Below, one piece after another: positions 1 through 64,000 of a stretch of DNA of 64,000 nt. Below the pieces are notes generated by a model, which was not told where the DNA came from, did no database searches, and saw only the letters and a list, made by a program, of their open reading frames with translations. Made by a program: the position numbers and the translations under genes. This stretch comes from Pelagibacteraceae bacterium AG-325-J13 (GTDB taxonomy: Bacteria; Pseudomonadota; Alphaproteobacteria; Pelagibacterales; Pelagibacteraceae), in the NCBI GenBank assembly GCA_003282835.1, contig QBYL01000004.1, positions 1-64,000 on the forward strand. The letters run 5' to 3'. How positions within the stretch are numbered: position 1 is the first letter of the stretch; each line of letters begins with the position of its first letter.

Positions 1-403
1 TATTATCTAATTTAATATTTTCCAGATTTGGTATTTCATCTAGGTCACTAATCAAAATTAAGTCGTTTTCGTCTATATCATCAAATCCCTTAGTTAAATT
101 TTCTCTTTGGAAATAGTCACGGGACATACCATTCAAAATTAATCTATCAGCTTTCTCTTTTTCTGTTTCATTATTTTTTACTTTTATTAAGTTTGAAGGT
201 TTTTTATCAGTTACTACATAATTAATTTTATCTTTAAATTTTTTGAAATTATTAATATCGAATTTTAATTTTTTTGGAGTTCCATTATGGGTATATGTAG
301 CTTCACTGATTACAAACTTTTTCACATATTTACTTAAAACATGAAGTCTAACGTCTAATAAAAGATCTTCATCAAAATACTGGAAGCAATCATAGATATT
401 CAT
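1..403 (-). CDS. Glycosyltransferase family 17-like protein (partial, 3' end outside window)
   Basis: Reading the minus strand from an ATG at 403 gives an open frame that runs off the left edge (134 codons visible). It begins MNIYDCFQYFDEDLLLDVRL and later has SEATYTHNGTPK and ISDLDEIPN. That start (YDCF, then an acidic leucine-rich helix), the E-A-T-x-T-H-x-G segment and the D-L-D-E-I-P motif match the GT17 family, related to beta-1,4-mannosyl-glycoprotein N-acetylglucosaminyltransferase. In bacteria such genes usually sit in surface-polysaccharide clusters, which fits the sugar-modifying gene divergently transcribed next to it. The acceptor sugar cannot be told from sequence. The C-terminal half is not in the window. 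Confidence 0.75.
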   Translation of the reverse strand, partial: MNIYDCFQYFDEDLLLDVRLHVLSKYVKKFVISEATYTHNGTPKKLKFDINNFKKFKDKINYVVTDKKPSNLIKVKNNETEKEKADRLILNGMSRDYFQRENLTKGFDDIDENDLILISDLDEIPNLENIKLDN

Positions 404-408
404 CTTAT

Positions 409-435
409 TTGAGTTATAATAAAATTTGTTATAAG
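409..435 (+). promoter_or_regulatory. Possible promoter for the three-domain sugar enzyme
   Basis: In the 53-base divergent gap, an extended -10 (TG-T-TATAAG, 427-435) follows TTGAGT (409-414) with a short 15-base spacer. A second perfect TATAAT lies at 415-420 but has no good -35. This is pattern matching in very AT-rich DNA, so support is weak. Confidence 0.22.
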
Positions 436-456
436 TAAATGTAAATAGATAATGAA

Positions 457-3000
457 ATGGTAAAAAAAATCATCATAACTGGCGGCCTAGGATATATTGG
501 AACAGAACTTTGTAAAATTTATTCTGGTGTAAGCTGGCATCATAAAATAATTGTTATAGACAATAGATTTATCTCAGAACGGGTAAATCAAATTCGAAAT
601 TGGAACATGAATTTTCTTCACGGAGATATTTTAGACAAAGAGTTTGTAAAAAAAAATTTTCAGGACTGTGATATAGTTCATCATCTAGCAGGAATTACGG
701 ATGTACCAAGGACTAAAAGTGACACAACAAAAGAAAAAGATGAAAAAATCGAGCTAGTGGGTGTTCAAGGTACCCAAAATATATTGGATACAATTAGCGA
801 CGAATGTAAAATAATTTTTCCGTCAACCCATGTAATTTATGAGGGTATAGAAAATGTTAGAGAGGATATTAAAGAAGAAGAAAAATCAAAACCTGTTTTA
901 TCTTATTCTTCATCAAAAGCTATAAATGAGGAACAGCTTAAAAAATCAGGAAAAAATTATGTAATATTACGTCTAGGATCAGTTTATGGCTATTCAACAG
1001 ACTCAACTCGTATAGACATAATGCCAAATCTTTTTTCAAAAATATCTTCTCAAAATGGAACGTTGAAATTATTTTCAGGAGGGAGACAATTAAAAAGTCT
1101 TGTTCCTTTAATAGATGTCGCTAGATGCTTTAAATTTATGGAAGAAAGAAACGATCTTTCCAAAGAAACATTTAATTTAACGAAAGATACACTAACAGTT
1201 AAAAAAGTTGCAGAAATTTGCAAAAAATATAGTCCTAACATCATCTTAAGAGAAACTAATGATGAGATACCTAATTTAGGATTTTCTTTATCCAATAAAA
1301 AGATTTTAAAAACAGGATTTAGCTTTTTATATAATTTAGATGAAAGTATTAAAGAGATGATAACGAAATGGTCTAAACAAAATTTTGTTAAAGATCTTGA
1401 ATATGTAAAAAATGGTGAAAATATTTTTGAGGATAAAAGAGGTAAAATTAGTAACCATGAACTTACCGAGCCAATTAATTTAATTGGTTTAATAGATTCA
1501 AAAAAAGGTACTATAAGAGCTAACCATTATCATCCTCAACAAGAACAGAAATGTCTATTTACAAAAGGACAAATCATTGAAGTTTTTCAAGATTTAATAA
1601 ATCATAATTCACCAAAAATAACTCAAGTTGTCAATGAAGGACAACTTTCAATAATCAAACCCAATGTTGCACATACTATGGTGTTCACAAAAGACACAAC
1701 TTTTTTAAATTTAGTAAGAGGTGAAAGGGATCATGAAAATTATGGAATTACCCACACAATAAAACATGTTTTTGTAGATGAGGATGAAAAAAAATTACTT
1801 ATGCAATGTTATAAGTTTGATTGTAGATCATGTGGTAATGTAAATCTTAAGAGAGTAGTTTCATTAGGATATCAACCATTAGCTAATAATTTATTAAAAA
1901 AGAAAGGTGAAAAACATGAGCTGTATCCTCTAGAAGTTAATTATTGTGACAAATGCCACAACTGTCAACTTTCTGTAGCAGTTGACCCAAAAAAAATGTT
2001 TTCGAATTACCTTTATACATCTTCAACATCTAAATCTTTTAGAAATCATTTTATTCTCGCTGCTAAAAAATATTCAAAAGAATTTAAACTTAATAAAAAA
2101 AAAGCTTTCATAATTGATATCGGAAGCAATGATGGAATTGCACTTAAGGCATTTTTGGATATGGGTTATAAAAATGTATTGGGAGTAGAACCTGCGAAGA
2201 ATTTAGCAAAATTAGCAAATAAAAATAAAATCAAAACTTTTAATGGTTTCCTTGAGAAAAAAAATCTTAAAAAGATCAAAAAGAATGCAGATTTAATTTT
2301 AGCATCAAACGTTTTTGCGCATTCAGATAAATTAAAAGAAATGGCAGAGTGCATGTTCTCCTTACTAAAAAAAGATGGAACTATTGTAATAGAAGTTCAG
2401 TATTTATTGAACACTTTGAAAGACATGACTTTTGATAATATCTATCATGAGCATTATAATTACTGGTCTTTAACTTCTTTAATAAATTTCTTTAACCAGT
2501 TTGATGCTAAAATTTTTAAAGCTGAGACAATTGAAACACATGGTGGTTCTCTTCGAGTTTATATCAAAAAAAGTAAAAAGGTAAAGATAGATAAAAGCGT
2601 TAATAAAATTATAAAAAAAGAAAATGATTTTGGAATAAGAAGCTACAAAACCTATCAAAATTTCGGTGAAAAAATTTATAAAATAAGAGAAAATGTAATA
2701 AAAAATTTAAAAAAAATTAAAAACCAAAATAAAATCGTAATTGGATATGGTGCTCCAGCTAAAGCTACAACAGCTTTAAATTTTTTTGGGGTAACAAAAG
2801 AAATAGACTTTATTGTTGAAGACAATAAACTAAAACATGATAAATTTGTTCCAGGGGTTAATATTCAAATTAAAGATAAGTCTAAGATTAAAGATAAAAA
2901 TAACACTATAGTTGTACTAGCTTGGAATTTTTTTAATGATATAAAAAAAAATAATTCTGATCTTTCTAAAAAATTTATTAATATAAAAGATTTAGAATAA
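457..3000 (+). CDS. Three-domain fusion: NAD-dependent epimerase/dehydratase + cupin + zinc-binding sugar C-methyltransferase
   Basis: This 847-residue protein appears to combine three sugar-nucleotide enzymes. Residues 1 to about 305 are an extended short-chain dehydrogenase with GGLGYIG at 9-15, HHLAG at 75-79 and the Y150-x3-K154 catalytic pair. About 320-445 is a cupin (NHYHPQQEQ) like dTDP-sugar 3,5-epimerase or WxcM/CapF-type domains. From about 450 comes a methyltransferase of the TcaB9/TylM type: a cysteine cluster (CRSC, then CDKCHNC), a SAM-binding DIGSNDG near 556, and a C-terminal GYGAPAKATTALNF segment near 762. The family acts on keto-deoxysugars, so a role in a branched surface sugar is inferred. 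An in-frame Met at 449 marks the methyltransferase boundary. The stop lies 1 base from the end of the convergent next gene. Confidence 0.8.
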   Translation: MVKKIIITGGLGYIGTELCKIYSGVSWHHKIIVIDNRFISERVNQIRNWNMNFLHGDILDKEFVKKNFQDCDIVHHLAGITDVPRTKSDTTKEKDEKIELVGVQGTQNILDTISDECKIIFPSTHVIYEGIENVREDIKEEEKSKPVLSYSSSKAINEEQLKKSGKNYVILRLGSVYGYSTDSTRIDIMPNLFSKISSQNGTLKLFSGGRQLKSLVPLIDVARCFKFMEERNDLSKETFNLTKDTLTVKKVAEICKKYSPNIILRETNDEIPNLGFSLSNKKILKTGFSFLYNLDESIKEMITKWSKQNFVKDLEYVKNGENIFEDKRGKISNHELTEPINLIGLIDSKKGTIRANHYHPQQEQKCLFTKGQIIEVFQDLINHNSPKITQVVNEGQLSIIKPNVAHTMVFTKDTTFLNLVRGERDHENYGITHTIKHVFVDEDEKKLLMQCYKFDCRSCGNVNLKRVVSLGYQPLANNLLKKKGEKHELYPLEVNYCDKCHNCQLSVAVDPKKMFSNYLYTSSTSKSFRNHFILAAKKYSKEFKLNKKKAFIIDIGSNDGIALKAFLDMGYKNVLGVEPAKNLAKLANKNKIKTFNGFLEKKNLKKIKKNADLILASNVFAHSDKLKEMAECMFSLLKKDGTIVIEVQYLLNTLKDMTFDNIYHEHYNYWSLTSLINFFNQFDAKIFKAETIETHGGSLRVYIKKSKKVKIDKSVNKIIKKENDFGIRSYKTYQNFGEKIYKIRENVIKNLKKIKNQNKIVIGYGAPAKATTALNFFGVTKEIDFIVEDNKLKHDKFVPGVNIQIKDKSKIKDKNNTIVVLAWNFFNDIKKNNSDLSKKFINIKDLE

Positions 3001-3001
3001 A

Positions 3002-3514
3002 TTAATAGAGATTATAAAAGAAATCTTGAATAATAACTATAATATTATTTATAGTCTCAAACAAATAATTAAAATATATTTCAAAATTTGGATATCTTGA
3101 TATTATTTGATCCTCTATATTTATTAGTATTCCAAAAACTAATAAAATAAACGCAGAAAATACTATTAAATAATTGTAAAAACCAAAACTAACGGATGCA
3201 ATTTTAGTAGGTTTTTTTTGAATTTTCTCTTCACCTAAATGTATGCCATGCTTCTTAGCTAAATACTCAGGTGAGTAAAGATCTGGTCCAGTTTTCTTTT
3301 TTGGTTTTTTTCTTTTAACGGCAACTATTTTATTAATTTTTTTTACGCTCGGTATTGATTTTTTTTTAACTTCATTACTTTTAATTTGGTTGTTTATTGG
3401 AAATTGCTTCCATTTATTTCCACATGAGCTACATTGAACTAACCTTCCTGAAGCACTTATAGCGTTATCAGGGACTACAAATTTTTTTTCACATGAATTA
3501 CAGCTTAAAATCAT
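3002..3514 (-). CDS. MJ0042-type zinc-ribbon membrane protein
   Basis: The 170-residue protein opens with a zinc ribbon, C5-x2-C8 and C28-x2-C31, of the MJ0042 type. A Lys-rich linker (about 45-75) follows, then one membrane helix at about 113-132 and a short Ile/Phe-rich tail. Alphaproteobacteria commonly carry such proteins (often near ftsE/ftsX or as DUF3426 proteins), and their function is not settled. It is transcribed towards the sugar enzyme, with only 1 base between the two stops and no obvious terminator. Domain assignment is good; no biochemical role can be given. Confidence 0.8.
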   Translation of the reverse strand: MILSCNSCEKKFVVPDNAISASGRLVQCSSCGNKWKQFPINNQIKSNEVKKKSIPSVKKINKIVAVKRKKPKKKTGPDLYSPEYLAKKHGIHLGEEKIQKKPTKIASVSFGFYNYLIVFSAFILLVFGILINIEDQIISRYPNFEIYFNYLFETINNIIVIIQDFFYNLY

Positions 3515-3600
3515 ATTTTATCAATATTACCGCTATTTATTAAAACTTAAATACTTTTCTTTATAAATTATTTATTGTATATGTCGATTTTATTTAATAG

Positions 3601-3676
3601 GGGCGGTTAGCTCAGTTGGTAGAGCATCTCGTTTACACCGAGAGGGTCATAGGTTCGAGTCCTTTACCGCCCACCA
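3601..3676 (+). tRNA. tRNA-Val (anticodon TAC)
   Basis: A full cloverleaf can be drawn. Acceptor GGGCGGT (3601-3607) pairs with ACCGCCC (3666-3672); the D stem is GCTC/GAGC; the anticodon stem TCTCG/CGAGA encloses TTTACAC with anticodon TAC; the T loop is TTCGAGT. The CCA end is encoded (3674-3676). The T stem ATAGG/CCTTT contains one T-T mismatch. Confidence 0.95.
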
Positions 3677-3686
3677 TTAAATATCT

Positions 3687-3764
3687 GGGGGTGTAGCTCA
3701 GCTTGGTTAGAGCGCCTGCCTGTCACGCAGGAGGTCGCGGGTTCGAGTCCCGTCACTCCCGCCA
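3687..3764 (+). tRNA. tRNA-Asp (anticodon GTC)
   Basis: Acceptor GGGGGTG (3687-3693) pairs with CACTCCC with one G-T pair. The D stem is GCTC/GAGC, the anticodon stem CCTGC/GCAGG encloses CTGTCAC (anticodon GTC), and the T stem GCGGG/CCCGT has loop TTCGAGT. CCA is encoded (3762-3764). It lies 10 bases after tRNA-Val and is probably cotranscribed with it. Confidence 0.96.
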
Positions 3765-3935
3765 CTAGTTGATAATGATTTTCATCTAGCAATAAAAAAC
3801 TATTAAATCGTTTATAAAGATTTAAAAAATGCTTCCTTCTGTCCTGTACACTTTGATGATAAATGCTATAAATATGAATCGTTAATATAAGAATCCTTAA
3901 ACATTAAAGTATTAAGGTAGATATTAATTAAAAAA
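3765..3935 (+). other. Intergenic leader before the complex I operon
   Basis: This 171-base gap between tRNA-Asp and nuoA must hold either the nuo promoter or read-through sequence. TATAAA at 3867-3872 is a -10 candidate, but the -35 position (CTGTAC, 3844-3849) matches poorly. AAGG at about 3913 is far from the nuoA ATG. No clear terminator hairpin with a T tract follows the tRNA. Confidence 0.3.
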
Positions 3936-4304
3936 ATGATTTATAACTTTTTAACCGAATACTTATCCATAATAATATTTTTATTTATTGCTTTATTTTT
4001 AAGCATGGGTTTTATATTAGCTAACTTCTTAGCTTCACCTTCTAATCCAGATCCAGAAAAACTATCTGCATACGAATGTGGGTTTGAAGCTTTTGACGAC
4101 TCCAGAATGGAATTTGACGTAAGATTTTATCTAGTAGCAATACTTTTTATTATATTTGACTTAGAGATAGCTTTTCTGTTTCCTTGGGCAATTTCACTAG
4201 GTCATATCGGTGCTTTAGGTTTCTGGTCTATGATGCTTTTTCTGGCGATATTAACAATAGGCTTTATTTATGAATGGAAAAAAGGAGCATTGGAATGGGA
4301 ATAA
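3936..4304 (+). CDS. nuoA: NADH-quinone oxidoreductase subunit A
   Basis: The 122-residue membrane protein has three hydrophobic helices and the family segment [12 protein letters not shown], followed by [20 protein letters not shown] with the conserved acidic residues of the second helix. NuoA is part of the membrane arm of proton-pumping complex I, near the quinone site. It is the first of fourteen nuo genes in the standard alphaproteobacterial order. Its end overlaps nuoB, so translation is probably coupled. Confidence 0.97.
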
Positions 4305-4831
4305 AAATAGGTTTTAATTCTGACAAACAGAAAAAAATACCAGATGAATTCAAAGACTTAGCTAAAGACTTTGCTGAAAAAGGATTTATTACCACATCTT
4401 CTGAAAATTTAATTAATTGGGCGCGTACAGGATCTTTGCATTGGATGACTTTTGGATTGGCTTGTTGTGCTGTAGAGATGATGCAAACTTCAATGCCAAG
4501 ATATGACCTTGAAAGATTTGGAGCAGCTCCAAGAGCTTCACCTAGACAGTCAGATGTAATGATTGTTGCTGGAACATTGACAAATAAAATGGCACCAGCT
4601 TTAAGGAAAGTTTACGATCAAATGCCAGAACCTAGATATGTTGTTTCCATGGGAAGTTGCGCCAATGGAGGCGGTTATTATCATTATTCTTATTCTGTAG
4701 TAAGAGGGTGTGATAAAATTGTTCCAGTCGATATTTATGTTCCAGGATGTCCACCTTCAGCCGAAGCTTTATTATATGGAATTCTTCAGCTTCAAAAAAA
4801 AATTAGAAGAGAAGGGACTTTAAACAGATAA
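4295..4831 (+). CDS. nuoB: NADH-quinone oxidoreductase subunit B
   Basis: NuoB holds 4Fe-4S cluster N2, which passes electrons to quinone. The four ligands are visible as C57-C58 (LACCAVEMM), C122 (GSCANGGG) and C152 (PGCPPS). I chose the ATG at 4295 (178 residues) because GGAG at 4284-4287 sits 7 bases before it. An earlier in-frame ATG at 4274 would add seven residues but has no such site. The start lies inside the end of nuoA (10-base overlap). Confidence 0.96.
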
Positions 4832-4834
4832 TCT

Positions 4835-5449
4835 ATGTTGGAAAATTTAAAAAAACTCGAAAAAAAAATTAATGGTGAGTTGGCTAGTAAAATTTCAAAT
4901 TCACTTATTCAGTATGATGAATTAATTATTGAAGTTCAATGTGAAGATTTAATTCATGTGGTGCAATTTTTAAGATCAAATGAAAATTGTAAATTTAGAC
5001 AATTAATAGATATTGCAGGTGTAGATTATCCTGAAGATGAAAAACGTTTTCATCTCATTTATCTGTTTTTATCTCACGAAAAAAATACTAGAATAAAATT
5101 AATTACAAAATTTAACATAGATCAAACAGTACAATCTTTAACTAAAATTTTTCCATCAGCAAATTGGATGGAGAGAGAAGTATTTGATATGTATGGTATT
5201 AAGTTTAAAAATCATCCAGATTTAAGAAGAATCCTTACCGATTATGGTTTTAAAGGCCATCCATTAAGAAAAGATTTTCCGATGACGGGATTTAATGAAG
5301 TTAGATATAGTGAAAAAGAAAAAAAGGTTATTTACGAGCCAGTAAAACTTGAACAAAATTATAGAAATTTTGATTTTGAAAGTCCATGGGAAGGAACAAA
5401 TTATATTAAAGAAATAAAAAATTTAGAAAAAGATGACAAAAAAAACTAA
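4835..5449 (+). CDS. nuoC: NADH-quinone oxidoreductase subunit C
   Basis: This 204-residue homologue of the 30-kDa complex I subunit has the family signature [20 protein letters not shown] followed by [19 protein letters not shown]. NuoC is a peripheral-arm subunit without cofactors that supports NuoD at the quinone site. C and D are separate genes here, unlike the fused nuoCD of enterobacteria. It starts 3 bases after nuoB and its end overlaps nuoD by 17 bases. Confidence 0.97.
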
Positions 5450-6608
5450 AACGATGAGCTTAAATTTTGGACCGCAGCACCCTGCGGCCCATGGTGTTTT
5501 AAGATTAATACTAGAGCTAGATGGAGAAGTTGTTGAAAAAGCTGATCCGCATATAGGATTGCTTCATAGAGGCACAGAAAAGCTAATTGAGCAAAAAACT
5601 TACACTCAAGCTTTGCCTTATTTTGATAGATTGGACTATGTAGCTCCAATGAATCAAGAACATGCTTTTGCTTTAGCTGCTGAAAAATTATTAGAAGTCG
5701 AAGTGCCTATCAGAGCTAAGTATATTCGAGTGATATTCTGCGAAATAGGAAGAATTTTAAGTCATATACTAAATGTTACTACGCAAGCATTAGACGTTGG
5801 GGCATTAACACCGTCACTATGGGGTTTTGAGGAAAGAGAAACATTAATGACTTTTTATGAGAGAGCTTCAGGATCTAGACTTCATGCAAATTATTTTAGA
5901 ACTGGAGGAGTTCACCAAGATATACCTTTAAAACTAGTAGAGGATATTGAAAAATTCTGCAGATCATTTCCAAAAATTATAGATGACCTAGAAGGATTAT
6001 TAACAGAAAATAGAATTTTTAAACAGCGTAATGTAGACATCGGATTAGTTACAAAACAAGAAGCTTTAGATCATAGTTTCTCTGGTGTTATGTTAAGGGG
6101 ATCAGGCGTACCATGGGATCTTAGAAGATCTCAACCATACGAAGTATATAAAGACTTAGATTTTAAAATTCCAATTGGAAAAAACGGAGACTGTTATGAC
6201 CGATATCTTTGTAGAATAGAGGAAATGAGAGAAAGCGTTAAAATTATATTGCAATGTATTGAAAAATTACCCAAAGGACCTGTCAAGTCTATTGATGGAA
6301 AAATAACTCCTCCAAAAAGAGATGATCTTAAACAATCGATGGAAGCGTTAATTCATCACTTCAAACTTTTCACAGAAGGGTACAGGGTACCAGAAGGTAA
6401 TGTTTATACTGCAGTCGAAGCACCTAAAGGAGAATTTGGTGTTTATTTAATATCAGATGGAAGCAATAAACCTTATAGATGTAAAATTAGAGCACCTGGT
6501 TTTTCTCATTTACAAGCAATGGATTATTTAATTCGTGGTCACATGTTAGCAGATGTACCAGCAGTACTAGGATCTCTAGACATAGTATTTGGTGAGGTAG
6601 ATAGATGA
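5433..6608 (+). CDS. nuoD: NADH-quinone oxidoreductase subunit D
   Basis: This 391-residue 49-kDa-type subunit carries the near-invariant [14 protein letters not shown] at its start and ends in [12 protein letters not shown], as is usual. It forms the quinone-binding cavity together with NuoB. Translation could begin at the ATG at 5433, inside nuoC, or at a second ATG eight codons in (5454). The extra residues are Lys-rich and may be non-essential. The stop shares ATGA with nuoE. Confidence 0.97.
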
Positions 6609-7210
6609 GTTTAAAAAAAATTCATTCTGAGCAACCAAATGCATTTAAGTTTAATGATAAAAATTTAAAAATGGTTGAAGATATTCTTAGCAGGTATCCT
6701 GCCCAAAATAAAAAAAGTGCTGTGATGCCATTGCTTTATTTAGCACAAAAGCAAAATAAAAACTGGATCCCGTTAGCAGCGATGAAGTATATAGCAAAAA
6801 TTTTAGCTATGCCTTATATCTCAGTTTATGAAATAGCGACTTTTTATACTATGTATAATTTAGCGCCTGTAGGAAAACATTTTATACAAGTTTGTACAAC
6901 TACTCCATGTTTAATCCGAGGTGCGGATAAAATTGTAGATCTATGTAAAAAAAAAATCTCTTCTAAAGAAAATCAAATTTCATCTAATGGAAAATGTTCT
7001 TGGATGGAGGTAGAATGCTTAGGTGCTTGTGTAAGCGCTCCTATGATACAAGTTAACGATAATTATTATGAAGACTTAGATGAAAAAAATACTGTAGAAA
7101 TATTAGACTCCTTATTAAATGATAATCCTTTAAAACCGGGTTCATATAGAGGCCGTAAAAATACATCACCTGAAAAAAAACAAGTTTTCAACGGAGAAAA
7201 ACATGCTTAA
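6605..7210 (+). CDS. nuoE: NADH-quinone oxidoreductase subunit E
   Basis: This 24-kDa-type subunit of 201 residues binds the 2Fe-2S cluster N1a in the NADH-input module. The four ligands are C97, C102, C138 and C142 (VCTTTPC and ECLGAC). The start is coupled to nuoD through ATGA. About 30 Lys/Gly-rich residues trail the conserved domain, a modest extension common in alphaproteobacteria. Confidence 0.97.
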
Positions 7211-8534
7211 AGAAGAAAATAAAATATTTAAAAACTTATATAATAAATTAGGTTGGGATTTAGACAATGCTCTTAAGAGGGATGATTGGAAACAAACTAA
7301 GGATATAATATTTAAGGGAAGAGAATGGATAATAAATGAGGTCAAATCATCTGAATTAAGAGGAAGAGGGGGAGCTGGTTTTTCAACTGGCTTAAAATGG
7401 TCCTTCGCTCCTAAAGAAGTTGGGTCTAGACCACATTATTTAGTTATAAACGCGGACGAGTCTGAACCTGGTACTTGCAAGGACAGGGATATTTTAAGAT
7501 TCGAACCTCAAAAATTAATTGAGGGATGTTTAATAGCTGGTTACACAATTAATGCACATGTTTGCTATATCTATATAAGAGGAGAATATGTGAATGAAGG
7601 TAAGAGATTACAAGAAGCAATAAATCAAGCTTACGAAAAAAAATTTTTAGGCAAAAATGCATGTGGAACGGGATGGGATTTTGATATTCATATTCATTAC
7701 GGTGCAGGAGCATATATCTGTGGTGAAGAAACTGCTCTTTTGGAAAGTATTGAGGGAAATAAAGGCCAACCTAGATTGAAACCTCCTTTTCCAGCATTAG
7801 TTGGTTTATATGGATCCCCAACAATAGTAAATAATGTTGAAACTATTGCAGTTATTCCGACTATACTTCGTAGAGGAGCTAAATGGTTTGCATCACTTGG
7901 TAAACCTAAAAATACTGGAACAAAAATATTTTGTATTTCCGGCAATGTCAATTCTCCGTGTAATGTGGAGGAAGAAATGGGTGTGCCATTAAAAGATTTG
8001 ATAGAAGAACATGCGGGGGGAGTTATAGGTGGTTGGGATAACCTACAAGCAGTAATTCCTGGAGGATCATCGATGCCTTTACTTTCAAAAAAAATTTGCG
8101 ATACAATCACTATGGATTTTGATTCTTTAATTGCAAATAAAAGTGGTTTAGGAACGGCTGGGATTGTAGTTATTAATAAACAGCAAGATATTGTTGCTTG
8201 TATGGCTAGGATAGCCAGATTCTACAAACATGAAAGCTGTGGTCAATGCACGCCTTGTAGAGAAGGTTCAGGGTGGATGTGGAGAATATTAGATAGAGTT
8301 GTTAAAAGAAAAGCAACTTTTAATGATATAGACTTACTTGATGATGTAACCAAACAAATAGAAGGCCATACTATTTGTGCTTTTGGGGAGGGTTCTGCAT
8401 GGCCAGTTCAGGGTTTACTGAGACATTTTAGAAAAGAAATTGAAAGCAGATGTAGAGAAGAACCACTTATAAAGAAAAAAATAGAGAATCCTTATTTAGT
8501 TGACCAACATTTATTAGAGAACAAAAATGCCTAA
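7203..8534 (+). CDS. nuoF: NADH-quinone oxidoreductase subunit F (NADH/FMN-binding)
   Basis: The 443-residue 51-kDa-type subunit oxidises NADH via [16 protein letters not shown] (54-66) and [19 protein letters not shown] are the nucleotide- and flavin-binding segments. The 4Fe-4S cluster N3 is held by C346, C349 and C352 ([12 protein letters not shown]) with C392 (HTICAFGE). It overlaps nuoE and nuoG by 8 bases each. No features depart from the family. Confidence 0.97.
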
Positions 8535-10578
8535 GATTACAATTAACGGAAAAGAAATTGAATTTGAAAACGGAATGACAGTATTGCAAGCCTGTGAATT
8601 AGCAGATGTTGAGATACCAAGGTTTTGTTATCATGAAAAATTATCGATAGCAGGAAATTGTAGAATGTGTTTAGTTGAGATGGAAAAATCTGCGAAGCCA
8701 ATAGCTTCATGTGCAATGCCAGCCTCTGAAGGCATGATAATAAAAACAAATACAACATTTGTTGAAAAAGCTCGTAAAGGAGTTATGGAATTTTTGTTAG
8801 CAAATCATCCTTTAGATTGTCCAGTGTGTGATCAAGGCGGTGAATGTGATTTACAGGATCAATCTTTATATTATGGAGTAGATAAATCTAGATTTGTAGA
8901 GAATAAAAGAAATGTTAAAGAAAAATACATGGGACCCTTGATTAAGACTCAAATGACAAGATGTATTCACTGTACTAGATGTGTAAGATTTGCAACCGAA
9001 GTTGCAGGTGTGCCAGAAATCGGCGCTATAGGAAGAGGCGAAGACATGGAAATCACTACTTATTTAGAAAAATCCATGGAGTCCGAACTATCTGCAAACG
9101 TAATAGATCTATGTCCTGTTGGAGCATTAACGTCAAAACCATATGCTTTTGAAGCTAGACCATGGGAACTTAAAAAAACGGAAAGTATTGATGTTATGGA
9201 TGCAGTGGGATCTAACATACGAGTTGATACTTATAATTGGGAAGTAAAAAGAATATTACCAAGATTGAATAACGATATCAACGAAGAATGGATATCAGAT
9301 AAAACCAGATATTCATGTGATGGTCTGTTAAAACAAAGGCTAGATGTTCCATATATTAAAAAAGATAATAAATTTGTTAAGTCAACTTGGGAAGAAGCCA
9401 TTAATATTATATGTGAAAAACTTCAAAGTGCAGATATAAATAAAATTGCTGGACATGTTGGTGACATGATTAGTATGGAAGCCGCCCTTGGTTTTAAAAA
9501 ACTTTTTAATGTATTAAATAGTAAAAATTTAGAATTTAGAGAAAAAAAAACCTATCTTAACTCAAAAGAAAAAATTAATTATATATTTAACTCTTCAATT
9601 AAAGGCATAGAAGATTCTGACTTAATATTATTAATTGGTACAAATCCAAGATATGAAGCTACTATGCTTAATGCTAGAATAAGAAAAGCTTATTCACAAA
9701 AAAAAACACCAATTTTCTCTATCGGTAATCCTGGCGATTTAACATATGACTATAAAATTATTGGAAATAAAACAGATGATATAAAAGATTTAATTAATGA
9801 AAAGAGTGAAATTTCTAAAAAAATTTTATCATCAAAAAAACCTGTGTTAATTATTGGAGAATCTGCTTTAGAGCTTAAAAGTGGTAAATATATTTTTGAA
9901 GAAGTTAAAAAGTTTTTAATTAAAAATAATTTTATCACCGATGAATGGAATGCATTAAACGTATTAGCTCAAAATGCGTCGACAGTTGGACTTATTGACT
10001 TAAAGATTCTCCCAAATGAAAAAGATGATTTTGGTTTTTTCAATATGTTGGAAAAAAATGAATTTGAATTTTTATATCTACTTGGATCAGATAATTTACA
10101 AATAAATAAAAATAACGAATTTATTGTATATCAAGGTAGTCATGGAGATAGAGGTGCTGAAATCGCTGATATTATTTTGCCAAGTGCCACTTATACAGAA
10201 CAAAACGGTTTATATGAAAACCTAGAGGGTAGAGTACAAGAATGTAAGAAAGCGTCCTACCCTATTGGTGAAGCGAAAGAGGACTGGAAGATCTTTAACT
10301 TAATAATTAAAAAATTAGGTAAAAAGGATGATTTTATAAATTTTGAGAATTTAAGAAAAGAGTCTTTGTCTTTAGTAAAAAATTTTTCAGAAATTAATTC
10401 ACTACCAAAATTTAACATTACAAAAAACGAAAATCATACCGTTGAATTTGTCAGCGAAAACGTAAAAATTAAAGATATAAACTATTATTTCTCAAACTCT
10501 ATCTCTCGAGCATCTAAAACAATGAGTGAATGCCGACAAATAAGACAAAAAATTAAAAAAACAGGAACAGATAATTAA
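8527..10578 (+). CDS. nuoG: NADH-quinone oxidoreductase subunit G
   Basis: This 683-residue 75-kDa-type subunit relays electrons through three clusters: a 2Fe-2S site (C34, C45, C48, C62), the His-ligated 4Fe-4S site (H94, C98, C101, C107) and a further 4Fe-4S site (C146, C149, C152 and the Cys of DLCPVGAL). A molybdopterin-oxidoreductase-like fold without cofactor follows. The length fits alphaproteobacterial and mitochondrial homologues and is shorter than the about 900 residues of enterobacteria. The stop overlaps the nuoH start in TAATG. Confidence 0.97.
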
Positions 10579-11585
10579 TGATCGAATATTTGCAAATTTT
10601 ATCTCAAGAAGTTTATAAAATTTTATTTTTACTTGTTCCAATATTAGTTTCAGTAGCCATGATAGTTTGGTTAGATAGAAGAGTTTGGGGTTTGGTGCAA
10701 AAAAGGAAAGGTCCAAATGTAGTTGGCCCTTTTGGACTTTTTCAAACAATTGCAGATGCATTAAAGTATATTTTTAAAGAAATAATAATACCAGCAAGCG
10801 CAAATAAAACTGTTTTTATATTAGCTCCAATCATAACAATGACACTAGCTTTAGTAGCTTGGGCAGTTATTCCGATGGGTGAACAACTTGTGCTATCAGA
10901 TATTAACGTTGGTATTTTGTATCTATTTGCTGTTTCATCTTTAGGTGTGTATGGAATAATAATGGGAGGATGGGCATCTAACTCAAAATATCCTTTTTTA
11001 GGAGCAATAAGATCAGCTGCACAAATGGTTTCATACGAAGTTTCAATTGGTATAATTATTATAAATGTTCTTCTATGTGTAGGGTCTTTAAATTTAACCG
11101 ATATCGTTTTAGCTCAAAAAAACATGTGGTACATAATCCCTCTATTTCCAATGTTTGTAATTTTTTTTATCTCTGCTTTAGCGGAGACCAATAGACCACC
11201 ATTTGATTTACCTGAAGCAGAAGCGGAACTTGTAGCTGGTTACCAAACTGAGTATTCTGGAATGATGTATGCTATGTTTTGGTTAGGAGAATATGCGAAC
11301 ATTTTGTTAATGTGTGCTATGGGTACAATTCTTTTTCTTGGAGGATGGTTACCTATTATAGATATTTATCCTTTAAATTTATTGCCCTCACCTATTTGGA
11401 TGATATTGAAAATACTTTTTTTATTTTTTTTAATTGCACTTATCAAAGCTATAGTTCCAAGATACAGATATGATCAACTAATGAGACTAGGATGGAAAAT
11501 ATTTTTACCTTTTTCATTAGTATATTTAGTTTTAACTGCAAGTTTTTTATTTTATTTCGATAAACTTCCTAAAGGTAATTTATAA
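10578..11585 (+). CDS. nuoH: NADH-quinone oxidoreductase subunit H
   Basis: The 335-residue integral membrane protein has about eight helices and the conserved loops [20 protein letters not shown] and [21 protein letters not shown], which shape the quinone entry site between membrane and peripheral arms. It is coupled to nuoG and nuoI by single-base overlaps. Confidence 0.97.
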
Positions 11586-12070
11586 TGGATTTTACAAGAA
11601 TTTTTAAAACAGTTTTTCTAACAGAATTTGTTAAAGGATTGTTCATGGCTATTAAAGAACTTTTTAGAAAGTCTAAAACAATTAATTACCCTTTTGAAAA
11701 AGGATCGATAAGTCCGCGAATGCGAGGAGAACATGCGTTAAGAAGATATCCAAATGGTGAAGAAAGATGTATTGCATGTAAATTATGTGAAGCTGTCTGT
11801 CCCGCTCAAGCAATTACTATAGAGTCAAAAGAGAGATCTGATGGAAGTAGAAAAACTACAAGATATGATATTGATATGTTAAAATGTATTTATTGTGGCT
11901 TGTGCCAAGAGTCCTGCCCAGTAGATGCAATTGTTCAAGGGCCAAATTTTGAATTTGCAACAGAAACGAGAGAAGAACTTTACTATAATAAACAAAAACT
12001 CCTAGATAATGGTGATAGGTGGGAGTCAGTTCTAGCAAAAAATATTAAACTGGATAAACCTTATAGATAA
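11585..12070 (+). CDS. nuoI: NADH-quinone oxidoreductase subunit I
   Basis: This 161-residue ferredoxin-like subunit holds two 4Fe-4S clusters (N6a, N6b). The ligand sets are C62/C65/C68 with C111, and C101/C104/C107 with C72, in [12 protein letters not shown] and [12 protein letters not shown]. It passes electrons from NuoG towards NuoB. The short N-terminal amphipathic stretch probably docks it on NuoH. Confidence 0.97.
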
Positions 12071-12697
12071 ATGCTAATTCACTCATTTTTCTTTTATTTT
12101 TTTTCAATAATAGCAATTTTTTCCTCTTTAATGGTAATTACATCAAGGAGCACTGTTAATTCTGTATTTTTTTTAATTTTAGATTTTATTTCAGTAGGAT
12201 GCTTATTCATAATGGTGGGAGCTGAATTTTTAGGAATGATTATACTTATTGTATATGTAGGTGCTGTGGCAGTATTGTTCTTATTTGTAGTCATGATGCT
12301 CAATGTAGCTGAGCAAAAACAATCTTGGTTTATAGGAAAAAAATCAACACACATCCCGACTGGACTTATTGTAAGTGTGTTAATTTTTTTAGAATTATTG
12401 GTAGTTGTAGGCGGATGGAAATACAAAGACAATTTGATGTCTAGCAGCACATTACAGATTTCTAACATTTCTAACACACATCAACTTGGATTAGTAATGT
12501 ACACTGACTATATTTTATACTTTCAATTAGCTGGAATGATACTTTTATTGTCAATGATTGGGGCAATATTACTTACATACAGAGAGAGGTCTGGTGTAAA
12601 AAAACAAAGTTATTTAAAACAAATTTCTAGAAATCCATCATCGTCAGTTGAATTAAAAGAAGTTGAGTCAAATAAAGGAATTAAAATTGATGATTGA
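12071..12697 (+). CDS. nuoJ: NADH-quinone oxidoreductase subunit J
   Basis: The 208-residue membrane subunit has five predicted helices. The third contains the conserved glycine-rich segment [18 protein letters not shown] (the pi-bulge helix that couples redox to proton transfer). It begins on the base after nuoI. The tail is hydrophilic and overlaps the start of nuoK. Confidence 0.96.
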
Positions 12698-13001
12698 AAT
12701 AAGTTTAGGTCATTACTTATCATTAGGAGCAATAATTTTCTTTTTAGGTGTAGTAGGAATTTTTTTAAATAGAAAGAACGTTATTGTAATTTTAATGTCT
12801 ATTGAATTAATTCTTCTTGCAGTAAATATAAATTTGATTTCGTTCTCGATTTTTTCAGGCAATGTAGTTGGGCAGATTTTTACAATGCTTACTTTGACTG
12901 TTGCAGCAGCAGAAGCAGCGATTGGTTTAGCAATTATTGTAATTTACTATAGAAATAAGGGCTCTATCAGAGTTGAAGACATCCATGGAATGAAAGGTTA
13001 A
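12690..13001 (+). CDS. nuoK: NADH-quinone oxidoreductase subunit K
   Basis: NuoK is a small three-helix antiporter-like subunit. The family core is visible: [20 protein letters not shown] with its membrane glutamate, and [13 protein letters not shown] with the second one. I place the start at the ATG at 12690 (103 residues), which gives the usual short N-terminus and an 8-base overlap with nuoJ. An upstream ATG at 12663 would add nine hydrophilic residues not expected in the family. Confidence 0.95.
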
Positions 13002-14909
13002 ATGGCATACGCAATAGTTTTTCTTCCTCTTGCAGGAGCTTTAATTGGCTATCTAGGCAAAAACTTAATAAAAAATTTTGCAGAGATTACAACAAGTTTT
13101 TTTGTAGTAATGTCAGCTATCTTTTCAATAATAGTATTTTGGAAAGGGATTCAAAATAGTGAATACGAGAATTATTTAATTTTTGAATGGATCAGTTCTG
13201 GGAATTTTGTTGCTAATTGGTCGATAAATATTGATCCTTTAAGTTCAGTGATGCTAATAGTAATTACTTTCATCTCAGCACTTGTACATATCTATTCAAT
13301 TGGATACATGAGCCATGATCCTCATAAACCTAGATTTATGTCATATCTTTCTTTATTCACCTTTTCTATGCTTAGTTTAGTTGTCTCAGATAATTTTCTA
13401 CAACTATTCTTTGGGTGGGAAGGCGTAGGATTGTGTTCATATTTATTAATAGGTTTTTGGTATAAAAAAGAAACTGCCAACGATGCAGCAATTAAAGCAT
13501 TTATAGTTAATAGAGTAGGTGATTTTGGTTTGGCAGTTGGTATATTTCTAATCTTTTTTTATTTTGGAACAATAAATTTTAATGAGATCTTCCGACTTGT
13601 TCCTCAACTATCTGAAAAACAGTTAATATTTTTAGGCTTTGATTTTAATTTAATAACTTTAATTTGTTTATTTTTATTTATTGGTGCCATGGGTAAATCT
13701 GCACAATTTTTATTACACACGTGGCTTCCTGATGCAATGGAGGGCCCAACTCCTGTCTCTGCATTAATTCATGCTGCTACCATGGTTACTGCTGGGGTAT
13801 TTTTAGTTGTAAAGTGCTCGCCAATTTTTGAATATTCAAAAGTTGCATTAAATATGGTTACAATTGTGGGAATGGTAACTGCAATTTTTGCTGCCTCGGT
13901 AGCATTAGTTCAAAATGACATTAAAAAAATTGTAGCTTATTCAACATGTAGCCAATTAGGATACATGTTTTTTGCTGCAGGAATAGGCGCCTACCATGTG
14001 GCCATGTTTCACTTATTTACCCATGCTTTCTTTAAAGCTTTATTATTTTTAGGTGCCGGTTCAGTAATTCATGCGTTTAATGATGAACAAGATATTAGGA
14101 ATATGGGTGGAATTAGAAAAAAACTACCATTTACTTATGTTGCAATGTTAATTGGAACTTTAGCTTTGACTGGGTTTCCTTTTCTATCAGGTTTTTACTC
14201 AAAAGATGCGATTATAGAATTTTCTTATTTAAGTGAAGCATCATTTAGTAATTATGCAGTTTTCATTGGAGTATTTACGGCTTTTTTAACAGCTATTTAC
14301 TCATGGAGACTTTTTTTTAAAACATTTCATGGGACGTATAATAATAAAAAAGTACCTATTGAAAAAACTCATGAGTCACCAATTATAATGCTGTTCCCAT
14401 TATTTTTATTAAGTATTGGTGCAATATTAGCTGGATTTTTATTTAAAGAAACATTTATAGGTCATCTTAACGCTGATTTTTGGCAATCATCAATATTGTT
14501 TCTTGATGAGATTAAACATGAAAGAGTCCCTATCTGGTTACTATATTTAACACCTGTATTAGTCATAATTTCAATCCCTATTTCTTTTTATTATTTTGTT
14601 TTAAACCCAAATATTTTAGAGAGTATAAAAAAGACAAACTTTCCTTTCTATAACTTTTTATTAAATAAGTGGTACATAGATGAAATTTATGAAACAATTT
14701 TCGTCAAACCAGCAAAAAGAATTGGATCATTTTTTTGGAAAAAAGGAGATATAGGTACCATAGATAGATTTGGACCTGATGGTATTTCAAAGTTAGTTAA
14801 GATGATATCTAGCAAAGCAGGACGTTTTCAAACTGGCTTTATATACGATTATGCATTTGTGATGTTAATTGGTCTCTCCATATTATTAACTTATCTAATT
14901 TTGACATAA
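13002..14909 (+). CDS. nuoL: NADH-quinone oxidoreductase subunit L
   Basis: This 635-residue antiporter-like proton-pumping subunit is the distal end of the membrane arm. The segments FFGWEGVGLCSYLLIGFW, HTWLPDAMEGPTPVSALIHA and VAYSTCSQLGYMF are diagnostic, with the conserved glutamate and lysines of the proton path. The C-terminus has the lateral helix region and a final membrane helix. It directly abuts nuoK. Confidence 0.97.
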   Translation: MAYAIVFLPLAGALIGYLGKNLIKNFAEITTSFFVVMSAIFSIIVFWKGIQNSEYENYLIFEWISSGNFVANWSINIDPLSSVMLIVITFISALVHIYSIGYMSHDPHKPRFMSYLSLFTFSMLSLVVSDNFLQLFFGWEGVGLCSYLLIGFWYKKETANDAAIKAFIVNRVGDFGLAVGIFLIFFYFGTINFNEIFRLVPQLSEKQLIFLGFDFNLITLICLFLFIGAMGKSAQFLLHTWLPDAMEGPTPVSALIHAATMVTAGVFLVVKCSPIFEYSKVALNMVTIVGMVTAIFAASVALVQNDIKKIVAYSTCSQLGYMFFAAGIGAYHVAMFHLFTHAFFKALLFLGAGSVIHAFNDEQDIRNMGGIRKKLPFTYVAMLIGTLALTGFPFLSGFYSKDAIIEFSYLSEASFSNYAVFIGVFTAFLTAIYSWRLFFKTFHGTYNNKKVPIEKTHESPIIMLFPLFLLSIGAILAGFLFKETFIGHLNADFWQSSILFLDEIKHERVPIWLLYLTPVLVIISIPISFYYFVLNPNILESIKKTNFPFYNFLLNKWYIDEIYETIFVKPAKRIGSFFWKKGDIGTIDRFGPDGISKLVKMISSKAGRFQTGFIYDYAFVMLIGLSILLTYLILT

Positions 14910-14910
14910 A

Positions 14911-16407
14911 ATGAACTTTCCAATTTTATCTACTTTAATTTTTTTGCCACTAGTAAGTTCTTTTTTTATTTTTTTATCTAAAAATGAAAATAATAATTCA
15001 TCAATTTATGTTTCACTTTTTAGTAGTATAGCTACTTTTCTGCTATCCTTATTTTTGTGGTATTCAATGGATTTAGATGTACCAGATTTTCAGTTTGTTG
15101 AAGAACAATCTTGGATTAACGATTTTATAAAATTTAAATTAGGTATCGATGGAATTTCGATATTATTTATTTTACTTACTGCATTTATAACGCCCTTATG
15201 CATTTTATCTTGCATAAACAGTATCAAAGAGAGACTTAAGGAATTTTTAATTGCAATTTTAGTTTTAGAAACTTTAATGATAGGTGTCTTTTGTTCACTT
15301 GATCTAGTAATTTTTTATTTATTTTTTGAAGCTGGTTTAATACCAATGTTTATTATAATTGGTGTTTGGGGAGGTCCTAAAAAAGTTTACTCAGCATTTA
15401 AATTTTTCCTATTTACACTTTTAGGTTCAGTGCTTATGTTAGTAGCAATAATCGCAATTTATTGGATAACAGGAACAACAGATATAACTCAAATTTATGA
15501 AATCAAAATTCCTAAAGAGTATCAAAATTTGTTATGGTTAGCTTTTTTTAGTTCTTTTGCTGTAAAAACTCCAATGTGGCCAGTACACACATGGTTACCC
15601 GATGCTCATGTAGAAGCTCCAACAGCTGGTTCAGTTATTTTAGCTGCTATACTTTTAAAAATGGCTGGATATGGTTTTATAAGATTTTCTATTCCAATGT
15701 TTCCCCTAGGATCAGAATTTTTTACGCCTTTGGTATTTTCGCTAAGTATAGTAGCAATAATTTACACATCATTAGTTGCATTAATGCAAGACGATATGAA
15801 AAAACTAATTGCTTACTCGTCAGTTGCTCATATGGGTTATGTCACATTAGGAATATTCACTTTAACAAAGCAAGGAATTGAAGGGAGTATTTTTCAAATG
15901 ATAAGTCATGGACTAATTTCTGCAGCATTATTTTTATGTGTAGGAGTAGTTTATGACAGATTACATTCTAGATTAATCAATAGTTATGGCGGATTGGTCT
16001 CATATCTACCTAAGTATTCAATATTTTTCGTAGTTTTTGCTTTAGCAGCTCTTGGCTTACCAGGAACTACAGGTTTTTTAGGTGAATTTTTAGTTTTAGT
16101 TGGAAGTTTTCAAAAAAATTATTTAGTAGCAATTTTAGCTACATTTGGCGTTGTGCTAGGGGCAGCCTATATGCTGTGGATGACAAAAAGAGTGATATTT
16201 GGAGATGTAAAAAATGAGCAGATAAAAAGTTTAAAAGACACAAATAAACTGGAAAATTTGATGTTAATCTCTCTAGCTTTTTTAATTATCTTTTTTGGAT
16301 TTTATCCTGCTCCACTTATTGAAACACTTAATGCGCCCGTAGATAATCTAATAAATAATTATGAGCAAGCGATTAACACCACTAATTTAGTAAATAATGA
16401 TCAGTAA
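14911..16407 (+). CDS. nuoM: NADH-quinone oxidoreductase subunit M
   Basis: This 498-residue antiporter-like subunit has the key features FFEAGLIPMFIIIGVWGG, HTWLPDAHVEAPTAGSVILA and IAYSSVAHMGYV. It is homologous to NuoL and NuoN, and each is thought to move a proton. One base separates it from nuoL, and its end overlaps nuoN by 11 bases. Confidence 0.97.
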   Translation: MNFPILSTLIFLPLVSSFFIFLSKNENNNSSIYVSLFSSIATFLLSLFLWYSMDLDVPDFQFVEEQSWINDFIKFKLGIDGISILFILLTAFITPLCILSCINSIKERLKEFLIAILVLETLMIGVFCSLDLVIFYLFFEAGLIPMFIIIGVWGGPKKVYSAFKFFLFTLLGSVLMLVAIIAIYWITGTTDITQIYEIKIPKEYQNLLWLAFFSSFAVKTPMWPVHTWLPDAHVEAPTAGSVILAAILLKMAGYGFIRFSIPMFPLGSEFFTPLVFSLSIVAIIYTSLVALMQDDMKKLIAYSSVAHMGYVTLGIFTLTKQGIEGSIFQMISHGLISAALFLCVGVVYDRLHSRLINSYGGLVSYLPKYSIFFVVFALAALGLPGTTGFLGEFLVLVGSFQKNYLVAILATFGVVLGAAYMLWMTKRVIFGDVKNEQIKSLKDTNKLENLMLISLAFLIIFFGFYPAPLIETLNAPVDNLINNYEQAINTTNLVNNDQ

Positions 16408-17812
16408 TTTAAACATATTACTACCTGAAATTTTTTTAACTTTATCAATTTTTTCAATTTTAATGATAGGTGTATTCACAAAAAGAAGTTTTAACTTAGT
16501 TTTTAATTTATCTTCTGTAATATTGATAATTACAATTTTTATTATTTTAAATTCTCCAACTGATGAAACTAAGATTTTTCTTGAGAGTTTTATTAGAGAT
16601 ACCTTTTCAAGTTTTTTTAAAGTCTTAATATTAATTGCAAGCTTATTTGTACTTAATTCATCAAAAAATTTTATTGTGGATAATAAAGTTAACAAATTTG
16701 AATATCCAATAATCATTTTAATTTCAATTCTAGGAATGTTTTTTATGTTGAGTTCAAATGATCTTATTTTATTTTATTTAGGTTTAGAATTACAATCATT
16801 GTCTTTATATATATTGGCATCAATTGATCGAGACAATTTGAGATCCTCAGAGTCAGGCATAAAATATTTTGTACTAAGCGCATTATCATCAGGTTTATTA
16901 TTATACGGATGTTCGTTGTTATATGGTTTTACTGGCACTACAAATTTCGATTTAATAGCAAATGAATTAACTAAAGATAATACAGGCGCAATATTTGCAA
17001 TGGTGTTTATTTTAGTAGGATTGGCATTTAAAATATCTGCAGTTCCATTTCATATGTGGACACCAGATGTTTATGAAGGAGCACCAACTTCAATAACTAG
17101 TTATTTTGCTGTAGTTCCAAAAGTTGTCGGTTTAGCACTACTAATTAAATTTATGGAAATTCCATTTAAGAATATTCTTGTGGAGTGGCAAATTATCTTA
17201 ATTTTTATTTCCATTGCCTCAATGATGCTTGGAGCTGTAGCGGCTATAGTACAAAAAAATTTAAAAAGACTTTTAGCTTATAGTTCTATTGGGCATATTG
17301 GATATGCTTTAGCAGGCGTAGCAACAGGTGCAATACCAGGTTTCGAAAGTGCAACAATTTATATAACAATTTATGTTGTTATGAATATCGGTGCTTTTTC
17401 TTGCTTATATTTGATGAAAAAAAATGGAGAATACAAAGAAAATATTTCAGATCTTTCAGGTATTTCAAAAAAAAATCCTGTTTTAGCTTTTGCTTTATTA
17501 ATAATTTTATTTTCTTTAGCAGGAATACCGCCGTTGGGTGGTTTTTTTGCAAAGTTTTATGTGTTTACTTCGGTGATACAACAAGAAATGTACACTCTAG
17601 CAATTATTGGGTTGCTCACAACAGTAATATCAGCTTTTTATTATTTAAGAATTATAAAAACAATTTATTTTGATGATAGCGTCATAACTTTTGATGAAGT
17701 TAAAAACAAAACAGCACAAATAACCATTCTATTAAGTTGCGGAATATTGTTAAGTTTTTTTCTTTACCCTTCATTTTTAAATGAAATTGTAAATTCTTTA
17801 TTTATTAATTAA
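16397..17812 (+). CDS. nuoN: NADH-quinone oxidoreductase subunit N
   Basis: This 471-residue antiporter-like subunit is the last nuo gene. Diagnostic segments are YLGLELQSLSLYILAS, FHMWTPDVYEGAPTSITSYF and LLAYSSIGHIGYALAG. Its stop shares a base with the ATG of the biotin ligase gene, so the operon continues into non-respiratory genes, as in many alphaproteobacteria. Confidence 0.97.
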   Translation: MISNLNILLPEIFLTLSIFSILMIGVFTKRSFNLVFNLSSVILIITIFIILNSPTDETKIFLESFIRDTFSSFFKVLILIASLFVLNSSKNFIVDNKVNKFEYPIIILISILGMFFMLSSNDLILFYLGLELQSLSLYILASIDRDNLRSSESGIKYFVLSALSSGLLLYGCSLLYGFTGTTNFDLIANELTKDNTGAIFAMVFILVGLAFKISAVPFHMWTPDVYEGAPTSITSYFAVVPKVVGLALLIKFMEIPFKNILVEWQIILIFISIASMMLGAVAAIVQKNLKRLLAYSSIGHIGYALAGVATGAIPGFESATIYITIYVVMNIGAFSCLYLMKKNGEYKENISDLSGISKKNPVLAFALLIILFSLAGIPPLGGFFAKFYVFTSVIQQEMYTLAIIGLLTTVISAFYYLRIIKTIYFDDSVITFDEVKNKTAQITILLSCGILLSFFLYPSFLNEIVNSLFIN

Positions 17813-18381
17813 TGAAAATAAAGTTTATAAAATTTAAAACAGTAAAAAGCACAAATGATGTAGCAATAAGATTAATCAAAAAAGAAAATTTTAAACCGAC
17901 ATTGGTGTTGTCAGAAAATCAAATAAAAGGCAGGGGAACAATGGGAAAAAAATGGGTTTCTCAAAAAGGAAATCTGTTTATAACGATTTTTTTTAAAATT
18001 AATCAAAAAAAAATAAATTTTAGACAATATGCTATACTTAATGCTTATATTTTGAAAAGCATCATTAAGAAATTGGTACCCAAAAATATTACTATTAAAT
18101 GGCCCAATGATCTCTTATATAAAAAACAACATAAGATTTGTGGAATTTTACAAGAAGTTGTAAGTTTTAAAAATTATGATTTTTTAATAATAGGAATAGG
18201 TTTAAATACAAACTTTTCACCTAGAAAGAAAGGTTTAAAAGCAGTTTCGTTACAAAGTATAATTTCCAAAAAAATTGATAATACTAAAATTGCTATAAAT
18301 ATTAAAAAACAATATGAAATTTTTTTAGATAATGTTGAAAAACTTTCATATATCAATATAAAAAAAAGATATTGTAAATGA
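17812..18381 (+). CDS. birA: Biotin-[acetyl-CoA carboxylase] ligase, short form
   Basis: This enzyme attaches biotin to acetyl-CoA carboxylase and similar carriers. Seen here are the biotinyl-AMP loop G40-RGTMG, the substrate segment KWPNDLLYKKQHKICGILQE and IGIGLNTNF. At 189 residues it has no N-terminal DNA-binding domain (so no repressor role) and appears to lack most of the C-terminal SH3-like domain present in longer homologues. The nuoN-birA-coaX-rnj order supports the assignment. GRGTMG departs slightly from the common GRGRxGR, so the ligase loop may be worth testing. Confidence 0.9.
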   Translation: MKIKFIKFKTVKSTNDVAIRLIKKENFKPTLVLSENQIKGRGTMGKKWVSQKGNLFITIFFKINQKKINFRQYAILNAYILKSIIKKLVPKNITIKWPNDLLYKKQHKICGILQEVVSFKNYDFLIIGIGLNTNFSPRKKGLKAVSLQSIISKKIDNTKIAINIKKQYEIFLDNVEKLSYINIKKRYCK

Positions 18382-19124
18382 CTTATATAATTGGTGATAT
18401 TGGAAATACATCTACTAAAATTTGTTTTTTTAATTCAAAATTTAAAAAAATTAGGAATATTAATATAGAAACTGATAAAATTTATAATAGAGAATTTAAA
18501 AAAAAAATTTTAATAAATTTTTTGAAAAAAAATATAAACTCAAAAATTTTGTTTTCAAGCGTTGTTCCACTAGCGTTTAAAAAGATTAAAAATTATCTTA
18601 AGAATTCAAATTTAAAATTAATTGAAGTAAAGCAATTAAATTTAAAGAAAATTATAAAGATAAATTTAAAGAACTATAATCAAATTGGCTCTGATAGAAT
18701 TGTTAATGCAATAGGTGTAAAAAATCTTAAAAATTGTCTTGTATTAGATTTCGGCACTGCCACTACTTTCGATATAATTAGAAATGGCAAATATGAAGGT
18801 GGCGTTATTGCTCCTGGTATAAAAATCTCTATTGCAAATTTAAAAAATTCTACAGCTTTGTTACCTTCTTTTAAATTAAAGAAAGTTAAAAAGATTTATG
18901 GTAAAAATACTAAAGAAGCATTAAATACTGGTTTTTTTTGGGGATATGAAGGTTTAATTAACAACATAATAAGTAAAATTTTTTCTTCAGGAAAAGTAAA
19001 ATATAAAATTGTTTTAACTGGAGGATATGCCAAACTTTTCAAAAATATAATAAAGAAAAAAACTATTGTAGACCAAGATATTACTATTAAAGGATTAGTA
19101 AAAGTTTATAAGGAACTTGTATGA
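18378..19124 (+). CDS. coaX: Type III pantothenate kinase
   Basis: CoaX phosphorylates pantothenate as the first step to coenzyme A. The 248-residue protein begins with the ASKHA phosphate loop DIGNTSTKICF, followed by GSDRIVNAIG and LVLDFGTATTFDII with the catalytic aspartate, then GGVIAPGI. It overlaps birA and rnj by 4 bases (ATGA) on each side. The sequence is very Lys/Asn-rich, as expected at this base composition. Confidence 0.95.
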   Translation: MTYIIGDIGNTSTKICFFNSKFKKIRNINIETDKIYNREFKKKILINFLKKNINSKILFSSVVPLAFKKIKNYLKNSNLKLIEVKQLNLKKIIKINLKNYNQIGSDRIVNAIGVKNLKNCLVLDFGTATTFDIIRNGKYEGGVIAPGIKISIANLKNSTALLPSFKLKKVKKIYGKNTKEALNTGFFWGYEGLINNIISKIFSSGKVKYKIVLTGGYAKLFKNIIKKKTIVDQDITIKGLVKVYKELV

Positions 19125-20782
19125 ATAAAAACGAACTTTATTTTTGTCCATTAGGTGGTTCAGGTGAAATAGGAATGAATATGAATTTATATGCCTACGG
19201 AAATGAAAGTAATAAAAAATGGATTATAGTTGATATGGGAGTTTCATTCGCTGATGATAGCGTACCTGGAATCGATTTAATAATTCCAGATGCTGGTTTC
19301 ATAATTGATAAAAAAGATGACTTACTTGGTATAGTTCTTACACATGCTCATGAAGATCATATCGGATCAGTTGCACACATATGGCCAAGCTTAAAATGCA
19401 AGATTTATGCTACCCCCTTTACAGCAGCTTTATTGGTTGAAAAATTTAAGGAGAAAAAGATTGATGTAACTAATTATCTTAATGTTGTCCCTTTAAATAG
19501 CAAAATTAAACTTGGTAACTTTGAAATTGATTTTATAACTCTGACACATTCAATATTGGAGCCTAACGGCCTAAGTATAAAAACTCCTTTAGGAACAATT
19601 CTTCATACAGGTGACTGGAAAATAGATCCAAACCCGCTAATTGGAAGTAGAATTGATGAGGAAAAATTAAAAAAAATTGGTAATGACGGAGTTTCAGCGA
19701 TGATATGTGACTCAACAAATATTTTTAGCCCCGGAAGAGCAGGATCAGAATCACAAGTTAGAGATAGTTTATTAAGAATTATGGAAATTAAAACTAAAAG
19801 AATACTTGTAACTTCCTTTGCATCAAATGTAGCAAGAATGGAAACTATTTTTTATTGTGCAAAAAAAACAGGTAGAAACATATGCTTAGTTGGAAGATCA
19901 ATGCAACGCATATATAAAGCAGCAAAAAAGTGTGGATATTTGAAAGATTTGATTGAACCACTGGAACCTAAAGATGCAAAAAAAGTTTCAAAAAACAAAA
20001 TTTTATATTTAGCAACAGGTAGTCAAGGAGAGCCTATGGGTGCTATGAATAGAATAATAAACGGCATTCATCCAGAAGTATTTTTGGAAGAGGGAGATTG
20101 TGTAATTTTTTCTTCTAAGATTATTCCAGGCAATGAAAAAAAATTATATCATTTACAAAATCTTATTGTAAAAAATAAAATGGAAATCATTAGCGAGGAA
20201 AACGCATTTGTGCATGTTTCAGGGCATCCAAATAGAGATGATTTAAAAGATATGTATAAATGGGTTAAACCAAAATGCATAATTCCAGTTCATGGTGAGC
20301 ACAGACACATGGTTGAGCATGTATCTTTTGCAAAAGAGATGCAAGTACCTAAAACTCTTTTAATTGAAAATGGTGATATAATTAAAATTTTGCCTGGAAA
20401 CAATCCTCAGATTGTCGATAAAGCTCCATCGGGAAAAATTTATTTAGACGGCAATATAAATGTAAATACTGAGTCTCAATCTATAAAAGATAGAAAGAAT
20501 TTGTCAATTAACGGGTATTTAGAAATAACTTTAATATTTGCAAATAACGGTAAAATAAAAAAACCAATTATTTCTTATAAAGGTATACCAGAAAGCGAGC
20601 AAAGTGAACCTTTAGTATTTGATATGGAAGATGAGATTTTAAATATTTGTAGAACTTTTTCAGTTGAAAATAAGAGACAACAAAAAAATTTGATTGAAAC
20701 AATTAAACAAAATTGCAGAAGAATAGTTAAAGAGAAAACTGGAAAAAAACCGTTTACTAATATCAACATCGCAAGAATATAA
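19121..20782 (+). CDS. rnj: Ribonuclease J
   Basis: RNase J is a beta-CASP metallo-beta-lactamase ribonuclease (5' exonuclease and endonuclease) for rRNA and mRNA processing. The zinc motif is H75-A-H77-E-D79-H80. Further metal and CASP segments are HTGDWKID, CDSTN, ATGSQGEPMGA and HVSGHPNRDDL, with IIPVHGEHRH near the end of the core. At 553 residues it has the usual length. The position after coaX is conserved in alphaproteobacteria. Confidence 0.95.
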   Translation: MNKNELYFCPLGGSGEIGMNMNLYAYGNESNKKWIIVDMGVSFADDSVPGIDLIIPDAGFIIDKKDDLLGIVLTHAHEDHIGSVAHIWPSLKCKIYATPFTAALLVEKFKEKKIDVTNYLNVVPLNSKIKLGNFEIDFITLTHSILEPNGLSIKTPLGTILHTGDWKIDPNPLIGSRIDEEKLKKIGNDGVSAMICDSTNIFSPGRAGSESQVRDSLLRIMEIKTKRILVTSFASNVARMETIFYCAKKTGRNICLVGRSMQRIYKAAKKCGYLKDLIEPLEPKDAKKVSKNKILYLATGSQGEPMGAMNRIINGIHPEVFLEEGDCVIFSSKIIPGNEKKLYHLQNLIVKNKMEIISEENAFVHVSGHPNRDDLKDMYKWVKPKCIIPVHGEHRHMVEHVSFAKEMQVPKTLLIENGDIIKILPGNNPQIVDKAPSGKIYLDGNINVNTESQSIKDRKNLSINGYLEITLIFANNGKIKKPIISYKGIPESEQSEPLVFDMEDEILNICRTFSVENKRQQKNLIETIKQNCRRIVKEKTGKKPFTNINIARI

Positions 20783-21036
20783 TGGGTTTAACAGGTTCTA
20801 TTATTGTGTATGTTTTGATTTGGTGGGTCATTTTTTTTTCTGTATTACCTTTTGGTGTACAGTCAAATAAGGAAGTTTTTAAAGAAAAAATTGAAGGAAT
20901 TGACCCTGGAGCACCAAAAAATCCAAAAATAGCTAAAAAATTTTTAATAACTACTTTAATTACTTCATTAATTTTTTTAGTGATATATTATCTTGTTAAT
21001 ATCAATGTTTTAAACTTAAGAGAATATTTACAATAA
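20782..21036 (+). CDS. DUF1467 family membrane protein
   Basis: The 84-residue protein has two membrane helices (about 5-24 and 54-74). Between them is a hydrophilic loop with the family signature PFGVQSNKE and GIDPGAPKNPKIAKK. DUF1467 proteins occur between rnj and proS in alphaproteobacteria, and their role is unknown. Start and stop are fused to its neighbours by single-base overlaps. Confidence 0.9.
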   Translation: MGLTGSIIVYVLIWWVIFFSVLPFGVQSNKEVFKEKIEGIDPGAPKNPKIAKKFLITTLITSLIFLVIYYLVNINVLNLREYLQ

Positions 21037-22376
21037 TGCATCTTTCAAAATTATTTATTCCACTAACAAAAGATTTGCCTGCTGAAGCTAAAATTAAATC
21101 ACATCAACTAATGTTAAGAACAGGTATGATTAAGCAGTCATCTGCTGGAATATATTCTTGGCTTCCATTAGGGTATAAAATAATGAAAAAAATTGAGCAA
21201 ATTGTGAGAGAAGAGCAAGATATAATTGGCGCTCAAGAAATGTTGATGCCTACAATACAGTCTGCAGAAATTTGGAAAGAGAGTGGTCGGTATAACGACT
21301 ATGGAGAAGAAATGTTAAGAATTAAAGATCGTCAGGGACGAGAAATGCTTTACGGCCCAACTAATGAAGAGCTCATTACAGATATCTTTAGATCAAGTGT
21401 TAAGTCATATAAATCACTTCCGCAGCTTTTATATCATATTCAGTGGAAATTTAGAGATGAAATTAGACCGAGATTTGGAGTTATGAGATGTAAAGAATTT
21501 TATATGAAGGATTCTTATTCTTTTGATTTATCAGATGAGGAAGCAAAAAAATCGTATAATAAAATTTTTTACTCTTATTTAAAAACATTTCAAAGATTAG
21601 GTTTAAAAGCAATCCCTATGTCAGCTGATACAGGTCCGATTGGTGGTGATTTATCTCATGAGTTTATAATCTTAGCTGAAACTGGTGAAAGCCAAATTTT
21701 TGCAGATAAACGTATTTTTGAAATTAATCTTAATAATTACGATTTAACTGAAGGATCCTTAAAAAAAATGAGAGAGGATTTTACTAACATCTACGCAGTA
21801 ACTGATGACAAATATAATGAAAAAGAATTTAAAGAAAAAGTGAGTAAAGAAAATCAAATAATCACAAAAGGTATTGAAGTAGGTCATATTTTTTATTTTG
21901 GAGACAAATATTCAAAACCAATGAATTGCTTGATCGACGATAAAAACGGCAAAAAGACAACCGTTAAAATGGGATCTTATGGTATAGGTGTTTCAAGATT
22001 AGTCGGTGCCACGATAGAAGCTAACTATAATAATGAAGTAATGAAATGGCCTAAATCTATAGCGCCATTTGATGCAGTAATTATACCAAGCTTTAACAAA
22101 AATAACCAAGAATACTTAAAAAAAGCACATAAGATATATGAAGATTTAAAAAATCAAAATATTGACGTATTGTTAGATGATGTTGATGAGAGTATGTCAA
22201 ATAAATTTAAAAAACACGACTTAATCGGAGTACCTTATCAAATAATTGTTGGATCTAAATCTGATAACAATAATTTTGAATTTAAGGAACTTAATTCAGA
22301 TAGCAAAATGTTAAATTTTGAGAACATTAAGTCAGAACTAAAAAAATTAAATTGTTTACCCAAGCAGAAAGATTAA
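21036..22376 (+). CDS. proS: Prolyl-tRNA synthetase (short, alphaproteobacterial type)
   Basis: This class II synthetase charges tRNA-Pro. Motif 1 (SSAGIYSWLPLGYKIMKKIE), motif 2 (FRDEIRPRFGVMRCKEFYMKD) and motif 3 (GSYGIGVSRLVGATIE) are all present. At 446 residues it lacks the about 180-residue INS editing domain of the long bacterial form, which is usual for alphaproteobacteria. The C-terminal anticodon-binding domain is intact. Confidence 0.96.
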   Translation: MHLSKLFIPLTKDLPAEAKIKSHQLMLRTGMIKQSSAGIYSWLPLGYKIMKKIEQIVREEQDIIGAQEMLMPTIQSAEIWKESGRYNDYGEEMLRIKDRQGREMLYGPTNEELITDIFRSSVKSYKSLPQLLYHIQWKFRDEIRPRFGVMRCKEFYMKDSYSFDLSDEEAKKSYNKIFYSYLKTFQRLGLKAIPMSADTGPIGGDLSHEFIILAETGESQIFADKRIFEINLNNYDLTEGSLKKMREDFTNIYAVTDDKYNEKEFKEKVSKENQIITKGIEVGHIFYFGDKYSKPMNCLIDDKNGKKTTVKMGSYGIGVSRLVGATIEANYNNEVMKWPKSIAPFDAVIIPSFNKNNQEYLKKAHKIYEDLKNQNIDVLLDDVDESMSNKFKKHDLIGVPYQIIVGSKSDNNNFEFKELNSDSKMLNFENIKSELKKLNCLPKQKD

Positions 22377-23581
22377 TTTCATTAAGAAATTTACGTCCAA
22401 AGAAAAAGGAGGGATTTTTAAAAGTAATCTCCATTTTTTCATTTTTGGGAATCATGCTAGGTGTCTCAATTTTGATAATTGTAATGTCTGTAATGAATGG
22501 TTTTAAAACAGAGTTAACAAAAAAAATTTTAGGTTTAAACCCTCATATTATTGTTGAGTCTAATGGATATAAAATTGATGATAAGTTTATTAACGAACTT
22601 AAAAACACAATTAAGAATATTGAAATTTCTAAAACATTTTCTGGCGAAGGAGTAGTAATAGGAAACGGCAATGCTAAAGGGGTAATTTTAAAAGGTTTAG
22701 ATGTAAATAATAATAAAGATTTTAAGTTTTTAAAACATAGTAATAAAAATAATATAACAAAGATTGAGGAAGGTGAAGTATATGTAGGTGCTGAATTAGC
22801 TTTTAATTTAAATTTAGAAATTGGAGATAAGATAAACTTAATGTCATCAGTGTTTATTGCAACACCATTTGGAGGTTTTCCAAAGCAAGAAGCTTATACT
22901 ATAGCAGGAGTTTTCAATACAGGATTTTATGAATTTGATCAAAATTTTATATTTTTAAATTTAAAAGATTCTTTAAACATTTTTGAAAAAGAGGAAGATG
23001 ATAAAAATATAGAAATTTTTTTAAAAGATCCTTTAATGGCTGATACTTTAAAAACAAAAATACAAAAAATTAATCAAAATTATTTTGTATATTCTTGGTC
23101 AGAACTTAATCGATCCTTTTTTAATGCTCTTAAGGTAGAAAGAAATGTTATGTTTATCATTTTGACTTTAATTGTAATTGTAGCTGCTTTTAATATAATT
23201 TCAGGACTTACAATTTTGATTAAAAACAAAACAAAAGAAATAGCAATTTTGAAGACGTTAGGTTTAAGTAATTATTCAATAAAGAAAACATTTTTTTTGA
23301 CTGGTTTTGTTATTGGTTTTTTTGCAACTATTTCAGGAATATTATTAGGAGTTATATTTAGTTTGAATATTGAAAAAGTTCGGTTCTTTTTATCGAAATT
23401 TTTAAAATTTGAACTATTTCCTTCAGATGTTTATTTTTTAGAACAATTACCCAGTGAATTAAATCCTAATTCTATTATTTTGATATTAATTTTTTCATTA
23501 GTTGTTTCTGCAATTGCATCTTATATACCAGCTTCAAGTATCTCAAAAATGAAAACATTTAGAGCTTTAAAATATGACTAA
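22352..23581 (+). CDS. lolC: Lipoprotein-releasing ABC transporter permease (LolC/LolE family)
   Basis: This 409-residue permease detaches lipoproteins from the inner membrane for LolA. It has one N-terminal helix (SFLGIMLGVSILIIVMSVMN), a large periplasmic domain (about 45-265) and three C-terminal helices with the FtsX/MacB fold. The N-terminal LISLRNLRPKKKEGF matches the family and needs the TTG codon at 22352 as start, which overlaps proS by 25 bases. Only one permease gene is next to lolD, so it may act as a homodimer (LolF-like arrangement). Confidence 0.92.
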   Translation: MFTQAERLISLRNLRPKKKEGFLKVISIFSFLGIMLGVSILIIVMSVMNGFKTELTKKILGLNPHIIVESNGYKIDDKFINELKNTIKNIEISKTFSGEGVVIGNGNAKGVILKGLDVNNNKDFKFLKHSNKNNITKIEEGEVYVGAELAFNLNLEIGDKINLMSSVFIATPFGGFPKQEAYTIAGVFNTGFYEFDQNFIFLNLKDSLNIFEKEEDDKNIEIFLKDPLMADTLKTKIQKINQNYFVYSWSELNRSFFNALKVERNVMFIILTLIVIVAAFNIISGLTILIKNKTKEIAILKTLGLSNYSIKKTFFLTGFVIGFFATISGILLGVIFSLNIEKVRFFLSKFLKFELFPSDVYFLEQLPSELNPNSIILILIFSLVVSAIASYIPASSISKMKTFRALKYD

Positions 23582-24266
23582 ACATATTTTACAAATTAAA
23601 AATTTATCTAAGAAGTATAAGCACAAAGAGAATTATATTGACCTTTTTAAAAACGTAAATCTTAAGATAGGAAAAGGTAGTCTTATAGCTCTGACAGGTC
23701 CTTCAGGATCAGGCAAGTCATCATTTTTACATATACTTGCTTTATTAGATGACCCCACCAATGGAAAAATAATTATTAATAACAATGAAACTAAAGACTT
23801 AAAAGATATTGAAAAAGATAATTTGAGAAGCAAGAATATTTCGATCATCTTTCAAGATAATAATTTACTGTCTGATTTTACAGCTATTGAAAACGTAATG
23901 ATGCCACTCATAATTAAAGGTGAAAAGATTTCTTTAATCGTAAAAAAAGCAAAAGAAATTTTAAAACAAGTCGATATTTTGAATAGAATAAATCATTTTC
24001 CAAATGAATTATCGGGTGGAGAACAACAAAGAGTTGCTATAGCAAGGGCAATAATAGCAGATACAGATCTAATTTTAGCCGATGAGCCTACTGGAAATTT
24101 AGATTACAAAACTTCACTAAATATTTTTTCTTATTTTTTAAAACTAAAAAAAATGAATAAAACAGTAATCTTTGCAACTCATAATAGAGAACTTGCTAAC
24201 ATGGCAGATTACAAGTTGAGTATTTCCAAGGGTGATATAAAACGAGCTAATGCTCGCATCAAATAA
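23574..24266 (+). CDS. lolD: Lipoprotein-releasing ABC transporter ATP-binding protein
   Basis: This is the ATPase partner of the preceding permease (8-base overlap). Of its 230 residues, Walker A GPSGSGKS is at 42-49; LSGGEQQR and LILADEPTGNLD are the signature and Walker B motifs. Loop segment NLLSDFTAIENVMMPL resembles MacB/LolD ATPases. The proS-lolC-lolD-dnaE order in alphaproteobacteria supports the name. Confidence 0.94.
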   Translation: MTKHILQIKNLSKKYKHKENYIDLFKNVNLKIGKGSLIALTGPSGSGKSSFLHILALLDDPTNGKIIINNNETKDLKDIEKDNLRSKNISIIFQDNNLLSDFTAIENVMMPLIIKGEKISLIVKKAKEILKQVDILNRINHFPNELSGGEQQRVAIARAIIADTDLILADEPTGNLDYKTSLNIFSYFLKLKKMNKTVIFATHNRELANMADYKLSISKGDIKRANARIK

Positions 24267-27200
24267 AAGTTTTAATAATATCAAGGTTCATTCACAATAC
24301 TCAATATGTGAAGGAGCTATCAAGATTGATGATCTAGCAGACTTTTGTAAAAAAAATAAAATTAAATCAATAGGTTTAGCAGATAGTTATAATTTATGTG
24401 GCGCTCTTGAATTTTCTGAAAAGATTAGTAAAGCTGGAACACAACCTATCATAGGAACTCAAATAAATTTATTAACTGACAATATTTTAGGAAAAGTAAC
24501 ATTGTATGCAACTTCTGAAGAAGGATATAAAAATTTAACTAAATTATCATCAATGAGTTATCTACAAAAAAATAGCACTAATGAACCTCATTGTAAAATT
24601 GAAGACATAATAAAAAATAATAGAGATATTATTCTTTTGACTGGAAATTATAATGACTTATTTGGAAAATTATTTTTAAAAAATAAGATTAAACATTTAG
24701 AAAAAATTCTCACTAATCTTAAAATGGCTTTTAAAGATCATCTTTATATTGAGATACAAAGACATGGTGAGATAAGTGAAAAAAATTTTGAAAATTATTT
24801 GTTAAATTTGTCAAATACACTAAATATTCCAATAATAGCTAGCCAAGAAGTATTTTATTTAGACCCAAGTATGTTCGAAGCACATGACGCTTTAATATGT
24901 ATAGGTAATAAACGGTTTTTAGATGAAAAAAATAGACTGAGATACAATAACCAACATTATTTGAAAAAACATGAGGAAATTGAAAAAATATTTAAAGATT
25001 TACCTGAAGCTTTAGAAAATAATTATAATTTTCACTTAAGGTTTAATTATAAGCTTAATAAATCTAAACCTATTTTGCCTTCGATTTCTAATAATGAAAA
25101 CATTTCAGCGCAGAATGAATTAAAATCTCAAGCAAGCAAAGGATTAGAAAATAGATTAGATAATTTTGTATTTAAAAAAGATAAAGAAAAATCTTCTGAC
25201 GATATAAAAAAAATTTATTTTGATAGATTATCACATGAGCTAAATATTATTAATTCTATGGATTATTCAAGTTATTTTCTAATAGTTTCAGATTATATTA
25301 AATGGGCAAAAAAAAATTCAATACCAGTTGGGCCAGGAAGAGGTTCTGGCGCAGGATCACTCGTAGCATATTGCTTAGATATAACTGATCTTGATCCATT
25401 AGAATTTGATTTAATCTTTGAGCGATTCCTAAATCCTGATAGAATTTCAATGCCAGATTTTGATATAGATTTTTGTGAGGAGCAGAGAGATAAAGTTTTT
25501 GAATATTTAAAATCTAAATATAAAGGTGGAGTTGCACATATTATTACTTTTGGAAAATTGAAAGCAAGAATGGCTCTGAGGGATGTTGGTAGAGTTTTAG
25601 GACTTTCTTACGGACATGTTGATAGAATTTGCAAAATGGTTCCTTTTGATCCATCTAGGCCGTTAACCTTGCAAGAATCAATTGATAGAGAACCAAGATT
25701 TAAAGATGAAATTAAAGCTAATATAAAGGTCAAAAAACTTATTGATTTATCTTTAAAACTTGAGGGATTAAACCGTAACATGGCAACACATGCCGCAGGT
25801 GTTGTCATTGCAGGAAATAAATTAGCAGAGCAATTTCCTCTTTATGTTGATCAAAGCTCAAATTTAATTTTACCATCCACTCAATATGATATGTATTCAT
25901 CAGAAAATGCAGGATTAGTAAAATTTGATCTTTTAGGTTTAAAAACTTTAACTGTAATCGATAAGACTCTTAAAAGACTAGCATCAAAAAATATTAAAGT
26001 TGATATTAGTAAAATCAGTTTAGGTGATGAAAAAGTTTTTAACCTTTTGTCAACTGGTGAAACAACAGGATTATTTCAATTGGAAAGTAGCGGAATGAGA
26101 GAAGCTATTAAACAAATGAAACCTAATAGATTTGACGATATTATTGCTTTAGTAGCATTATATAGGCCTGGTCCAATGAGCAACATTCCGATTTACAATG
26201 ATTGTAAGAACGGAATTAAAACTCCTGACTATATACATCCAACATTAAAGAAAATTTTAGAGCCAACTTACGGAATAATAATTTATCAAGAACAAGTTAT
26301 GCAAATAGCCCAAATTTTAGCTGGTTTTACAGCTGGAGAGGCAGATATTTTAAGAAGAGCAATGGGTAAAAAGAAAAAAGCTGAATTAGATAAGCAAAAA
26401 GAAAGGTTTATTAATGGGGCAATTAAAAATGGTATCGGTAAAGATGTTGCAAACTTTGTTTTCACAAAAATAGAACCTTTCGCCCAATACGGTTTTAATA
26501 AAAGCCATGCAGCAGCCTATGCTTTAATTTCTTATCAAACAGCTTATTTGAAAACTTATTTTAAAGAAGAATTTATTGCAGCCACTATGTCTACTGAACT
26601 AACTAATACATCCAAGTTGCGTGAATTTGTAGAAGAACTTAAAAGACTTAATATACAACTAGTAAGACCGGGAATTAATGAATGCTATGCAGAATTTAAA
26701 GCTGAAAAAAATAAAATTTTTTATGGTTTAGGTGCAATTAAAAATGTAGGTTTTGAAGCTATATCTAATATAATTCAAGAAAGAGAAAAAAATGGTAAAT
26801 TCAAATCTATAGAAGACTTTATTAGCAGGGTAGATATTAAAGATGTAAACAAACTTCAATTAGAGGGATTAGTTAAGTCAGGCGCTCTTGATGAATTTTC
26901 TCAGGATAGGAATAAATTTTTTAATTCTATTCCAAAAATAATTCAACAAATAAAATCTGTTAATGATGACAAATTTACAAATCAAACTAATTTATTTACT
27001 GAAATGTTAACAGAAAATAAATTCGAATACATTGATACTAAACAATGGACAAAAAAAGAGCTTTTATTTGAAGAATTTAAATCTCTAGGTTTTTATGTAT
27101 CTGACCATCCATTAAATGAATACAATGAAATATTTGAGCAATTAAACATTATTTCCTATAACGACTTTTTAAAAAATAAAAACAAAGAAGCTCTAGTAGC

Positions 27201-27657
27201 GGGGACAATTATGTCAATTCAAGAAAAAAAAACCGCTAAGGGTACACCTTTCGCAATAGTTAAGTTTAGTGATAATAAAGGAGAGTTTGAACTTTTCCTT
27301 TTTGCAGAAAATTTAATAAATAATAGAGACAAGATTAGAGAGTCAGACTCTTTTGTTTTAACTTTACAAAAAGATTTAACTGATAAACCTAATCAACGTA
27401 TTAATGTTAAAAAATTATTAAGTATAGACGATATTTTAAATAAACCTTACTCTAAAGTGACTATAGAATTACAAGACAACTTTAACATTGACGAGATAAA
27501 AGACTTGTTAAAGCACAAAGGAAATACACAAATTAGTTTAATTATTAATGATAAAAATAAGAAAATTCATTACAGTCTTCAAGACCCTAGAAAATTTGAT
27601 TGTAATCATCTCAAGATGATGAAAAGTAAGGAATACGTTAAAAAAATCACTGTTTAG
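24250..27657 (+). CDS. dnaE: DNA polymerase III alpha subunit
   Basis: This is the replicative C-family polymerase of 1135 residues. An N-terminal PHP domain starts at KVHSQYSICEG. The catalytic palm includes GPGRGSGAGSLVAY and the metal-binding P402-DFDID-F408. Finger segments ALYRPGPMSN and QYGFNKSHAAAYALISYQTA follow, then a helix-hairpin-helix/OB-fold region (VAGTIMSIQEKKTAKGTPFA). It overlaps lolD by 17 bases and closes the 24-kb unbroken gene string. Confidence 0.96.
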   Translation: MLASNKSFNNIKVHSQYSICEGAIKIDDLADFCKKNKIKSIGLADSYNLCGALEFSEKISKAGTQPIIGTQINLLTDNILGKVTLYATSEEGYKNLTKLSSMSYLQKNSTNEPHCKIEDIIKNNRDIILLTGNYNDLFGKLFLKNKIKHLEKILTNLKMAFKDHLYIEIQRHGEISEKNFENYLLNLSNTLNIPIIASQEVFYLDPSMFEAHDALICIGNKRFLDEKNRLRYNNQHYLKKHEEIEKIFKDLPEALENNYNFHLRFNYKLNKSKPILPSISNNENISAQNELKSQASKGLENRLDNFVFKKDKEKSSDDIKKIYFDRLSHELNIINSMDYSSYFLIVSDYIKWAKKNSIPVGPGRGSGAGSLVAYCLDITDLDPLEFDLIFERFLNPDRISMPDFDIDFCEEQRDKVFEYLKSKYKGGVAHIITFGKLKARMALRDVGRVLGLSYGHVDRICKMVPFDPSRPLTLQESIDREPRFKDEIKANIKVKKLIDLSLKLEGLNRNMATHAAGVVIAGNKLAEQFPLYVDQSSNLILPSTQYDMYSSENAGLVKFDLLGLKTLTVIDKTLKRLASKNIKVDISKISLGDEKVFNLLSTGETTGLFQLESSGMREAIKQMKPNRFDDIIALVALYRPGPMSNIPIYNDCKNGIKTPDYIHPTLKKILEPTYGIIIYQEQVMQIAQILAGFTAGEADILRRAMGKKKKAELDKQKERFINGAIKNGIGKDVANFVFTKIEPFAQYGFNKSHAAAYALISYQTAYLKTYFKEEFIAATMSTELTNTSKLREFVEELKRLNIQLVRPGINECYAEFKAEKNKIFYGLGAIKNVGFEAISNIIQEREKNGKFKSIEDFISRVDIKDVNKLQLEGLVKSGALDEFSQDRNKFFNSIPKIIQQIKSVNDDKFTNQTNLFTEMLTENKFEYIDTKQWTKKELLFEEFKSLGFYVSDHPLNEYNEIFEQLNIISYNDFLKNKNKEALVAGTIMSIQEKKTAKGTPFAIVKFSDNKGEFELFLFAENLINNRDKIRESDSFVLTLQKDLTDKPNQRINVKKLLSIDDILNKPYSKVTIELQDNFNIDEIKDLLKHKGNTQISLIINDKNKKIHYSLQDPRKFDCNHLKMMKSKEYVKKITV

Positions 27658-27661
27658 AAGG

Positions 27662-27689
27662 TTGATTTTTTAGTTAAGTCGTATATATC
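27662..27689 (+). promoter_or_regulatory. Candidate rpsB promoter
   Basis: TTGATT (27662-27667) and TATATC (27684-27689) are separated by 16 bases, each matching four of six consensus bases. The predicted start near 27696 would place transcription just before the structured leader. The region is AT-rich, so this is a moderate call. Confidence 0.35.
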
Positions 27690-27703
27690 AGTATTTAATT
27701 TCG

Positions 27704-27776
27704 CACACAGTTTTTAGGGCATTGTCCTCCCGGTCCAAAAAATGGAGTAACTGTGGTGGATTAACCGGAAAAAAAT
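27704..27776 (+). promoter_or_regulatory. Structured rpsB leader RNA with possible pseudoknot (putative S2 autoregulation)
   Basis: Four mutually compatible pairings can be drawn. CACAGTT (27706-27712) pairs with AACTGTG (27749-27755). Inside lie the hairpins AGGGC-ATT-GTCCT (27716-27728) and TCCA-A5-TGGA (27734-27746). The bases left between them, CCGG (27730-27733), can pair with CCGG at 27765-27768, just before the start codon, as a pseudoknot. The stretch is much richer in G and C than its surroundings. Ribosomal S2 leaders with autoregulatory roles are known in proteobacteria; binding by S2 here is inferred. Confidence 0.65.
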
Positions 27777-28511
27777 ATGAACGTACCAAAAGTAGATATT
27801 AAACAATTATTAGAAGCTGGTGTACACCTAGGACACAAAACCCTTAGGTGGAATCCGAAAATGAAAAAGTATATTTTTGGAGAAAAAAATTCTATTCATA
27901 TAATAGATTTAACTCAAACAGTTGAATTTTTCAAAAATGCGTTAGTCCAAGTTCACAAAATCATTTCAAGTGGTGGTAAATTATTAATCGTATCCACTAA
28001 AAAACAAGCATCAGAACAAGTAAGTGAATTAGCAAAAGAAACAAATCAGTTTTTTGTTAACTATAGATGGCTTGGCGGTATGCTGACTAATTGGAACACA
28101 ATACAAAATTCAATAAAAAGATTAAAAAAATTAACGGATCAGTTGTCTACAGAAAATACAGGTTTTACAAAAAAAGAAATTTTAAAGTTCGGAAAAGAAA
28201 AGGAAAAGCTCCAAAGGTCCTTAGGTGGAATTTCTGAAATGAAAAAAACTCCTGATTTGATTTTTATCATAGACACCAATACCGAGTCGCTTGCTGTTGC
28301 AGAAGCGAAAAAACTTAACATTCCAATTATAGCTGTTTTAGATACAAATTCAGATCCAACTGGCATTGATTTCCCCATCCCTGGTAATGACGATGCAAGA
28401 AGATCTATAAATTTATATTGTAACTTATTAAAAGATACAATTAAAGATGCTGAAAAATTTATAAAATCTTCTGAGCCAAAGGAAAAAAAATCTGAGAAAA
28501 TAAAAAAATAA
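27777..28511 (+). CDS. rpsB: 30S ribosomal protein S2
   Basis: This 244-residue small-subunit protein has the family segments [35 protein letters not shown] and [15 protein letters not shown]. The C-terminal tail is Lys/Glu-rich. It is followed by tsf after 16 bases, the usual pairing. Expression is probably controlled by the leader directly upstream, whose pseudoknot would cover the initiation region. Confidence 0.98.
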
Positions 28512-28527
28512 TCTTTTAGATAATTCA

Positions 28528-29394
28528 ATGTCAAACAAAGATATATTAGATAACATTAAAAAACTAAGAGAACTTACGGGTGTAGGTTTTAAAGATTGTA
28601 AATCAGCTTTGGATGAAAATAACGGAAATATTGAGAAATCTGTAGAGTTCTTAAGAAAAAAAGGTATTGCAAAAGCCACTAAGAAAATGAGCAGGACTGC
28701 CGCGGAAGGTTTAGTTTTAGTTAAAGAAAATCAAGGAGAAATTTCTATTATTGAAATAAATAGTGAAACAGACTTTGTAGCAAAAAATAGTGATTTTATA
28801 TCTTTTTGCAAAGAACTATCAGAAATTAATTTTTTTAACAAAGGTGACTTAGAAAAAATTAATAATTCAAAAATGAAAAATAATATTTTGGTAAAGGACA
28901 ACTTAGTAAATCTGATAGCTAAAATAGGTGAAAAAATTACTATTAGAAGATCTCAATTTTTTGACAGCTCTAATGGATCTAACTTTTTTTATGTACATTC
29001 AGCTATTGAAAAAAATATAGGCAAAATTATTTCTGTAGTTAAATTAGATGGAATCACTAAAGGCAAAAATGATGACATAGGATCAAAGATTTCAATGCAT
29101 ATAACTGCTTCTAACCCTCTGGCAATTGATAAAGATGGAATTAATAAGAGTATAATAGAAAAAGAATTAGAAATAATAAAAGCAGAAATTATTAATTCTG
29201 GAAAACCTAAAGAGATAGCTGAAAAAATTTCTAATGGAAAAATTTCTAAATTCGTTAATGACAATACCTTATTAAATCAAATTTGGATAATGGATCCTGA
29301 AAAAAAAGTGTCTGATATTTTAAAAGAAAATAAAACTGATAAAGATTTGAAAATATTAGACTTTGTTAGATATAAAGTTGGCGAAGGAGTGTAA
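28528..29394 (+). CDS. tsf: Elongation factor Ts
   Basis: EF-Ts recycles EF-Tu-GDP. The 288-residue protein has the N-terminal UBA-like segment LRELTGVGFKDCKSALDENN and the exchange signature INSETDFVAKNSDF. In most proteobacteria pyrH (UMP kinase) follows. Here frr begins 2 bases after the tsf stop, so pyrH is not in its normal place. Confidence 0.97.
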   Translation: MSNKDILDNIKKLRELTGVGFKDCKSALDENNGNIEKSVEFLRKKGIAKATKKMSRTAAEGLVLVKENQGEISIIEINSETDFVAKNSDFISFCKELSEINFFNKGDLEKINNSKMKNNILVKDNLVNLIAKIGEKITIRRSQFFDSSNGSNFFYVHSAIEKNIGKIISVVKLDGITKGKNDDIGSKISMHITASNPLAIDKDGINKSIIEKELEIIKAEIINSGKPKEIAEKISNGKISKFVNDNTLLNQIWIMDPEKKVSDILKENKTDKDLKILDFVRYKVGEGV

Positions 29395-29396
29395 AT

Positions 29397-29957
29397 ATGA
29401 GTTCAGAATTTAATGAAAAAAATTACTCTTCAAAAATGGACAAAACAATTCTAGCTTTAAAAAAAGACCTTTCTACATTAAGAACTGGAAGAGCAAATCC
29501 CAGCATGCTTGATACGATAAAGATAGATGTTTATGGACAATTAATGCCTATTGAGCAATTGGCTACCGTTAGTGTTCCAGAAGCTAGACTAATTTCTATA
29601 CAAGTTTGGGATAAAGCTAATATTACATTAATTGACTCTGCAATTCAAAAGTCAGAGTTAGGTATTAATCCTCAAATAGATGGACAAATTATCAGACTAA
29701 GAATACCAGATTTAACAGAAGAAAGAAGAAAAGATTTAATAAAGATTTTGAAAAATATGGGTGAAAAGTCCAAGGTTTCAATTAGAAATATCAGAAGAGA
29801 AGCAAACGAGGAAATAAAAGATCAATTAAAAGAAAAAAAAATAACAGAAGACGATAATAAAAATTTTGAAAAAAATATACAAAAACTAACAGATAACAAC
29901 ATTCAAGATATAGATAAAATTTTAGCAGATAAAGAAAAAGAGATTTTACAAATATGA
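29397..29957 (+). CDS. frr: Ribosome recycling factor
   Basis: RRF splits post-termination ribosomes with EF-G. The 186-residue protein has the standard length and segments LRTGRANPSMLDTIKIDVYG and PDLTEERRKDLIKILKNMGE, and is coiled-coil-rich as expected. It overlaps uppS by 4 bases. Confidence 0.97.
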   Translation: MSSEFNEKNYSSKMDKTILALKKDLSTLRTGRANPSMLDTIKIDVYGQLMPIEQLATVSVPEARLISIQVWDKANITLIDSAIQKSELGINPQIDGQIIRLRIPDLTEERRKDLIKILKNMGEKSKVSIRNIRREANEEIKDQLKEKKITEDDNKNFEKNIQKLTDNNIQDIDKILADKEKEILQI

Positions 29958-30622
29958 ATAAACTTAACCACGTTGCCTTTATAATGGATGGTAATGGAAG
30001 GTGGGGACAGAGAAAAAATAGAGGAAGAAATTTTGGTCATTTGAATGGCGTAAAGACTGTAAAAAAAATTGTAGAAACCTCCGTAAAATTAAAGATACCC
30101 GTAGTAACATTTTACGTTTTCTCAACAGAAAATTGGAGAAGACCTAAAGCAGAAATTAACTTTCTTTTTAATTTAATTACCAGTTATTTTAAAAAAGAAT
30201 TAAAAAATATAATTACCAATGATATTAAAATCAACATAATCGGTAAATTTGAAAAACTACCAGTTAAAATTAAAACCTCTTTAAAAAAAGCTATAAAACT
30301 TACAAAAAAAAATAAAAAAATTATTGTTAATTTAGCAGTAAATTATGGTTCAAAAGATGAAATTGTTAACGCATCTCAAAAAATAAGAAATAAGATTACA
30401 ACAAAAACACTTGAACAAAACTTGTATACTCACGGTCTTCCTGACCCAGATATTTTAGTACGGACTGGTGGTCACAAAAGACTTAGTAATTTTATGCTTT
30501 GGCAATTAGCTTACACAGAAATTTACTTTTTAAATAAACTCTGGCCTGACTTCAAAAGTAGCGATTTGAGTAAGATAGTTAGAGATTTTAAAAAATTAAA
30601 GAGGAACTTTGGATCGGTCTAA
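29954..30622 (+). CDS. uppS: Isoprenyl (undecaprenyl) diphosphate synthase
   Basis: This cis-prenyltransferase makes the C55 carrier lipid for peptidoglycan and LPS. MDGNGRWGQ holds the catalytic aspartate (D12), and VVTFYVFSTENWRRP and RTGGHKRLSNFMLWQLAYTE are further family segments. In many homologues the residue after RTGG/RTSG is glutamate, whereas His is seen here. Length is 222 residues, slightly short. It is followed directly by cdsA. Confidence 0.95.
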   Translation: MNKLNHVAFIMDGNGRWGQRKNRGRNFGHLNGVKTVKKIVETSVKLKIPVVTFYVFSTENWRRPKAEINFLFNLITSYFKKELKNIITNDIKINIIGKFEKLPVKIKTSLKKAIKLTKKNKKIIVNLAVNYGSKDEIVNASQKIRNKITTKTLEQNLYTHGLPDPDILVRTGGHKRLSNFMLWQLAYTEIYFLNKLWPDFKSSDLSKIVRDFKKLKRNFGSV

Positions 30623-31273
30623 ATGTCTAAAAATTTAAAAAAAAGAATTGCTACTTCGATAGGTCTAATTTTTTTACTATTTGGAATGTTTTTCAGTAAT
30701 TTTATTTTAGCTTATTTTATTATTATCATGGGCTCTATTTCAGCTATTGAATATTTGAATATAAATTCTATAATTTTCAAAAGAAAAAAATTACTAAAAT
30801 ATTTTTTTAATTTTTTATTTTTAGTTTTCTTGTTCTATTTTTGTTTACTATTTATCTTACTTTCTACCTACAACCATTACAAAATTTTTATATTCATAAT
30901 CTTATTGATATGTATATTTTCAGATATAGGAGGATTTATTATTGGCAAAATCTTTAAGGGTAAAAAACTTATCAAAATTAGCCCAAAAAAGACTGTATCA
31001 GGTGCTATTGGGTCTTTATTATTTTCATCAACATTATCATTAATAATATTTTATTATCTTACAGAAGAATTAAGTTATCGGGCATTAATATTAGGTTTAA
31101 TTACTTCAATAGCTTGTCAACTAGGTGACTTATTTTTCTCATTGATAAAGAGAAAGTCGTTTTTAAAAGATACTGGAAACTTTTTACCAGGACACGGCGG
31201 TATCTTAGATAGGGTTGACAGTATATTATTAGGTTTGCCAATAGGTTTTTTAGCTTTAATATTATTTTATTAG
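30623..31273 (+). CDS. cdsA: Phosphatidate cytidylyltransferase
   Basis: CdsA makes CDP-diacylglycerol, precursor of all phospholipids. The C-terminal signature is complete: SLIKRKSFLKDTGNFLPGHG followed by GILDRVDS. At 216 residues with about five to six helices it is shorter than the about 270-285 of many homologues, having lost N-terminal helices. It begins on the base after the uppS stop. Confidence 0.94.
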   Translation: MSKNLKKRIATSIGLIFLLFGMFFSNFILAYFIIIMGSISAIEYLNINSIIFKRKKLLKYFFNFLFLVFLFYFCLLFILLSTYNHYKIFIFIILLICIFSDIGGFIIGKIFKGKKLIKISPKKTVSGAIGSLLFSSTLSLIIFYYLTEELSYRALILGLITSIACQLGDLFFSLIKRKSFLKDTGNFLPGHGGILDRVDSILLGLPIGFLALILFY

Positions 31274-31274
31274 T

Positions 31275-32456
31275 ATGAAAAAAATTGTTTCAGTATTAGG
31301 TTCTACAGGTTCAATTGGTTTAAATGCTATAAATATATTTAAAAAAAAAAAAAATATTTTTAAATATAATTTATTAAGTGCTAATAAGAACTATAACTTA
31401 ATATGTAAGCAGATCGACAGCCTAAAACCTAAAACATTTGTCATTAATGATTATAAGATTTTTATAAAGATCAAAAAAAAATATAAAAATAAAAAAGTTA
31501 AAATTTTAAATGAGATTAAATTAAATAAAAATTTTCATAAATCGGATATTACAGTAGCAGCAATACCTGGTATTGCTGGGTTGTTGCCAACTATTTCTAT
31601 GATAAAAAAAAGTAAAAAAATTCTTATTGCAAACAAAGAGTCAATTATTTGTGGTTGGAATTTAATTAAAAAGGAAGCAAAAAAAAATAAAACAATAATC
31701 GTTCCAGTTGATTCTGAGCATTTTTCTATTATGAAATTAATGGAAAATCTAGACCAAAGTCAGATTAAAAAGGTTTATCTTACCGCATCTGGAGGGCCTT
31801 TTTTAAATTATAAATTATCAAAATTAAAAAACGTAAAACCAAATGAAGCCATCAAACATCCTAAATGGAAAATGGGAAAAAAAATATCGATAGATTCTGC
31901 AACCTTAATGAATAAAATGCTTGAACTTATAGAAGCTCAAAAACTTTTTTCAATAACAAAAGATAAAATAGAAATTCTTATACATCCTCAGTCTTTGGTT
32001 CATGCAGTTATTGAACTTAACAATGGTATTTACAAGTTTATAAGTCATGAAACAACCATGCTTATTCCACTCAGCAACGCAATATTTGATGGAAATTTAA
32101 GAATAGACGATTTCATTAAAACTAAAAAAAGCAAAAAAAATCTATCTTCAATTAATGATTTAAACTTTCATAAAGTAGATATTAAAAGATTTCCAACATT
32201 TAGATTGAAAGACAGATTAATTGAACATGTTTCAACTCCAATAATTATAAATGCTGCTAATGAAATATTAGTTGATCAATATTTAGATAAAAAAATACCT
32301 TTTAACTCGTTTTTTAAGTATCTCTCTCTTGTTATGAAGGATAGAAATTATAGGAAATATGCTATAAAAGAACCTAAAAATATAAGCCAAATTTATCTAA
32401 TAGATAAATGGTCGAGAGAAATAACATTAAAGTATATTAGAAAAAAAAATGCGTAA
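31275..32456 (+). CDS. dxr: 1-deoxy-D-xylulose 5-phosphate reductoisomerase
   Basis: Dxr is the committed MEP-pathway enzyme, forming MEP with NADPH. GSTGSIG at the N-terminus binds NADPH; ANKESIICGW, PVDSEHFSIMK and the HPKWKMGKKISIDSATLMNK segment form the metal and substrate site. It has 393 residues, the family's normal length. The ispDF gene of the same pathway is at 58315-59460. Dxr is followed immediately by bamA, without the usual rseP. Confidence 0.96.
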   Translation: MKKIVSVLGSTGSIGLNAINIFKKKKNIFKYNLLSANKNYNLICKQIDSLKPKTFVINDYKIFIKIKKKYKNKKVKILNEIKLNKNFHKSDITVAAIPGIAGLLPTISMIKKSKKILIANKESIICGWNLIKKEAKKNKTIIVPVDSEHFSIMKLMENLDQSQIKKVYLTASGGPFLNYKLSKLKNVKPNEAIKHPKWKMGKKISIDSATLMNKMLELIEAQKLFSITKDKIEILIHPQSLVHAVIELNNGIYKFISHETTMLIPLSNAIFDGNLRIDDFIKTKKSKKNLSSINDLNFHKVDIKRFPTFRLKDRLIEHVSTPIIINAANEILVDQYLDKKIPFNSFFKYLSLVMKDRNYRKYAIKEPKNISQIYLIDKWSREITLKYIRKKNA

Positions 32457-34680
32457 TATAATTTTATTAGTATTGATAATTTCTTTTTATTCTACTTTTT
32501 TAAAGGCAGAAGTAGTTACAAGTATTGAGATTACAGGAAACTCTAGGGTAAGCGATGAAACAATTAAACTGTACGGTGACATCAAACTAAATAAAAACTA
32601 CCAAGAGTCGGATTTAAATCAAATTTTAAATAATTTGTATGAAACAGAGTTTTTTCAAGATGTTAAAGTTGAGCTTTCAAAAGGAGTATTGATAGTTAAT
32701 TTGGAGGAGCATCCTGTAATTAACGAGCTAATAATTTTAGGTGAACCTAGCAACAAGTATAAGAAAGAAATAAACAGAATTATTAGACTAAAAAAACAAG
32801 AATCATTTATAAAGAATTATTTATCAGAAGATGTAGCTAAAATAAAAAGTCTATATTCATCACTAGGTTATAATTTTGTGGAAGTTGAAACAAAAATTAG
32901 AAAAATAGATGAAAAAAGATTAGATTTAATTTTTGATATTAATAGAGGAGAGGTAACAAAAATTTCAAAAATAACATTTACCGGAGATAAGAAAATAAGA
33001 GAAAGAAGATTAAGGGATATAATTGCAAGTACCGAAGATAAATTTTATAAATTTATTTCAAGAAATACTAGATTTAGTCAAAACTTAGTAGAATTAGACG
33101 TAAGACTATTAGAAAACTATTATAAATCTCTTGGATACTATGACGTAAAAGTAGTTTCAAACTCTGCACAATTAAAAAAAAGTGGAAATGTTGAGCTTAC
33201 TTATTCTATAGACGCAGGACAGCGTTATGTAATTAAAAAAATAACGACCAATGTTGATTCAGTATTCGATAAAAAATTATTTTTTCCACTAAATAAAAAG
33301 TACAATAAAATAATTGGTGATTATCATTCTCCTTTTAAGATAAAAAATCTTCTTGAAGAAATAGATGAATTAATTGCTAGAAATAACTTGCAATTTGTAG
33401 AACACAATGTTGAAGAAACAGTTGAAGGAAATTCAATTATTATTAAATTCAATATTTTTGAAGGAGAAAAAGTATCGGTAGAAAGAATAAATATTTTAGG
33501 AAACAATGTTACAAACGAAAGTGTAATTCGAAGTGAGTTAATATTAGACGAAGGTGATCCATTTACCAATTTAAGCTTAAATAAGTCACTTGCTAAAATA
33601 AGATCAAGGAATATTTTTTCTTCAGTAAAGTCTGAAATTAAAGAAGGATCTTCAAATAATTTAAAAATTATTGATATTAGTGTCGAAGAAAAACCAACTG
33701 GTGAAATTAGTGCTGGTGCTGGAGTTGGAACTAACGGAGGAAGTGTAGGATTTAATATTAAAGAAAACAATTGGTTAGGAGAAGGTAAAAATTTAAGTTT
33801 TGATTTTGAAATAAATCAAGAATCAATTAAAGGTAATCTAGAATATTTAAATCCAAATTATGATTTTTTAGGAAACTCTATTAGTTATTCTCTTAACAGC
33901 ATTACAAATGATAAACCAGATCAAGGGTACGAAAATACAATAGTTGGTGCTGGGATTGAGACAAGATTTGAACAGTACAAAAATATTTTTGCTTCGCTTG
34001 GTTTAGGCTTGTCTTATGATGATTTGAGAACATTAAGCAGTGCATCTGATACTTTAAAAAAACAAAGTGGAGAGTTTACAGAATTAAGTGGAAATTACGG
34101 TTTTACCTATGATGGAAGAAATAGAGCGTTTATGCCTACAAGTGGTTCAATAGTAGGCTTTAGTCAGACTCTACCCTTTTACGCAGATAAAAGTTTTATT
34201 TCTAATACAATTACAGCAAGTTCATATTCTACTTTAACAGAAAATATAATTGGAGCAGCCAAGTTTTATGTCTCCAGTGTTAACGGGCTTTCTGATGATG
34301 ACGTCAGATTAAGCAAAAGAAGATTTCTCAACTCAAAAAGACTGAGAGGTTTTGAAAGAGGAAAAATAGGGCCTGTTGATGGAACAGATCATATAGGAGG
34401 AAATTATGCTGCAAGTTTAAATTTTGAGGCAAATCTTCCTAATTTGCTGCCAGAAGATACAAGAACTGATGTGGGATTATTTTTAGATTTTGGAAATGTT
34501 TGGGGTGTTGATTATGATAGCACAATAGACGATAGTAATAAAATTAGATCTTCTACTGGAGTAGCAGCAAGTTGGATGTCTCCTTTGGGTCCTATGACTT
34601 TTGTATTTTCTACTGACATATCTAGCGCATCTACTGACAAAACAGAAAGTTTTAATTTTAACTTAGGAACAACTTTTTAG
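32449..34680 (+). CDS. bamA: Outer membrane protein assembly factor BamA
   Basis: The 743-residue protein has a signal peptide (cleavage about residue 20), five POTRA repeats (about 21-400) and a C-terminal 16-strand beta-barrel ending in Phe (NFNLGTTF). GSKRLRGF-like SKRLRGFERGKIGP is the barrel loop-6 signature (VRGF/Y type). It inserts beta-barrel proteins in the outer membrane. It overlaps dxr by 8 bases and precedes an OmpH-type chaperone, as usual. Confidence 0.96.
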   Translation: MRNIILLVLIISFYSTFLKAEVVTSIEITGNSRVSDETIKLYGDIKLNKNYQESDLNQILNNLYETEFFQDVKVELSKGVLIVNLEEHPVINELIILGEPSNKYKKEINRIIRLKKQESFIKNYLSEDVAKIKSLYSSLGYNFVEVETKIRKIDEKRLDLIFDINRGEVTKISKITFTGDKKIRERRLRDIIASTEDKFYKFISRNTRFSQNLVELDVRLLENYYKSLGYYDVKVVSNSAQLKKSGNVELTYSIDAGQRYVIKKITTNVDSVFDKKLFFPLNKKYNKIIGDYHSPFKIKNLLEEIDELIARNNLQFVEHNVEETVEGNSIIIKFNIFEGEKVSVERINILGNNVTNESVIRSELILDEGDPFTNLSLNKSLAKIRSRNIFSSVKSEIKEGSSNNLKIIDISVEEKPTGEISAGAGVGTNGGSVGFNIKENNWLGEGKNLSFDFEINQESIKGNLEYLNPNYDFLGNSISYSLNSITNDKPDQGYENTIVGAGIETRFEQYKNIFASLGLGLSYDDLRTLSSASDTLKKQSGEFTELSGNYGFTYDGRNRAFMPTSGSIVGFSQTLPFYADKSFISNTITASSYSTLTENIIGAAKFYVSSVNGLSDDDVRLSKRRFLNSKRLRGFERGKIGPVDGTDHIGGNYAASLNFEANLPNLLPEDTRTDVGLFLDFGNVWGVDYDSTIDDSNKIRSSTGVAASWMSPLGPMTFVFSTDISSASTDKTESFNFNLGTTF

Positions 34681-34681
34681 A

Positions 34682-35206
34682 ATGAAATTCTTAAAAAAAA
34701 TAAAATATATTTTTCTAATATTTTTAATGTTTGAAGGAAATTTAGCTGCAGACACTCCGTTTTATTTAGATTTTCGGTTTATTTTAAATGAGAGTAAAGC
34801 TGGCAAAGAAGCTCAAAATTATTTAAAGAATAAACTAGATACAGGAATCAAAGCTTTACAAGCTAAAGAGAAAGCTCTGCAAGAAGAAGAGAAAAAAATA
34901 ATACAACAAAAAAAAATTATCTCAGCCGAAGAATATAAAAAGAAAGTAACAAGTTTAAGAAGTAAAGTTGCTGCTTTGCAAAAAGAAAGAAACGATTTAT
35001 TGCAGGAAGTATCTAAAAAAAGAGCTAAAGCTAAAAATGAATTATTAAGAACATTAAACCCAATTATTAAGGAATATATGCAAGAAAAAAAAATTAGAAT
35101 GGTAGTTGACAAAAAAAGTCTACTATTAGCAGATGAAAATTTAGATATTACGAATGATATTATTGGTATTTTAAATAAGAAATTAAAATCAATAAAATTA
35201 AACTAA
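34682..35206 (+). CDS. OmpH/Skp-family periplasmic chaperone
   Basis: The 174-residue protein has a signal peptide ending near LAAD (about residue 23), a short [19 protein letters not shown] strand typical of OmpH, a long Glu/Lys/Gln-rich coiled coil (about 45-120) and a C-terminal [18 protein letters not shown] segment. Skp-type proteins hold unfolded outer-membrane proteins. Its position between bamA and lpxD is the classic one. Confidence 0.9.
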
Positions 35207-35222
35207 TAAGTTTAACAAATCA

Positions 35223-36182
35223 GTGCATTTCTTTAAAAAAAATAAAATTTCAAATATCAAAAAGATATTTCCAAACCATAAGAATTTTCAAAACCTTAAG
35301 TTTCAAGACGTAAAACCTTTAGATAAAGCTAAAAAATATGATATTACCTTTTTTGACTCTATTAAATATAAAAACACAGCTATAAATACTAAAGCTTCAT
35401 TTTGTATAACTACTCAAAAATTAGAAAAATTTTTACCAAAAAAAATTGACAGAATAGTTGTTAAAAATGTATTGTTTGCATTAGCCAAAGTTTTAAAAGC
35501 AATTTACATTAATGCTGATATAGATTTTCCCGATTTTTCAGTAAAACCATACAACAAAAAAGATTTTAAAAGTGTAAAATTTGGTAATAATGTTTTAATT
35601 GGAAAAAATGTAAAAATAGGTAAAAACTCTATTATTGGCTCAAATACAATTATAGAACACGATGTTGTGCTAGGAAAAGATTGTGTAATTGGGTCTAGCG
35701 TAGTTTTGAAAAACTCAATTTTAGGAAATAATGTTGTGATACAAGATGGATGCAAAATTGGCACAAAAGGATTTGGTTTCATACCCATCAAAGGTGAAAA
35801 CTTAAAATTTCCTCATATAGGACGTGTTTTAATAAGTGATAATGTAGAAATTGCATCTGGATGTACAATTGATAGAGGATCAATTGACGATACTGAAATA
35901 GGAAAAAATACTTATCTCGATAATCAAGTGCATATAGCTCATAACGTAAAAATTGGATCTAACTGCATGATAGCTGGTCAAGTAGGTTTTGCTGGTAGCT
36001 CTACTATTGGAAATAATGTTTCAATAGGAGGTCAAGCAGGAGTTTCAGGTCATTTAAAAATTGGAAATAACGTAAAAATTGGTGGTGGTAGTGGTGTCAT
36101 AAAAGATATTGAGGATAATCAAGTTGTTATGGGTTATCCAGCAATACCATTTAAAGAGTTTATTAAAAATTGGAAAAAATAA
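35223..36182 (+). CDS. lpxD: UDP-3-O-(3-hydroxyacyl)glucosamine N-acyltransferase
   Basis: LpxD adds the second acyl chain in lipid A synthesis. The 319-residue protein has an N-terminal uridine-binding domain (to about 105) and then a left-handed beta-helix of hexapeptide repeats ([15 protein letters not shown] and onwards), with catalytic-region [20 protein letters not shown]. The start is GTG at 35223, 16 bases after the previous gene, with no strong ribosome-binding site. Confidence 0.95.
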
Positions 36183-36635
36183 ATGAGTGAAACAGAAATA
36201 GATAAAAAAAAGATTGAAAGTTTATTGCCTCATAGAGAGCCAATGTTATTAATTGATAAGTTAACAAAGATTGTTCCTTTAAAATCTGCGACTGCAATAA
36301 TGTATGTGAAAAAAAATGGTTTCTATGTTCAGGGTCATTTTCCAGGCCAACCAGTAATGCCAGGAGTTTTAATAGTTGAAGCTTTTGGTCAAGCAGCAGC
36401 TGCATTAACTGCACACGGTATCGATCCAAAAGAGTATGCTAACAAGTTAGTTTATTTAATGAGTGTCGATAAAGCCAGATTTAGAAGTCCAATAATCCCA
36501 GATTGTGAACTTCATTTAGAAATAGAAGCAGTAAGATCACATGGTAGGGTTTGGAAATACAAAGGAACTGCAAAAGTTGATGGCAAGAGAATGGCTGATG
36601 CAGAATGGTCTGCAACCATAGTAGACAGAAAATGA
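36183..36635 (+). CDS. fabZ: 3-hydroxyacyl-ACP dehydratase FabZ
   Basis: FabZ removes water from 3-hydroxyacyl-ACP in fatty-acid elongation. The 150-residue hotdog-fold protein has LPHREPMLLID and the active-site segment GHFPGQPVMPGVLIVEAFGQ with H52 and E66. It competes with LpxA/LpxD for the same acyl-ACP pool, consistent with its place between them. Confidence 0.97.
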   Translation: MSETEIDKKKIESLLPHREPMLLIDKLTKIVPLKSATAIMYVKKNGFYVQGHFPGQPVMPGVLIVEAFGQAAAALTAHGIDPKEYANKLVYLMSVDKARFRSPIIPDCELHLEIEAVRSHGRVWKYKGTAKVDGKRMADAEWSATIVDRK

Positions 36636-37414
36636 CGATTCATAAATCAAGTATAGTAGACTCAAAAGCTAAAATTGCGACCAATGTAAAAATTGGTCCA
36701 TTTTGTTATGTTGGACCTAACGTTATTCTTAAAGATAATGTTGAGTTATTATCTAATGTTCATATAGAAGGAAATACAACTATTGGTAAGGAAACGAGAA
36801 TTTTTCCTTTTGCAAGTATTGGCACACAGCCGCAAGATCTAAAATTTAAAAATGAGGAAAACAGTCTTGAAATAGGAGATAATAATTTAATACGAGAATA
36901 TGTAACTATTAATCCAGGAACAGCAGGGGGAGGGTCAAAAACAATCATAGGAAACAATTGTTTATTTATGATTTCTTCTCATGTAGCTCATGATTGTAAA
37001 GTTGGTAATAATGTAATTATAGCAAACAATGTTCCTTTAGGAGGACACGTTACAATTGAGGACTCGGTCGTAATTGGAGGAAACTCTGCAGTCCAACAGT
37101 TTACTAGAATTGGAAGATTAGCAATGATTGGAGGTATGACAGGTGTATTAAAAGACGTGATACCATTTGGATTATCTATTGGTAACCGAAATTATTTGGA
37201 TGGATTAAATTTAATAGGTTTGAGAAGAAAAAAATATGAAAATAAAAAAATTATGGGATTAAGTAAAGCGTATAAAGAAATATTTGCCTCAAAAAATTTG
37301 CATGAAAACTTGGGTAAAATTAATGGTGAACACAAAGGCAATGAACTAGTAAACGAAGTAGTAACTTTTATAGCAAAAGATAAAAAAAGACCTATTTGTT
37401 CACCAAAAAATTAA
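36632..37414 (+). CDS. lpxA: UDP-N-acetylglucosamine acyltransferase
   Basis: LpxA performs the first lipid A step. I place the start at ATG 36632 (MTIHKSSIVDSKAKIA, 260 residues), overlapping fabZ as ATGA; an upstream ATG at 36605 adds nine unrelated residues. Hexapeptide repeats span most of the protein. ISSHVAHDCKVGNN contains the catalytic His, and GLSIGNRNYLDGLNLIGLRR marks the helical C-terminal domain typical of LpxA. Confidence 0.96.
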   Translation: MTIHKSSIVDSKAKIATNVKIGPFCYVGPNVILKDNVELLSNVHIEGNTTIGKETRIFPFASIGTQPQDLKFKNEENSLEIGDNNLIREYVTINPGTAGGGSKTIIGNNCLFMISSHVAHDCKVGNNVIIANNVPLGGHVTIEDSVVIGGNSAVQQFTRIGRLAMIGGMTGVLKDVIPFGLSIGNRNYLDGLNLIGLRRKKYENKKIMGLSKAYKEIFASKNLHENLGKINGEHKGNELVNEVVTFIAKDKKRPICSPKN

Positions 37415-37421
37415 GATAATT

Positions 37422-38213
37422 ATGATAGGCCTCATATTTGGAGAAACAGATTTTCCCAATCAAATCTTAAAAAAGATGAAGAATAAAAAAAAATACTTGA
37501 TAATTGACTTAACTAGAAAAAAAACTTTCAAAAAAGACAGAAATTCTTACCCAGTTTCTCTAGGACAGTTTGGTAAAATTATTAAAATCTTAAAAGATAA
37601 TAAATGTAAAAAAGTTCTATTTGCTGGAAAGGTAAAAAAACCTAAATTTTCTAAACTTCGACTAGATTTAAAAGGAGTTTATTACATGCCTAGAATTATA
37701 AAAAGTGCTAAACTTGGTGATGCAGCCATCCTAAAAGAGATAATAAATATTTTTAAAAAAGAAAAAATTAAAACAATTAGTTCTTTAGCGTTTAACCCTG
37801 AACTAGCTTTGAAAAAAGGATATTACTCTAAAATCAAACCTAATAGAGAAGACATACTCGACATTAATCTAGCAGTTAAAACATTAAGCCGATTGGGCAA
37901 ATACACCTTCAGTCAAGGTACAGTCGTTAGGAATAAAAAAGTTATTGCTATTGAAGGAAAAGGCGGTACTCAAAAAATGCTAAAAATATGTAAAAATAAA
38001 AAATCAAAAAAAAATGGTGTATTAGTTAAATTTCCCAAGAAAAAGCAAGATTTAAGAGTTGATTTACCAACCGTAGGTTTAAAAACTTTAAAACAATGTA
38101 AATCAGCAGGATTAAAAGGAGTTGTTATAAAAGATAGACAAAATGTTTTTTTAGAAAGAAAAAAAAGTATTAATTTCGCCAATAAAAATAAAATGTTTAT
38201 AATGGTAAAATGA
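37422..38213 (+). CDS. lpxI: UDP-2,3-diacylglucosamine pyrophosphatase LpxI
   Basis: LpxI (formerly DUF1009) makes lipid X and replaces LpxH in alphaproteobacteria. The 263-residue protein has the two-domain layout. N-terminal LIFGETDFPNQILKKMK is followed by GQFGKIIKILKDNKCKKVLFAGKV; the catalytic domain has KLGDAAIL, AIEGKGGTQKML and DLPTVGLKTL. It lies just after lpxA, as expected, but the next gene is not lpxB. Confidence 0.94.
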   Translation: MIGLIFGETDFPNQILKKMKNKKKYLIIDLTRKKTFKKDRNSYPVSLGQFGKIIKILKDNKCKKVLFAGKVKKPKFSKLRLDLKGVYYMPRIIKSAKLGDAAILKEIINIFKKEKIKTISSLAFNPELALKKGYYSKIKPNREDILDINLAVKTLSRLGKYTFSQGTVVRNKKVIAIEGKGGTQKMLKICKNKKSKKNGVLVKFPKKKQDLRVDLPTVGLKTLKQCKSAGLKGVVIKDRQNVFLERKKSINFANKNKMFIMVK

Positions 38214-39274
38214 AAAAGTTAATTATTTTTTTATTTTTATTTACCTATACTAATCTTTATTCTTCAGAAATTAAATTTGAACAAATATCTAATGACTTGA
38301 ATAAACCTTGGAGTTTGTCATTTATTGATAATAAGAATGTAATAATTACTGAAAAATCAGGAAAATTATTCACATTAAATTTAAAAAATAAAAAAAAATC
38401 CGAAATAAAACATAATCTTCTTGTCTTAGAAGATGGGCAAGGAGGATTGCTTGATGTTTTATATCACGAAGGAGAAATATATGTATCTTACTCAGAATAC
38501 AGAGGACAACGAGGAGCAACAAGCACCTCTGTAGCTAAAGGTAATTTTGGTGAAAAAAATATTCAATTCAAAAATATTTTCAGAGCAGAACCTCCAATTG
38601 ACTCAGGCTATCACTTTGGATCTAGACTGGTCATTAAAGGTAGTCACCTATATATAACATCTGGAGAACGGGGTCAGGGAATGATTGCTCAAGACCCTAC
38701 TAAGCATCCAGGTAGTATTATTAGAATTAATTTAGACGGTTCTATTCCAAAAGATAATCCAAAATATAAAGGTAAAAAAGATTGGTTGCCTGAAATTTTT
38801 CAAATAGGAATAAGAAACCCTCAAGGTATGGCTCTATCTCCTTTTAATAATAAGATTTATTTATCAAATCATGGAGCAAAAGGAGGAGATTGGTTTGGTA
38901 CAGTAAACTTTGGAGAAAATTATGGATGGAAAATATTAGGATGGGGAGGAACTAATTATTCTGGAACCAAAATTGGACCTAAATGGAAACCTGGATTTAC
39001 TAAAGCAATTAAATATTGGGTGCCTTCTATAGCAGTCAGCGCAATCACCATATATCAAGGAAATACATTTAAAGAATGGAATGGAGATGCTCTGATAACT
39101 TCACTTAAAGACCAATCTTTAAGAAAAATTAAATTTAAAGACAACAAGCTTTTAAATGAAGAAATTATATTTAGAGGAAATATCGGCAGAATAAGAGATA
39201 TTAAAATTCAAAAGGAAACAGGAGATCTTTATATGCTTTCTGATAATGGAAGTCTTTGGAGAATGTATAAATGA
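38210..39274 (+). CDS. PQQ-type aldose (glucose/sorbosone) dehydrogenase-like protein, exported
   Basis: The 354-residue protein has a signal peptide (MKKLIIFLFLFTYTNLYSS) and a six-bladed beta-propeller of the glucose/sorbosone dehydrogenase family, close to E. coli YliI. Segments YHFGSRLVIKG, GIRNPQGMALSPFNN and SNHGAKGGDWFG are characteristic. Family members oxidise aldoses in the periplasm with PQQ; whether PQQ is available here cannot be seen. It sits between lpxI and lpxB with 4-base overlaps on both sides, an unusual place, so it is cotranscribed with lipid A genes. Confidence 0.88.
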   Translation: MKKLIIFLFLFTYTNLYSSEIKFEQISNDLNKPWSLSFIDNKNVIITEKSGKLFTLNLKNKKKSEIKHNLLVLEDGQGGLLDVLYHEGEIYVSYSEYRGQRGATSTSVAKGNFGEKNIQFKNIFRAEPPIDSGYHFGSRLVIKGSHLYITSGERGQGMIAQDPTKHPGSIIRINLDGSIPKDNPKYKGKKDWLPEIFQIGIRNPQGMALSPFNNKIYLSNHGAKGGDWFGTVNFGENYGWKILGWGGTNYSGTKIGPKWKPGFTKAIKYWVPSIAVSAITIYQGNTFKEWNGDALITSLKDQSLRKIKFKDNKLLNEEIIFRGNIGRIRDIKIQKETGDLYMLSDNGSLWRMYK

Positions 39275-40404
39275 AAAAAATATTTATTCTTACAGGTGAG
39301 CCATCAGGTGACAAGCTAGCATCAAAGGTAATTGCTGATTTAAAAAAAATAAATAAAGATATTCAGTATTTATCAGTTGGAGGAGAAAATCTTCAATCCT
39401 TAGGAATAAAATCAATTTATAATTTAAAAGAAATTACTTATCTTGGTTTTACAAAAGTATTATTAAATATATTTAAAATTAATAAAAAAATTAATGAAAC
39501 GGTAAAAGCAATAGTAGATTTTAATCCACATTTATTATTTACAGTTGATAGTCCAGATTTTACTTTAAGAGTGGCTGAAAAAGTAAAAAAATTAAATCCT
39601 AAGATAATGACAATTCACTATGTAGCGCCTCAAGTTTGGGTTTGGAGAGAAAACAGGGTGAAAAAAATTAAAAATTTTATTGATCATATTTTATTATTAT
39701 TTCATTTTGAAAAAAAATATTTTGAAAAAGAAAATATGAGCTGCGAATTTGTTGGACATCCTCTTTTACAAAATAAAGAGAGAGAAAAAATTGACCTAAA
39801 CCAAATTATAGGAAAAAATAAAGCATTAATCTCAGTTTTTTCTGGAAGTCGAAAATCAGAGATTAATGTTTTGATGCCAATTTTACTGAATTTTATTAAA
39901 TTAATGAATGAGAAGTATGCTGATATGATTTATGTTTTTCATTCAACAAAAGAATATTCTCAGCTAGTACAATCATTTATTAATCAAAGCAACTTGTCCA
40001 ACTGTGAAATTGTAAGTGATGATAAAATTAAGTCTCATATTTTACAAAAATCTATATTTGCAGTAGCTAAGTCGGGAACTGTTTCTCTGGAAATTTCTAA
40101 TGCAAAGATACCTTCAATAATTATCTATAAAATAAATTTTATAAATTATTTAATTGTTAAAAGTCTTGTAAAAACAAAATTTGTAAATATTATAAATATT
40201 GCTGCCAATAAAGAAATTATTCCAGAATTACTTCAATCAAATTGTAATTCAAAAAATATTTTTAAACATGTAAGTAGTTTTTTAGAAGACTCAAATAAAA
40301 TTAAAGAACAATTAAATCTAACTCAAGAAATATTAAATAAACTTAAAATTAATGGATCTTCCTCTGAACTAGCTAGTTTATCTATTAATAAGTTTTTACA
40401 ATGA
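39271..40404 (+). CDS. lpxB: Lipid-A-disaccharide synthase
   Basis: LpxB (GT19) joins UDP-diacylglucosamine and lipid X. The 377-residue protein starts IFILTGEPSGDKLASKVIAD, the family's N-terminal motif, and has TIHYVAPQVWVWRENRVKKI and SVFSGSRKSEINVLMPI with the nucleotide-binding GSR. AKSGTVSLEIS is the C-terminal signature. It completes the lipid A disaccharide pathway with lpxD, lpxA and lpxI. Confidence 0.95.
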   Translation: MKKIFILTGEPSGDKLASKVIADLKKINKDIQYLSVGGENLQSLGIKSIYNLKEITYLGFTKVLLNIFKINKKINETVKAIVDFNPHLLFTVDSPDFTLRVAEKVKKLNPKIMTIHYVAPQVWVWRENRVKKIKNFIDHILLLFHFEKKYFEKENMSCEFVGHPLLQNKEREKIDLNQIIGKNKALISVFSGSRKSEINVLMPILLNFIKLMNEKYADMIYVFHSTKEYSQLVQSFINQSNLSNCEIVSDDKIKSHILQKSIFAVAKSGTVSLEISNAKIPSIIIYKINFINYLIVKSLVKTKFVNIINIAANKEIIPELLQSNCNSKNIFKHVSSFLEDSNKIKEQLNLTQEILNKLKINGSSSELASLSINKFLQ

Positions 40405-41327
40405 TAATTTTTAAACATAATGATTGCTTACTAAAAGAGAATGGATTTAATCACCCTGAAAGAAAAGAAAGAATAGAGAGTATTTTAAAGTCTATTAAAC
40501 AAATTAAAGATTACAAAATTATAATTAAAGATGCGCCATTAGCAGATCTTGAAACAATTTCGTTAGTACATCCAAAAAAATATATCGAAAAAATATTTTC
40601 AAATATACCTAAATCGGGTCTGATAGGTGTTGAAAAAGAACCTTTAGCTGACACTATGTTGTGTCCTGATAGTAAAAAAGCCATTTTAAGATCATGTGGT
40701 GCTGGTATAGCCGCAGTCAATGAATTGATGAGCAAAAATGAGAGAGTGTTTTGCGCCATAAGACCCCCGGGCCATCATGCTGAAACGACTAAAGCAATGG
40801 GATTTTGTTTTATAAATAATATAGCTGTAGCCGCTCGGGTTTTACAGAATAAATATGGAGTAAATAAAATAGCTATTATTGATTTTGACGTACATCACGG
40901 AAATGGAACCCAAGAAATCTTTTATAGTGATGAAACAGTATTGTACGCGTCTTCTCATGAATTTCCTTTATTTCCAGGGACAGGATCAGAACAGGAAACT
41001 GGTGTTGGGAACATTTTTAATGCACCTCTAAAAACAGGATTAAAAGGAAAAGAATTTTTAAAAATATTTGGTCAAAAAATATTAAAACCAATTGATACTT
41101 TTAAACCTGAAGTAATTTTGATATCAGCTGGATTTGATGCTCATGTGAGAGATCCTTTAGCTAATATTAATTTAGAATCAGAGGATTTTTATACAATTAC
41201 AAAACAGATTGTAGATGTAGCTAACGTCCATTCCGGTGGCAGAGTTATTTCTTTTTTAGAAGGCGGATATGATTTGCTTGCTTTATCTGAAAGTATTAAA
41301 CAGCATTTATTAGCATTAAAAAACTAA
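40401..41327 (+). CDS. Histone deacetylase/acetoin-utilisation (AcuC) family deacetylase
   Basis: The 308-residue arginase-fold zinc hydrolase has all catalytic residues: RPPGHHAE (H125, H126), DFDVHHGNGT (zinc ligands D163 and H165) and SAGFDAH (D246). Bacterial members deacetylate proteins, polyamines or small molecules; the substrate here is unknown. It overlaps lpxB by 4 bases and ends the gene string, followed by a 79-base gap with no clear terminator. Confidence 0.9.
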   Translation: MIIFKHNDCLLKENGFNHPERKERIESILKSIKQIKDYKIIIKDAPLADLETISLVHPKKYIEKIFSNIPKSGLIGVEKEPLADTMLCPDSKKAILRSCGAGIAAVNELMSKNERVFCAIRPPGHHAETTKAMGFCFINNIAVAARVLQNKYGVNKIAIIDFDVHHGNGTQEIFYSDETVLYASSHEFPLFPGTGSEQETGVGNIFNAPLKTGLKGKEFLKIFGQKILKPIDTFKPEVILISAGFDAHVRDPLANINLESEDFYTITKQIVDVANVHSGGRVISFLEGGYDLLALSESIKQHLLALKN

Positions 41328-41406
41328 ATATCCACAACACCCCAATTCGTTCATATAAATGAGATAAAATAATAGAATTTAAATATTAATAAAATATAGT
41401 GATTCT

Positions 41407-42030
41407 ATGGACTTTATTTTAGTTATTGGAATTGGTGCAATTCTAGTAGCTACTGGTGTAATTTCTCCTAAACCAAAAGATGAAGAAGTAGTTGAGCAGG
41501 AGGTAGTAAAAACAGAGGAAGTTGTATCCTCACCACCAGAGATTAAACCAGAACCAGAACCAGAACCAGCTCCAGCACCCGAACCTGAACCAGAACCAGC
41601 TCCAGCACCCGAACCTGAACCAGAACCTGCTAAAGAGCCCGAGCCAAAAGAGGAAGTTAATCAAGAACAAACTCAAGAACAGGACGCAAAACCTGAAGAA
41701 CCAGAGCCAGAACTCTCTCAAGAAGATCAAGAGGATAAAGAGGAGGGAAGCGGATGGTTAAATATTGTTCTTTACATATTAGGGGCAGTAGCAGTCATCG
41801 CAGCGGGAGTTTACTTTTTTATGAGAAGAGATCCTGAGCCACAAACAGCCGCAGATGTTGGTAGGCAACAATCGAGTCAACCTGTGCCAACTCCAGAGCC
41901 AGAGCCAACTCCTGAACCAGAATCAACTCCAGAGCCAGAGCCAACTCCTGAACCAGAAAAACAGGATGATTCTCAGTCAATAGATACTGACCAATCATCT
42001 AATAAAGACGATGAGAATAATAATAGATAA
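41407..42030 (+). CDS. Pro/Glu-rich repeat membrane protein, unknown function
   Basis: I do not recognise this 207-residue protein. It has an N-terminal hydrophobic segment (about 3-20), a long Pro-Glu-Ala repeat (PEPEPAPAP, about 46-77), an acidic Gln/Glu stretch, a second helix (NIVLYILGAVAVIAAGVYFF, about 117-136), and a second Pro-Glu-Thr repeat (PTPEPE units) before an Asp/Asn-rich tail. Rigid Pro-rich spacers of this type span the periplasm in TonB-like proteins or link envelope domains, but no folded domain is visible here. Codon use is richer in C (cca, ccc, gag) than in its neighbours. Confidence 0.75.
   Translation: MDFILVIGIGAILVATGVISPKPKDEEVVEQEVVKTEEVVSSPPEIKPEPEPEPAPAPEPEPEPAPAPEPEPEPAKEPEPKEEVNQEQTQEQDAKPEEPEPELSQEDQEDKEEGSGWLNIVLYILGAVAVIAAGVYFFMRRDPEPQTAADVGRQQSSQPVPTPEPEPTPEPESTPEPEPTPEPEKQDDSQSIDTDQSSNKDDENNNR
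41557..41640 (+). repeat. 30-bp tandem repeat (2.8 copies) in the Pro-rich gene
   Basis: Two identical 30-base units (41557-41586, 41587-41616), beginning gaaccagaaccagctccagc, are followed by a diverged partial third. Each encodes EPEPAPAPEP. Exact identity suggests recent duplication or slippage, and length may vary between strains. Confidence 0.9.
41887..41958 (+). repeat. 36-bp tandem repeat (2 copies) in the Pro-rich gene
   Basis: Units 41887-41922 and 41923-41958 differ at one base (first position c/t, giving Pro or Ser) and encode (P/S)TPEPEPTPEPE. Each unit is itself a near-duplicate of an 18-base motif. Confidence 0.9.
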
Positions 42031-42034
42031 TTAA

Positions 42035-42802
42035 TTAAAATTTTTTTCCGCCTTCTAAATAAGCACATTTCTCACAAGTTTTTTCAATTTTAGGTGCTTC
42101 ATCAAGATTTAAAACGTCTTTCATTTCAATTAATTTTTCTTCAATCCAAGATGTATTTACTTGGTATGGTATCAATGTAGTTTTAAAATCTATTTTATTA
42201 TCAAATTTATCATTTTTTTTCTCTCCATTACAAACATAAAAAAATGTTTGATCTGAAACATCAAAATTCATTTTTCTTAAAATATGAACATAAATGTCCA
42301 TTTGTAATTTGTAGCTAAGATGCCATTCAGAATTGAGATAAGATGAAACTGTAACAGGATAAGTTGAAGATTGAGCTTTATAATCGACTACAACTATTTT
42401 TTTTTTATTTAAATCAAACCAAAGATCATCAATACCACCATGAATAATTAGATTAGTTTTTTCATCTAAATATGAAATTCCACCTTTTAAAGAATTTCTC
42501 CATATATCTAAATTTTTATGCTGATAAGGAATAAAATTTAAATTATGTTTCAACATTATTGGATGTGGTTTTTGTTCTTTCCTATAAAGATCAAATTCTT
42601 TTTTCAATAACTCGTCTACAGCTACGTTTAATGCCCATCCAGGCATAGAAGGCTCTTTAAGACCTTTAACTCGATCTAAATAAAAGCATCGTTTACAACT
42701 AAGAAAATTGAAAAATTTAGACCTACTTATTTTAAAAGGAGCGTTTGATTTTTTATCGTAAATGGATGTTTTTCTTGTTCTAAAAGAAATGGCTTCTTTC
42801 AT
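42035..42802 (-). CDS. PD-(D/E)XK nuclease of the RecB/Cas4 type with four cysteines
   Basis: The 255-residue protein has the restriction-nuclease core: GGIDDLW (D125/D126), VVDYKAQ (D140, K142) and the QxxxY helix typical of RecB/AddB/Cas4 nucleases (Q167, Y171). Cys pairs flank the core, C36-x2-C39 near the N-terminus and C243-x2-C246 near the C-terminus, in the same relative places as the iron-sulfur ligands of AddB and Cas4, so a cluster-stabilised nuclease is inferred. There is no helicase or CRISPR gene nearby. It starts on the base after the gltX stop and is likely in a lexA-gltX-nuclease unit. Confidence 0.82.
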   Translation of the reverse strand: MKEAISFRTRKTSIYDKKSNAPFKISRSKFFNFLSCKRCFYLDRVKGLKEPSMPGWALNVAVDELLKKEFDLYRKEQKPHPIMLKHNLNFIPYQHKNLDIWRNSLKGGISYLDEKTNLIIHGGIDDLWFDLNKKKIVVVDYKAQSSTYPVTVSSYLNSEWHLSYKLQMDIYVHILRKMNFDVSDQTFFYVCNGEKKNDKFDNKIDFKTTLIPYQVNTSWIEEKLIEMKDVLNLDEAPKIEKTCEKCAYLEGGKKF

Positions 42803-44191
42803 CTAAATTTGTTTTAGTCTCTTAATCACTTGGTCCTTATCTAATGATAAAATTACATCATATAGACCTGGCCCAAATCTTGAGCCCACCAACGCTATTC
42901 TCAAAGGTTGCCCCACACCTTTAAAATTAGTCTTATGTTTATCTATCAAAGACTTAATTACAGGCTCTAAAACTTCTCTAGACAAAGATGGTAGTTTTTC
43001 ATATTCATTAATAAAATCGTTAATTACTTTCTTAGACAAATCATTAATTAGTTTCTTATCATCTGCACTAATCTCAATTTTGTCATTAATAATGTATTGA
43101 GCGTTATTCCAAATATCTCCAAGAGTTTTTGCTTTATTCTTTAAAAAGATCATAGATTTAATAAGAATATTTTCTTTTGATTTTTCAATAGGTTTTTTAT
43201 ATTTTGAAACATATTCTTTAAAAAAATTAAATAGATCTTTCTCACCAATTGTCTTTATGTAGGTTTCATTTATTGAATAAATCCTATTCATATCAAGTTT
43301 TGAAGGCGATTTACCGACGCCGCTTAAGTCAAATAAATCAATGCTTTCTTGCTTAGTAAAAATCTCTTTATCTTTATAAGACCATCCTAATCTTAATAAG
43401 TAATTTCTTAATGCATCAGAAATAATTCCAATTTTTACATAATCTTCAAGGGTAGATGCATTATCTCTTTTAGATAATTTTTTTCCTTGCTCACTATGTA
43501 TTAATGGTATGTGAGCAAAATTTGGAACGTCCCAACCCATAGCATCATAAATCTGTTTTTGTTTGAAGGAATTTATCATATGGTCGTCACCTCGTATCAC
43601 ATGGGTAATTTTCATTTCATGGTCATCTACTGTGGCAGATAATTGATAAGTTGGAGATTTATCTTTTCTAAGAATTACAAAATCTTCAATTGTAGAGTTT
43701 GAAATATTTCTCTCTCCTTGAACTAGATCTTTTATAATTGTATTACCCGAAATTTTACTCTTAAATCTAATTACTGGCTTAACTCCTTCAGGCACTTTAA
43801 GGTCTTTAGCATCTCTCCACTTTCTGTTATAAACATAAGGTATACCTTGTTTTTTACATTTCTCTTTTTGCTCATTTATTTCTTCTTCGGAACAGTAACA
43901 TTCATATGCAAAACCTTTTTTTATAAGTTCTTCAGCAGCTGAGACATGCTTATTTATGTTTTTAGATTGAATATATTCTTCACCATCATGTTCGATACCA
44001 AGCCACGATAATGATGAAATAATTTGCTTTTTAAATTCGTCTTTTGATCTTTCTTTATCTGTATCTTCGATTCTTAAAAAATATTTACCTTTATTTTTCT
44101 TAGCTAACAGCCAATTAAACAAAGCTGTTCGAACACCACCAATATGAAGAGGCCCAGTAGGAGAGGGCGCAAACCTACAATTAAAAGACAT
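42803..44191 (-). CDS. gltX: Glutamyl-tRNA synthetase
   Basis: This class I synthetase has 462 residues. RFAPSPTGPLHIGGVRTALF contains the HIGH-type motif (H16-IGG) and KLSKRDNA is the KMSKS-type motif; FLRIEDTDKERS binds glutamate. The C-terminal helical anticodon domain ends GSRFGPGLYDVI. It is transcribed after lexA (19-base gap) and directly before the nuclease gene. Alphaproteobacteria often carry two gltX genes, and I cannot tell which this is. Confidence 0.96.
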   Translation of the reverse strand: MSFNCRFAPSPTGPLHIGGVRTALFNWLLAKKNKGKYFLRIEDTDKERSKDEFKKQIISSLSWLGIEHDGEEYIQSKNINKHVSAAEELIKKGFAYECYCSEEEINEQKEKCKKQGIPYVYNRKWRDAKDLKVPEGVKPVIRFKSKISGNTIIKDLVQGERNISNSTIEDFVILRKDKSPTYQLSATVDDHEMKITHVIRGDDHMINSFKQKQIYDAMGWDVPNFAHIPLIHSEQGKKLSKRDNASTLEDYVKIGIISDALRNYLLRLGWSYKDKEIFTKQESIDLFDLSGVGKSPSKLDMNRIYSINETYIKTIGEKDLFNFFKEYVSKYKKPIEKSKENILIKSMIFLKNKAKTLGDIWNNAQYIINDKIEISADDKKLINDLSKKVINDFINEYEKLPSLSREVLEPVIKSLIDKHKTNFKGVGQPLRIALVGSRFGPGLYDVILSLDKDQVIKRLKQI

Positions 44192-44210
44192 TTCTATTAA
44201 TTAGACTATT

Positions 44211-44885
44211 TTAGTGAAAGTTTCTATATAAAGAAACAAGTTTACCTTGAATTTTTATTCTATTAGCGGCGTAGATCTTTGTACCGTAATTTCTATTTGC
44301 AGCTTCTAAAGCAATAGTGTTTCCTTTTTTTCTAACTCTTTTTAAAGTAGCTTCTTGATCATCAATTAAAACAACTGCAATTTGACCACTATCCACGTTT
44401 GAAGCTTTTTTTACAATTACCGTGTCTCCATCATTTATACCAGCCTCGATCATTGAGTCACCTTTAACTTTTAATCCATAATGTTCACCATTATTTTGGA
44501 GATCTTCTGGCAAAGCTACTCTATCAACTTCTTGTTGAATAGCTTCAATGGGAGTACCAGCAGCAATGCTTCCTAATACTGAAACATCTGAAGATTTATT
44601 ATTATTTTTATCTAAACCTCCTTTAATAACGCTTGGAGTGAATGTATTAAAAATGTCATTAGCGCTGGCATTTTCTGGCAATTTTACTACTTCTAGCGCT
44701 CTAGCTTTATGAGCCAATCGTTTAACGAAACCTCTTTCTTCTAAAGCTGAAATTAATCTATGTATTCCTGATTTCGACTTTAGGTTGAGCGAATTCTTCA
44801 TTTCTTCATATGATGGAGAAATACCTGAAGATCTAATCTTCTTATTGATGAATATTAATAAGTTTTTTTGTTTTTTTGTAAGCAT
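44211..44885 (-). CDS. lexA: SOS repressor LexA
   Basis: LexA represses DNA-damage genes and self-cleaves when RecA is active. I start it at ATG 44885 (MLTKKQKNLL, 224 residues) because GAGG lies upstream at a good distance; an earlier ATG at 44903 adds six residues and sits hard against the operator. Seen are the winged-helix DNA-binding domain (about 1-65), the cleavage site A109-G110, and the Ser-Lys dyad S144 (GDSM) and K182. An SOS box directly upstream implies autoregulation. Confidence 0.96.
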   Translation of the reverse strand: MLTKKQKNLLIFINKKIRSSGISPSYEEMKNSLNLKSKSGIHRLISALEERGFVKRLAHKARALEVVKLPENASANDIFNTFTPSVIKGGLDKNNNKSSDVSVLGSIAAGTPIEAIQQEVDRVALPEDLQNNGEHYGLKVKGDSMIEAGINDGDTVIVKKASNVDSGQIAVVLIDDQEATLKRVRKKGNTIALEAANRNYGTKIYAANRIKIQGKLVSLYRNFH

Positions 44886-44907
44886 AGAACAAACCTCGTA
44901 CATTTAT

Positions 44908-44922
44908 GTTCTATAAAAGTTC
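44908..44922 (-). promoter_or_regulatory. LexA-binding SOS box before lexA
   Basis: On the minus strand the site reads GAACTTTTATAGAAC, a perfect direct repeat GAAC-N7-GAAC (GTTC-N7-GTTC on the plus strand), the known alphaproteobacterial SOS operator. It overlaps a possible -10 (TATAGA) and lies 22 bases before the chosen lexA start. Confidence 0.88.
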
Positions 44923-44955
44923 TCTTTAAATTACAACTTCAAATAAGTGGCTTAT

Positions 44956-45747
44956 TTATTGAGTAATTTGAATTATTTTTTTTATTAATTCGTCAGGTTT
45001 GTCAGATTTTAAAAGTGATTCTCCCACAAGAAAATTTTTAATTCCAGTTTTCTCATAAATAAATTTTGCATCATTTTCGTTTCTAATCCCGCTTTCAGAA
45101 ATAATAGGACCCTTATGAGCTTTAATAACTTCAAAAATTGAAATTGTATTATTTAAAGAAACTTCGAGAGTTTTCAAGTTTCTATTATTTATTCCAATTA
45201 ATGCTTGGTCATATTTTAACGCTATTTCAGCTTCTTTTTGATCATGTACTTCCACTATTACAGATAATTTATGTTTTAGTGCCTCAGAATAAATTTCGTC
45301 AGCTTGTTTACCATTAAGGGCAGCAATAATAATTAAAATACAATCACACCCATAACTTTTAGATAAAGCAATTTGATACGGGTCTATAAAAAAGTCTTTT
45401 GCAAGAACTGGTATTCTAAATTTTTTTTTAATATCTTGGATATAATCTAATTTACCCAAAAAATACTTTTCCTCTGTCAACACTGAAAGGCAAGTGGCAC
45501 CGCTATTAATATACATTTCAGCTATTTCCAAATAATTGAAATCATTAATTAAAACTCCAGCAGACGGGCTAGCTTTTTTAATTTCCGATATCAATGAAAC
45601 ACTTTTATTCTTTAGAATAGCTTCCTTAAAATTATAAAAATTTTGTTCTTTAATATTCTTATATAGCGAGTCTAAAGATTTCTCCTTTTTAATAAGTTCT
45701 AAAGATTGTTTTTTATCCTGAACAATTTTTTCTAAAATATTTGTCAT
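44956..45747 (-). CDS. trpC: Indole-3-glycerol phosphate synthase
   Basis: TrpC closes the indole ring in tryptophan synthesis. The 263-residue TIM barrel starts with the usual helix (MTNILEKIVQDKKQSLELIK). It has LISEIKKASPSAG, AGATCLSVLTEEKYFLG, VLAKDFFIDPYQI and ISESGIRNENDA, covering the catalytic Lys and Glu positions. It is not fused to TrpF and overlaps trpD by one base. Confidence 0.96.
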   Translation of the reverse strand: MTNILEKIVQDKKQSLELIKKEKSLDSLYKNIKEQNFYNFKEAILKNKSVSLISEIKKASPSAGVLINDFNYLEIAEMYINSGATCLSVLTEEKYFLGKLDYIQDIKKKFRIPVLAKDFFIDPYQIALSKSYGCDCILIIIAALNGKQADEIYSEALKHKLSVIVEVHDQKEAEIALKYDQALIGINNRNLKTLEVSLNNTISIFEVIKAHKGPIISESGIRNENDAKFIYEKTGIKNFLVGESLLKSDKPDELIKKIIQITQ

Positions 45748-46742
45748 TAATTTGATTGAATTTTAGCTAAGTGCTCAAATACTTTTCCTGAATTTAAATG
45801 CTTTAATGCTTTTCCGTATGCTATTTTATAATTAGTTTCTTTACCAGAAACTATCAATCCAGCAGCCACATTAAGAGCAACAGATTGAGAAAACTCATTA
45901 TTTTTTCCTTTATAAATTTCAATAATTTTTTCAGAATTATATTCTGCATTTTTTCCTTTTAAATTTTCTTTGTTTAAGAAGCCAATACCCAAAGTTTTCG
46001 GATCAATAGCAAATTCTTTAATTACCCCATCTTTGAGTTCCACTACATTTGTTTTTGCAAATGGTGAAATTTCATCCATTCCATCATCGCTATGAACAAT
46101 AAATGCGTGGATAACACCATTTTCTTTGAGCGCCTCTGCAAACGGTTTCATCCACTTTTTATCAAACACTCCTATTACTTGTCTTTTTACTTGTGCTGGG
46201 CTACTTAAAGGTCCAATTAAATTAAAGATTGTTTTCTTTCCCATTTTCTTTCTAGCAGATCCTACATGTTTCATCGCAGAATGGTAATTAGGAGCAAACA
46301 TAAAAGCAAAATTAAAATTTTTAATACTCTCCTCAGCTTCATTTGATTTAAGATTAATATTTATTTTAAGAGCTTCTAATACATCAGCTGAACCGCAGTT
46401 CGAGGAAACAGCTTTATTACCGTGCTTAGCAACTTTCACCCCCATACTTGCTAACGCAATTGCTGCTGCAGTAGAAATATTTAAAGAGTTTTGTCCATCT
46501 CCTCCAGTTCCACAAGTATCAATAGTGTTTTGATCGGCATTAACTTTAGAAGCTTTTTCTCTCAACACAAATATTCCTCCAGCTAATTCATCTTTAGTTT
46601 CACCTTTTTTTAAAAGAGATTCTAATATTTCAATAATTGATTTTTCATCGTATTTACCTTCCATAAGTTCATTAAAAAGAATTTTACTTTCCTGAAAAGA
46701 GAGGTTTTGACCATTTTTAAGATTATCTATTATATTAGACAT
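45747..46742 (-). CDS. trpD: Anthranilate phosphoribosyltransferase
   Basis: TrpD transfers phosphoribose to anthranilate. In 331 residues it has the PRPP motif DTCGTGGDGQNSLNISTAAA, the KHGNKAVSSNCGSADVLEAL segment, ARKKMGKKTIFNLIGPLSSP and DGMDEISP. It starts 1 base after trpG. No N-terminal glutaminase fusion is present, since trpG is separate. Confidence 0.97.
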   Translation of the reverse strand: MSNIIDNLKNGQNLSFQESKILFNELMEGKYDEKSIIEILESLLKKGETKDELAGGIFVLREKASKVNADQNTIDTCGTGGDGQNSLNISTAAAIALASMGVKVAKHGNKAVSSNCGSADVLEALKININLKSNEAEESIKNFNFAFMFAPNYHSAMKHVGSARKKMGKKTIFNLIGPLSSPAQVKRQVIGVFDKKWMKPFAEALKENGVIHAFIVHSDDGMDEISPFAKTNVVELKDGVIKEFAIDPKTLGIGFLNKENLKGKNAEYNSEKIIEIYKGKNNEFSQSVALNVAAGLIVSGKETNYKIAYGKALKHLNSGKVFEHLAKIQSN

Positions 46743-46743
46743 A

Positions 46744-47310
46744 TTAATTATTTATAAAGTTTTTAATCAATTTAATACCTACCTTAGTACTTATACTCTC
46801 AGGGTGAAATTGAAAGCCATGAATATCGTAGTCTTTATGCATTAACCCCATAATTGTTTTATTCTTAGTTTCAGCTGTAATTAATAGTTTTTTAGGGAAT
46901 TTTTCTCGATCTACTACTAAACTATGATATCTAGTAGCTTCAAAATTATTATGAATATTTTTGAATAGTCCTTTTCGATTATGCCGAATTTTACTTGTTT
47001 TACCGTGCATTAAATTTTTTGCATTAATAATTTTACCACCAAAAACTTGTCCAATTATTTGGTGGCCTAAACAAACTCCAAGAATAGGTATCCTTTTATA
47101 AACTTCTTTTACAATTTTAAGACAATTTCCTGCCTGATTAGGATTACCAGGACCAGGCGATATAACGATTTTATCGTATTTTTTTCTAAAAATAGTTGTT
47201 CCATCAATTTTATCATTCCTGGCAACTTCAACATTTTTTTTAAATTTTGAAATGTAATGAAATAAATTATAAGTAAAGCTATCATAATTATCTATTAACA
47301 AAATTTTCAT
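46744..47310 (-). CDS. trpG: Anthranilate synthase glutamine amidotransferase component
   Basis: TrpG supplies ammonia to TrpE. The 188-residue class I amidotransferase has LLIDNYDSFTYNLFHYI, SPGPGNP, nucleophile C80 in GVCLGHQIIGQVFGG, and the His-Glu pair in FQFHPES. It is directly adjacent to trpE. It could also serve folate synthesis if a pabB exists elsewhere. Confidence 0.95.
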   Translation of the reverse strand: MKILLIDNYDSFTYNLFHYISKFKKNVEVARNDKIDGTTIFRKKYDKIVISPGPGNPNQAGNCLKIVKEVYKRIPILGVCLGHQIIGQVFGGKIINAKNLMHGKTSKIRHNRKGLFKNIHNNFEATRYHSLVVDREKFPKKLLITAETKNKTIMGLMHKDYDIHGFQFHPESISTKVGIKLIKNFINN

Positions 47311-48768
47311 TCAATCTACCGCTTTCATTAAAGCTTTAGCTTTATTTACAGTTTCAATATATTCTCTATCAGGATGGCTATCAGCAACAACTCCAGCACC
47401 TGCTTGTACATAAATTTTATTGTTTTTTATTAGAGCAGTTCTTAAAGCTATACATGTATCAAATTCTTTATTTGGAGTGAAATATCCTATTCCCCCTGCA
47501 TACAATTTTCTTTTATTTTTTTCCAATTCATCAATTATCTCCATAGCTCTAATTTTTGGAGCTCCACTTACTGTTCCAGCTGGAAAACCAGATAAAAGAG
47601 TTTCAAATAAAGAAGATTTTTTATTAAATTTACCAATTACATTTGAAACTATATGCATTACATGAGAATATTTTTCTACTTTAAACTTTTCAGTCACTTT
47701 TACAGTATTAATTTTAGACACTTTACCAACATCATTTCTACCCAAATCTAAAAGCATTAAATGTTCAGCTAATTCTTTTTTATCTTTTAAAAGTTCAATT
47801 TCAAATTTTTTATCTTTTTTTAAGCTACTTCCTCTTGGTCGGGTGCCAGCTATAGGCCTAATCGTAATTTCATTTTTTCTTAAACGAACTAGAATTTCAG
47901 GACTACTACCAAGAACATTGAAATCACTATAATTGAAATAAAACATGAAAGGAGATGGATTGGATTTTCTTAAATGATTATAAATTTCAATTGGCTTTTT
48001 ATTAATTTTTCTTTCAAATCTTTGACTTAGAACAACCTGGAAAATGTCACCTTTTTTAATATAAGATTTAGCTTTATTAACTAAAGACTTAAATTTTTTT
48101 TTTGAAATGTTTGATTTAATCGAATTTTTATTTTTCTTATGAGTAAATTCATCAGGAAGTTTAATATTTTGATAACTATCAAATAATTTAAATCTATTTT
48201 TGATATTATCATATTCTTCCTCGTAATTTTTAAATTTATTATCAGCATAGACATTTTCTACATAATGAACTTTCTTGGAGAAGTTATCGTAAATAATTAA
48301 ATTTTTTGGACGAGATAATCGTACATCTGGTATTTTTAAATCGTCTTTACATTTATTAGGAATTTTTTCTATATACCGAATAACATCGTAAGAAAAGTAA
48401 CCAACTAGCATTGATGCCATCGCAGGAAGTTGTTTAGGTATCTTTATTCTAAAATTTTCAATCAACTTGTTTATATAATTAAGTGGATTTGTTTTTATCT
48501 TTATTTTTTTGTTATTCTTTTTTAGGTAAATTGTATTACTGTTAATGTCCCAAATTTTATCAGGGTTTAATCCAATAATAGTATATCTTCCTCTAATAGT
48601 GCCTTTTTCAACCGACTCGAAAATGAAACTATTTTTCTCAGCTAGAATAAACTTATATAAATTTTCAATCCTAAAATAGTCTTTACAAGATTGTGTTTTA
48701 AATAATATTTGGTTTTTTTTGCTAAAATGATTTTTTTTAAATTCAGTGAAGCTTATATTTAATTTCAT
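47311..48768 (-). CDS. trpE: Anthranilate synthase component I
   Basis: TrpE turns chorismate into anthranilate. The 485-residue protein keeps the feedback-site region FIFESVEKGTIRGRYTIIG (LLES-like). The catalytic segments are PIAGTRPRG, LMLLDLGRNDVGKVS, FPAGTVSGAPKIRAMEII and AGGIGYF. It follows the PpiD-like gene with a one-base overlap. I see no leader peptide with tandem Trp codons at the operon's start. Confidence 0.96.
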   Translation of the reverse strand: MKLNISFTEFKKNHFSKKNQILFKTQSCKDYFRIENLYKFILAEKNSFIFESVEKGTIRGRYTIIGLNPDKIWDINSNTIYLKKNNKKIKIKTNPLNYINKLIENFRIKIPKQLPAMASMLVGYFSYDVIRYIEKIPNKCKDDLKIPDVRLSRPKNLIIYDNFSKKVHYVENVYADNKFKNYEEEYDNIKNRFKLFDSYQNIKLPDEFTHKKNKNSIKSNISKKKFKSLVNKAKSYIKKGDIFQVVLSQRFERKINKKPIEIYNHLRKSNPSPFMFYFNYSDFNVLGSSPEILVRLRKNEITIRPIAGTRPRGSSLKKDKKFEIELLKDKKELAEHLMLLDLGRNDVGKVSKINTVKVTEKFKVEKYSHVMHIVSNVIGKFNKKSSLFETLLSGFPAGTVSGAPKIRAMEIIDELEKNKRKLYAGGIGYFTPNKEFDTCIALRTALIKNNKIYVQAGAGVVADSHPDREYIETVNKAKALMKAVD

Positions 48769-50222
48769 TAAAATGAATTTTTTACTCTATCTATCGTTCT
48801 ATTATTTAATTCTACTTTATATTTTTGATTAAGGACTTCATCAAAAGTCTTATAAATTTTATTCATTAAATTGAGTTTAGCTTTTGCTTGATATTGTTCA
48901 TATTGATTGGAATTCTTCTTTATTTTTTCATAATCTGTTTTTAAAGCCAGCACTAAAAAATTTTTTGTAAGAGTGTTATTAGTGATCAAATCTACTTGTC
49001 CATTTTTTGTTAAGAATATTCTTTTAATTATCCCTTCTGTAAATATTTCATTTTGATTTAAATCTGAAATTTTATAATCATTAATTATTAAATTATGCTT
49101 ATTTGCAAATTCTTCTAATTTTTCTTTATTGAAACCGCCTAAGCTAATATCTTTTGCAATTGATTTATTTGCCTCTATCTTATTTATAAAATCAATTTGT
49201 GAGTTTATTAGTTTTAAAACATTAGCATCACTTATTGGTAAATCTTTTTTTTCAATAGAATTTACTTCTGCAAGATAATACTTGCCATCAACTTTAAAAA
49301 CTTCTGGAGATTTTTCATTTTTAATTACGAAAACTTTTTTAAAAAGATTTTCTGAAATCTTTTTAACTATTTTATCCTCTTTATCTCTTTGATTCTTATC
49401 AATATTATTTATTGAAATACTCTTTAAACTGTTTTGTTGTATTGCTTCATTAAATGATTGACCGTCTAAAATTTTATTTTCTAAATCATCTAATTTTTTA
49501 AAAAAGTTTTCATCATAGTCTTTGCCACCTGTTAATGTTAATGGATTAATTTCTGCAAATTTTAACGATTTAAATTCTTTTATAAAAGCTTTTTTGTTCT
49601 CGTTATAAACTTTTTCTATTTCTTCTTTAGTAGCTTTTTTCTTTGAATAAAATTCTTTCAAATTAATATACTTAATTGTTTTAGTTTGATTTTCTTTATT
49701 AAATGCTCTTACCACTAAATCATCAGGTATAACTAGACCCCCACTTATTAGACTTAAAAATTGTCTTTTTGACTCTTGTTTAACAATATTTTTTTCGAAA
49801 GAAGGAGCTGTTACCCCGCTTGTTAATAAAAATTTTTCATATTCTGTTCTAGAAAATTTATTATCTTTAAAAAATAATTTATCATTTCTAATTATATTAC
49901 TTAGAGATTTGTCATTTATAGTTACTTTATATTCTTCAATTTCAAACGACATTACCTGTTGTCCTATATATTCAGCTAAAATATTTTCTAACAAACTTGA
50001 ATTTTTTAAATTTTTTACTTGTTCCTTATCTAAATTTAATTTGTTTAAATAATTTACAAAGTCCTGTGTGTTTAATTTTTTAGAGTCTATGGTGGCTATC
50101 ACATTTTGATTTCCTCCTCTAAACACGTCTCCCATACCCCAAAAAACAAAAGGCAAGATAATGATACCCACAAGTAGTTTAACAAAAAATGATTTTGATA
50201 ATTTTCCTATTGATGTTGCCAT
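48768..50222 (-). CDS. PpiD/SurA-like periplasmic folding factor (SurA N-terminal domain protein)
   Basis: The 484-residue protein has an N-terminal membrane anchor (about 12-30: VKLLVGIIILPFVFWGMGDV) preceded by SIGKLSKS, exactly the PpiD layout. A SurA-type N-terminal helical domain and a diverged parvulin-like centre follow. Such chaperones help outer-membrane proteins fold. The parvulin active-site residues are not clear, so isomerase activity is uncertain. It heads the trp operon, a position seen in other alphaproteobacteria. Confidence 0.85.
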   Translation of the reverse strand: MATSIGKLSKSFFVKLLVGIIILPFVFWGMGDVFRGGNQNVIATIDSKKLNTQDFVNYLNKLNLDKEQVKNLKNSSLLENILAEYIGQQVMSFEIEEYKVTINDKSLSNIIRNDKLFFKDNKFSRTEYEKFLLTSGVTAPSFEKNIVKQESKRQFLSLISGGLVIPDDLVVRAFNKENQTKTIKYINLKEFYSKKKATKEEIEKVYNENKKAFIKEFKSLKFAEINPLTLTGGKDYDENFFKKLDDLENKILDGQSFNEAIQQNSLKSISINNIDKNQRDKEDKIVKKISENLFKKVFVIKNEKSPEVFKVDGKYYLAEVNSIEKKDLPISDANVLKLINSQIDFINKIEANKSIAKDISLGGFNKEKLEEFANKHNLIINDYKISDLNQNEIFTEGIIKRIFLTKNGQVDLITNNTLTKNFLVLALKTDYEKIKKNSNQYEQYQAKAKLNLMNKIYKTFDEVLNQKYKVELNNRTIDRVKNSF

Positions 50223-50286
50223 TTTAATAATTTATTAGTTTTAAAATTAATACACCTATAGATCAAATTTTAAATTAAGGCAAATA

Positions 50287-51027
50287 ATGAAATATTTTAT
50301 TGGTAATTGGAAAATGTTTGGTAGTCCTAAATCAATTAATATACTTAAAAAGATTAATTTATTTTATACTAGAGACAAGAATAGAAAGAAATATAGAATT
50401 ATTTTTACCCCGCCATACACATTATTACAAAACTACTCAAATTATTTTAAGAATAAAAAAATTTCTATCGGCTCACAAAACTGTTATCAAAAAGATAAAT
50501 TCTCCTCTAACACAGGAGCTATAAGCTCTTATATGATTAAAAGTGTTGGTGCAAAATATACATTAGTAGGTCATTCAGATAACAGAATTGAAGGTGATAC
50601 AGATTTAATGTTAAAAAAAAAAGTTAGTTATGCAATCAAGAATAATTTGAGAGTCGTTTTTTGTATTGGTGAAAATAAAACTGAAAAGAAAAATAAAAAA
50701 ACTTTTCAAGTTTTAAAAAAACAATTAACAAATGTACTAGAGAAAAAATTTTATAATAATATTATAGTAGCTTATGAGCCAGTTTGGTCGATAGGGACTG
50801 GTGAGATACCTTCATCTCAAAATCTCAAAGAGACAACAATTTACATAAAAAACATATTGAAAAATTTATTTAGATCAAAAACGCCACCAGTTATATATGG
50901 TGGATCTGTAGATGGTTTAAGCGTACAATCCTTTAAAGAAGTAAAAGAAATCGACGGTTTTCTTGTAGGGGGTGCTTCTAAATCATCTAAAAAATTTATT
51001 GATATAATAAAGAATTACTATAGATAA
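50287..51027 (+). CDS. tpiA: Triosephosphate isomerase
   Basis: TpiA interconverts DHAP and glyceraldehyde 3-phosphate. The 246-residue barrel has GNWKM (K9), catalytic H96, and E164 in AYEPVWSIGTGEIPS, plus the phosphate loop GGSVDG. The near-universal GHSERR reads GHSDNR here (D98, N99), an uncommon change next to the active site. AAGG 7-10 bases before the ATG is a clear ribosome-binding site. It is divergent from the PpiD-like gene across 64 bases. Confidence 0.95.
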   Translation: MKYFIGNWKMFGSPKSINILKKINLFYTRDKNRKKYRIIFTPPYTLLQNYSNYFKNKKISIGSQNCYQKDKFSSNTGAISSYMIKSVGAKYTLVGHSDNRIEGDTDLMLKKKVSYAIKNNLRVVFCIGENKTEKKNKKTFQVLKKQLTNVLEKKFYNNIIVAYEPVWSIGTGEIPSSQNLKETTIYIKNILKNLFRSKTPPVIYGGSVDGLSVQSFKEVKEIDGFLVGGASKSSKKFIDIIKNYYR

Positions 51028-51032
51028 CAGTT

Positions 51033-51332
51033 ATGGAAAGTTTACTAATAGGAATAAATATTGCCTTGGCAATTATTCTGGTGATTTCAGTTTTACTTCA
51101 GAAATCTGAAGGCGGAGCATTAGGTTTAGGTGTTTCACAAGATAATTTCACGTCCACACGATCAATAGGAAACTTTTTAACTAAATTTACTTCAATTATC
51201 GCCACATTATTTATTATTTGCAGCTTAGCAATTGTTGCTATCTCTAGAGATGAACTACGTGAAACACAATCTGTTCTCGAAAAACAAGAAGAGGAAGACT
51301 CAAACATTCCACAGATACCTGGCACGAAGTAA
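51033..51332 (+). CDS. secG: Preprotein translocase subunit SecG
   Basis: This 99-residue protein has two membrane helices (about 5-20 and 50-70) joined by the conserved loop LLQKSEGGALGLG, the SecG hallmark. An acidic tail follows. SecG stimulates the SecYE channel. The tpiA-secG-pyrG order is widespread. Confidence 0.95.
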   Translation: MESLLIGINIALAIILVISVLLQKSEGGALGLGVSQDNFTSTRSIGNFLTKFTSIIATLFIICSLAIVAISRDELRETQSVLEKQEEEDSNIPQIPGTK

Positions 51333-51342
51333 ATTAAACACT

Positions 51343-51370
51343 TTAACTTATCAAATTATTAAAGTATAAC
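51343..51370 (+). promoter_or_regulatory. Candidate pyrG promoter with inverted repeat
   Basis: TTAACT (51343-51348) and TATAAC (51365-51370) are 16 bases apart. The predicted start falls at about 51377, two bases before the pyrG ATG. AAGTAT-AAC-ATACTT (51362-51376), a perfect 6-bp inverted repeat, covers the -10. Confidence 0.3.
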
Positions 51371-51378
51371 ATACTTCC

Positions 51379-53001
51379 ATGGCGCGATACATATTCGTTA
51401 CTGGCGGCGTGGTTTCATCTTTAGGCAAAGGATTATCATCAGCTTCACTAGCTTATCTTTTACAATCAAGAGGGTATAAAGTAAGAATTAGAAAGTTAGA
51501 TCCTTATTTAAATGTTGATCCTGGAACCATGAGTCCATTTCAGCACGGTGAAGTTTATGTTACTGATGATGGAGCAGAAACAGATTTAGATTTAGGTCAC
51601 TATGAAAGATTTTCAGGAATTTCCGCAAAAAAATCTGATAATATAACAACAGGAAAAATTTATAACGATGTTTTAAAGAGAGAACGTCAAGGTAAATATT
51701 TAGGTAAAACTGTTCAAGTAATTCCACACATAACTAATAGAATTAAAGAGTTTATCGAAAATGATGTAACAAAAGAAGATTTTGTTATTTGCGAAATTGG
51801 TGGGACAGTAGGGGATATTGAAAGTTTACCCTTTCTAGAAGCAATAAGACAATTTTCAAATGAGACAGGTAGAAAAAATACTTTATTTATACATCTTACT
51901 TTAGTTCCTTACATGAAAGCCTCTGATGAAATTAAAACAAAACCTACTCAACACTCGGTAAAAGAACTAAGAAGCATTGGTATTCAACCAGATATAATTA
52001 TTTGTAGATCAGAAAGATCTATCCCTTTAGATCAAAGAAAGAAAATTTCTTTATTCTGTAATGTTTCTATCGAAGATGTAATAGAAACTGTTGATGTTAA
52101 AACAATTTATGAAGCTCCTATAAGCTTTAATAAAGAAAAACTAGATGAGAGAGTATTAAAATTTTTTAAAATGAAATCTAAAAAGAAAGTAAATCTTCAA
52201 CCATGGAAAAAAATCACTCGATTAGTTTTGAACACAAGAAATAAAGTAAATATCGCAATAATTGGAAAATATGTAGAATTAAAAGATGCTTACAAATCTT
52301 TAGACGAAGCATTAACACACGGCGGCATAGCAAATAATCTGAAAGTTAACCTTTTAAGAATTGAGTCTGATTATTTAAAACCAAGGGAAATAAATAATAA
52401 ATTGAATGGTGTATCAGGAATTTTAATACCGGGTGGTTTTGGAAAAAGAGGTACAGAAGGAAAAATTGCAGCAATTAATTACGCTAGAAAAAACAAAATA
52501 CCGTTTTTAGGCATTTGTTTTGGGATGCAAATGGCTGTGATTGAATTTGCTAGAAATAAGTTAAATATGAAAAATGCAACATCAAGTGAGTTTGGCTCTT
52601 CAAAAGCTTCTGTAGTGGGTTTGATGAGTGAATGGCTTAAGGACGGTAAATTGATGAGAGGTACTGATAAAGATTTAGGTGGAACTATGAGATTAGGAAG
52701 TTATGAGGCAAGACTTAAAAAAGACACAAAAATAAGTAAGATTTATAATTCCCTAAGGATTGAAGAAAGACACCGTCATAGATATGAAGTTAACATTAAT
52801 TATAAAGAGGATTTTGAAAACAAAGGAATGATTTTTTCAGGTCTATCTCCAGATAATAAACTACCAGAAATTATAGAACTAAAAGACCACCCTTGGTTTA
52901 TAGGCGTTCAGTTTCATCCAGAATTTAAATCTAGACCTTTAACACCGCATCCTTTATTCTCATCATTTATAAAGGCTGCAAAAATAAATACAAAGAAATG
53001 A
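51379..53001 (+). CDS. pyrG: CTP synthase
   Basis: PyrG converts UTP to CTP with glutamine. The 540-residue protein has the synthetase domain ([40 protein letters not shown]) and a C-terminal glutaminase domain with nucleophile C380 ([10 protein letters not shown]) and FHPEF. There is no Shine-Dalgarno-like sequence before the ATG. It overlaps kdsA by 4 bases. Confidence 0.97.
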
Positions 53002-53819
53002 CAAATCATAAAGTAAAATGCTCCAATTTTAATATTGCAAACGATCAACCATTTACTCTTATAGCGGGTCCTTGTCAGCTTGAAAATGAAGCACATGCAA
53101 TAAAAATTTCAACCGAACTAAAAAAAATTACATCTGAACTTGGAATTAATTTTATTTATAAAACTTCTTTTGATAAAGCTAATAGAACAAGCCTCAAAGG
53201 AAAAAGAGGTATTGGGTTAGAAAAATCTCTAGCTATTTTCGATAAAATTAAAAAAGAAGTAGGAGTACCAGTTTTAACGGATATACATACTGCTGAACAA
53301 TGTTCGATTGTAGCTAAACATGTCGATGTTTTACAAATACCTGCGTTTCTTTGTCGACAAACTGATTTACTTATTGCTGCAGCAAAAACAGGAAAAATTA
53401 TAAATGTTAAGAAGGGTCAATTTTTAGCTCCGTGGGACATGGTTAATGTAATAAAAAAAATAGAAGAGTCTGGAAATAAGAATATTTTAATTACAGAAAG
53501 AGGTGCAAGCTTTGGATACAATACTTTAGTATCAGACTTAAGGGCATTACCTATAATGTCAAAATTTGGTTTTCCAATTGTCTTCGATGCTACACATTCC
53601 GTTCAACAACCAGGAGGAATGGGAGAAAAAAGTGGAGGCCAAAGAGAATTTGTTCCTCATTTAGCTAGAGCTGCAATAGCTGTAGGCGTTGGTGCAATTT
53701 TTATAGAAACTCATGAGGATCCAGACAATGCTCCTTCTGATGGGCCAAATATGGTTCCATTAAATGAAATGAGAAATTTATTAAAAAAATTGTCAGACAT
53801 TGATAAATTAATAAAGTGA
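52998..53819 (+). CDS. kdsA: 3-deoxy-D-manno-octulosonate 8-phosphate synthase
   Basis: KdsA condenses PEP with arabinose 5-phosphate for the LPS sugar Kdo. The 273-residue barrel has AGPCQLENE, with Cys at residue 26 where metal-independent enzymes have Asn, so it should be the metal-dependent class. [38 protein letters not shown] and [12 protein letters not shown] are also diagnostic. Confidence 0.96.
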
Positions 53820-54124
53820 AAAAATTTATTTTAATATTATTTTTTACATTTACCTTTACAACAATCTCCAAAGCAGAAACTTGGAGCTGTATATATAACT
53901 TTAATAACGAGAGTAGGACTATGGAAATTACAAGAACTTCTAGCAAACAATTTAGTACGATAGATGATGGAAAAATAATTAAATCTAAAATTGATATTAT
54001 AAAAGAAACAAAAGATTATATCCATCTTTACACTGATTTTAATTCAGTGCCAATGGCATTCGTAAGAGTATTAGATAAGAATAAAAAAACATTTGTTATG
54101 GTTGGTTTGGAATATCAAAACTAA
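53816..54124 (+). CDS. Small exported protein, unknown function
   Basis: I do not recognise this 102-residue protein. It starts at GTG 53816 (coupled to kdsA by a 4-base overlap) and has a clear signal peptide ([20 protein letters not shown], cleavage before ETW). The mature part is about 82 residues, probably all-beta ([20 protein letters not shown]), with a single Cys. It looks like a small periplasmic beta protein. It lies between kdsA and eno, which are usually neighbours. Confidence 0.8.
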
Positions 54125-54135
54125 ACATCTATAAT
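54107..54135 (+). promoter_or_regulatory. Candidate eno promoter
   Basis: A perfect -10 (TATAAT, 54130-54135) follows TTGGAA (54107-54112, four of six matches) with an ideal 17-base spacer. The predicted start is near 54142, before the eno ATG at 54163. It overlaps the end of the preceding gene. Confidence 0.45.
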
Positions 54136-54162
54136 AGAAGGTAATTGCATAGTAAGATAATT

Positions 54163-55419
54163 ATGAAAATAGAAAATGTAAAAGGCAGACAAGTTTTTGA
54201 TAGCAGAGGAAATCCTACGGTAGAGGCAGAAGTTTTTTTAGATAACGGTGTATCTGCATCAGCAATTTCACCTTCTGGAGCTTCAACAGGAGCTTTTGAA
54301 GCTCATGAATTAAGAGATAAAGATGAAAACAATTTTTTAGGTAAAAGTGTAAAAAAGGCTATTGAAAATATTAATAAAAAAATTGTATTAAGTTTAAAGG
54401 GATTAGATCCAACAGATCAGTCTAAAATTGATAAAGTTTTATTGGATTTAGATGGGAGTGAGAATAAAAAGAATCTTGGGGCGAACGCAACTCTAGCTGT
54501 ATCTTTAGCTATTTCAAAATCAGCAGCTATATCATATAAAAAACCTCTTTATAAAAACTTAGGGAAATCGTTCTCTTTACCTAATCCCTTAATGAATATT
54601 ATTAATGGAGGAGCACACGCGGACAATGATTTAAAAATCCAAGAATTTATGATTAGGCCGGACTCAGCAAAAAATTTTATGGACGCGATAGAAAAATGTT
54701 TTCTAGTTATTCAAAATTTAAAAAGTTTATTAAAATCAAAAAAAATGCTCACTAATGTTGGTGATGAAGGAGGTTTTGCTCCATCTATTAATAGCAATGA
54801 AGAAGCTCTTGAATTAATTGTTAGTGCTGTTGAAAAATCAAAGTTAATGCCTGGAAAAGATATCGTTATTTGTTTAGATGTAGCAGCTAATGAGTTAATC
54901 AACAAAGAAGGTCAGTATTCAATTCAATCAAGTAATTTTACTTCTGTTGATAATGTTATTGATTATTATAAAAAACTAATTTCAAGCTACCCCATCAAAT
55001 CAATCGAGGATCCATTTGCTGAGGAAGACTGGGAGTCATGGAAAAGAATTACGACTGAAATTGGAAAAAATGTTCAAATAGTAGGTGATGATTTATTTGT
55101 AACAAATTCTAAAAGACTTAAAAAAGGAATAGATAGCAAATCTGCTAATAGTATTTTAGTAAAACCCAATCAAATTGGAACATTATCAGAAACTTTAGAA
55201 GTAATTAAAATGGCGAAGCAAGCCAACTTTAAAACAATTATCTCTCATAGATCAGGAGATACAGAAGACACTTTTATAGCTGATTTAGCAGTAGCAACAG
55301 AATCATCTCAAATTAAAACAGGTTCATTAGCTAGATCTGAAAGAGTAGCAAAATACAACAGATTGTTGCGTATTGAAGAAGAACTTGGAAATCAAGCGAA
55401 AATAGCTAAAATATCATAA
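54163..55419 (+). CDS. eno: Enolase
   Basis: Enolase makes PEP from 2-phosphoglycerate. I start at ATG 54163 (MKIENVKGRQVFDSRGNPTV, 418 residues), the family's normal N-terminus. An in-frame TTG at 54145 would add six residues. Diagnostic segments are SGASTGAFEAHELRD, NVGDEGGFAPS, SIEDPFAEEDWE, LVKPNQIGTLSE and SHRSGDTEDTFIADLAVA. Confidence 0.97.
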   Translation: MKIENVKGRQVFDSRGNPTVEAEVFLDNGVSASAISPSGASTGAFEAHELRDKDENNFLGKSVKKAIENINKKIVLSLKGLDPTDQSKIDKVLLDLDGSENKKNLGANATLAVSLAISKSAAISYKKPLYKNLGKSFSLPNPLMNIINGGAHADNDLKIQEFMIRPDSAKNFMDAIEKCFLVIQNLKSLLKSKKMLTNVGDEGGFAPSINSNEEALELIVSAVEKSKLMPGKDIVICLDVAANELINKEGQYSIQSSNFTSVDNVIDYYKKLISSYPIKSIEDPFAEEDWESWKRITTEIGKNVQIVGDDLFVTNSKRLKKGIDSKSANSILVKPNQIGTLSETLEVIKMAKQANFKTIISHRSGDTEDTFIADLAVATESSQIKTGSLARSERVAKYNRLLRIEEELGNQAKIAKIS

Positions 55420-55712
55420 TGCGGCTAATTGAAAGTTTTAAAAAGAGAAAACTTATATTAATAAATGTATTTCTTACGCTTTACATTGGTATTAATCTTA
55501 TTGGCGGAGAAAGAGGTTTAATATCTTACTTTGAAAAAAAAAGTTTATATGAGAACTTAATTAATGAGGAAAAAATATTAAATTCTGATCTTAAAAATTT
55601 GAAAAAAAAGATTGATCTTATTTCAAACAACGATTTAGATTATTTAGATATGCTTTACAGAGAAAAACTTAGATATGGTACAAAAGACGAAATAATAATA
55701 AAACTTAAATGA
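55419..55712 (+). CDS. ftsB: FtsB/DivIC-type septum formation initiator
   Basis: The 97-residue protein has a membrane helix (about 12-29), a coiled coil (about 38-70) and the short conserved end [20 protein letters not shown], where R-E-K/L-R-Y/F marks the family. It links FtsL and FtsQ in the divisome. Position after eno is classical. In many alphaproteobacteria the pdhA-pdhB-pdhC-lpd genes follow; here lipA follows at once. Confidence 0.88.
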
Positions 55713-56653
55713 AAAATAATTTACGACATCCTGAAAAAGTAAAGAAGCCATTTAACCCCCTTAAAAAAAAACCTGAATGGATTAGATCTAAAATTGTAGA
55801 CTCTCAAGTCTTTTTTAAGACAAAACAAGTTGTTAATCAGAATAATTTAGTAACGGTTTGCCAAGAAGCTAATTGTCCAAATATAACTGAATGTTGGAGT
55901 AAAAAACACGCTACCTTTATGATTATGGGTGATACTTGTACTAGAGCGTGTGCTTTCTGTGATGTAAAAACTGGAAAACCTAACGCGTTAGACATATTTG
56001 AACCTGCTAAAATTTCTAATGCAGTAAAAAGATTAAATCTAAAACATGTTGTAATTACTTCCGTCGATAGAGATGATCTTGAAGATGGTGGCTCTGAACA
56101 CTTTTATAAAGTTGTTACAGCTACCCGTGAAAAAAATCCGAATACTTCAATTGAAGTTTTAACACCTGATTTTTTAAGAAAAGGCGATTCTTATAAAAAA
56201 ATTTTAAAAGCAGACCTTGATGTTTTTAATCATAATATTGAGACAGTGCCTAGACTTTATACAGTTGTTAGACCAGGTGCTAGATACTTTGCATCATTAG
56301 ATCTTCTAAAAAATGCAAAACAAGAAAATAAAAAAGTATTTACTAAGTCAGGTATTATGGTTGGTCTTGGTGAAAACAAAGAAGAAATAATTCAAGTTAT
56401 GGACGATTTAAGATACGCAGAAGTTGATTTTATTACTATCGGGCAGTATCTTCAACCTTCACCAAAACATCATCCTTTGGATAGATATTATCACCCTGAT
56501 GAATTCAAAGAACTTGAAAGTATTGCTAAGACAAAAGGTTTTTTATTAGTATCATCTTCTCCTCTAACAAGATCTTCGTATCACGCTGATGAAGATTTTA
56601 AACGATTACAAGATGCACGAAATAAAAAGTTTGAATGTCATCAGCCACAATAA
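55709..56653 (+). CDS. lipA: Lipoyl synthase
   Basis: This radical-SAM enzyme inserts sulfur into octanoyl chains. The auxiliary cluster ligands are C51, C56 and C62 ([12 protein letters not shown]) and the radical-SAM cluster ligands are C77, C81 and C84 (CTRACAFC). The C-terminal [11 protein letters not shown] provides the serine ligand. Length 314 is typical. Overlaps: 4 bases with ftsB and 19 with the next gene. Confidence 0.97.
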
Positions 56654-57081
56654 AAAAAATAATACCTTGTAAAAAAAAAGAACTGGTAGAGATGGTTCTA
56701 GATATAGAAAATTACCCTGAATTCGTTCCTTGGTGTATACAAGGCAAAGTATATGATAAAAAAGAAAGTGAAGATTTAATTACATTTAAAGGTGATTTAA
56801 AAGTTGGAAAAAGTTTTCTTAATGAAACATTTTCAAGCTATGTATCTTTTTATAAAGAGAGAGATAAAATTATAGTAACAAATCTGGAAGGACCTCTAAA
56901 ATATTTGAAAAATGAATGGACATTCAAACAAATAAATAATTCTACTCAATTGACTTTTATAATTGATTTTGAACTAAAAAACCCAATTTTTAACTCTATA
57001 ATGAAAAAATCTTTTGAACTTGGATTAAATAAAATTGCTAGAGCTTTTGAGCAAAGGGCTGTAGATTTATATAATAAATGA
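56635..57081 (+). CDS. Coq10/RatA-type START-domain protein
   Basis: The 148-residue protein belongs to the SRPBCC (START) superfamily, Coq10/RatA branch: [16 protein letters not shown] near the start, and [16 protein letters not shown] and [11 protein letters not shown] later. Coq10 binds ubiquinone; RatA was described as a ribosome-binding toxin in E. coli. In alphaproteobacteria, next to lipA, a quinone-related role is more likely, which fits the complex I genes nearby, but this is inference. Confidence 0.87.
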
Positions 57082-57365
57082 CTACAGAAATTTTGCTTTT
57101 AACAATCTTATGTTTTGTGTGCAATCGGCTAGCTTCATATTTAAAAGAAATTAGGACTGGCGATCCCAATGAAAGTAACTCAACATACTGGATGTTTTCA
57201 TACGATTTTAAATCACCCAATAAAGAATGGGTTCCAGAAGACCCCTCATTATTGAAAAAGAAGAAAAGAAGAAACTTTTTGGTTTTGATGCTTTATTTAA
57301 ATATTTTTTTAATCTTTTTAGTTGGAAATAGTTTTATAGCAGATTTATTAGAGTTGATTAATTAA
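57078..57365 (+). CDS. Small two-helix membrane protein, unknown function
   Basis: I do not recognise this 95-residue protein. A hydrophobic helix lies at about 4-17 and a second at about 69-91, with a polar loop between containing Trp/Tyr/Asp/Pro-rich YWMFSYDFKSPNKEWVPEDP and a KKKKRR cluster before helix 2. It overlaps the START-domain gene by 4 bases, and its last 8 bases overlap the convergent CinA-type gene. Confidence 0.75.
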   Translation: MTTEILLLTILCFVCNRLASYLKEIRTGDPNESNSTYWMFSYDFKSPNKEWVPEDPSLLKKKKRRNFLVLMLYLNIFLIFLVGNSFIADLLELIN

Positions 57366-57819
57366 TTGATTTTAAAACTAAATCAAAAGTTTTTTTTACT
57401 GTTGTTTTTTGAATAAAGATTCTTCCTTTATTTTTAAATTTAAATTCATTTGTGGATATTTTTGTGCCATTTTTTATTCCAATATAAACTAGACCTACAG
57501 GTTTTTTTTTAGTACCTCCTCTTGGTCCAGCGATTCCAGTTATAGATATGCAAATTTTACTTTTGCTAATTTTGGCTAATCCCTTCAACATCGACAAACA
57601 ACACTGCGAACTGACTGCGCCATATTTTTGAATAATATTTTTTGGTACATTCAAAATATCCATTTTGGACCGATTTGAGTAAGTTACTAAGCCCATTGTA
57701 AAAACTTTAGATGATCCATTTATTGCTGTCATTGAACTAGAAACTAAGCCGCCAGTACAAGACTCAGCAACTGCAAATTTAAGTTTTTTCTTTTTTAAAA
57801 GTTTAACTATCCTTTTCAT
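57358..57819 (-). CDS. CinA C-terminal family nicotinamide-nucleotide amidohydrolase
   Basis: This stand-alone CinA C-terminal domain (153 residues, PncC-like) has the signatures FAVAESCTGGLVSSSMTAINGSS (split here: AESCTGGLVSSSMTA) and ISITGIAGPRGGTKKKPVGLVYIG. The family deamidates nicotinamide mononucleotide to recycle pyridine nucleotide. It lacks the N-terminal MoaB-like domain. It is the last gene of the ispDF-pgpA-cinA minus-strand unit. Confidence 0.9.
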   Translation of the reverse strand: MKRIVKLLKKKKLKFAVAESCTGGLVSSSMTAINGSSKVFTMGLVTYSNRSKMDILNVPKNIIQKYGAVSSQCCLSMLKGLAKISKSKICISITGIAGPRGGTKKKPVGLVYIGIKNGTKISTNEFKFKNKGRIFIQKTTVKKTFDLVLKSIN

Positions 57820-58322
57820 TAAAATAACTTTGTTTTTATAATCATAAAAATAATTAAAGTGAGAACAACATAAAGTCCAGCAATAATATCATCTGCTAAT
57901 ACTCCAAAACTATTTTTAAAATTTTTATCAAATTTATTTATAGGAAATGGTTTCTTAATGTCAAAAAATCTGAATAGAATAAATATGTAAAAATAATATA
58001 AAAAAGTTTCTTGTAGATTTTCTTTAGTATTATGTGCAATTTCATAAAGATAAATAGGTATTGATTGTCCAACGAATTCATCAATTACTATTTCCTTTGG
58101 ATCTTTATTTTCACTTTCTTTTATATAATTTGCTATCGCAAAAAATGAATATATACAGATAATCAATAGGAGTATTAAAATTAAATTAGACGATAATTCA
58201 ATTATATGGAATAAACTAAATAATAAAATTGTTGTGACTAGAGAAGTAATTGTACCAGGAGCAAATCTAACAGTGCCTAAACCAAAAAAAGTTACAAACA
58301 AATAATTGATATTTTTAATCAT
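57819..58322 (-). CDS. pgpA: Phosphatidylglycerophosphatase A
   Basis: PgpA dephosphorylates phosphatidylglycerol phosphate. I start at ATG 58322 (MIKNINYLFVTFFGLG, 167 residues), overlapping ispDF by 8 bases; an upstream start at 58355 would add eleven residues. It has GTVRFAPGTITSLV, the acidic active-site segment EIVIDEFVGQSIPIYL, FRFFDIKKPFPI and VLADDIIAGLY. Confidence 0.93.
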   Translation of the reverse strand: MIKNINYLFVTFFGLGTVRFAPGTITSLVTTILLFSLFHIIELSSNLILILLLIICIYSFFAIANYIKESENKDPKEIVIDEFVGQSIPIYLYEIAHNTKENLQETFLYYFYIFILFRFFDIKKPFPINKFDKNFKNSFGVLADDIIAGLYVVLTLIIFMIIKTKLF

Positions 58323-59460
58323 ATTTAATAACTGAAACAATAACTTCGCAAGCAATAGCTTTTTCTTTTCCTATAATGCCTAATTTTTCTGTTGTTTTGC
58401 CTTTAATATTAATTTGATTTTTAGAAATTTTACAAATTTTTGAAATATTTTCTATCATTCTTTTTTTATGTTTTTTTATTTTTGGAGTCTGTGTAATAAT
58501 ATTTACATCTATATTATTTATAAAGAAATTTTTTCCTTCAATCTTTTCTACTACTTTTTCTAACAAAATAGTAGAACGAATATTTTTAAATTTTTGGTTT
58601 TGGTCTGAAAAAAGTTCTCCTATATCTCCCATCTTACAAGCACCAAGAATAGCATCAGTGATAGCATGAAGTACTGGGTCTCCATCAGAATGCCCTAAAG
58701 TACCTAGAGGAGATTTTATTTTTAATCCACCTAGAAAAAGATTTCTTTTTGGCACTAACCTATGTACGTCAAACCCAATTCCAATATACATATTAGATCT
58801 ATAAATATTCTTTAAATTTTTAAAATCTGTTTGATCTGTTATCTTAAAATTACTTTTTTCCCCATCAACGAATTCAACTTTATCTAAATCCATAAGTAAT
58901 GATAGATCATCATCTTTATATTTAGATTTATTATCTTTGTGTAGGTTATAAATTTCTTTAATAAAAAAAGCTTGTGGAGTTTGAGTAAGAAATAAGTCCT
59001 TTCTATTCTTTCCAATAATATACTCATTTAAACTCGAAACAATTTTTTGTTTTATTGCATCTTGAATATCTAATTTAGGAACTACTGCTTTTGCTTTTCT
59101 CATTTTTTTCATTATTGTGTTTAATAATTTAATTGAGACATTAGGCCTTGCAACATCATGGATTAAAACTTTTGAAATTTCTTTATATTCAACAACTTTT
59201 TTTAAAGCATTAAAGGTCGATTGCTGCCTATCTTTTCCACCTAATATTAACTTTACATTTTTCAGTTTTAAAGACTTTGCCTTTTTAGAGTCTTTTTTAT
59301 TATAAACGACAACGATTTTTTTAATTTGTTTAAATTTACGAGCTTTATCGACATTAATTTCAACTAATGATTTACCTGCAATTTTTTGATATGGTTTGCC
59401 AACTTTAGACCTAAATCTATGGCTATTACCTCCAGCTAAAATGATAAAACAAAAACTCAT
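58315..59460 (-). CDS. ispDF: Bifunctional IspD/IspF (MEP cytidylyltransferase and MEcPP synthase)
   Basis: The 381-residue fusion carries two MEP-pathway steps. IspD (1 to about 222) has ILAGGNSHRFRSKVGKPYQK and VLIHDVARPNVS. IspF begins at M224 with GIGFDVHRLV (metal ligands D231, H233), followed by LGHSDGDPVLHAITDAILG and GKTTEKLGIIGKEKAIA. The fusion is usual in alphaproteobacteria. With dxr it shows the MEP route in this organism. Confidence 0.97.
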   Translation of the reverse strand: MSFCFIILAGGNSHRFRSKVGKPYQKIAGKSLVEINVDKARKFKQIKKIVVVYNKKDSKKAKSLKLKNVKLILGGKDRQQSTFNALKKVVEYKEISKVLIHDVARPNVSIKLLNTIMKKMRKAKAVVPKLDIQDAIKQKIVSSLNEYIIGKNRKDLFLTQTPQAFFIKEIYNLHKDNKSKYKDDDLSLLMDLDKVEFVDGEKSNFKITDQTDFKNLKNIYRSNMYIGIGFDVHRLVPKRNLFLGGLKIKSPLGTLGHSDGDPVLHAITDAILGACKMGDIGELFSDQNQKFKNIRSTILLEKVVEKIEGKNFFINNIDVNIITQTPKIKKHKKRMIENISKICKISKNQINIKGKTTEKLGIIGKEKAIACEVIVSVIKYD

Positions 59461-59507
59461 TGTATAAATTATATTATATTTATATGAATAATTAACTCTT
59501 AATTAGA

Positions 59508-61289
59508 ATGTTTAAAATTATAAAAAACTTTAATTGGATTATTTTATCTTCATTTTTATGTATTTTTATGGGGATAGTAACATTTTTGACCTTTATCAAT
59601 GAGGGATTTGTACCTTTAACAGATAAAAATCTTCAAGTTTTACTAATTATAGATATTTTTCTTCTACTTATCTTTTTTTCTCTAATTTTTAAAAATTTCT
59701 ATCGATTTTATTATACTGGAAAAAGAGATAAAGCAGGGTCTCAAACAAACTTAAAATACATATCAATATTTTCTGTTTTCACATTAATTCCATCTTTAAT
59801 TGTAGCGGTATTTTCACTTTTTATTTTTAATTTTGGAATACAAAATTATTTTGACAAACAAATAACAAATGCTGTTAATAATTCATATGACGTTGCCAAA
59901 AACTATTTGGAAGAAAGTAAAAAAAATGTTCAATCTGATATCATACTGATGAGTGTAGGTTTGAATAGAGCTTCAAATTTATATTATTCAAATCAAGCTC
60001 GATTTAAGTCAATAATAAATTCAGAAAAAATACTTAGAAGAATTGACGATGTATACCTAATAGATAGTTTAGGCAATGTTTTAATTTCTAATGTAAGAGA
60101 TATTACTGATGAATTTGTTGTACCATCAGATGAGGATTTTGATCAAGCACTTGAAGGTAAGCAAGTATTTATAACAAATAATCTTGATAACAAGACTACC
60201 GTAATGACTAAACTTAACTCTTTAGTTGATACTTATCTTTATATATCAAGAAATATTGATTCTGAAATTTTAAGGTATTTAAATGAAACAGAACAAGCTG
60301 TAAGTTTTTACTATTCCGTTGAAAATAGTCAAACCGGTATAAAGGTTACATTTGCGATAATTTATATAATAGTAGTTACATTGTTGTTATTTTTATCAAC
60401 TTCAATTGCAATTACTTTTGCCTCTAGATTAACTAAACCTATTGTTAATTTAATTAGCGCTTCAGAATCAATTAGTAAAGGCGCATTGGATGTAAAAGTT
60501 CCAAGTATTGATGCAGATCCTGAGTTAAAGTTGCTTAATGCAAATTTTAATTCAATGATTGATAGATTAAAAAAACAACAAGATAAACTGCTTGCGACTG
60601 AAAGGTACGAGGCGTGGGAAAGTGTAGCTCGGAAACTTGCACATGAAATAAAAAATCCATTAACTCCAATTCAGTTATCAATAGATCGATTGAGGGAAAA
60701 ATATTCATCTAAAATAAGTGGTGATAACCAAGATTTTGAAAAATATTTGCAAACAATTAATAGACAGATTAAAGATATTGAAACTTTAGTAAATGAATTC
60801 TCAAATTTTGCTAGAATGCCTAGACCAATATTTAAAAAAATTAATATTATAGAAATTGTAAATCGTTCAATAGAGTTTACTAAAATGACTTCAAAAAATT
60901 TGATTAATTTTGAAACTTCAGAAAAGAAGTTATTAATTCATGGAGACTCAGAACAACTAAATAGGGTTTTTATTAACCTAATTAAAAACTCAGAAGAATC
61001 ATTTTTAGATAAAACTAAAAAAACCAAGGGTTTTAAGGGTAAAATTGACATAGAAATTATTAGTAATAATGACTATATAGTTGTTAAATTGGAAGATAAT
61101 GGTTCTGGCATATCTAATATAAAAAAAGTAATGACCCCATACTATACCACTAAAATAAATGGAACTGGATTAGGTTTGCCAATTGTAAGCAAGATTATAA
61201 ATGAGCACTCTGGAGATTTTAACATAAACAATAGAAAAGATGATAAAGGAGTAGTTGTTGAAATTTCTTTCCCTAAATTAAATGCATAA
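59508..61289 (+). CDS. ntrY: NtrY-type sensor histidine kinase
   Basis: The 593-residue protein has about three N-terminal membrane helices (about 8-28, 42-62, 85-110), a periplasmic domain (to about 280), another helix (about 283-305), a HAMP linker, and a kinase core with H379 (LAHEIKNPLTPIQLSIDRLR), NLIKNSEESF, DNGSGIS and TGLGLPIVSKI. NtrYX senses redox or nitrogen state in alphaproteobacteria. The ntrY-ntrX-trkA order supports the name. There is no ntrBC pair before it in this window. Confidence 0.92.
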   Translation: MFKIIKNFNWIILSSFLCIFMGIVTFLTFINEGFVPLTDKNLQVLLIIDIFLLLIFFSLIFKNFYRFYYTGKRDKAGSQTNLKYISIFSVFTLIPSLIVAVFSLFIFNFGIQNYFDKQITNAVNNSYDVAKNYLEESKKNVQSDIILMSVGLNRASNLYYSNQARFKSIINSEKILRRIDDVYLIDSLGNVLISNVRDITDEFVVPSDEDFDQALEGKQVFITNNLDNKTTVMTKLNSLVDTYLYISRNIDSEILRYLNETEQAVSFYYSVENSQTGIKVTFAIIYIIVVTLLLFLSTSIAITFASRLTKPIVNLISASESISKGALDVKVPSIDADPELKLLNANFNSMIDRLKKQQDKLLATERYEAWESVARKLAHEIKNPLTPIQLSIDRLREKYSSKISGDNQDFEKYLQTINRQIKDIETLVNEFSNFARMPRPIFKKINIIEIVNRSIEFTKMTSKNLINFETSEKKLLIHGDSEQLNRVFINLIKNSEESFLDKTKKTKGFKGKIDIEIISNNDYIVVKLEDNGSGISNIKKVMTPYYTTKINGTGLGLPIVSKIINEHSGDFNINNRKDDKGVVVEISFPKLNA

Positions 61290-62649
61290 AGATATATTAG
61301 TCATAGACGATAATCCTGATATCAGGTTTTTAATTTGTAATATTTTAAAAGAACAAAATTTCAATGTTCGATCTGCTGCTAACTATGATCAAGCTGTTTT
61401 AGAGATAAATAAAAAGATACCAGACTTAGCTATCATTGACATAAAACTTGATAAAACTGATAAAGATGGGATTGATTTACTTAAGCAAATTAATAAAAAA
61501 AATAAACTTACACCAATAATAATGATTTCAGGGCATGCAACAGTTGCAATAGCGGTAGAAGCCATAAGATTAGGTGCATATGAGTTTATCGAAAAACCCT
61601 TTTCGACAGAAAAAATAATTAATTATGTGAATAGGGCATTAGAAAATGCAGCTTTAAAACAAGAGAAAGATATTATTGAAAATAAGCTATTCCATTCATT
61701 CGATTTAATAGGAAAAAGTCCTTCAATAATTAAAATCAAAAAAACAATTGAAAAGCTATCTACTTCAGAAAGTCGAGTTTTGATTTCAGGGCCAACTGGG
61801 TCAGGAAAAGAATTGGTAGCTAGAAAAATTCATAAAAATTCAATGAGATACAAAGAACCTTTTGTCATATTAAACGCTGCTTTACTTAAAGAAAATACTT
61901 ATGAAAAAGAGTTATTTGGAGAAGAATTCGAAGATGGAAATATATCTTTTGGAGCGCTTGAAAGAGCTAATAAAGGAACGTTATTAATTGACGAGGTTTC
62001 TGAAATTCCTTTTGAAACCCAAGCAAATGTTTTGAGAGTTTTAATTGATCAAAAGTTTAAACGACTTAATGGATCTAAATATATAAAAGTTAATATTAGA
62101 CTTATTTCTTCAACATCTAAAAATTTAAAAAATTTAGTTGAAAACAATCAGTTCAGAGAAGATTTATTTCACAGATTAAATGTTGTACCGATTGATTTAT
62201 TACCTTTAAGTTCAAGAACAGAGGATATTCCTTTGTTAATTGAATATTTTAAAGAAAAACTTTCGGAAATAAACGGTGTTCAACAACCCATGATAGATAT
62301 AAAAAATGATAATCTTTATACTTACAATTGGCCTGGAAATGTTAGAGAGTTAAGAAATTTAGTTGAAAGACTAACAATATTATCTGCTAATGAAAGTAAA
62401 AAAGATATAAGTAAGCTTATGGATGACATTTTGTTATCATCTCAAACTTTAGATAACGATAAATCACGCCTAGAAAAAACCTTTTCTTCACCTCTAAAAG
62501 AAGCAAGAGAGTACTTTGAAAAAGAATATTTGGTTACACAACTCAAAAAAAATCACGGAAATATTTCAAGAACTGCTGATTTTATTGGCATGGAAAGATC
62601 AGCGTTACATAGAAAACTTAAGTCGCTAGGCATCAAAGGTATTAATTAA
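61282..62649 (+). CDS. ntrX: NtrX-type response regulator lacking the GAFTGA loop
   Basis: The 455-residue regulator has a receiver domain (D53 phosphoacceptor, MISGHATVAIAVEAIR), an AAA+ domain (Walker A GPTGSGKE at 170-177, GTLLIDEVSEIP) and a Fis-type DNA-binding helix (NISRTADFIGMERSALHRKL). Where sigma-54 activators carry GAFTGA, this protein reads EEFEDGNISFGALERA, so it should not contact sigma-54. NtrX from other alphaproteobacteria shows a similar loss. It overlaps ntrY by 8 bases. Confidence 0.93.
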   Translation: MHKDILVIDDNPDIRFLICNILKEQNFNVRSAANYDQAVLEINKKIPDLAIIDIKLDKTDKDGIDLLKQINKKNKLTPIIMISGHATVAIAVEAIRLGAYEFIEKPFSTEKIINYVNRALENAALKQEKDIIENKLFHSFDLIGKSPSIIKIKKTIEKLSTSESRVLISGPTGSGKELVARKIHKNSMRYKEPFVILNAALLKENTYEKELFGEEFEDGNISFGALERANKGTLLIDEVSEIPFETQANVLRVLIDQKFKRLNGSKYIKVNIRLISSTSKNLKNLVENNQFREDLFHRLNVVPIDLLPLSSRTEDIPLLIEYFKEKLSEINGVQQPMIDIKNDNLYTYNWPGNVRELRNLVERLTILSANESKKDISKLMDDILLSSQTLDNDKSRLEKTFSSPLKEAREYFEKEYLVTQLKKNHGNISRTADFIGMERSALHRKLKSLGIKGIN

Positions 62650-62650
62650 T

Positions 62651-64000
62651 ATGAATATAATTATATGTGGAGCCGGTAAAGTTGGCTTTTCAATAAGCAA
62701 ACAATTATCTGCTCAAGGTCACTCAGTAACAGTAATTGATCAATCTTCTGAAGATATTAAGAAAATAAATGACACCCAAGATGTTAAAGGGATTGTTGGG
62801 AGAGCTTCATTGCCTACAGTTCTAGAAAATGCAGGTGCAGAAAAAGCTGACATGGTAATAGCTGTCACAAGAAATGATGAAACTAATATGATTGTTTGTC
62901 AATTAGCCAGTTCTTTATTTAACGTCTCAAAAAAGATTGCAAGAATAAGAACTAAAGATTTTTTAGAAGGAAAATGGGGAAAGCTTTATAATAAATCTAA
63001 CATACCCATAGATGTAATAATTTCACCAGAATTGGAGGTAGCAAAATCTTTATTTAGGCGATTAGAAGCTCCAGGTGCCTTAGACAATGTACCTTTTGGT
63101 AAAGACAAAGTTAAAATGTTAGAAATCTCAATTGAAAAAAATTGTCCAATTAAAAATATTCCTTTAAAAGATCTAACAAAAAAATATCCTGATTTTAAAG
63201 CTAATATTTTAGGCGCTTTAAGAAAAGAGAAACTAATTTATTTAAAAAAAAATGATAAATTACTTGAGGGTGACAACGTTTATGTTGTGATTAGCAGTGA
63301 TCAGCTTAATCCGATTTTAAAAGCTTTTGGACATGATGAAAAAGCAGCAAAAAATATATTAATTATTGGTGGAGGTAATATTGGTTTAAATTTAGCAAAA
63401 TTATTAGAAACAAATTTTGATGATATTAGAATAAAGATTATTGAGAAAAATAAAAAAAGAGCTGAAGAAATAGCCAATGAACTCTCTTCGTCTATAGTTA
63501 TAAATGGAGATGCATTAGATGAAGATATTTTAAAAGAGGCAAATTTAGAGGACTCAGAGACAGTATTAGCTCTCACAAACGATGATGAAAATAATATGAT
63601 GGCTTGTGTATTAGCAGAAAAAACTGGTCTTAAGAAAAGAACTATAGCTATCGTAAATAAAACTAATTACAATTTACTTCAAGACTCTTTAAATATTGAT
63701 GACTTAGTCGATCCTAGAATGACAACTGTTTCTAGAATAATGGAACATGTTCATAGAGGAACTATAGGAACCGTTTATTCTCTTTTAGATGGCGAATATG
63801 AATTTATTGAAGCAAAAATTTCAGAAAAATCAGAATTATTGAATAAAAGTATTAGAGATTCAAATCTCCCAGAGGATATTAGAATTGGTGCAATAGTTAG
63901 AAAAGATCAAGTTATAATACCTAGATCAAATTTTATATTTGAAAAAAACGACCTTGTAGTGTTTCTTGCCAAAAGAGAGCAACTTAAAGATGTTGAAAGT
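62651..64000 (+). CDS. trkA: Trk potassium uptake protein TrkA (3' end outside window)
   Basis: Starting at ATG 62651, 450 codons run to the window edge, so only a few residues of the about 458 are missing. TrkA is the NAD-binding gating subunit of the Trk potassium channel. Two RCK units are visible: IICGAGKVGFSISKQL with VTVIDQSSEDI in the first, and LIIGGGNIGLNLAKLL with IKIIEKNKKRAEEIA in the second, each followed by a TrkA-C domain. It starts 1 base after the ntrX stop. Confidence 0.95.
   Translation, partial: MNIIICGAGKVGFSISKQLSAQGHSVTVIDQSSEDIKKINDTQDVKGIVGRASLPTVLENAGAEKADMVIAVTRNDETNMIVCQLASSLFNVSKKIARIRTKDFLEGKWGKLYNKSNIPIDVIISPELEVAKSLFRRLEAPGALDNVPFGKDKVKMLEISIEKNCPIKNIPLKDLTKKYPDFKANILGALRKEKLIYLKKNDKLLEGDNVYVVISSDQLNPILKAFGHDEKAAKNILIIGGGNIGLNLAKLLETNFDDIRIKIIEKNKKRAEEIANELSSSIVINGDALDEDILKEANLEDSETVLALTNDDENNMMACVLAEKTGLKKRTIAIVNKTNYNLLQDSLNIDDLVDPRMTTVSRIMEHVHRGTIGTVYSLLDGEYEFIEAKISEKSELLNKSIRDSNLPEDIRIGAIVRKDQVIIPRSNFIFEKNDLVVFLAKREQLKDVES

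Follow-up and report, generated by a model that had tools for sequence, protein, structure and literature searches.

The closest described system to the element analysed here goes back to Meyer et al. 2009 (PMC2704228), who were the first to report the rpsB motif (Rfam RF01815), in Pelagibacter; in Ca. P. ubique, the motif lies in the dnaE-rpsB gap and presents the same four helices, pseudoknot included, that we found in our sequence. The second reference system is the leader of rpsB in E. coli, for which alone autorepression by S2 is an experimental result (PMC10931766; both this text and PMC2704228 cite Aseev 2008). According to the review (PMC10931766), how S2 represses its own translation is mechanistically unclear; the ribosome binding site of E. 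coli is reported outside the operator, and the deletion of a conserved bulge may abolish the regulation. It should be noted that RF01815 and RF00127 (t44) are both typed 'Gene; sRNA' in Rfam and share no clan, yet they are corresponding rpsB leaders as judged by their anatomy and flanks, and that T44/tff of E. coli (213-348 in locus L137) carries the annotation of a putative small RNA (ncRNA).

The window, i.e. the whole stretch of 64,000 nucleotides from Pelagibacteraceae bacterium AG-325-J13 that was analysed, presents the gene order dnaE (stop codon 27655-27657), leader, rpsB, tsf and frr. The genome belongs to SAR11, and the nearest rpsB relatives that carry a name come from uncultured Pelagibacteraceae isolates. 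The putative regulated gene, rpsB (27777-28511, plus strand), encodes ribosomal protein S2 (TIGR01011, 319 bits against a cut-off of 76.3), and tsf (28528-29394, plus strand), encoding EF-Ts (TIGR00116, 256 bits), is separated from it by 16 nt and is probably cotranscribed. As an observation apart, pyrH (UMP kinase), expected at the tsf-frr junction (29394-29397), is absent from that spot. The search for pyrH in 25 Pelagibacteraceae genomes (that of the window and 24 others, many of them 99-100% complete) gave in all 25 only weak matches, with best scores of about 30-49 bits and frames of about 370-425 aa, which are probably other amino-acid kinases; in a sister family, 11 of 13 genomes gave 308-327 bits. 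UMP kinase may have been lost or replaced in Pelagibacteraceae.

The leader occupies positions 27702-27768, in the gap between dnaE and rpsB-tsf, and is formed by a closing stem (P1), two hairpins (P2 and P3) and a crossing pseudoknot, all on the plus strand. The closing stem had been proposed as a 7-bp helix starting at 27704; the stem is there, but it starts at 27702 and has 10 pairs and a bulged A27705. Its 5' strand (27702-27712) was recognized by the minimum free energy (MFE) fold, the Rfam alignment and covariation, and its 3' strand, AACUGUGGUG (27749-27758), by the MFE fold and covariation. The outer pairs are C27702-G27758, G27703.U27757 and C27704-G27756, followed by the bulge, and the inner ones run from C27706-G27755 through U27712-A27749. 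We extended the start of P1 from 27704 to 27702 because the outer CGC/GUG pairs show compensatory changes in relatives, to AUC/GAU or CUC/GAG; in other relatives (8 of 83 aligned sequences) the middle pair is mismatched. The bulged A was invariant among the relatives compared. Within P1, P2 (27716-27728; AGGGC-AUU-GUCCU, strands 27716-27720 and 27724-27728, one G.U pair) has double changes in each of its four model pairs, and P3 (27735-27745; CCA-AAAAA-UGG, strands 27735-27737 and 27743-27745) also covaries. The two inner hairpins of the original prediction are therefore present, and the nested MFE fold reproduces the same P1, P2 and P3. The predicted pairing between two CCGG motifs was also found, extended to five pairs (CCGGU/ACCGG): its 5' strand, in J2-3, is located at 27730-27734 and its 3' strand, in the usual Shine-Dalgarno (SD) position, at 27764-27768, so that the CCGG stops 8 nt upstream of the rpsB AUG at 27777. 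The GC-rich patch noticed at this place has 44-46% GC content, versus about 14-38% in the surroundings.

The covariance check proposed together with the fold has now been carried out. Inside Pelagibacterales (83 leader sequences, alignment A3), compensatory changes are abundant in P1, P2 and P3; in P1, for example, G27710-C27751 becomes A-U in 25 sequences, U27711-A27750 becomes C-G in 19, and C27708-G27753 becomes U-A in one relative (L099). In this alignment, 91.4% of the cells are paired, a value that falls to 29-46% (45.9% at most) when the partner is slid by one to three columns, and double changes occur at 13 pairs versus 8.7 expected from shuffles. Adding other Alphaproteobacteria raised these values to 94.1% paired cells and 15 pairs with double changes. 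On the same 83 sequences RNAalifold proposed that, instead of P1 and P3, CCGGUCC and GG...ACCGG pair in a nested way; this alternative was rejected because both stems covary. A covariance model built from 43 more distant leaders (R2), which excludes the closest relatives of the window (L027-L060 and L096), matched 27702-27779 with 70.5 bits (E 4e-17), the next best match in the 64 kb reaching 11.9 bits. With a lineage-specific model (R1), whose 83 sequences include the window, exactly one copy was found in 172 of the 198 genomes of the order, covering 9 of 9 genera. Furthermore, the leader stands directly before the start codon in all 80 nearest rpsB loci of the genome collection.

From its sequence and predicted fold, we identify this leader as the Pelagibacterales member of the rpsB motif, RF01815, an element already published: it is positioned before rpsB, its long P1 ends in a junction that carries the variable P2 and P3, and its J2-3 forms a 5-bp pseudoknot with the sequence extending P1 on the 3' side, as in Meyer 2009. 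The Pelagibacter motif that the original prediction had mentioned exists and is the same one, since the gap, the P1/P2/P3 layout and the pseudoknot match PMC2704228. The cmscan analysis placed RF01815 on 27702-27785 with 31.2 bits (E 3.4e-4). The Rfam gathering cut-off is 40 bits, a score reached neither here nor in any of the 61 relatives whose genomes were searched first; therefore, routine annotation misses the leader. Three complete members of the family gave 34-38 bits and another one (L106) just passes with 40.5, and in the class as a whole 176 of 288 genomes presented a match, one per genome, 74 of them above the cut-off. The low score is a limit of model sensitivity and not a structural difference. 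No match to RF00127, the gammaproteobacterial model, was obtained in the genome of the window.

The pseudoknot behaves in another way. Its pairing is kept in 99.5% of the cells of the 83-sequence alignment, and CCGGU/ACCGG is invariant in SAR11 and hardly varies in Pelagibacterales or in the other Alphaproteobacteria sampled, so that inside the class its support is conservation alone. It is the comparison between classes that brings covariation, since in Gammaproteobacteria, E. coli included, a compensatory shift to GGGGU/ACCCC was observed. For this comparison we took, in J2-3, the dinucleotide that precedes a conserved GGU and, behind P1, the dinucleotide that follows a conserved AACC; if the stretch had several GGU sites, we kept the site located at J2-3, the reading being partly by eye. 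Read in this way, CC pairs with GG in Alphaproteobacteria, GG with CC in 26 Gammaproteobacteria, including E. coli K-12, and UG or CG with CG in five others of this class. The gammaproteobacterial J2-3 strands are GGGGU, UGGGU or CGGGU, and the pairing is kept throughout.

Another aspect to mention is the SD sequence, which is absent in 77 of the 79 Pelagibacteraceae leaders, the window included, with an SD-like motif in the other two only. In these 79 leaders the 3' strand of the pseudoknot sits in the SD position, 4-10 nt (median 8) from the AUG, that is, within the footprint of the 30S subunit. Among the best-scoring Rfam matches used for this comparison, an SD-like motif is located between the pseudoknot and the AUG in 28 of the 29 leaders from other Alphaproteobacteria and in 30 of the 31 from Gammaproteobacteria, where the two are mostly 14-25 nt apart; L144, the single exception in the latter class, seems to be a parsing error. 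Relatives have an intact anti-SD, the 16S tail in the family of the window being TGGATTACCTCC. Nevertheless, the missing SD of the leader may be general background only, because such motifs are scarce across the window: among its 54 ATG ORFs of at least 150 aa, they were found in 10 of 42 on the plus strand and in 0 of 12 on the minus strand.

Taking these results together, we consider with a probability of roughly 80% that the rpsB-tsf mRNA carries this element as a cis-acting 5' leader, of the rpsB motif, that would serve S2 feedback by occlusion of initiation. By analogy with the work in E. coli, feedback repression by S2 is the most likely function. Transcription would most likely begin a few bases before P1, and the leader RNA would fold into P1 with its bulged A, P2 and P3, while J2-3 would pair with the strand that follows P1. 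Any uS2 in excess over free 30S subunits would bind and stabilize the fold, in E. coli together with bS1; the genome of the window encodes an S1-like protein whose TIGR00717 match, 439 bits over positions 2-516, lies under the curated cut-off of 577. The closed pseudoknot would then deny the 30S subunit access to the start codon, and the outcome would be less S2, and EF-Ts with it. Direct occlusion appears to be the simplest reading because the pseudoknot strand of SAR11 occupies the SD position, although it may not be the general mechanism because the E. coli ribosome binding site lies outside the operator. We also propose, tentatively and at somewhat less than even odds, that S2 leader and ribosome binding site have fused in Pelagibacteraceae, with loss of the SD and its replacement by the 3' strand of the pseudoknot, which would give a direct, SD-free on/off gate unlike that of E. 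coli.

The alternative that survives best is a leader that does not occlude, in which S2 and S1 would bind P1, with its bulge, and J2-3 and trap or exclude the 30S subunit otherwise, as perhaps happens in E. coli, with the closeness to the AUG in SAR11 resulting from genome streamlining. The E. coli binding site outside the operator and the possible loss of regulation on bulge deletion (PMC10931766) are in line with it, as are the invariance of the bulged A in our sequences and the scarcity of SD motifs in the window anyway. Against it speaks the narrow spacing to the AUG, by which the pseudoknot strand falls within the footprint of the 30S subunit, and we regard this alternative as doubtful but deserving serious consideration.

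Upstream of P1, aligned upstream regions of 36 close loci revealed at conserved spacing a promoter-like block (27662-27689, plus strand) formed by TTGATT (27662-27667) and TATATATC (27682-27689), which a generic sigma-70 scan did not call. A candidate transcription start is expected at about 27695-27698, and a start downstream of 27712 is therefore unlikely. Within 27640-27701, an AATTT just before P1 is also kept among close relatives. A generic terminator scan gave no terminator-like site between the leader fold and rpsB. This, together with the location before rpsB in the 80 nearest loci and a conserved fold reaching within 8 nt of the start codon, makes it very improbable that we are dealing with a trans-acting small RNA encoded before rpsB and separate from its mRNA, in spite of the sRNA type of RF01815 and RF00127 and the tff/T44 ncRNA of E. 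coli. As S2 binding to the SAR11 leader is only inferred, a riboswitch or sensor for something besides S2, or a transcription attenuator, was also considered; with neither a terminator-like site nor an attached metabolic gene, and with a corresponding E. coli leader that responds to S2 (PMC10931766, PMC2704228), there is little room for such a function.

Folding statistics of the single sequence do not discriminate: the MFE z-score of the leader is -0.69, an unexceptional folding energy, and a comparable H-type layout appeared in 333 of 5000 dinucleotide shuffles (6.7%). In 12,786 sliding windows of 78 nt this layout was found 53 times, three of them being the leader site, and when more coding sequence was included the nested prediction favoured pairings other than the leader fold. 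Thus, the leader rises above chance hardly from the sequence of the window alone, and clearly from its relatives. A chance pairing or an element of the DNA level only, which the 6.7% of shuffles might suggest, is practically discarded by the compensatory changes that every helix shows among relatives and by the E-value of 4e-17 of the R2 match.

These results confirm a known ribosomal-protein leader in SAR11, a group that ranks among the most abundant bacteria of the ocean. The Rfam cut-off hides this leader in the relatives of the window, and covariation supports its pseudoknot across two classes. The SAR11 leaders without SD are a compact system for studying how S2 represses its own translation. 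The only unusual trait of this otherwise ordinary and already known leader is the knot placed where the ribosome normally docks. In comparison with the published rpsB motif (RF01815, PMC2704228), the dnaE-rpsB gap, the P1/P2/P3 junction, the 5-bp pseudoknot of J2-3 with the 3' extension and the conserved 3' part GUGGUGGAUUAACCGG are alike, whereas the leader of the window scores below the cut-off and has no SD after the pseudoknot; with respect to Ca. P. ubique as stated there, its P2 (5 pairs versus 3) and P3 (3 versus 2) are slightly longer. The other alphaproteobacterial leaders (L107-L136) share P1, the bulged A, CCGGU/ACCGG and the AACCGG after P1, but have longer P2 and P3 and, in 28 of 29 cases, an SD in the 9-23 nt between the pseudoknot and the AUG. 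Finally, the E. coli rpsB 5'UTR (t44, RF00127) coincides in the CACAC...GUGGAGGCAUAAC frame, P1, the pseudoknot geometry and the site before rpsB-tsf, and differs in its GGGGU/ACCCC pseudoknot, its long irregular inner helix and the 24 nt, SD included, that separate the pseudoknot from the AUG.
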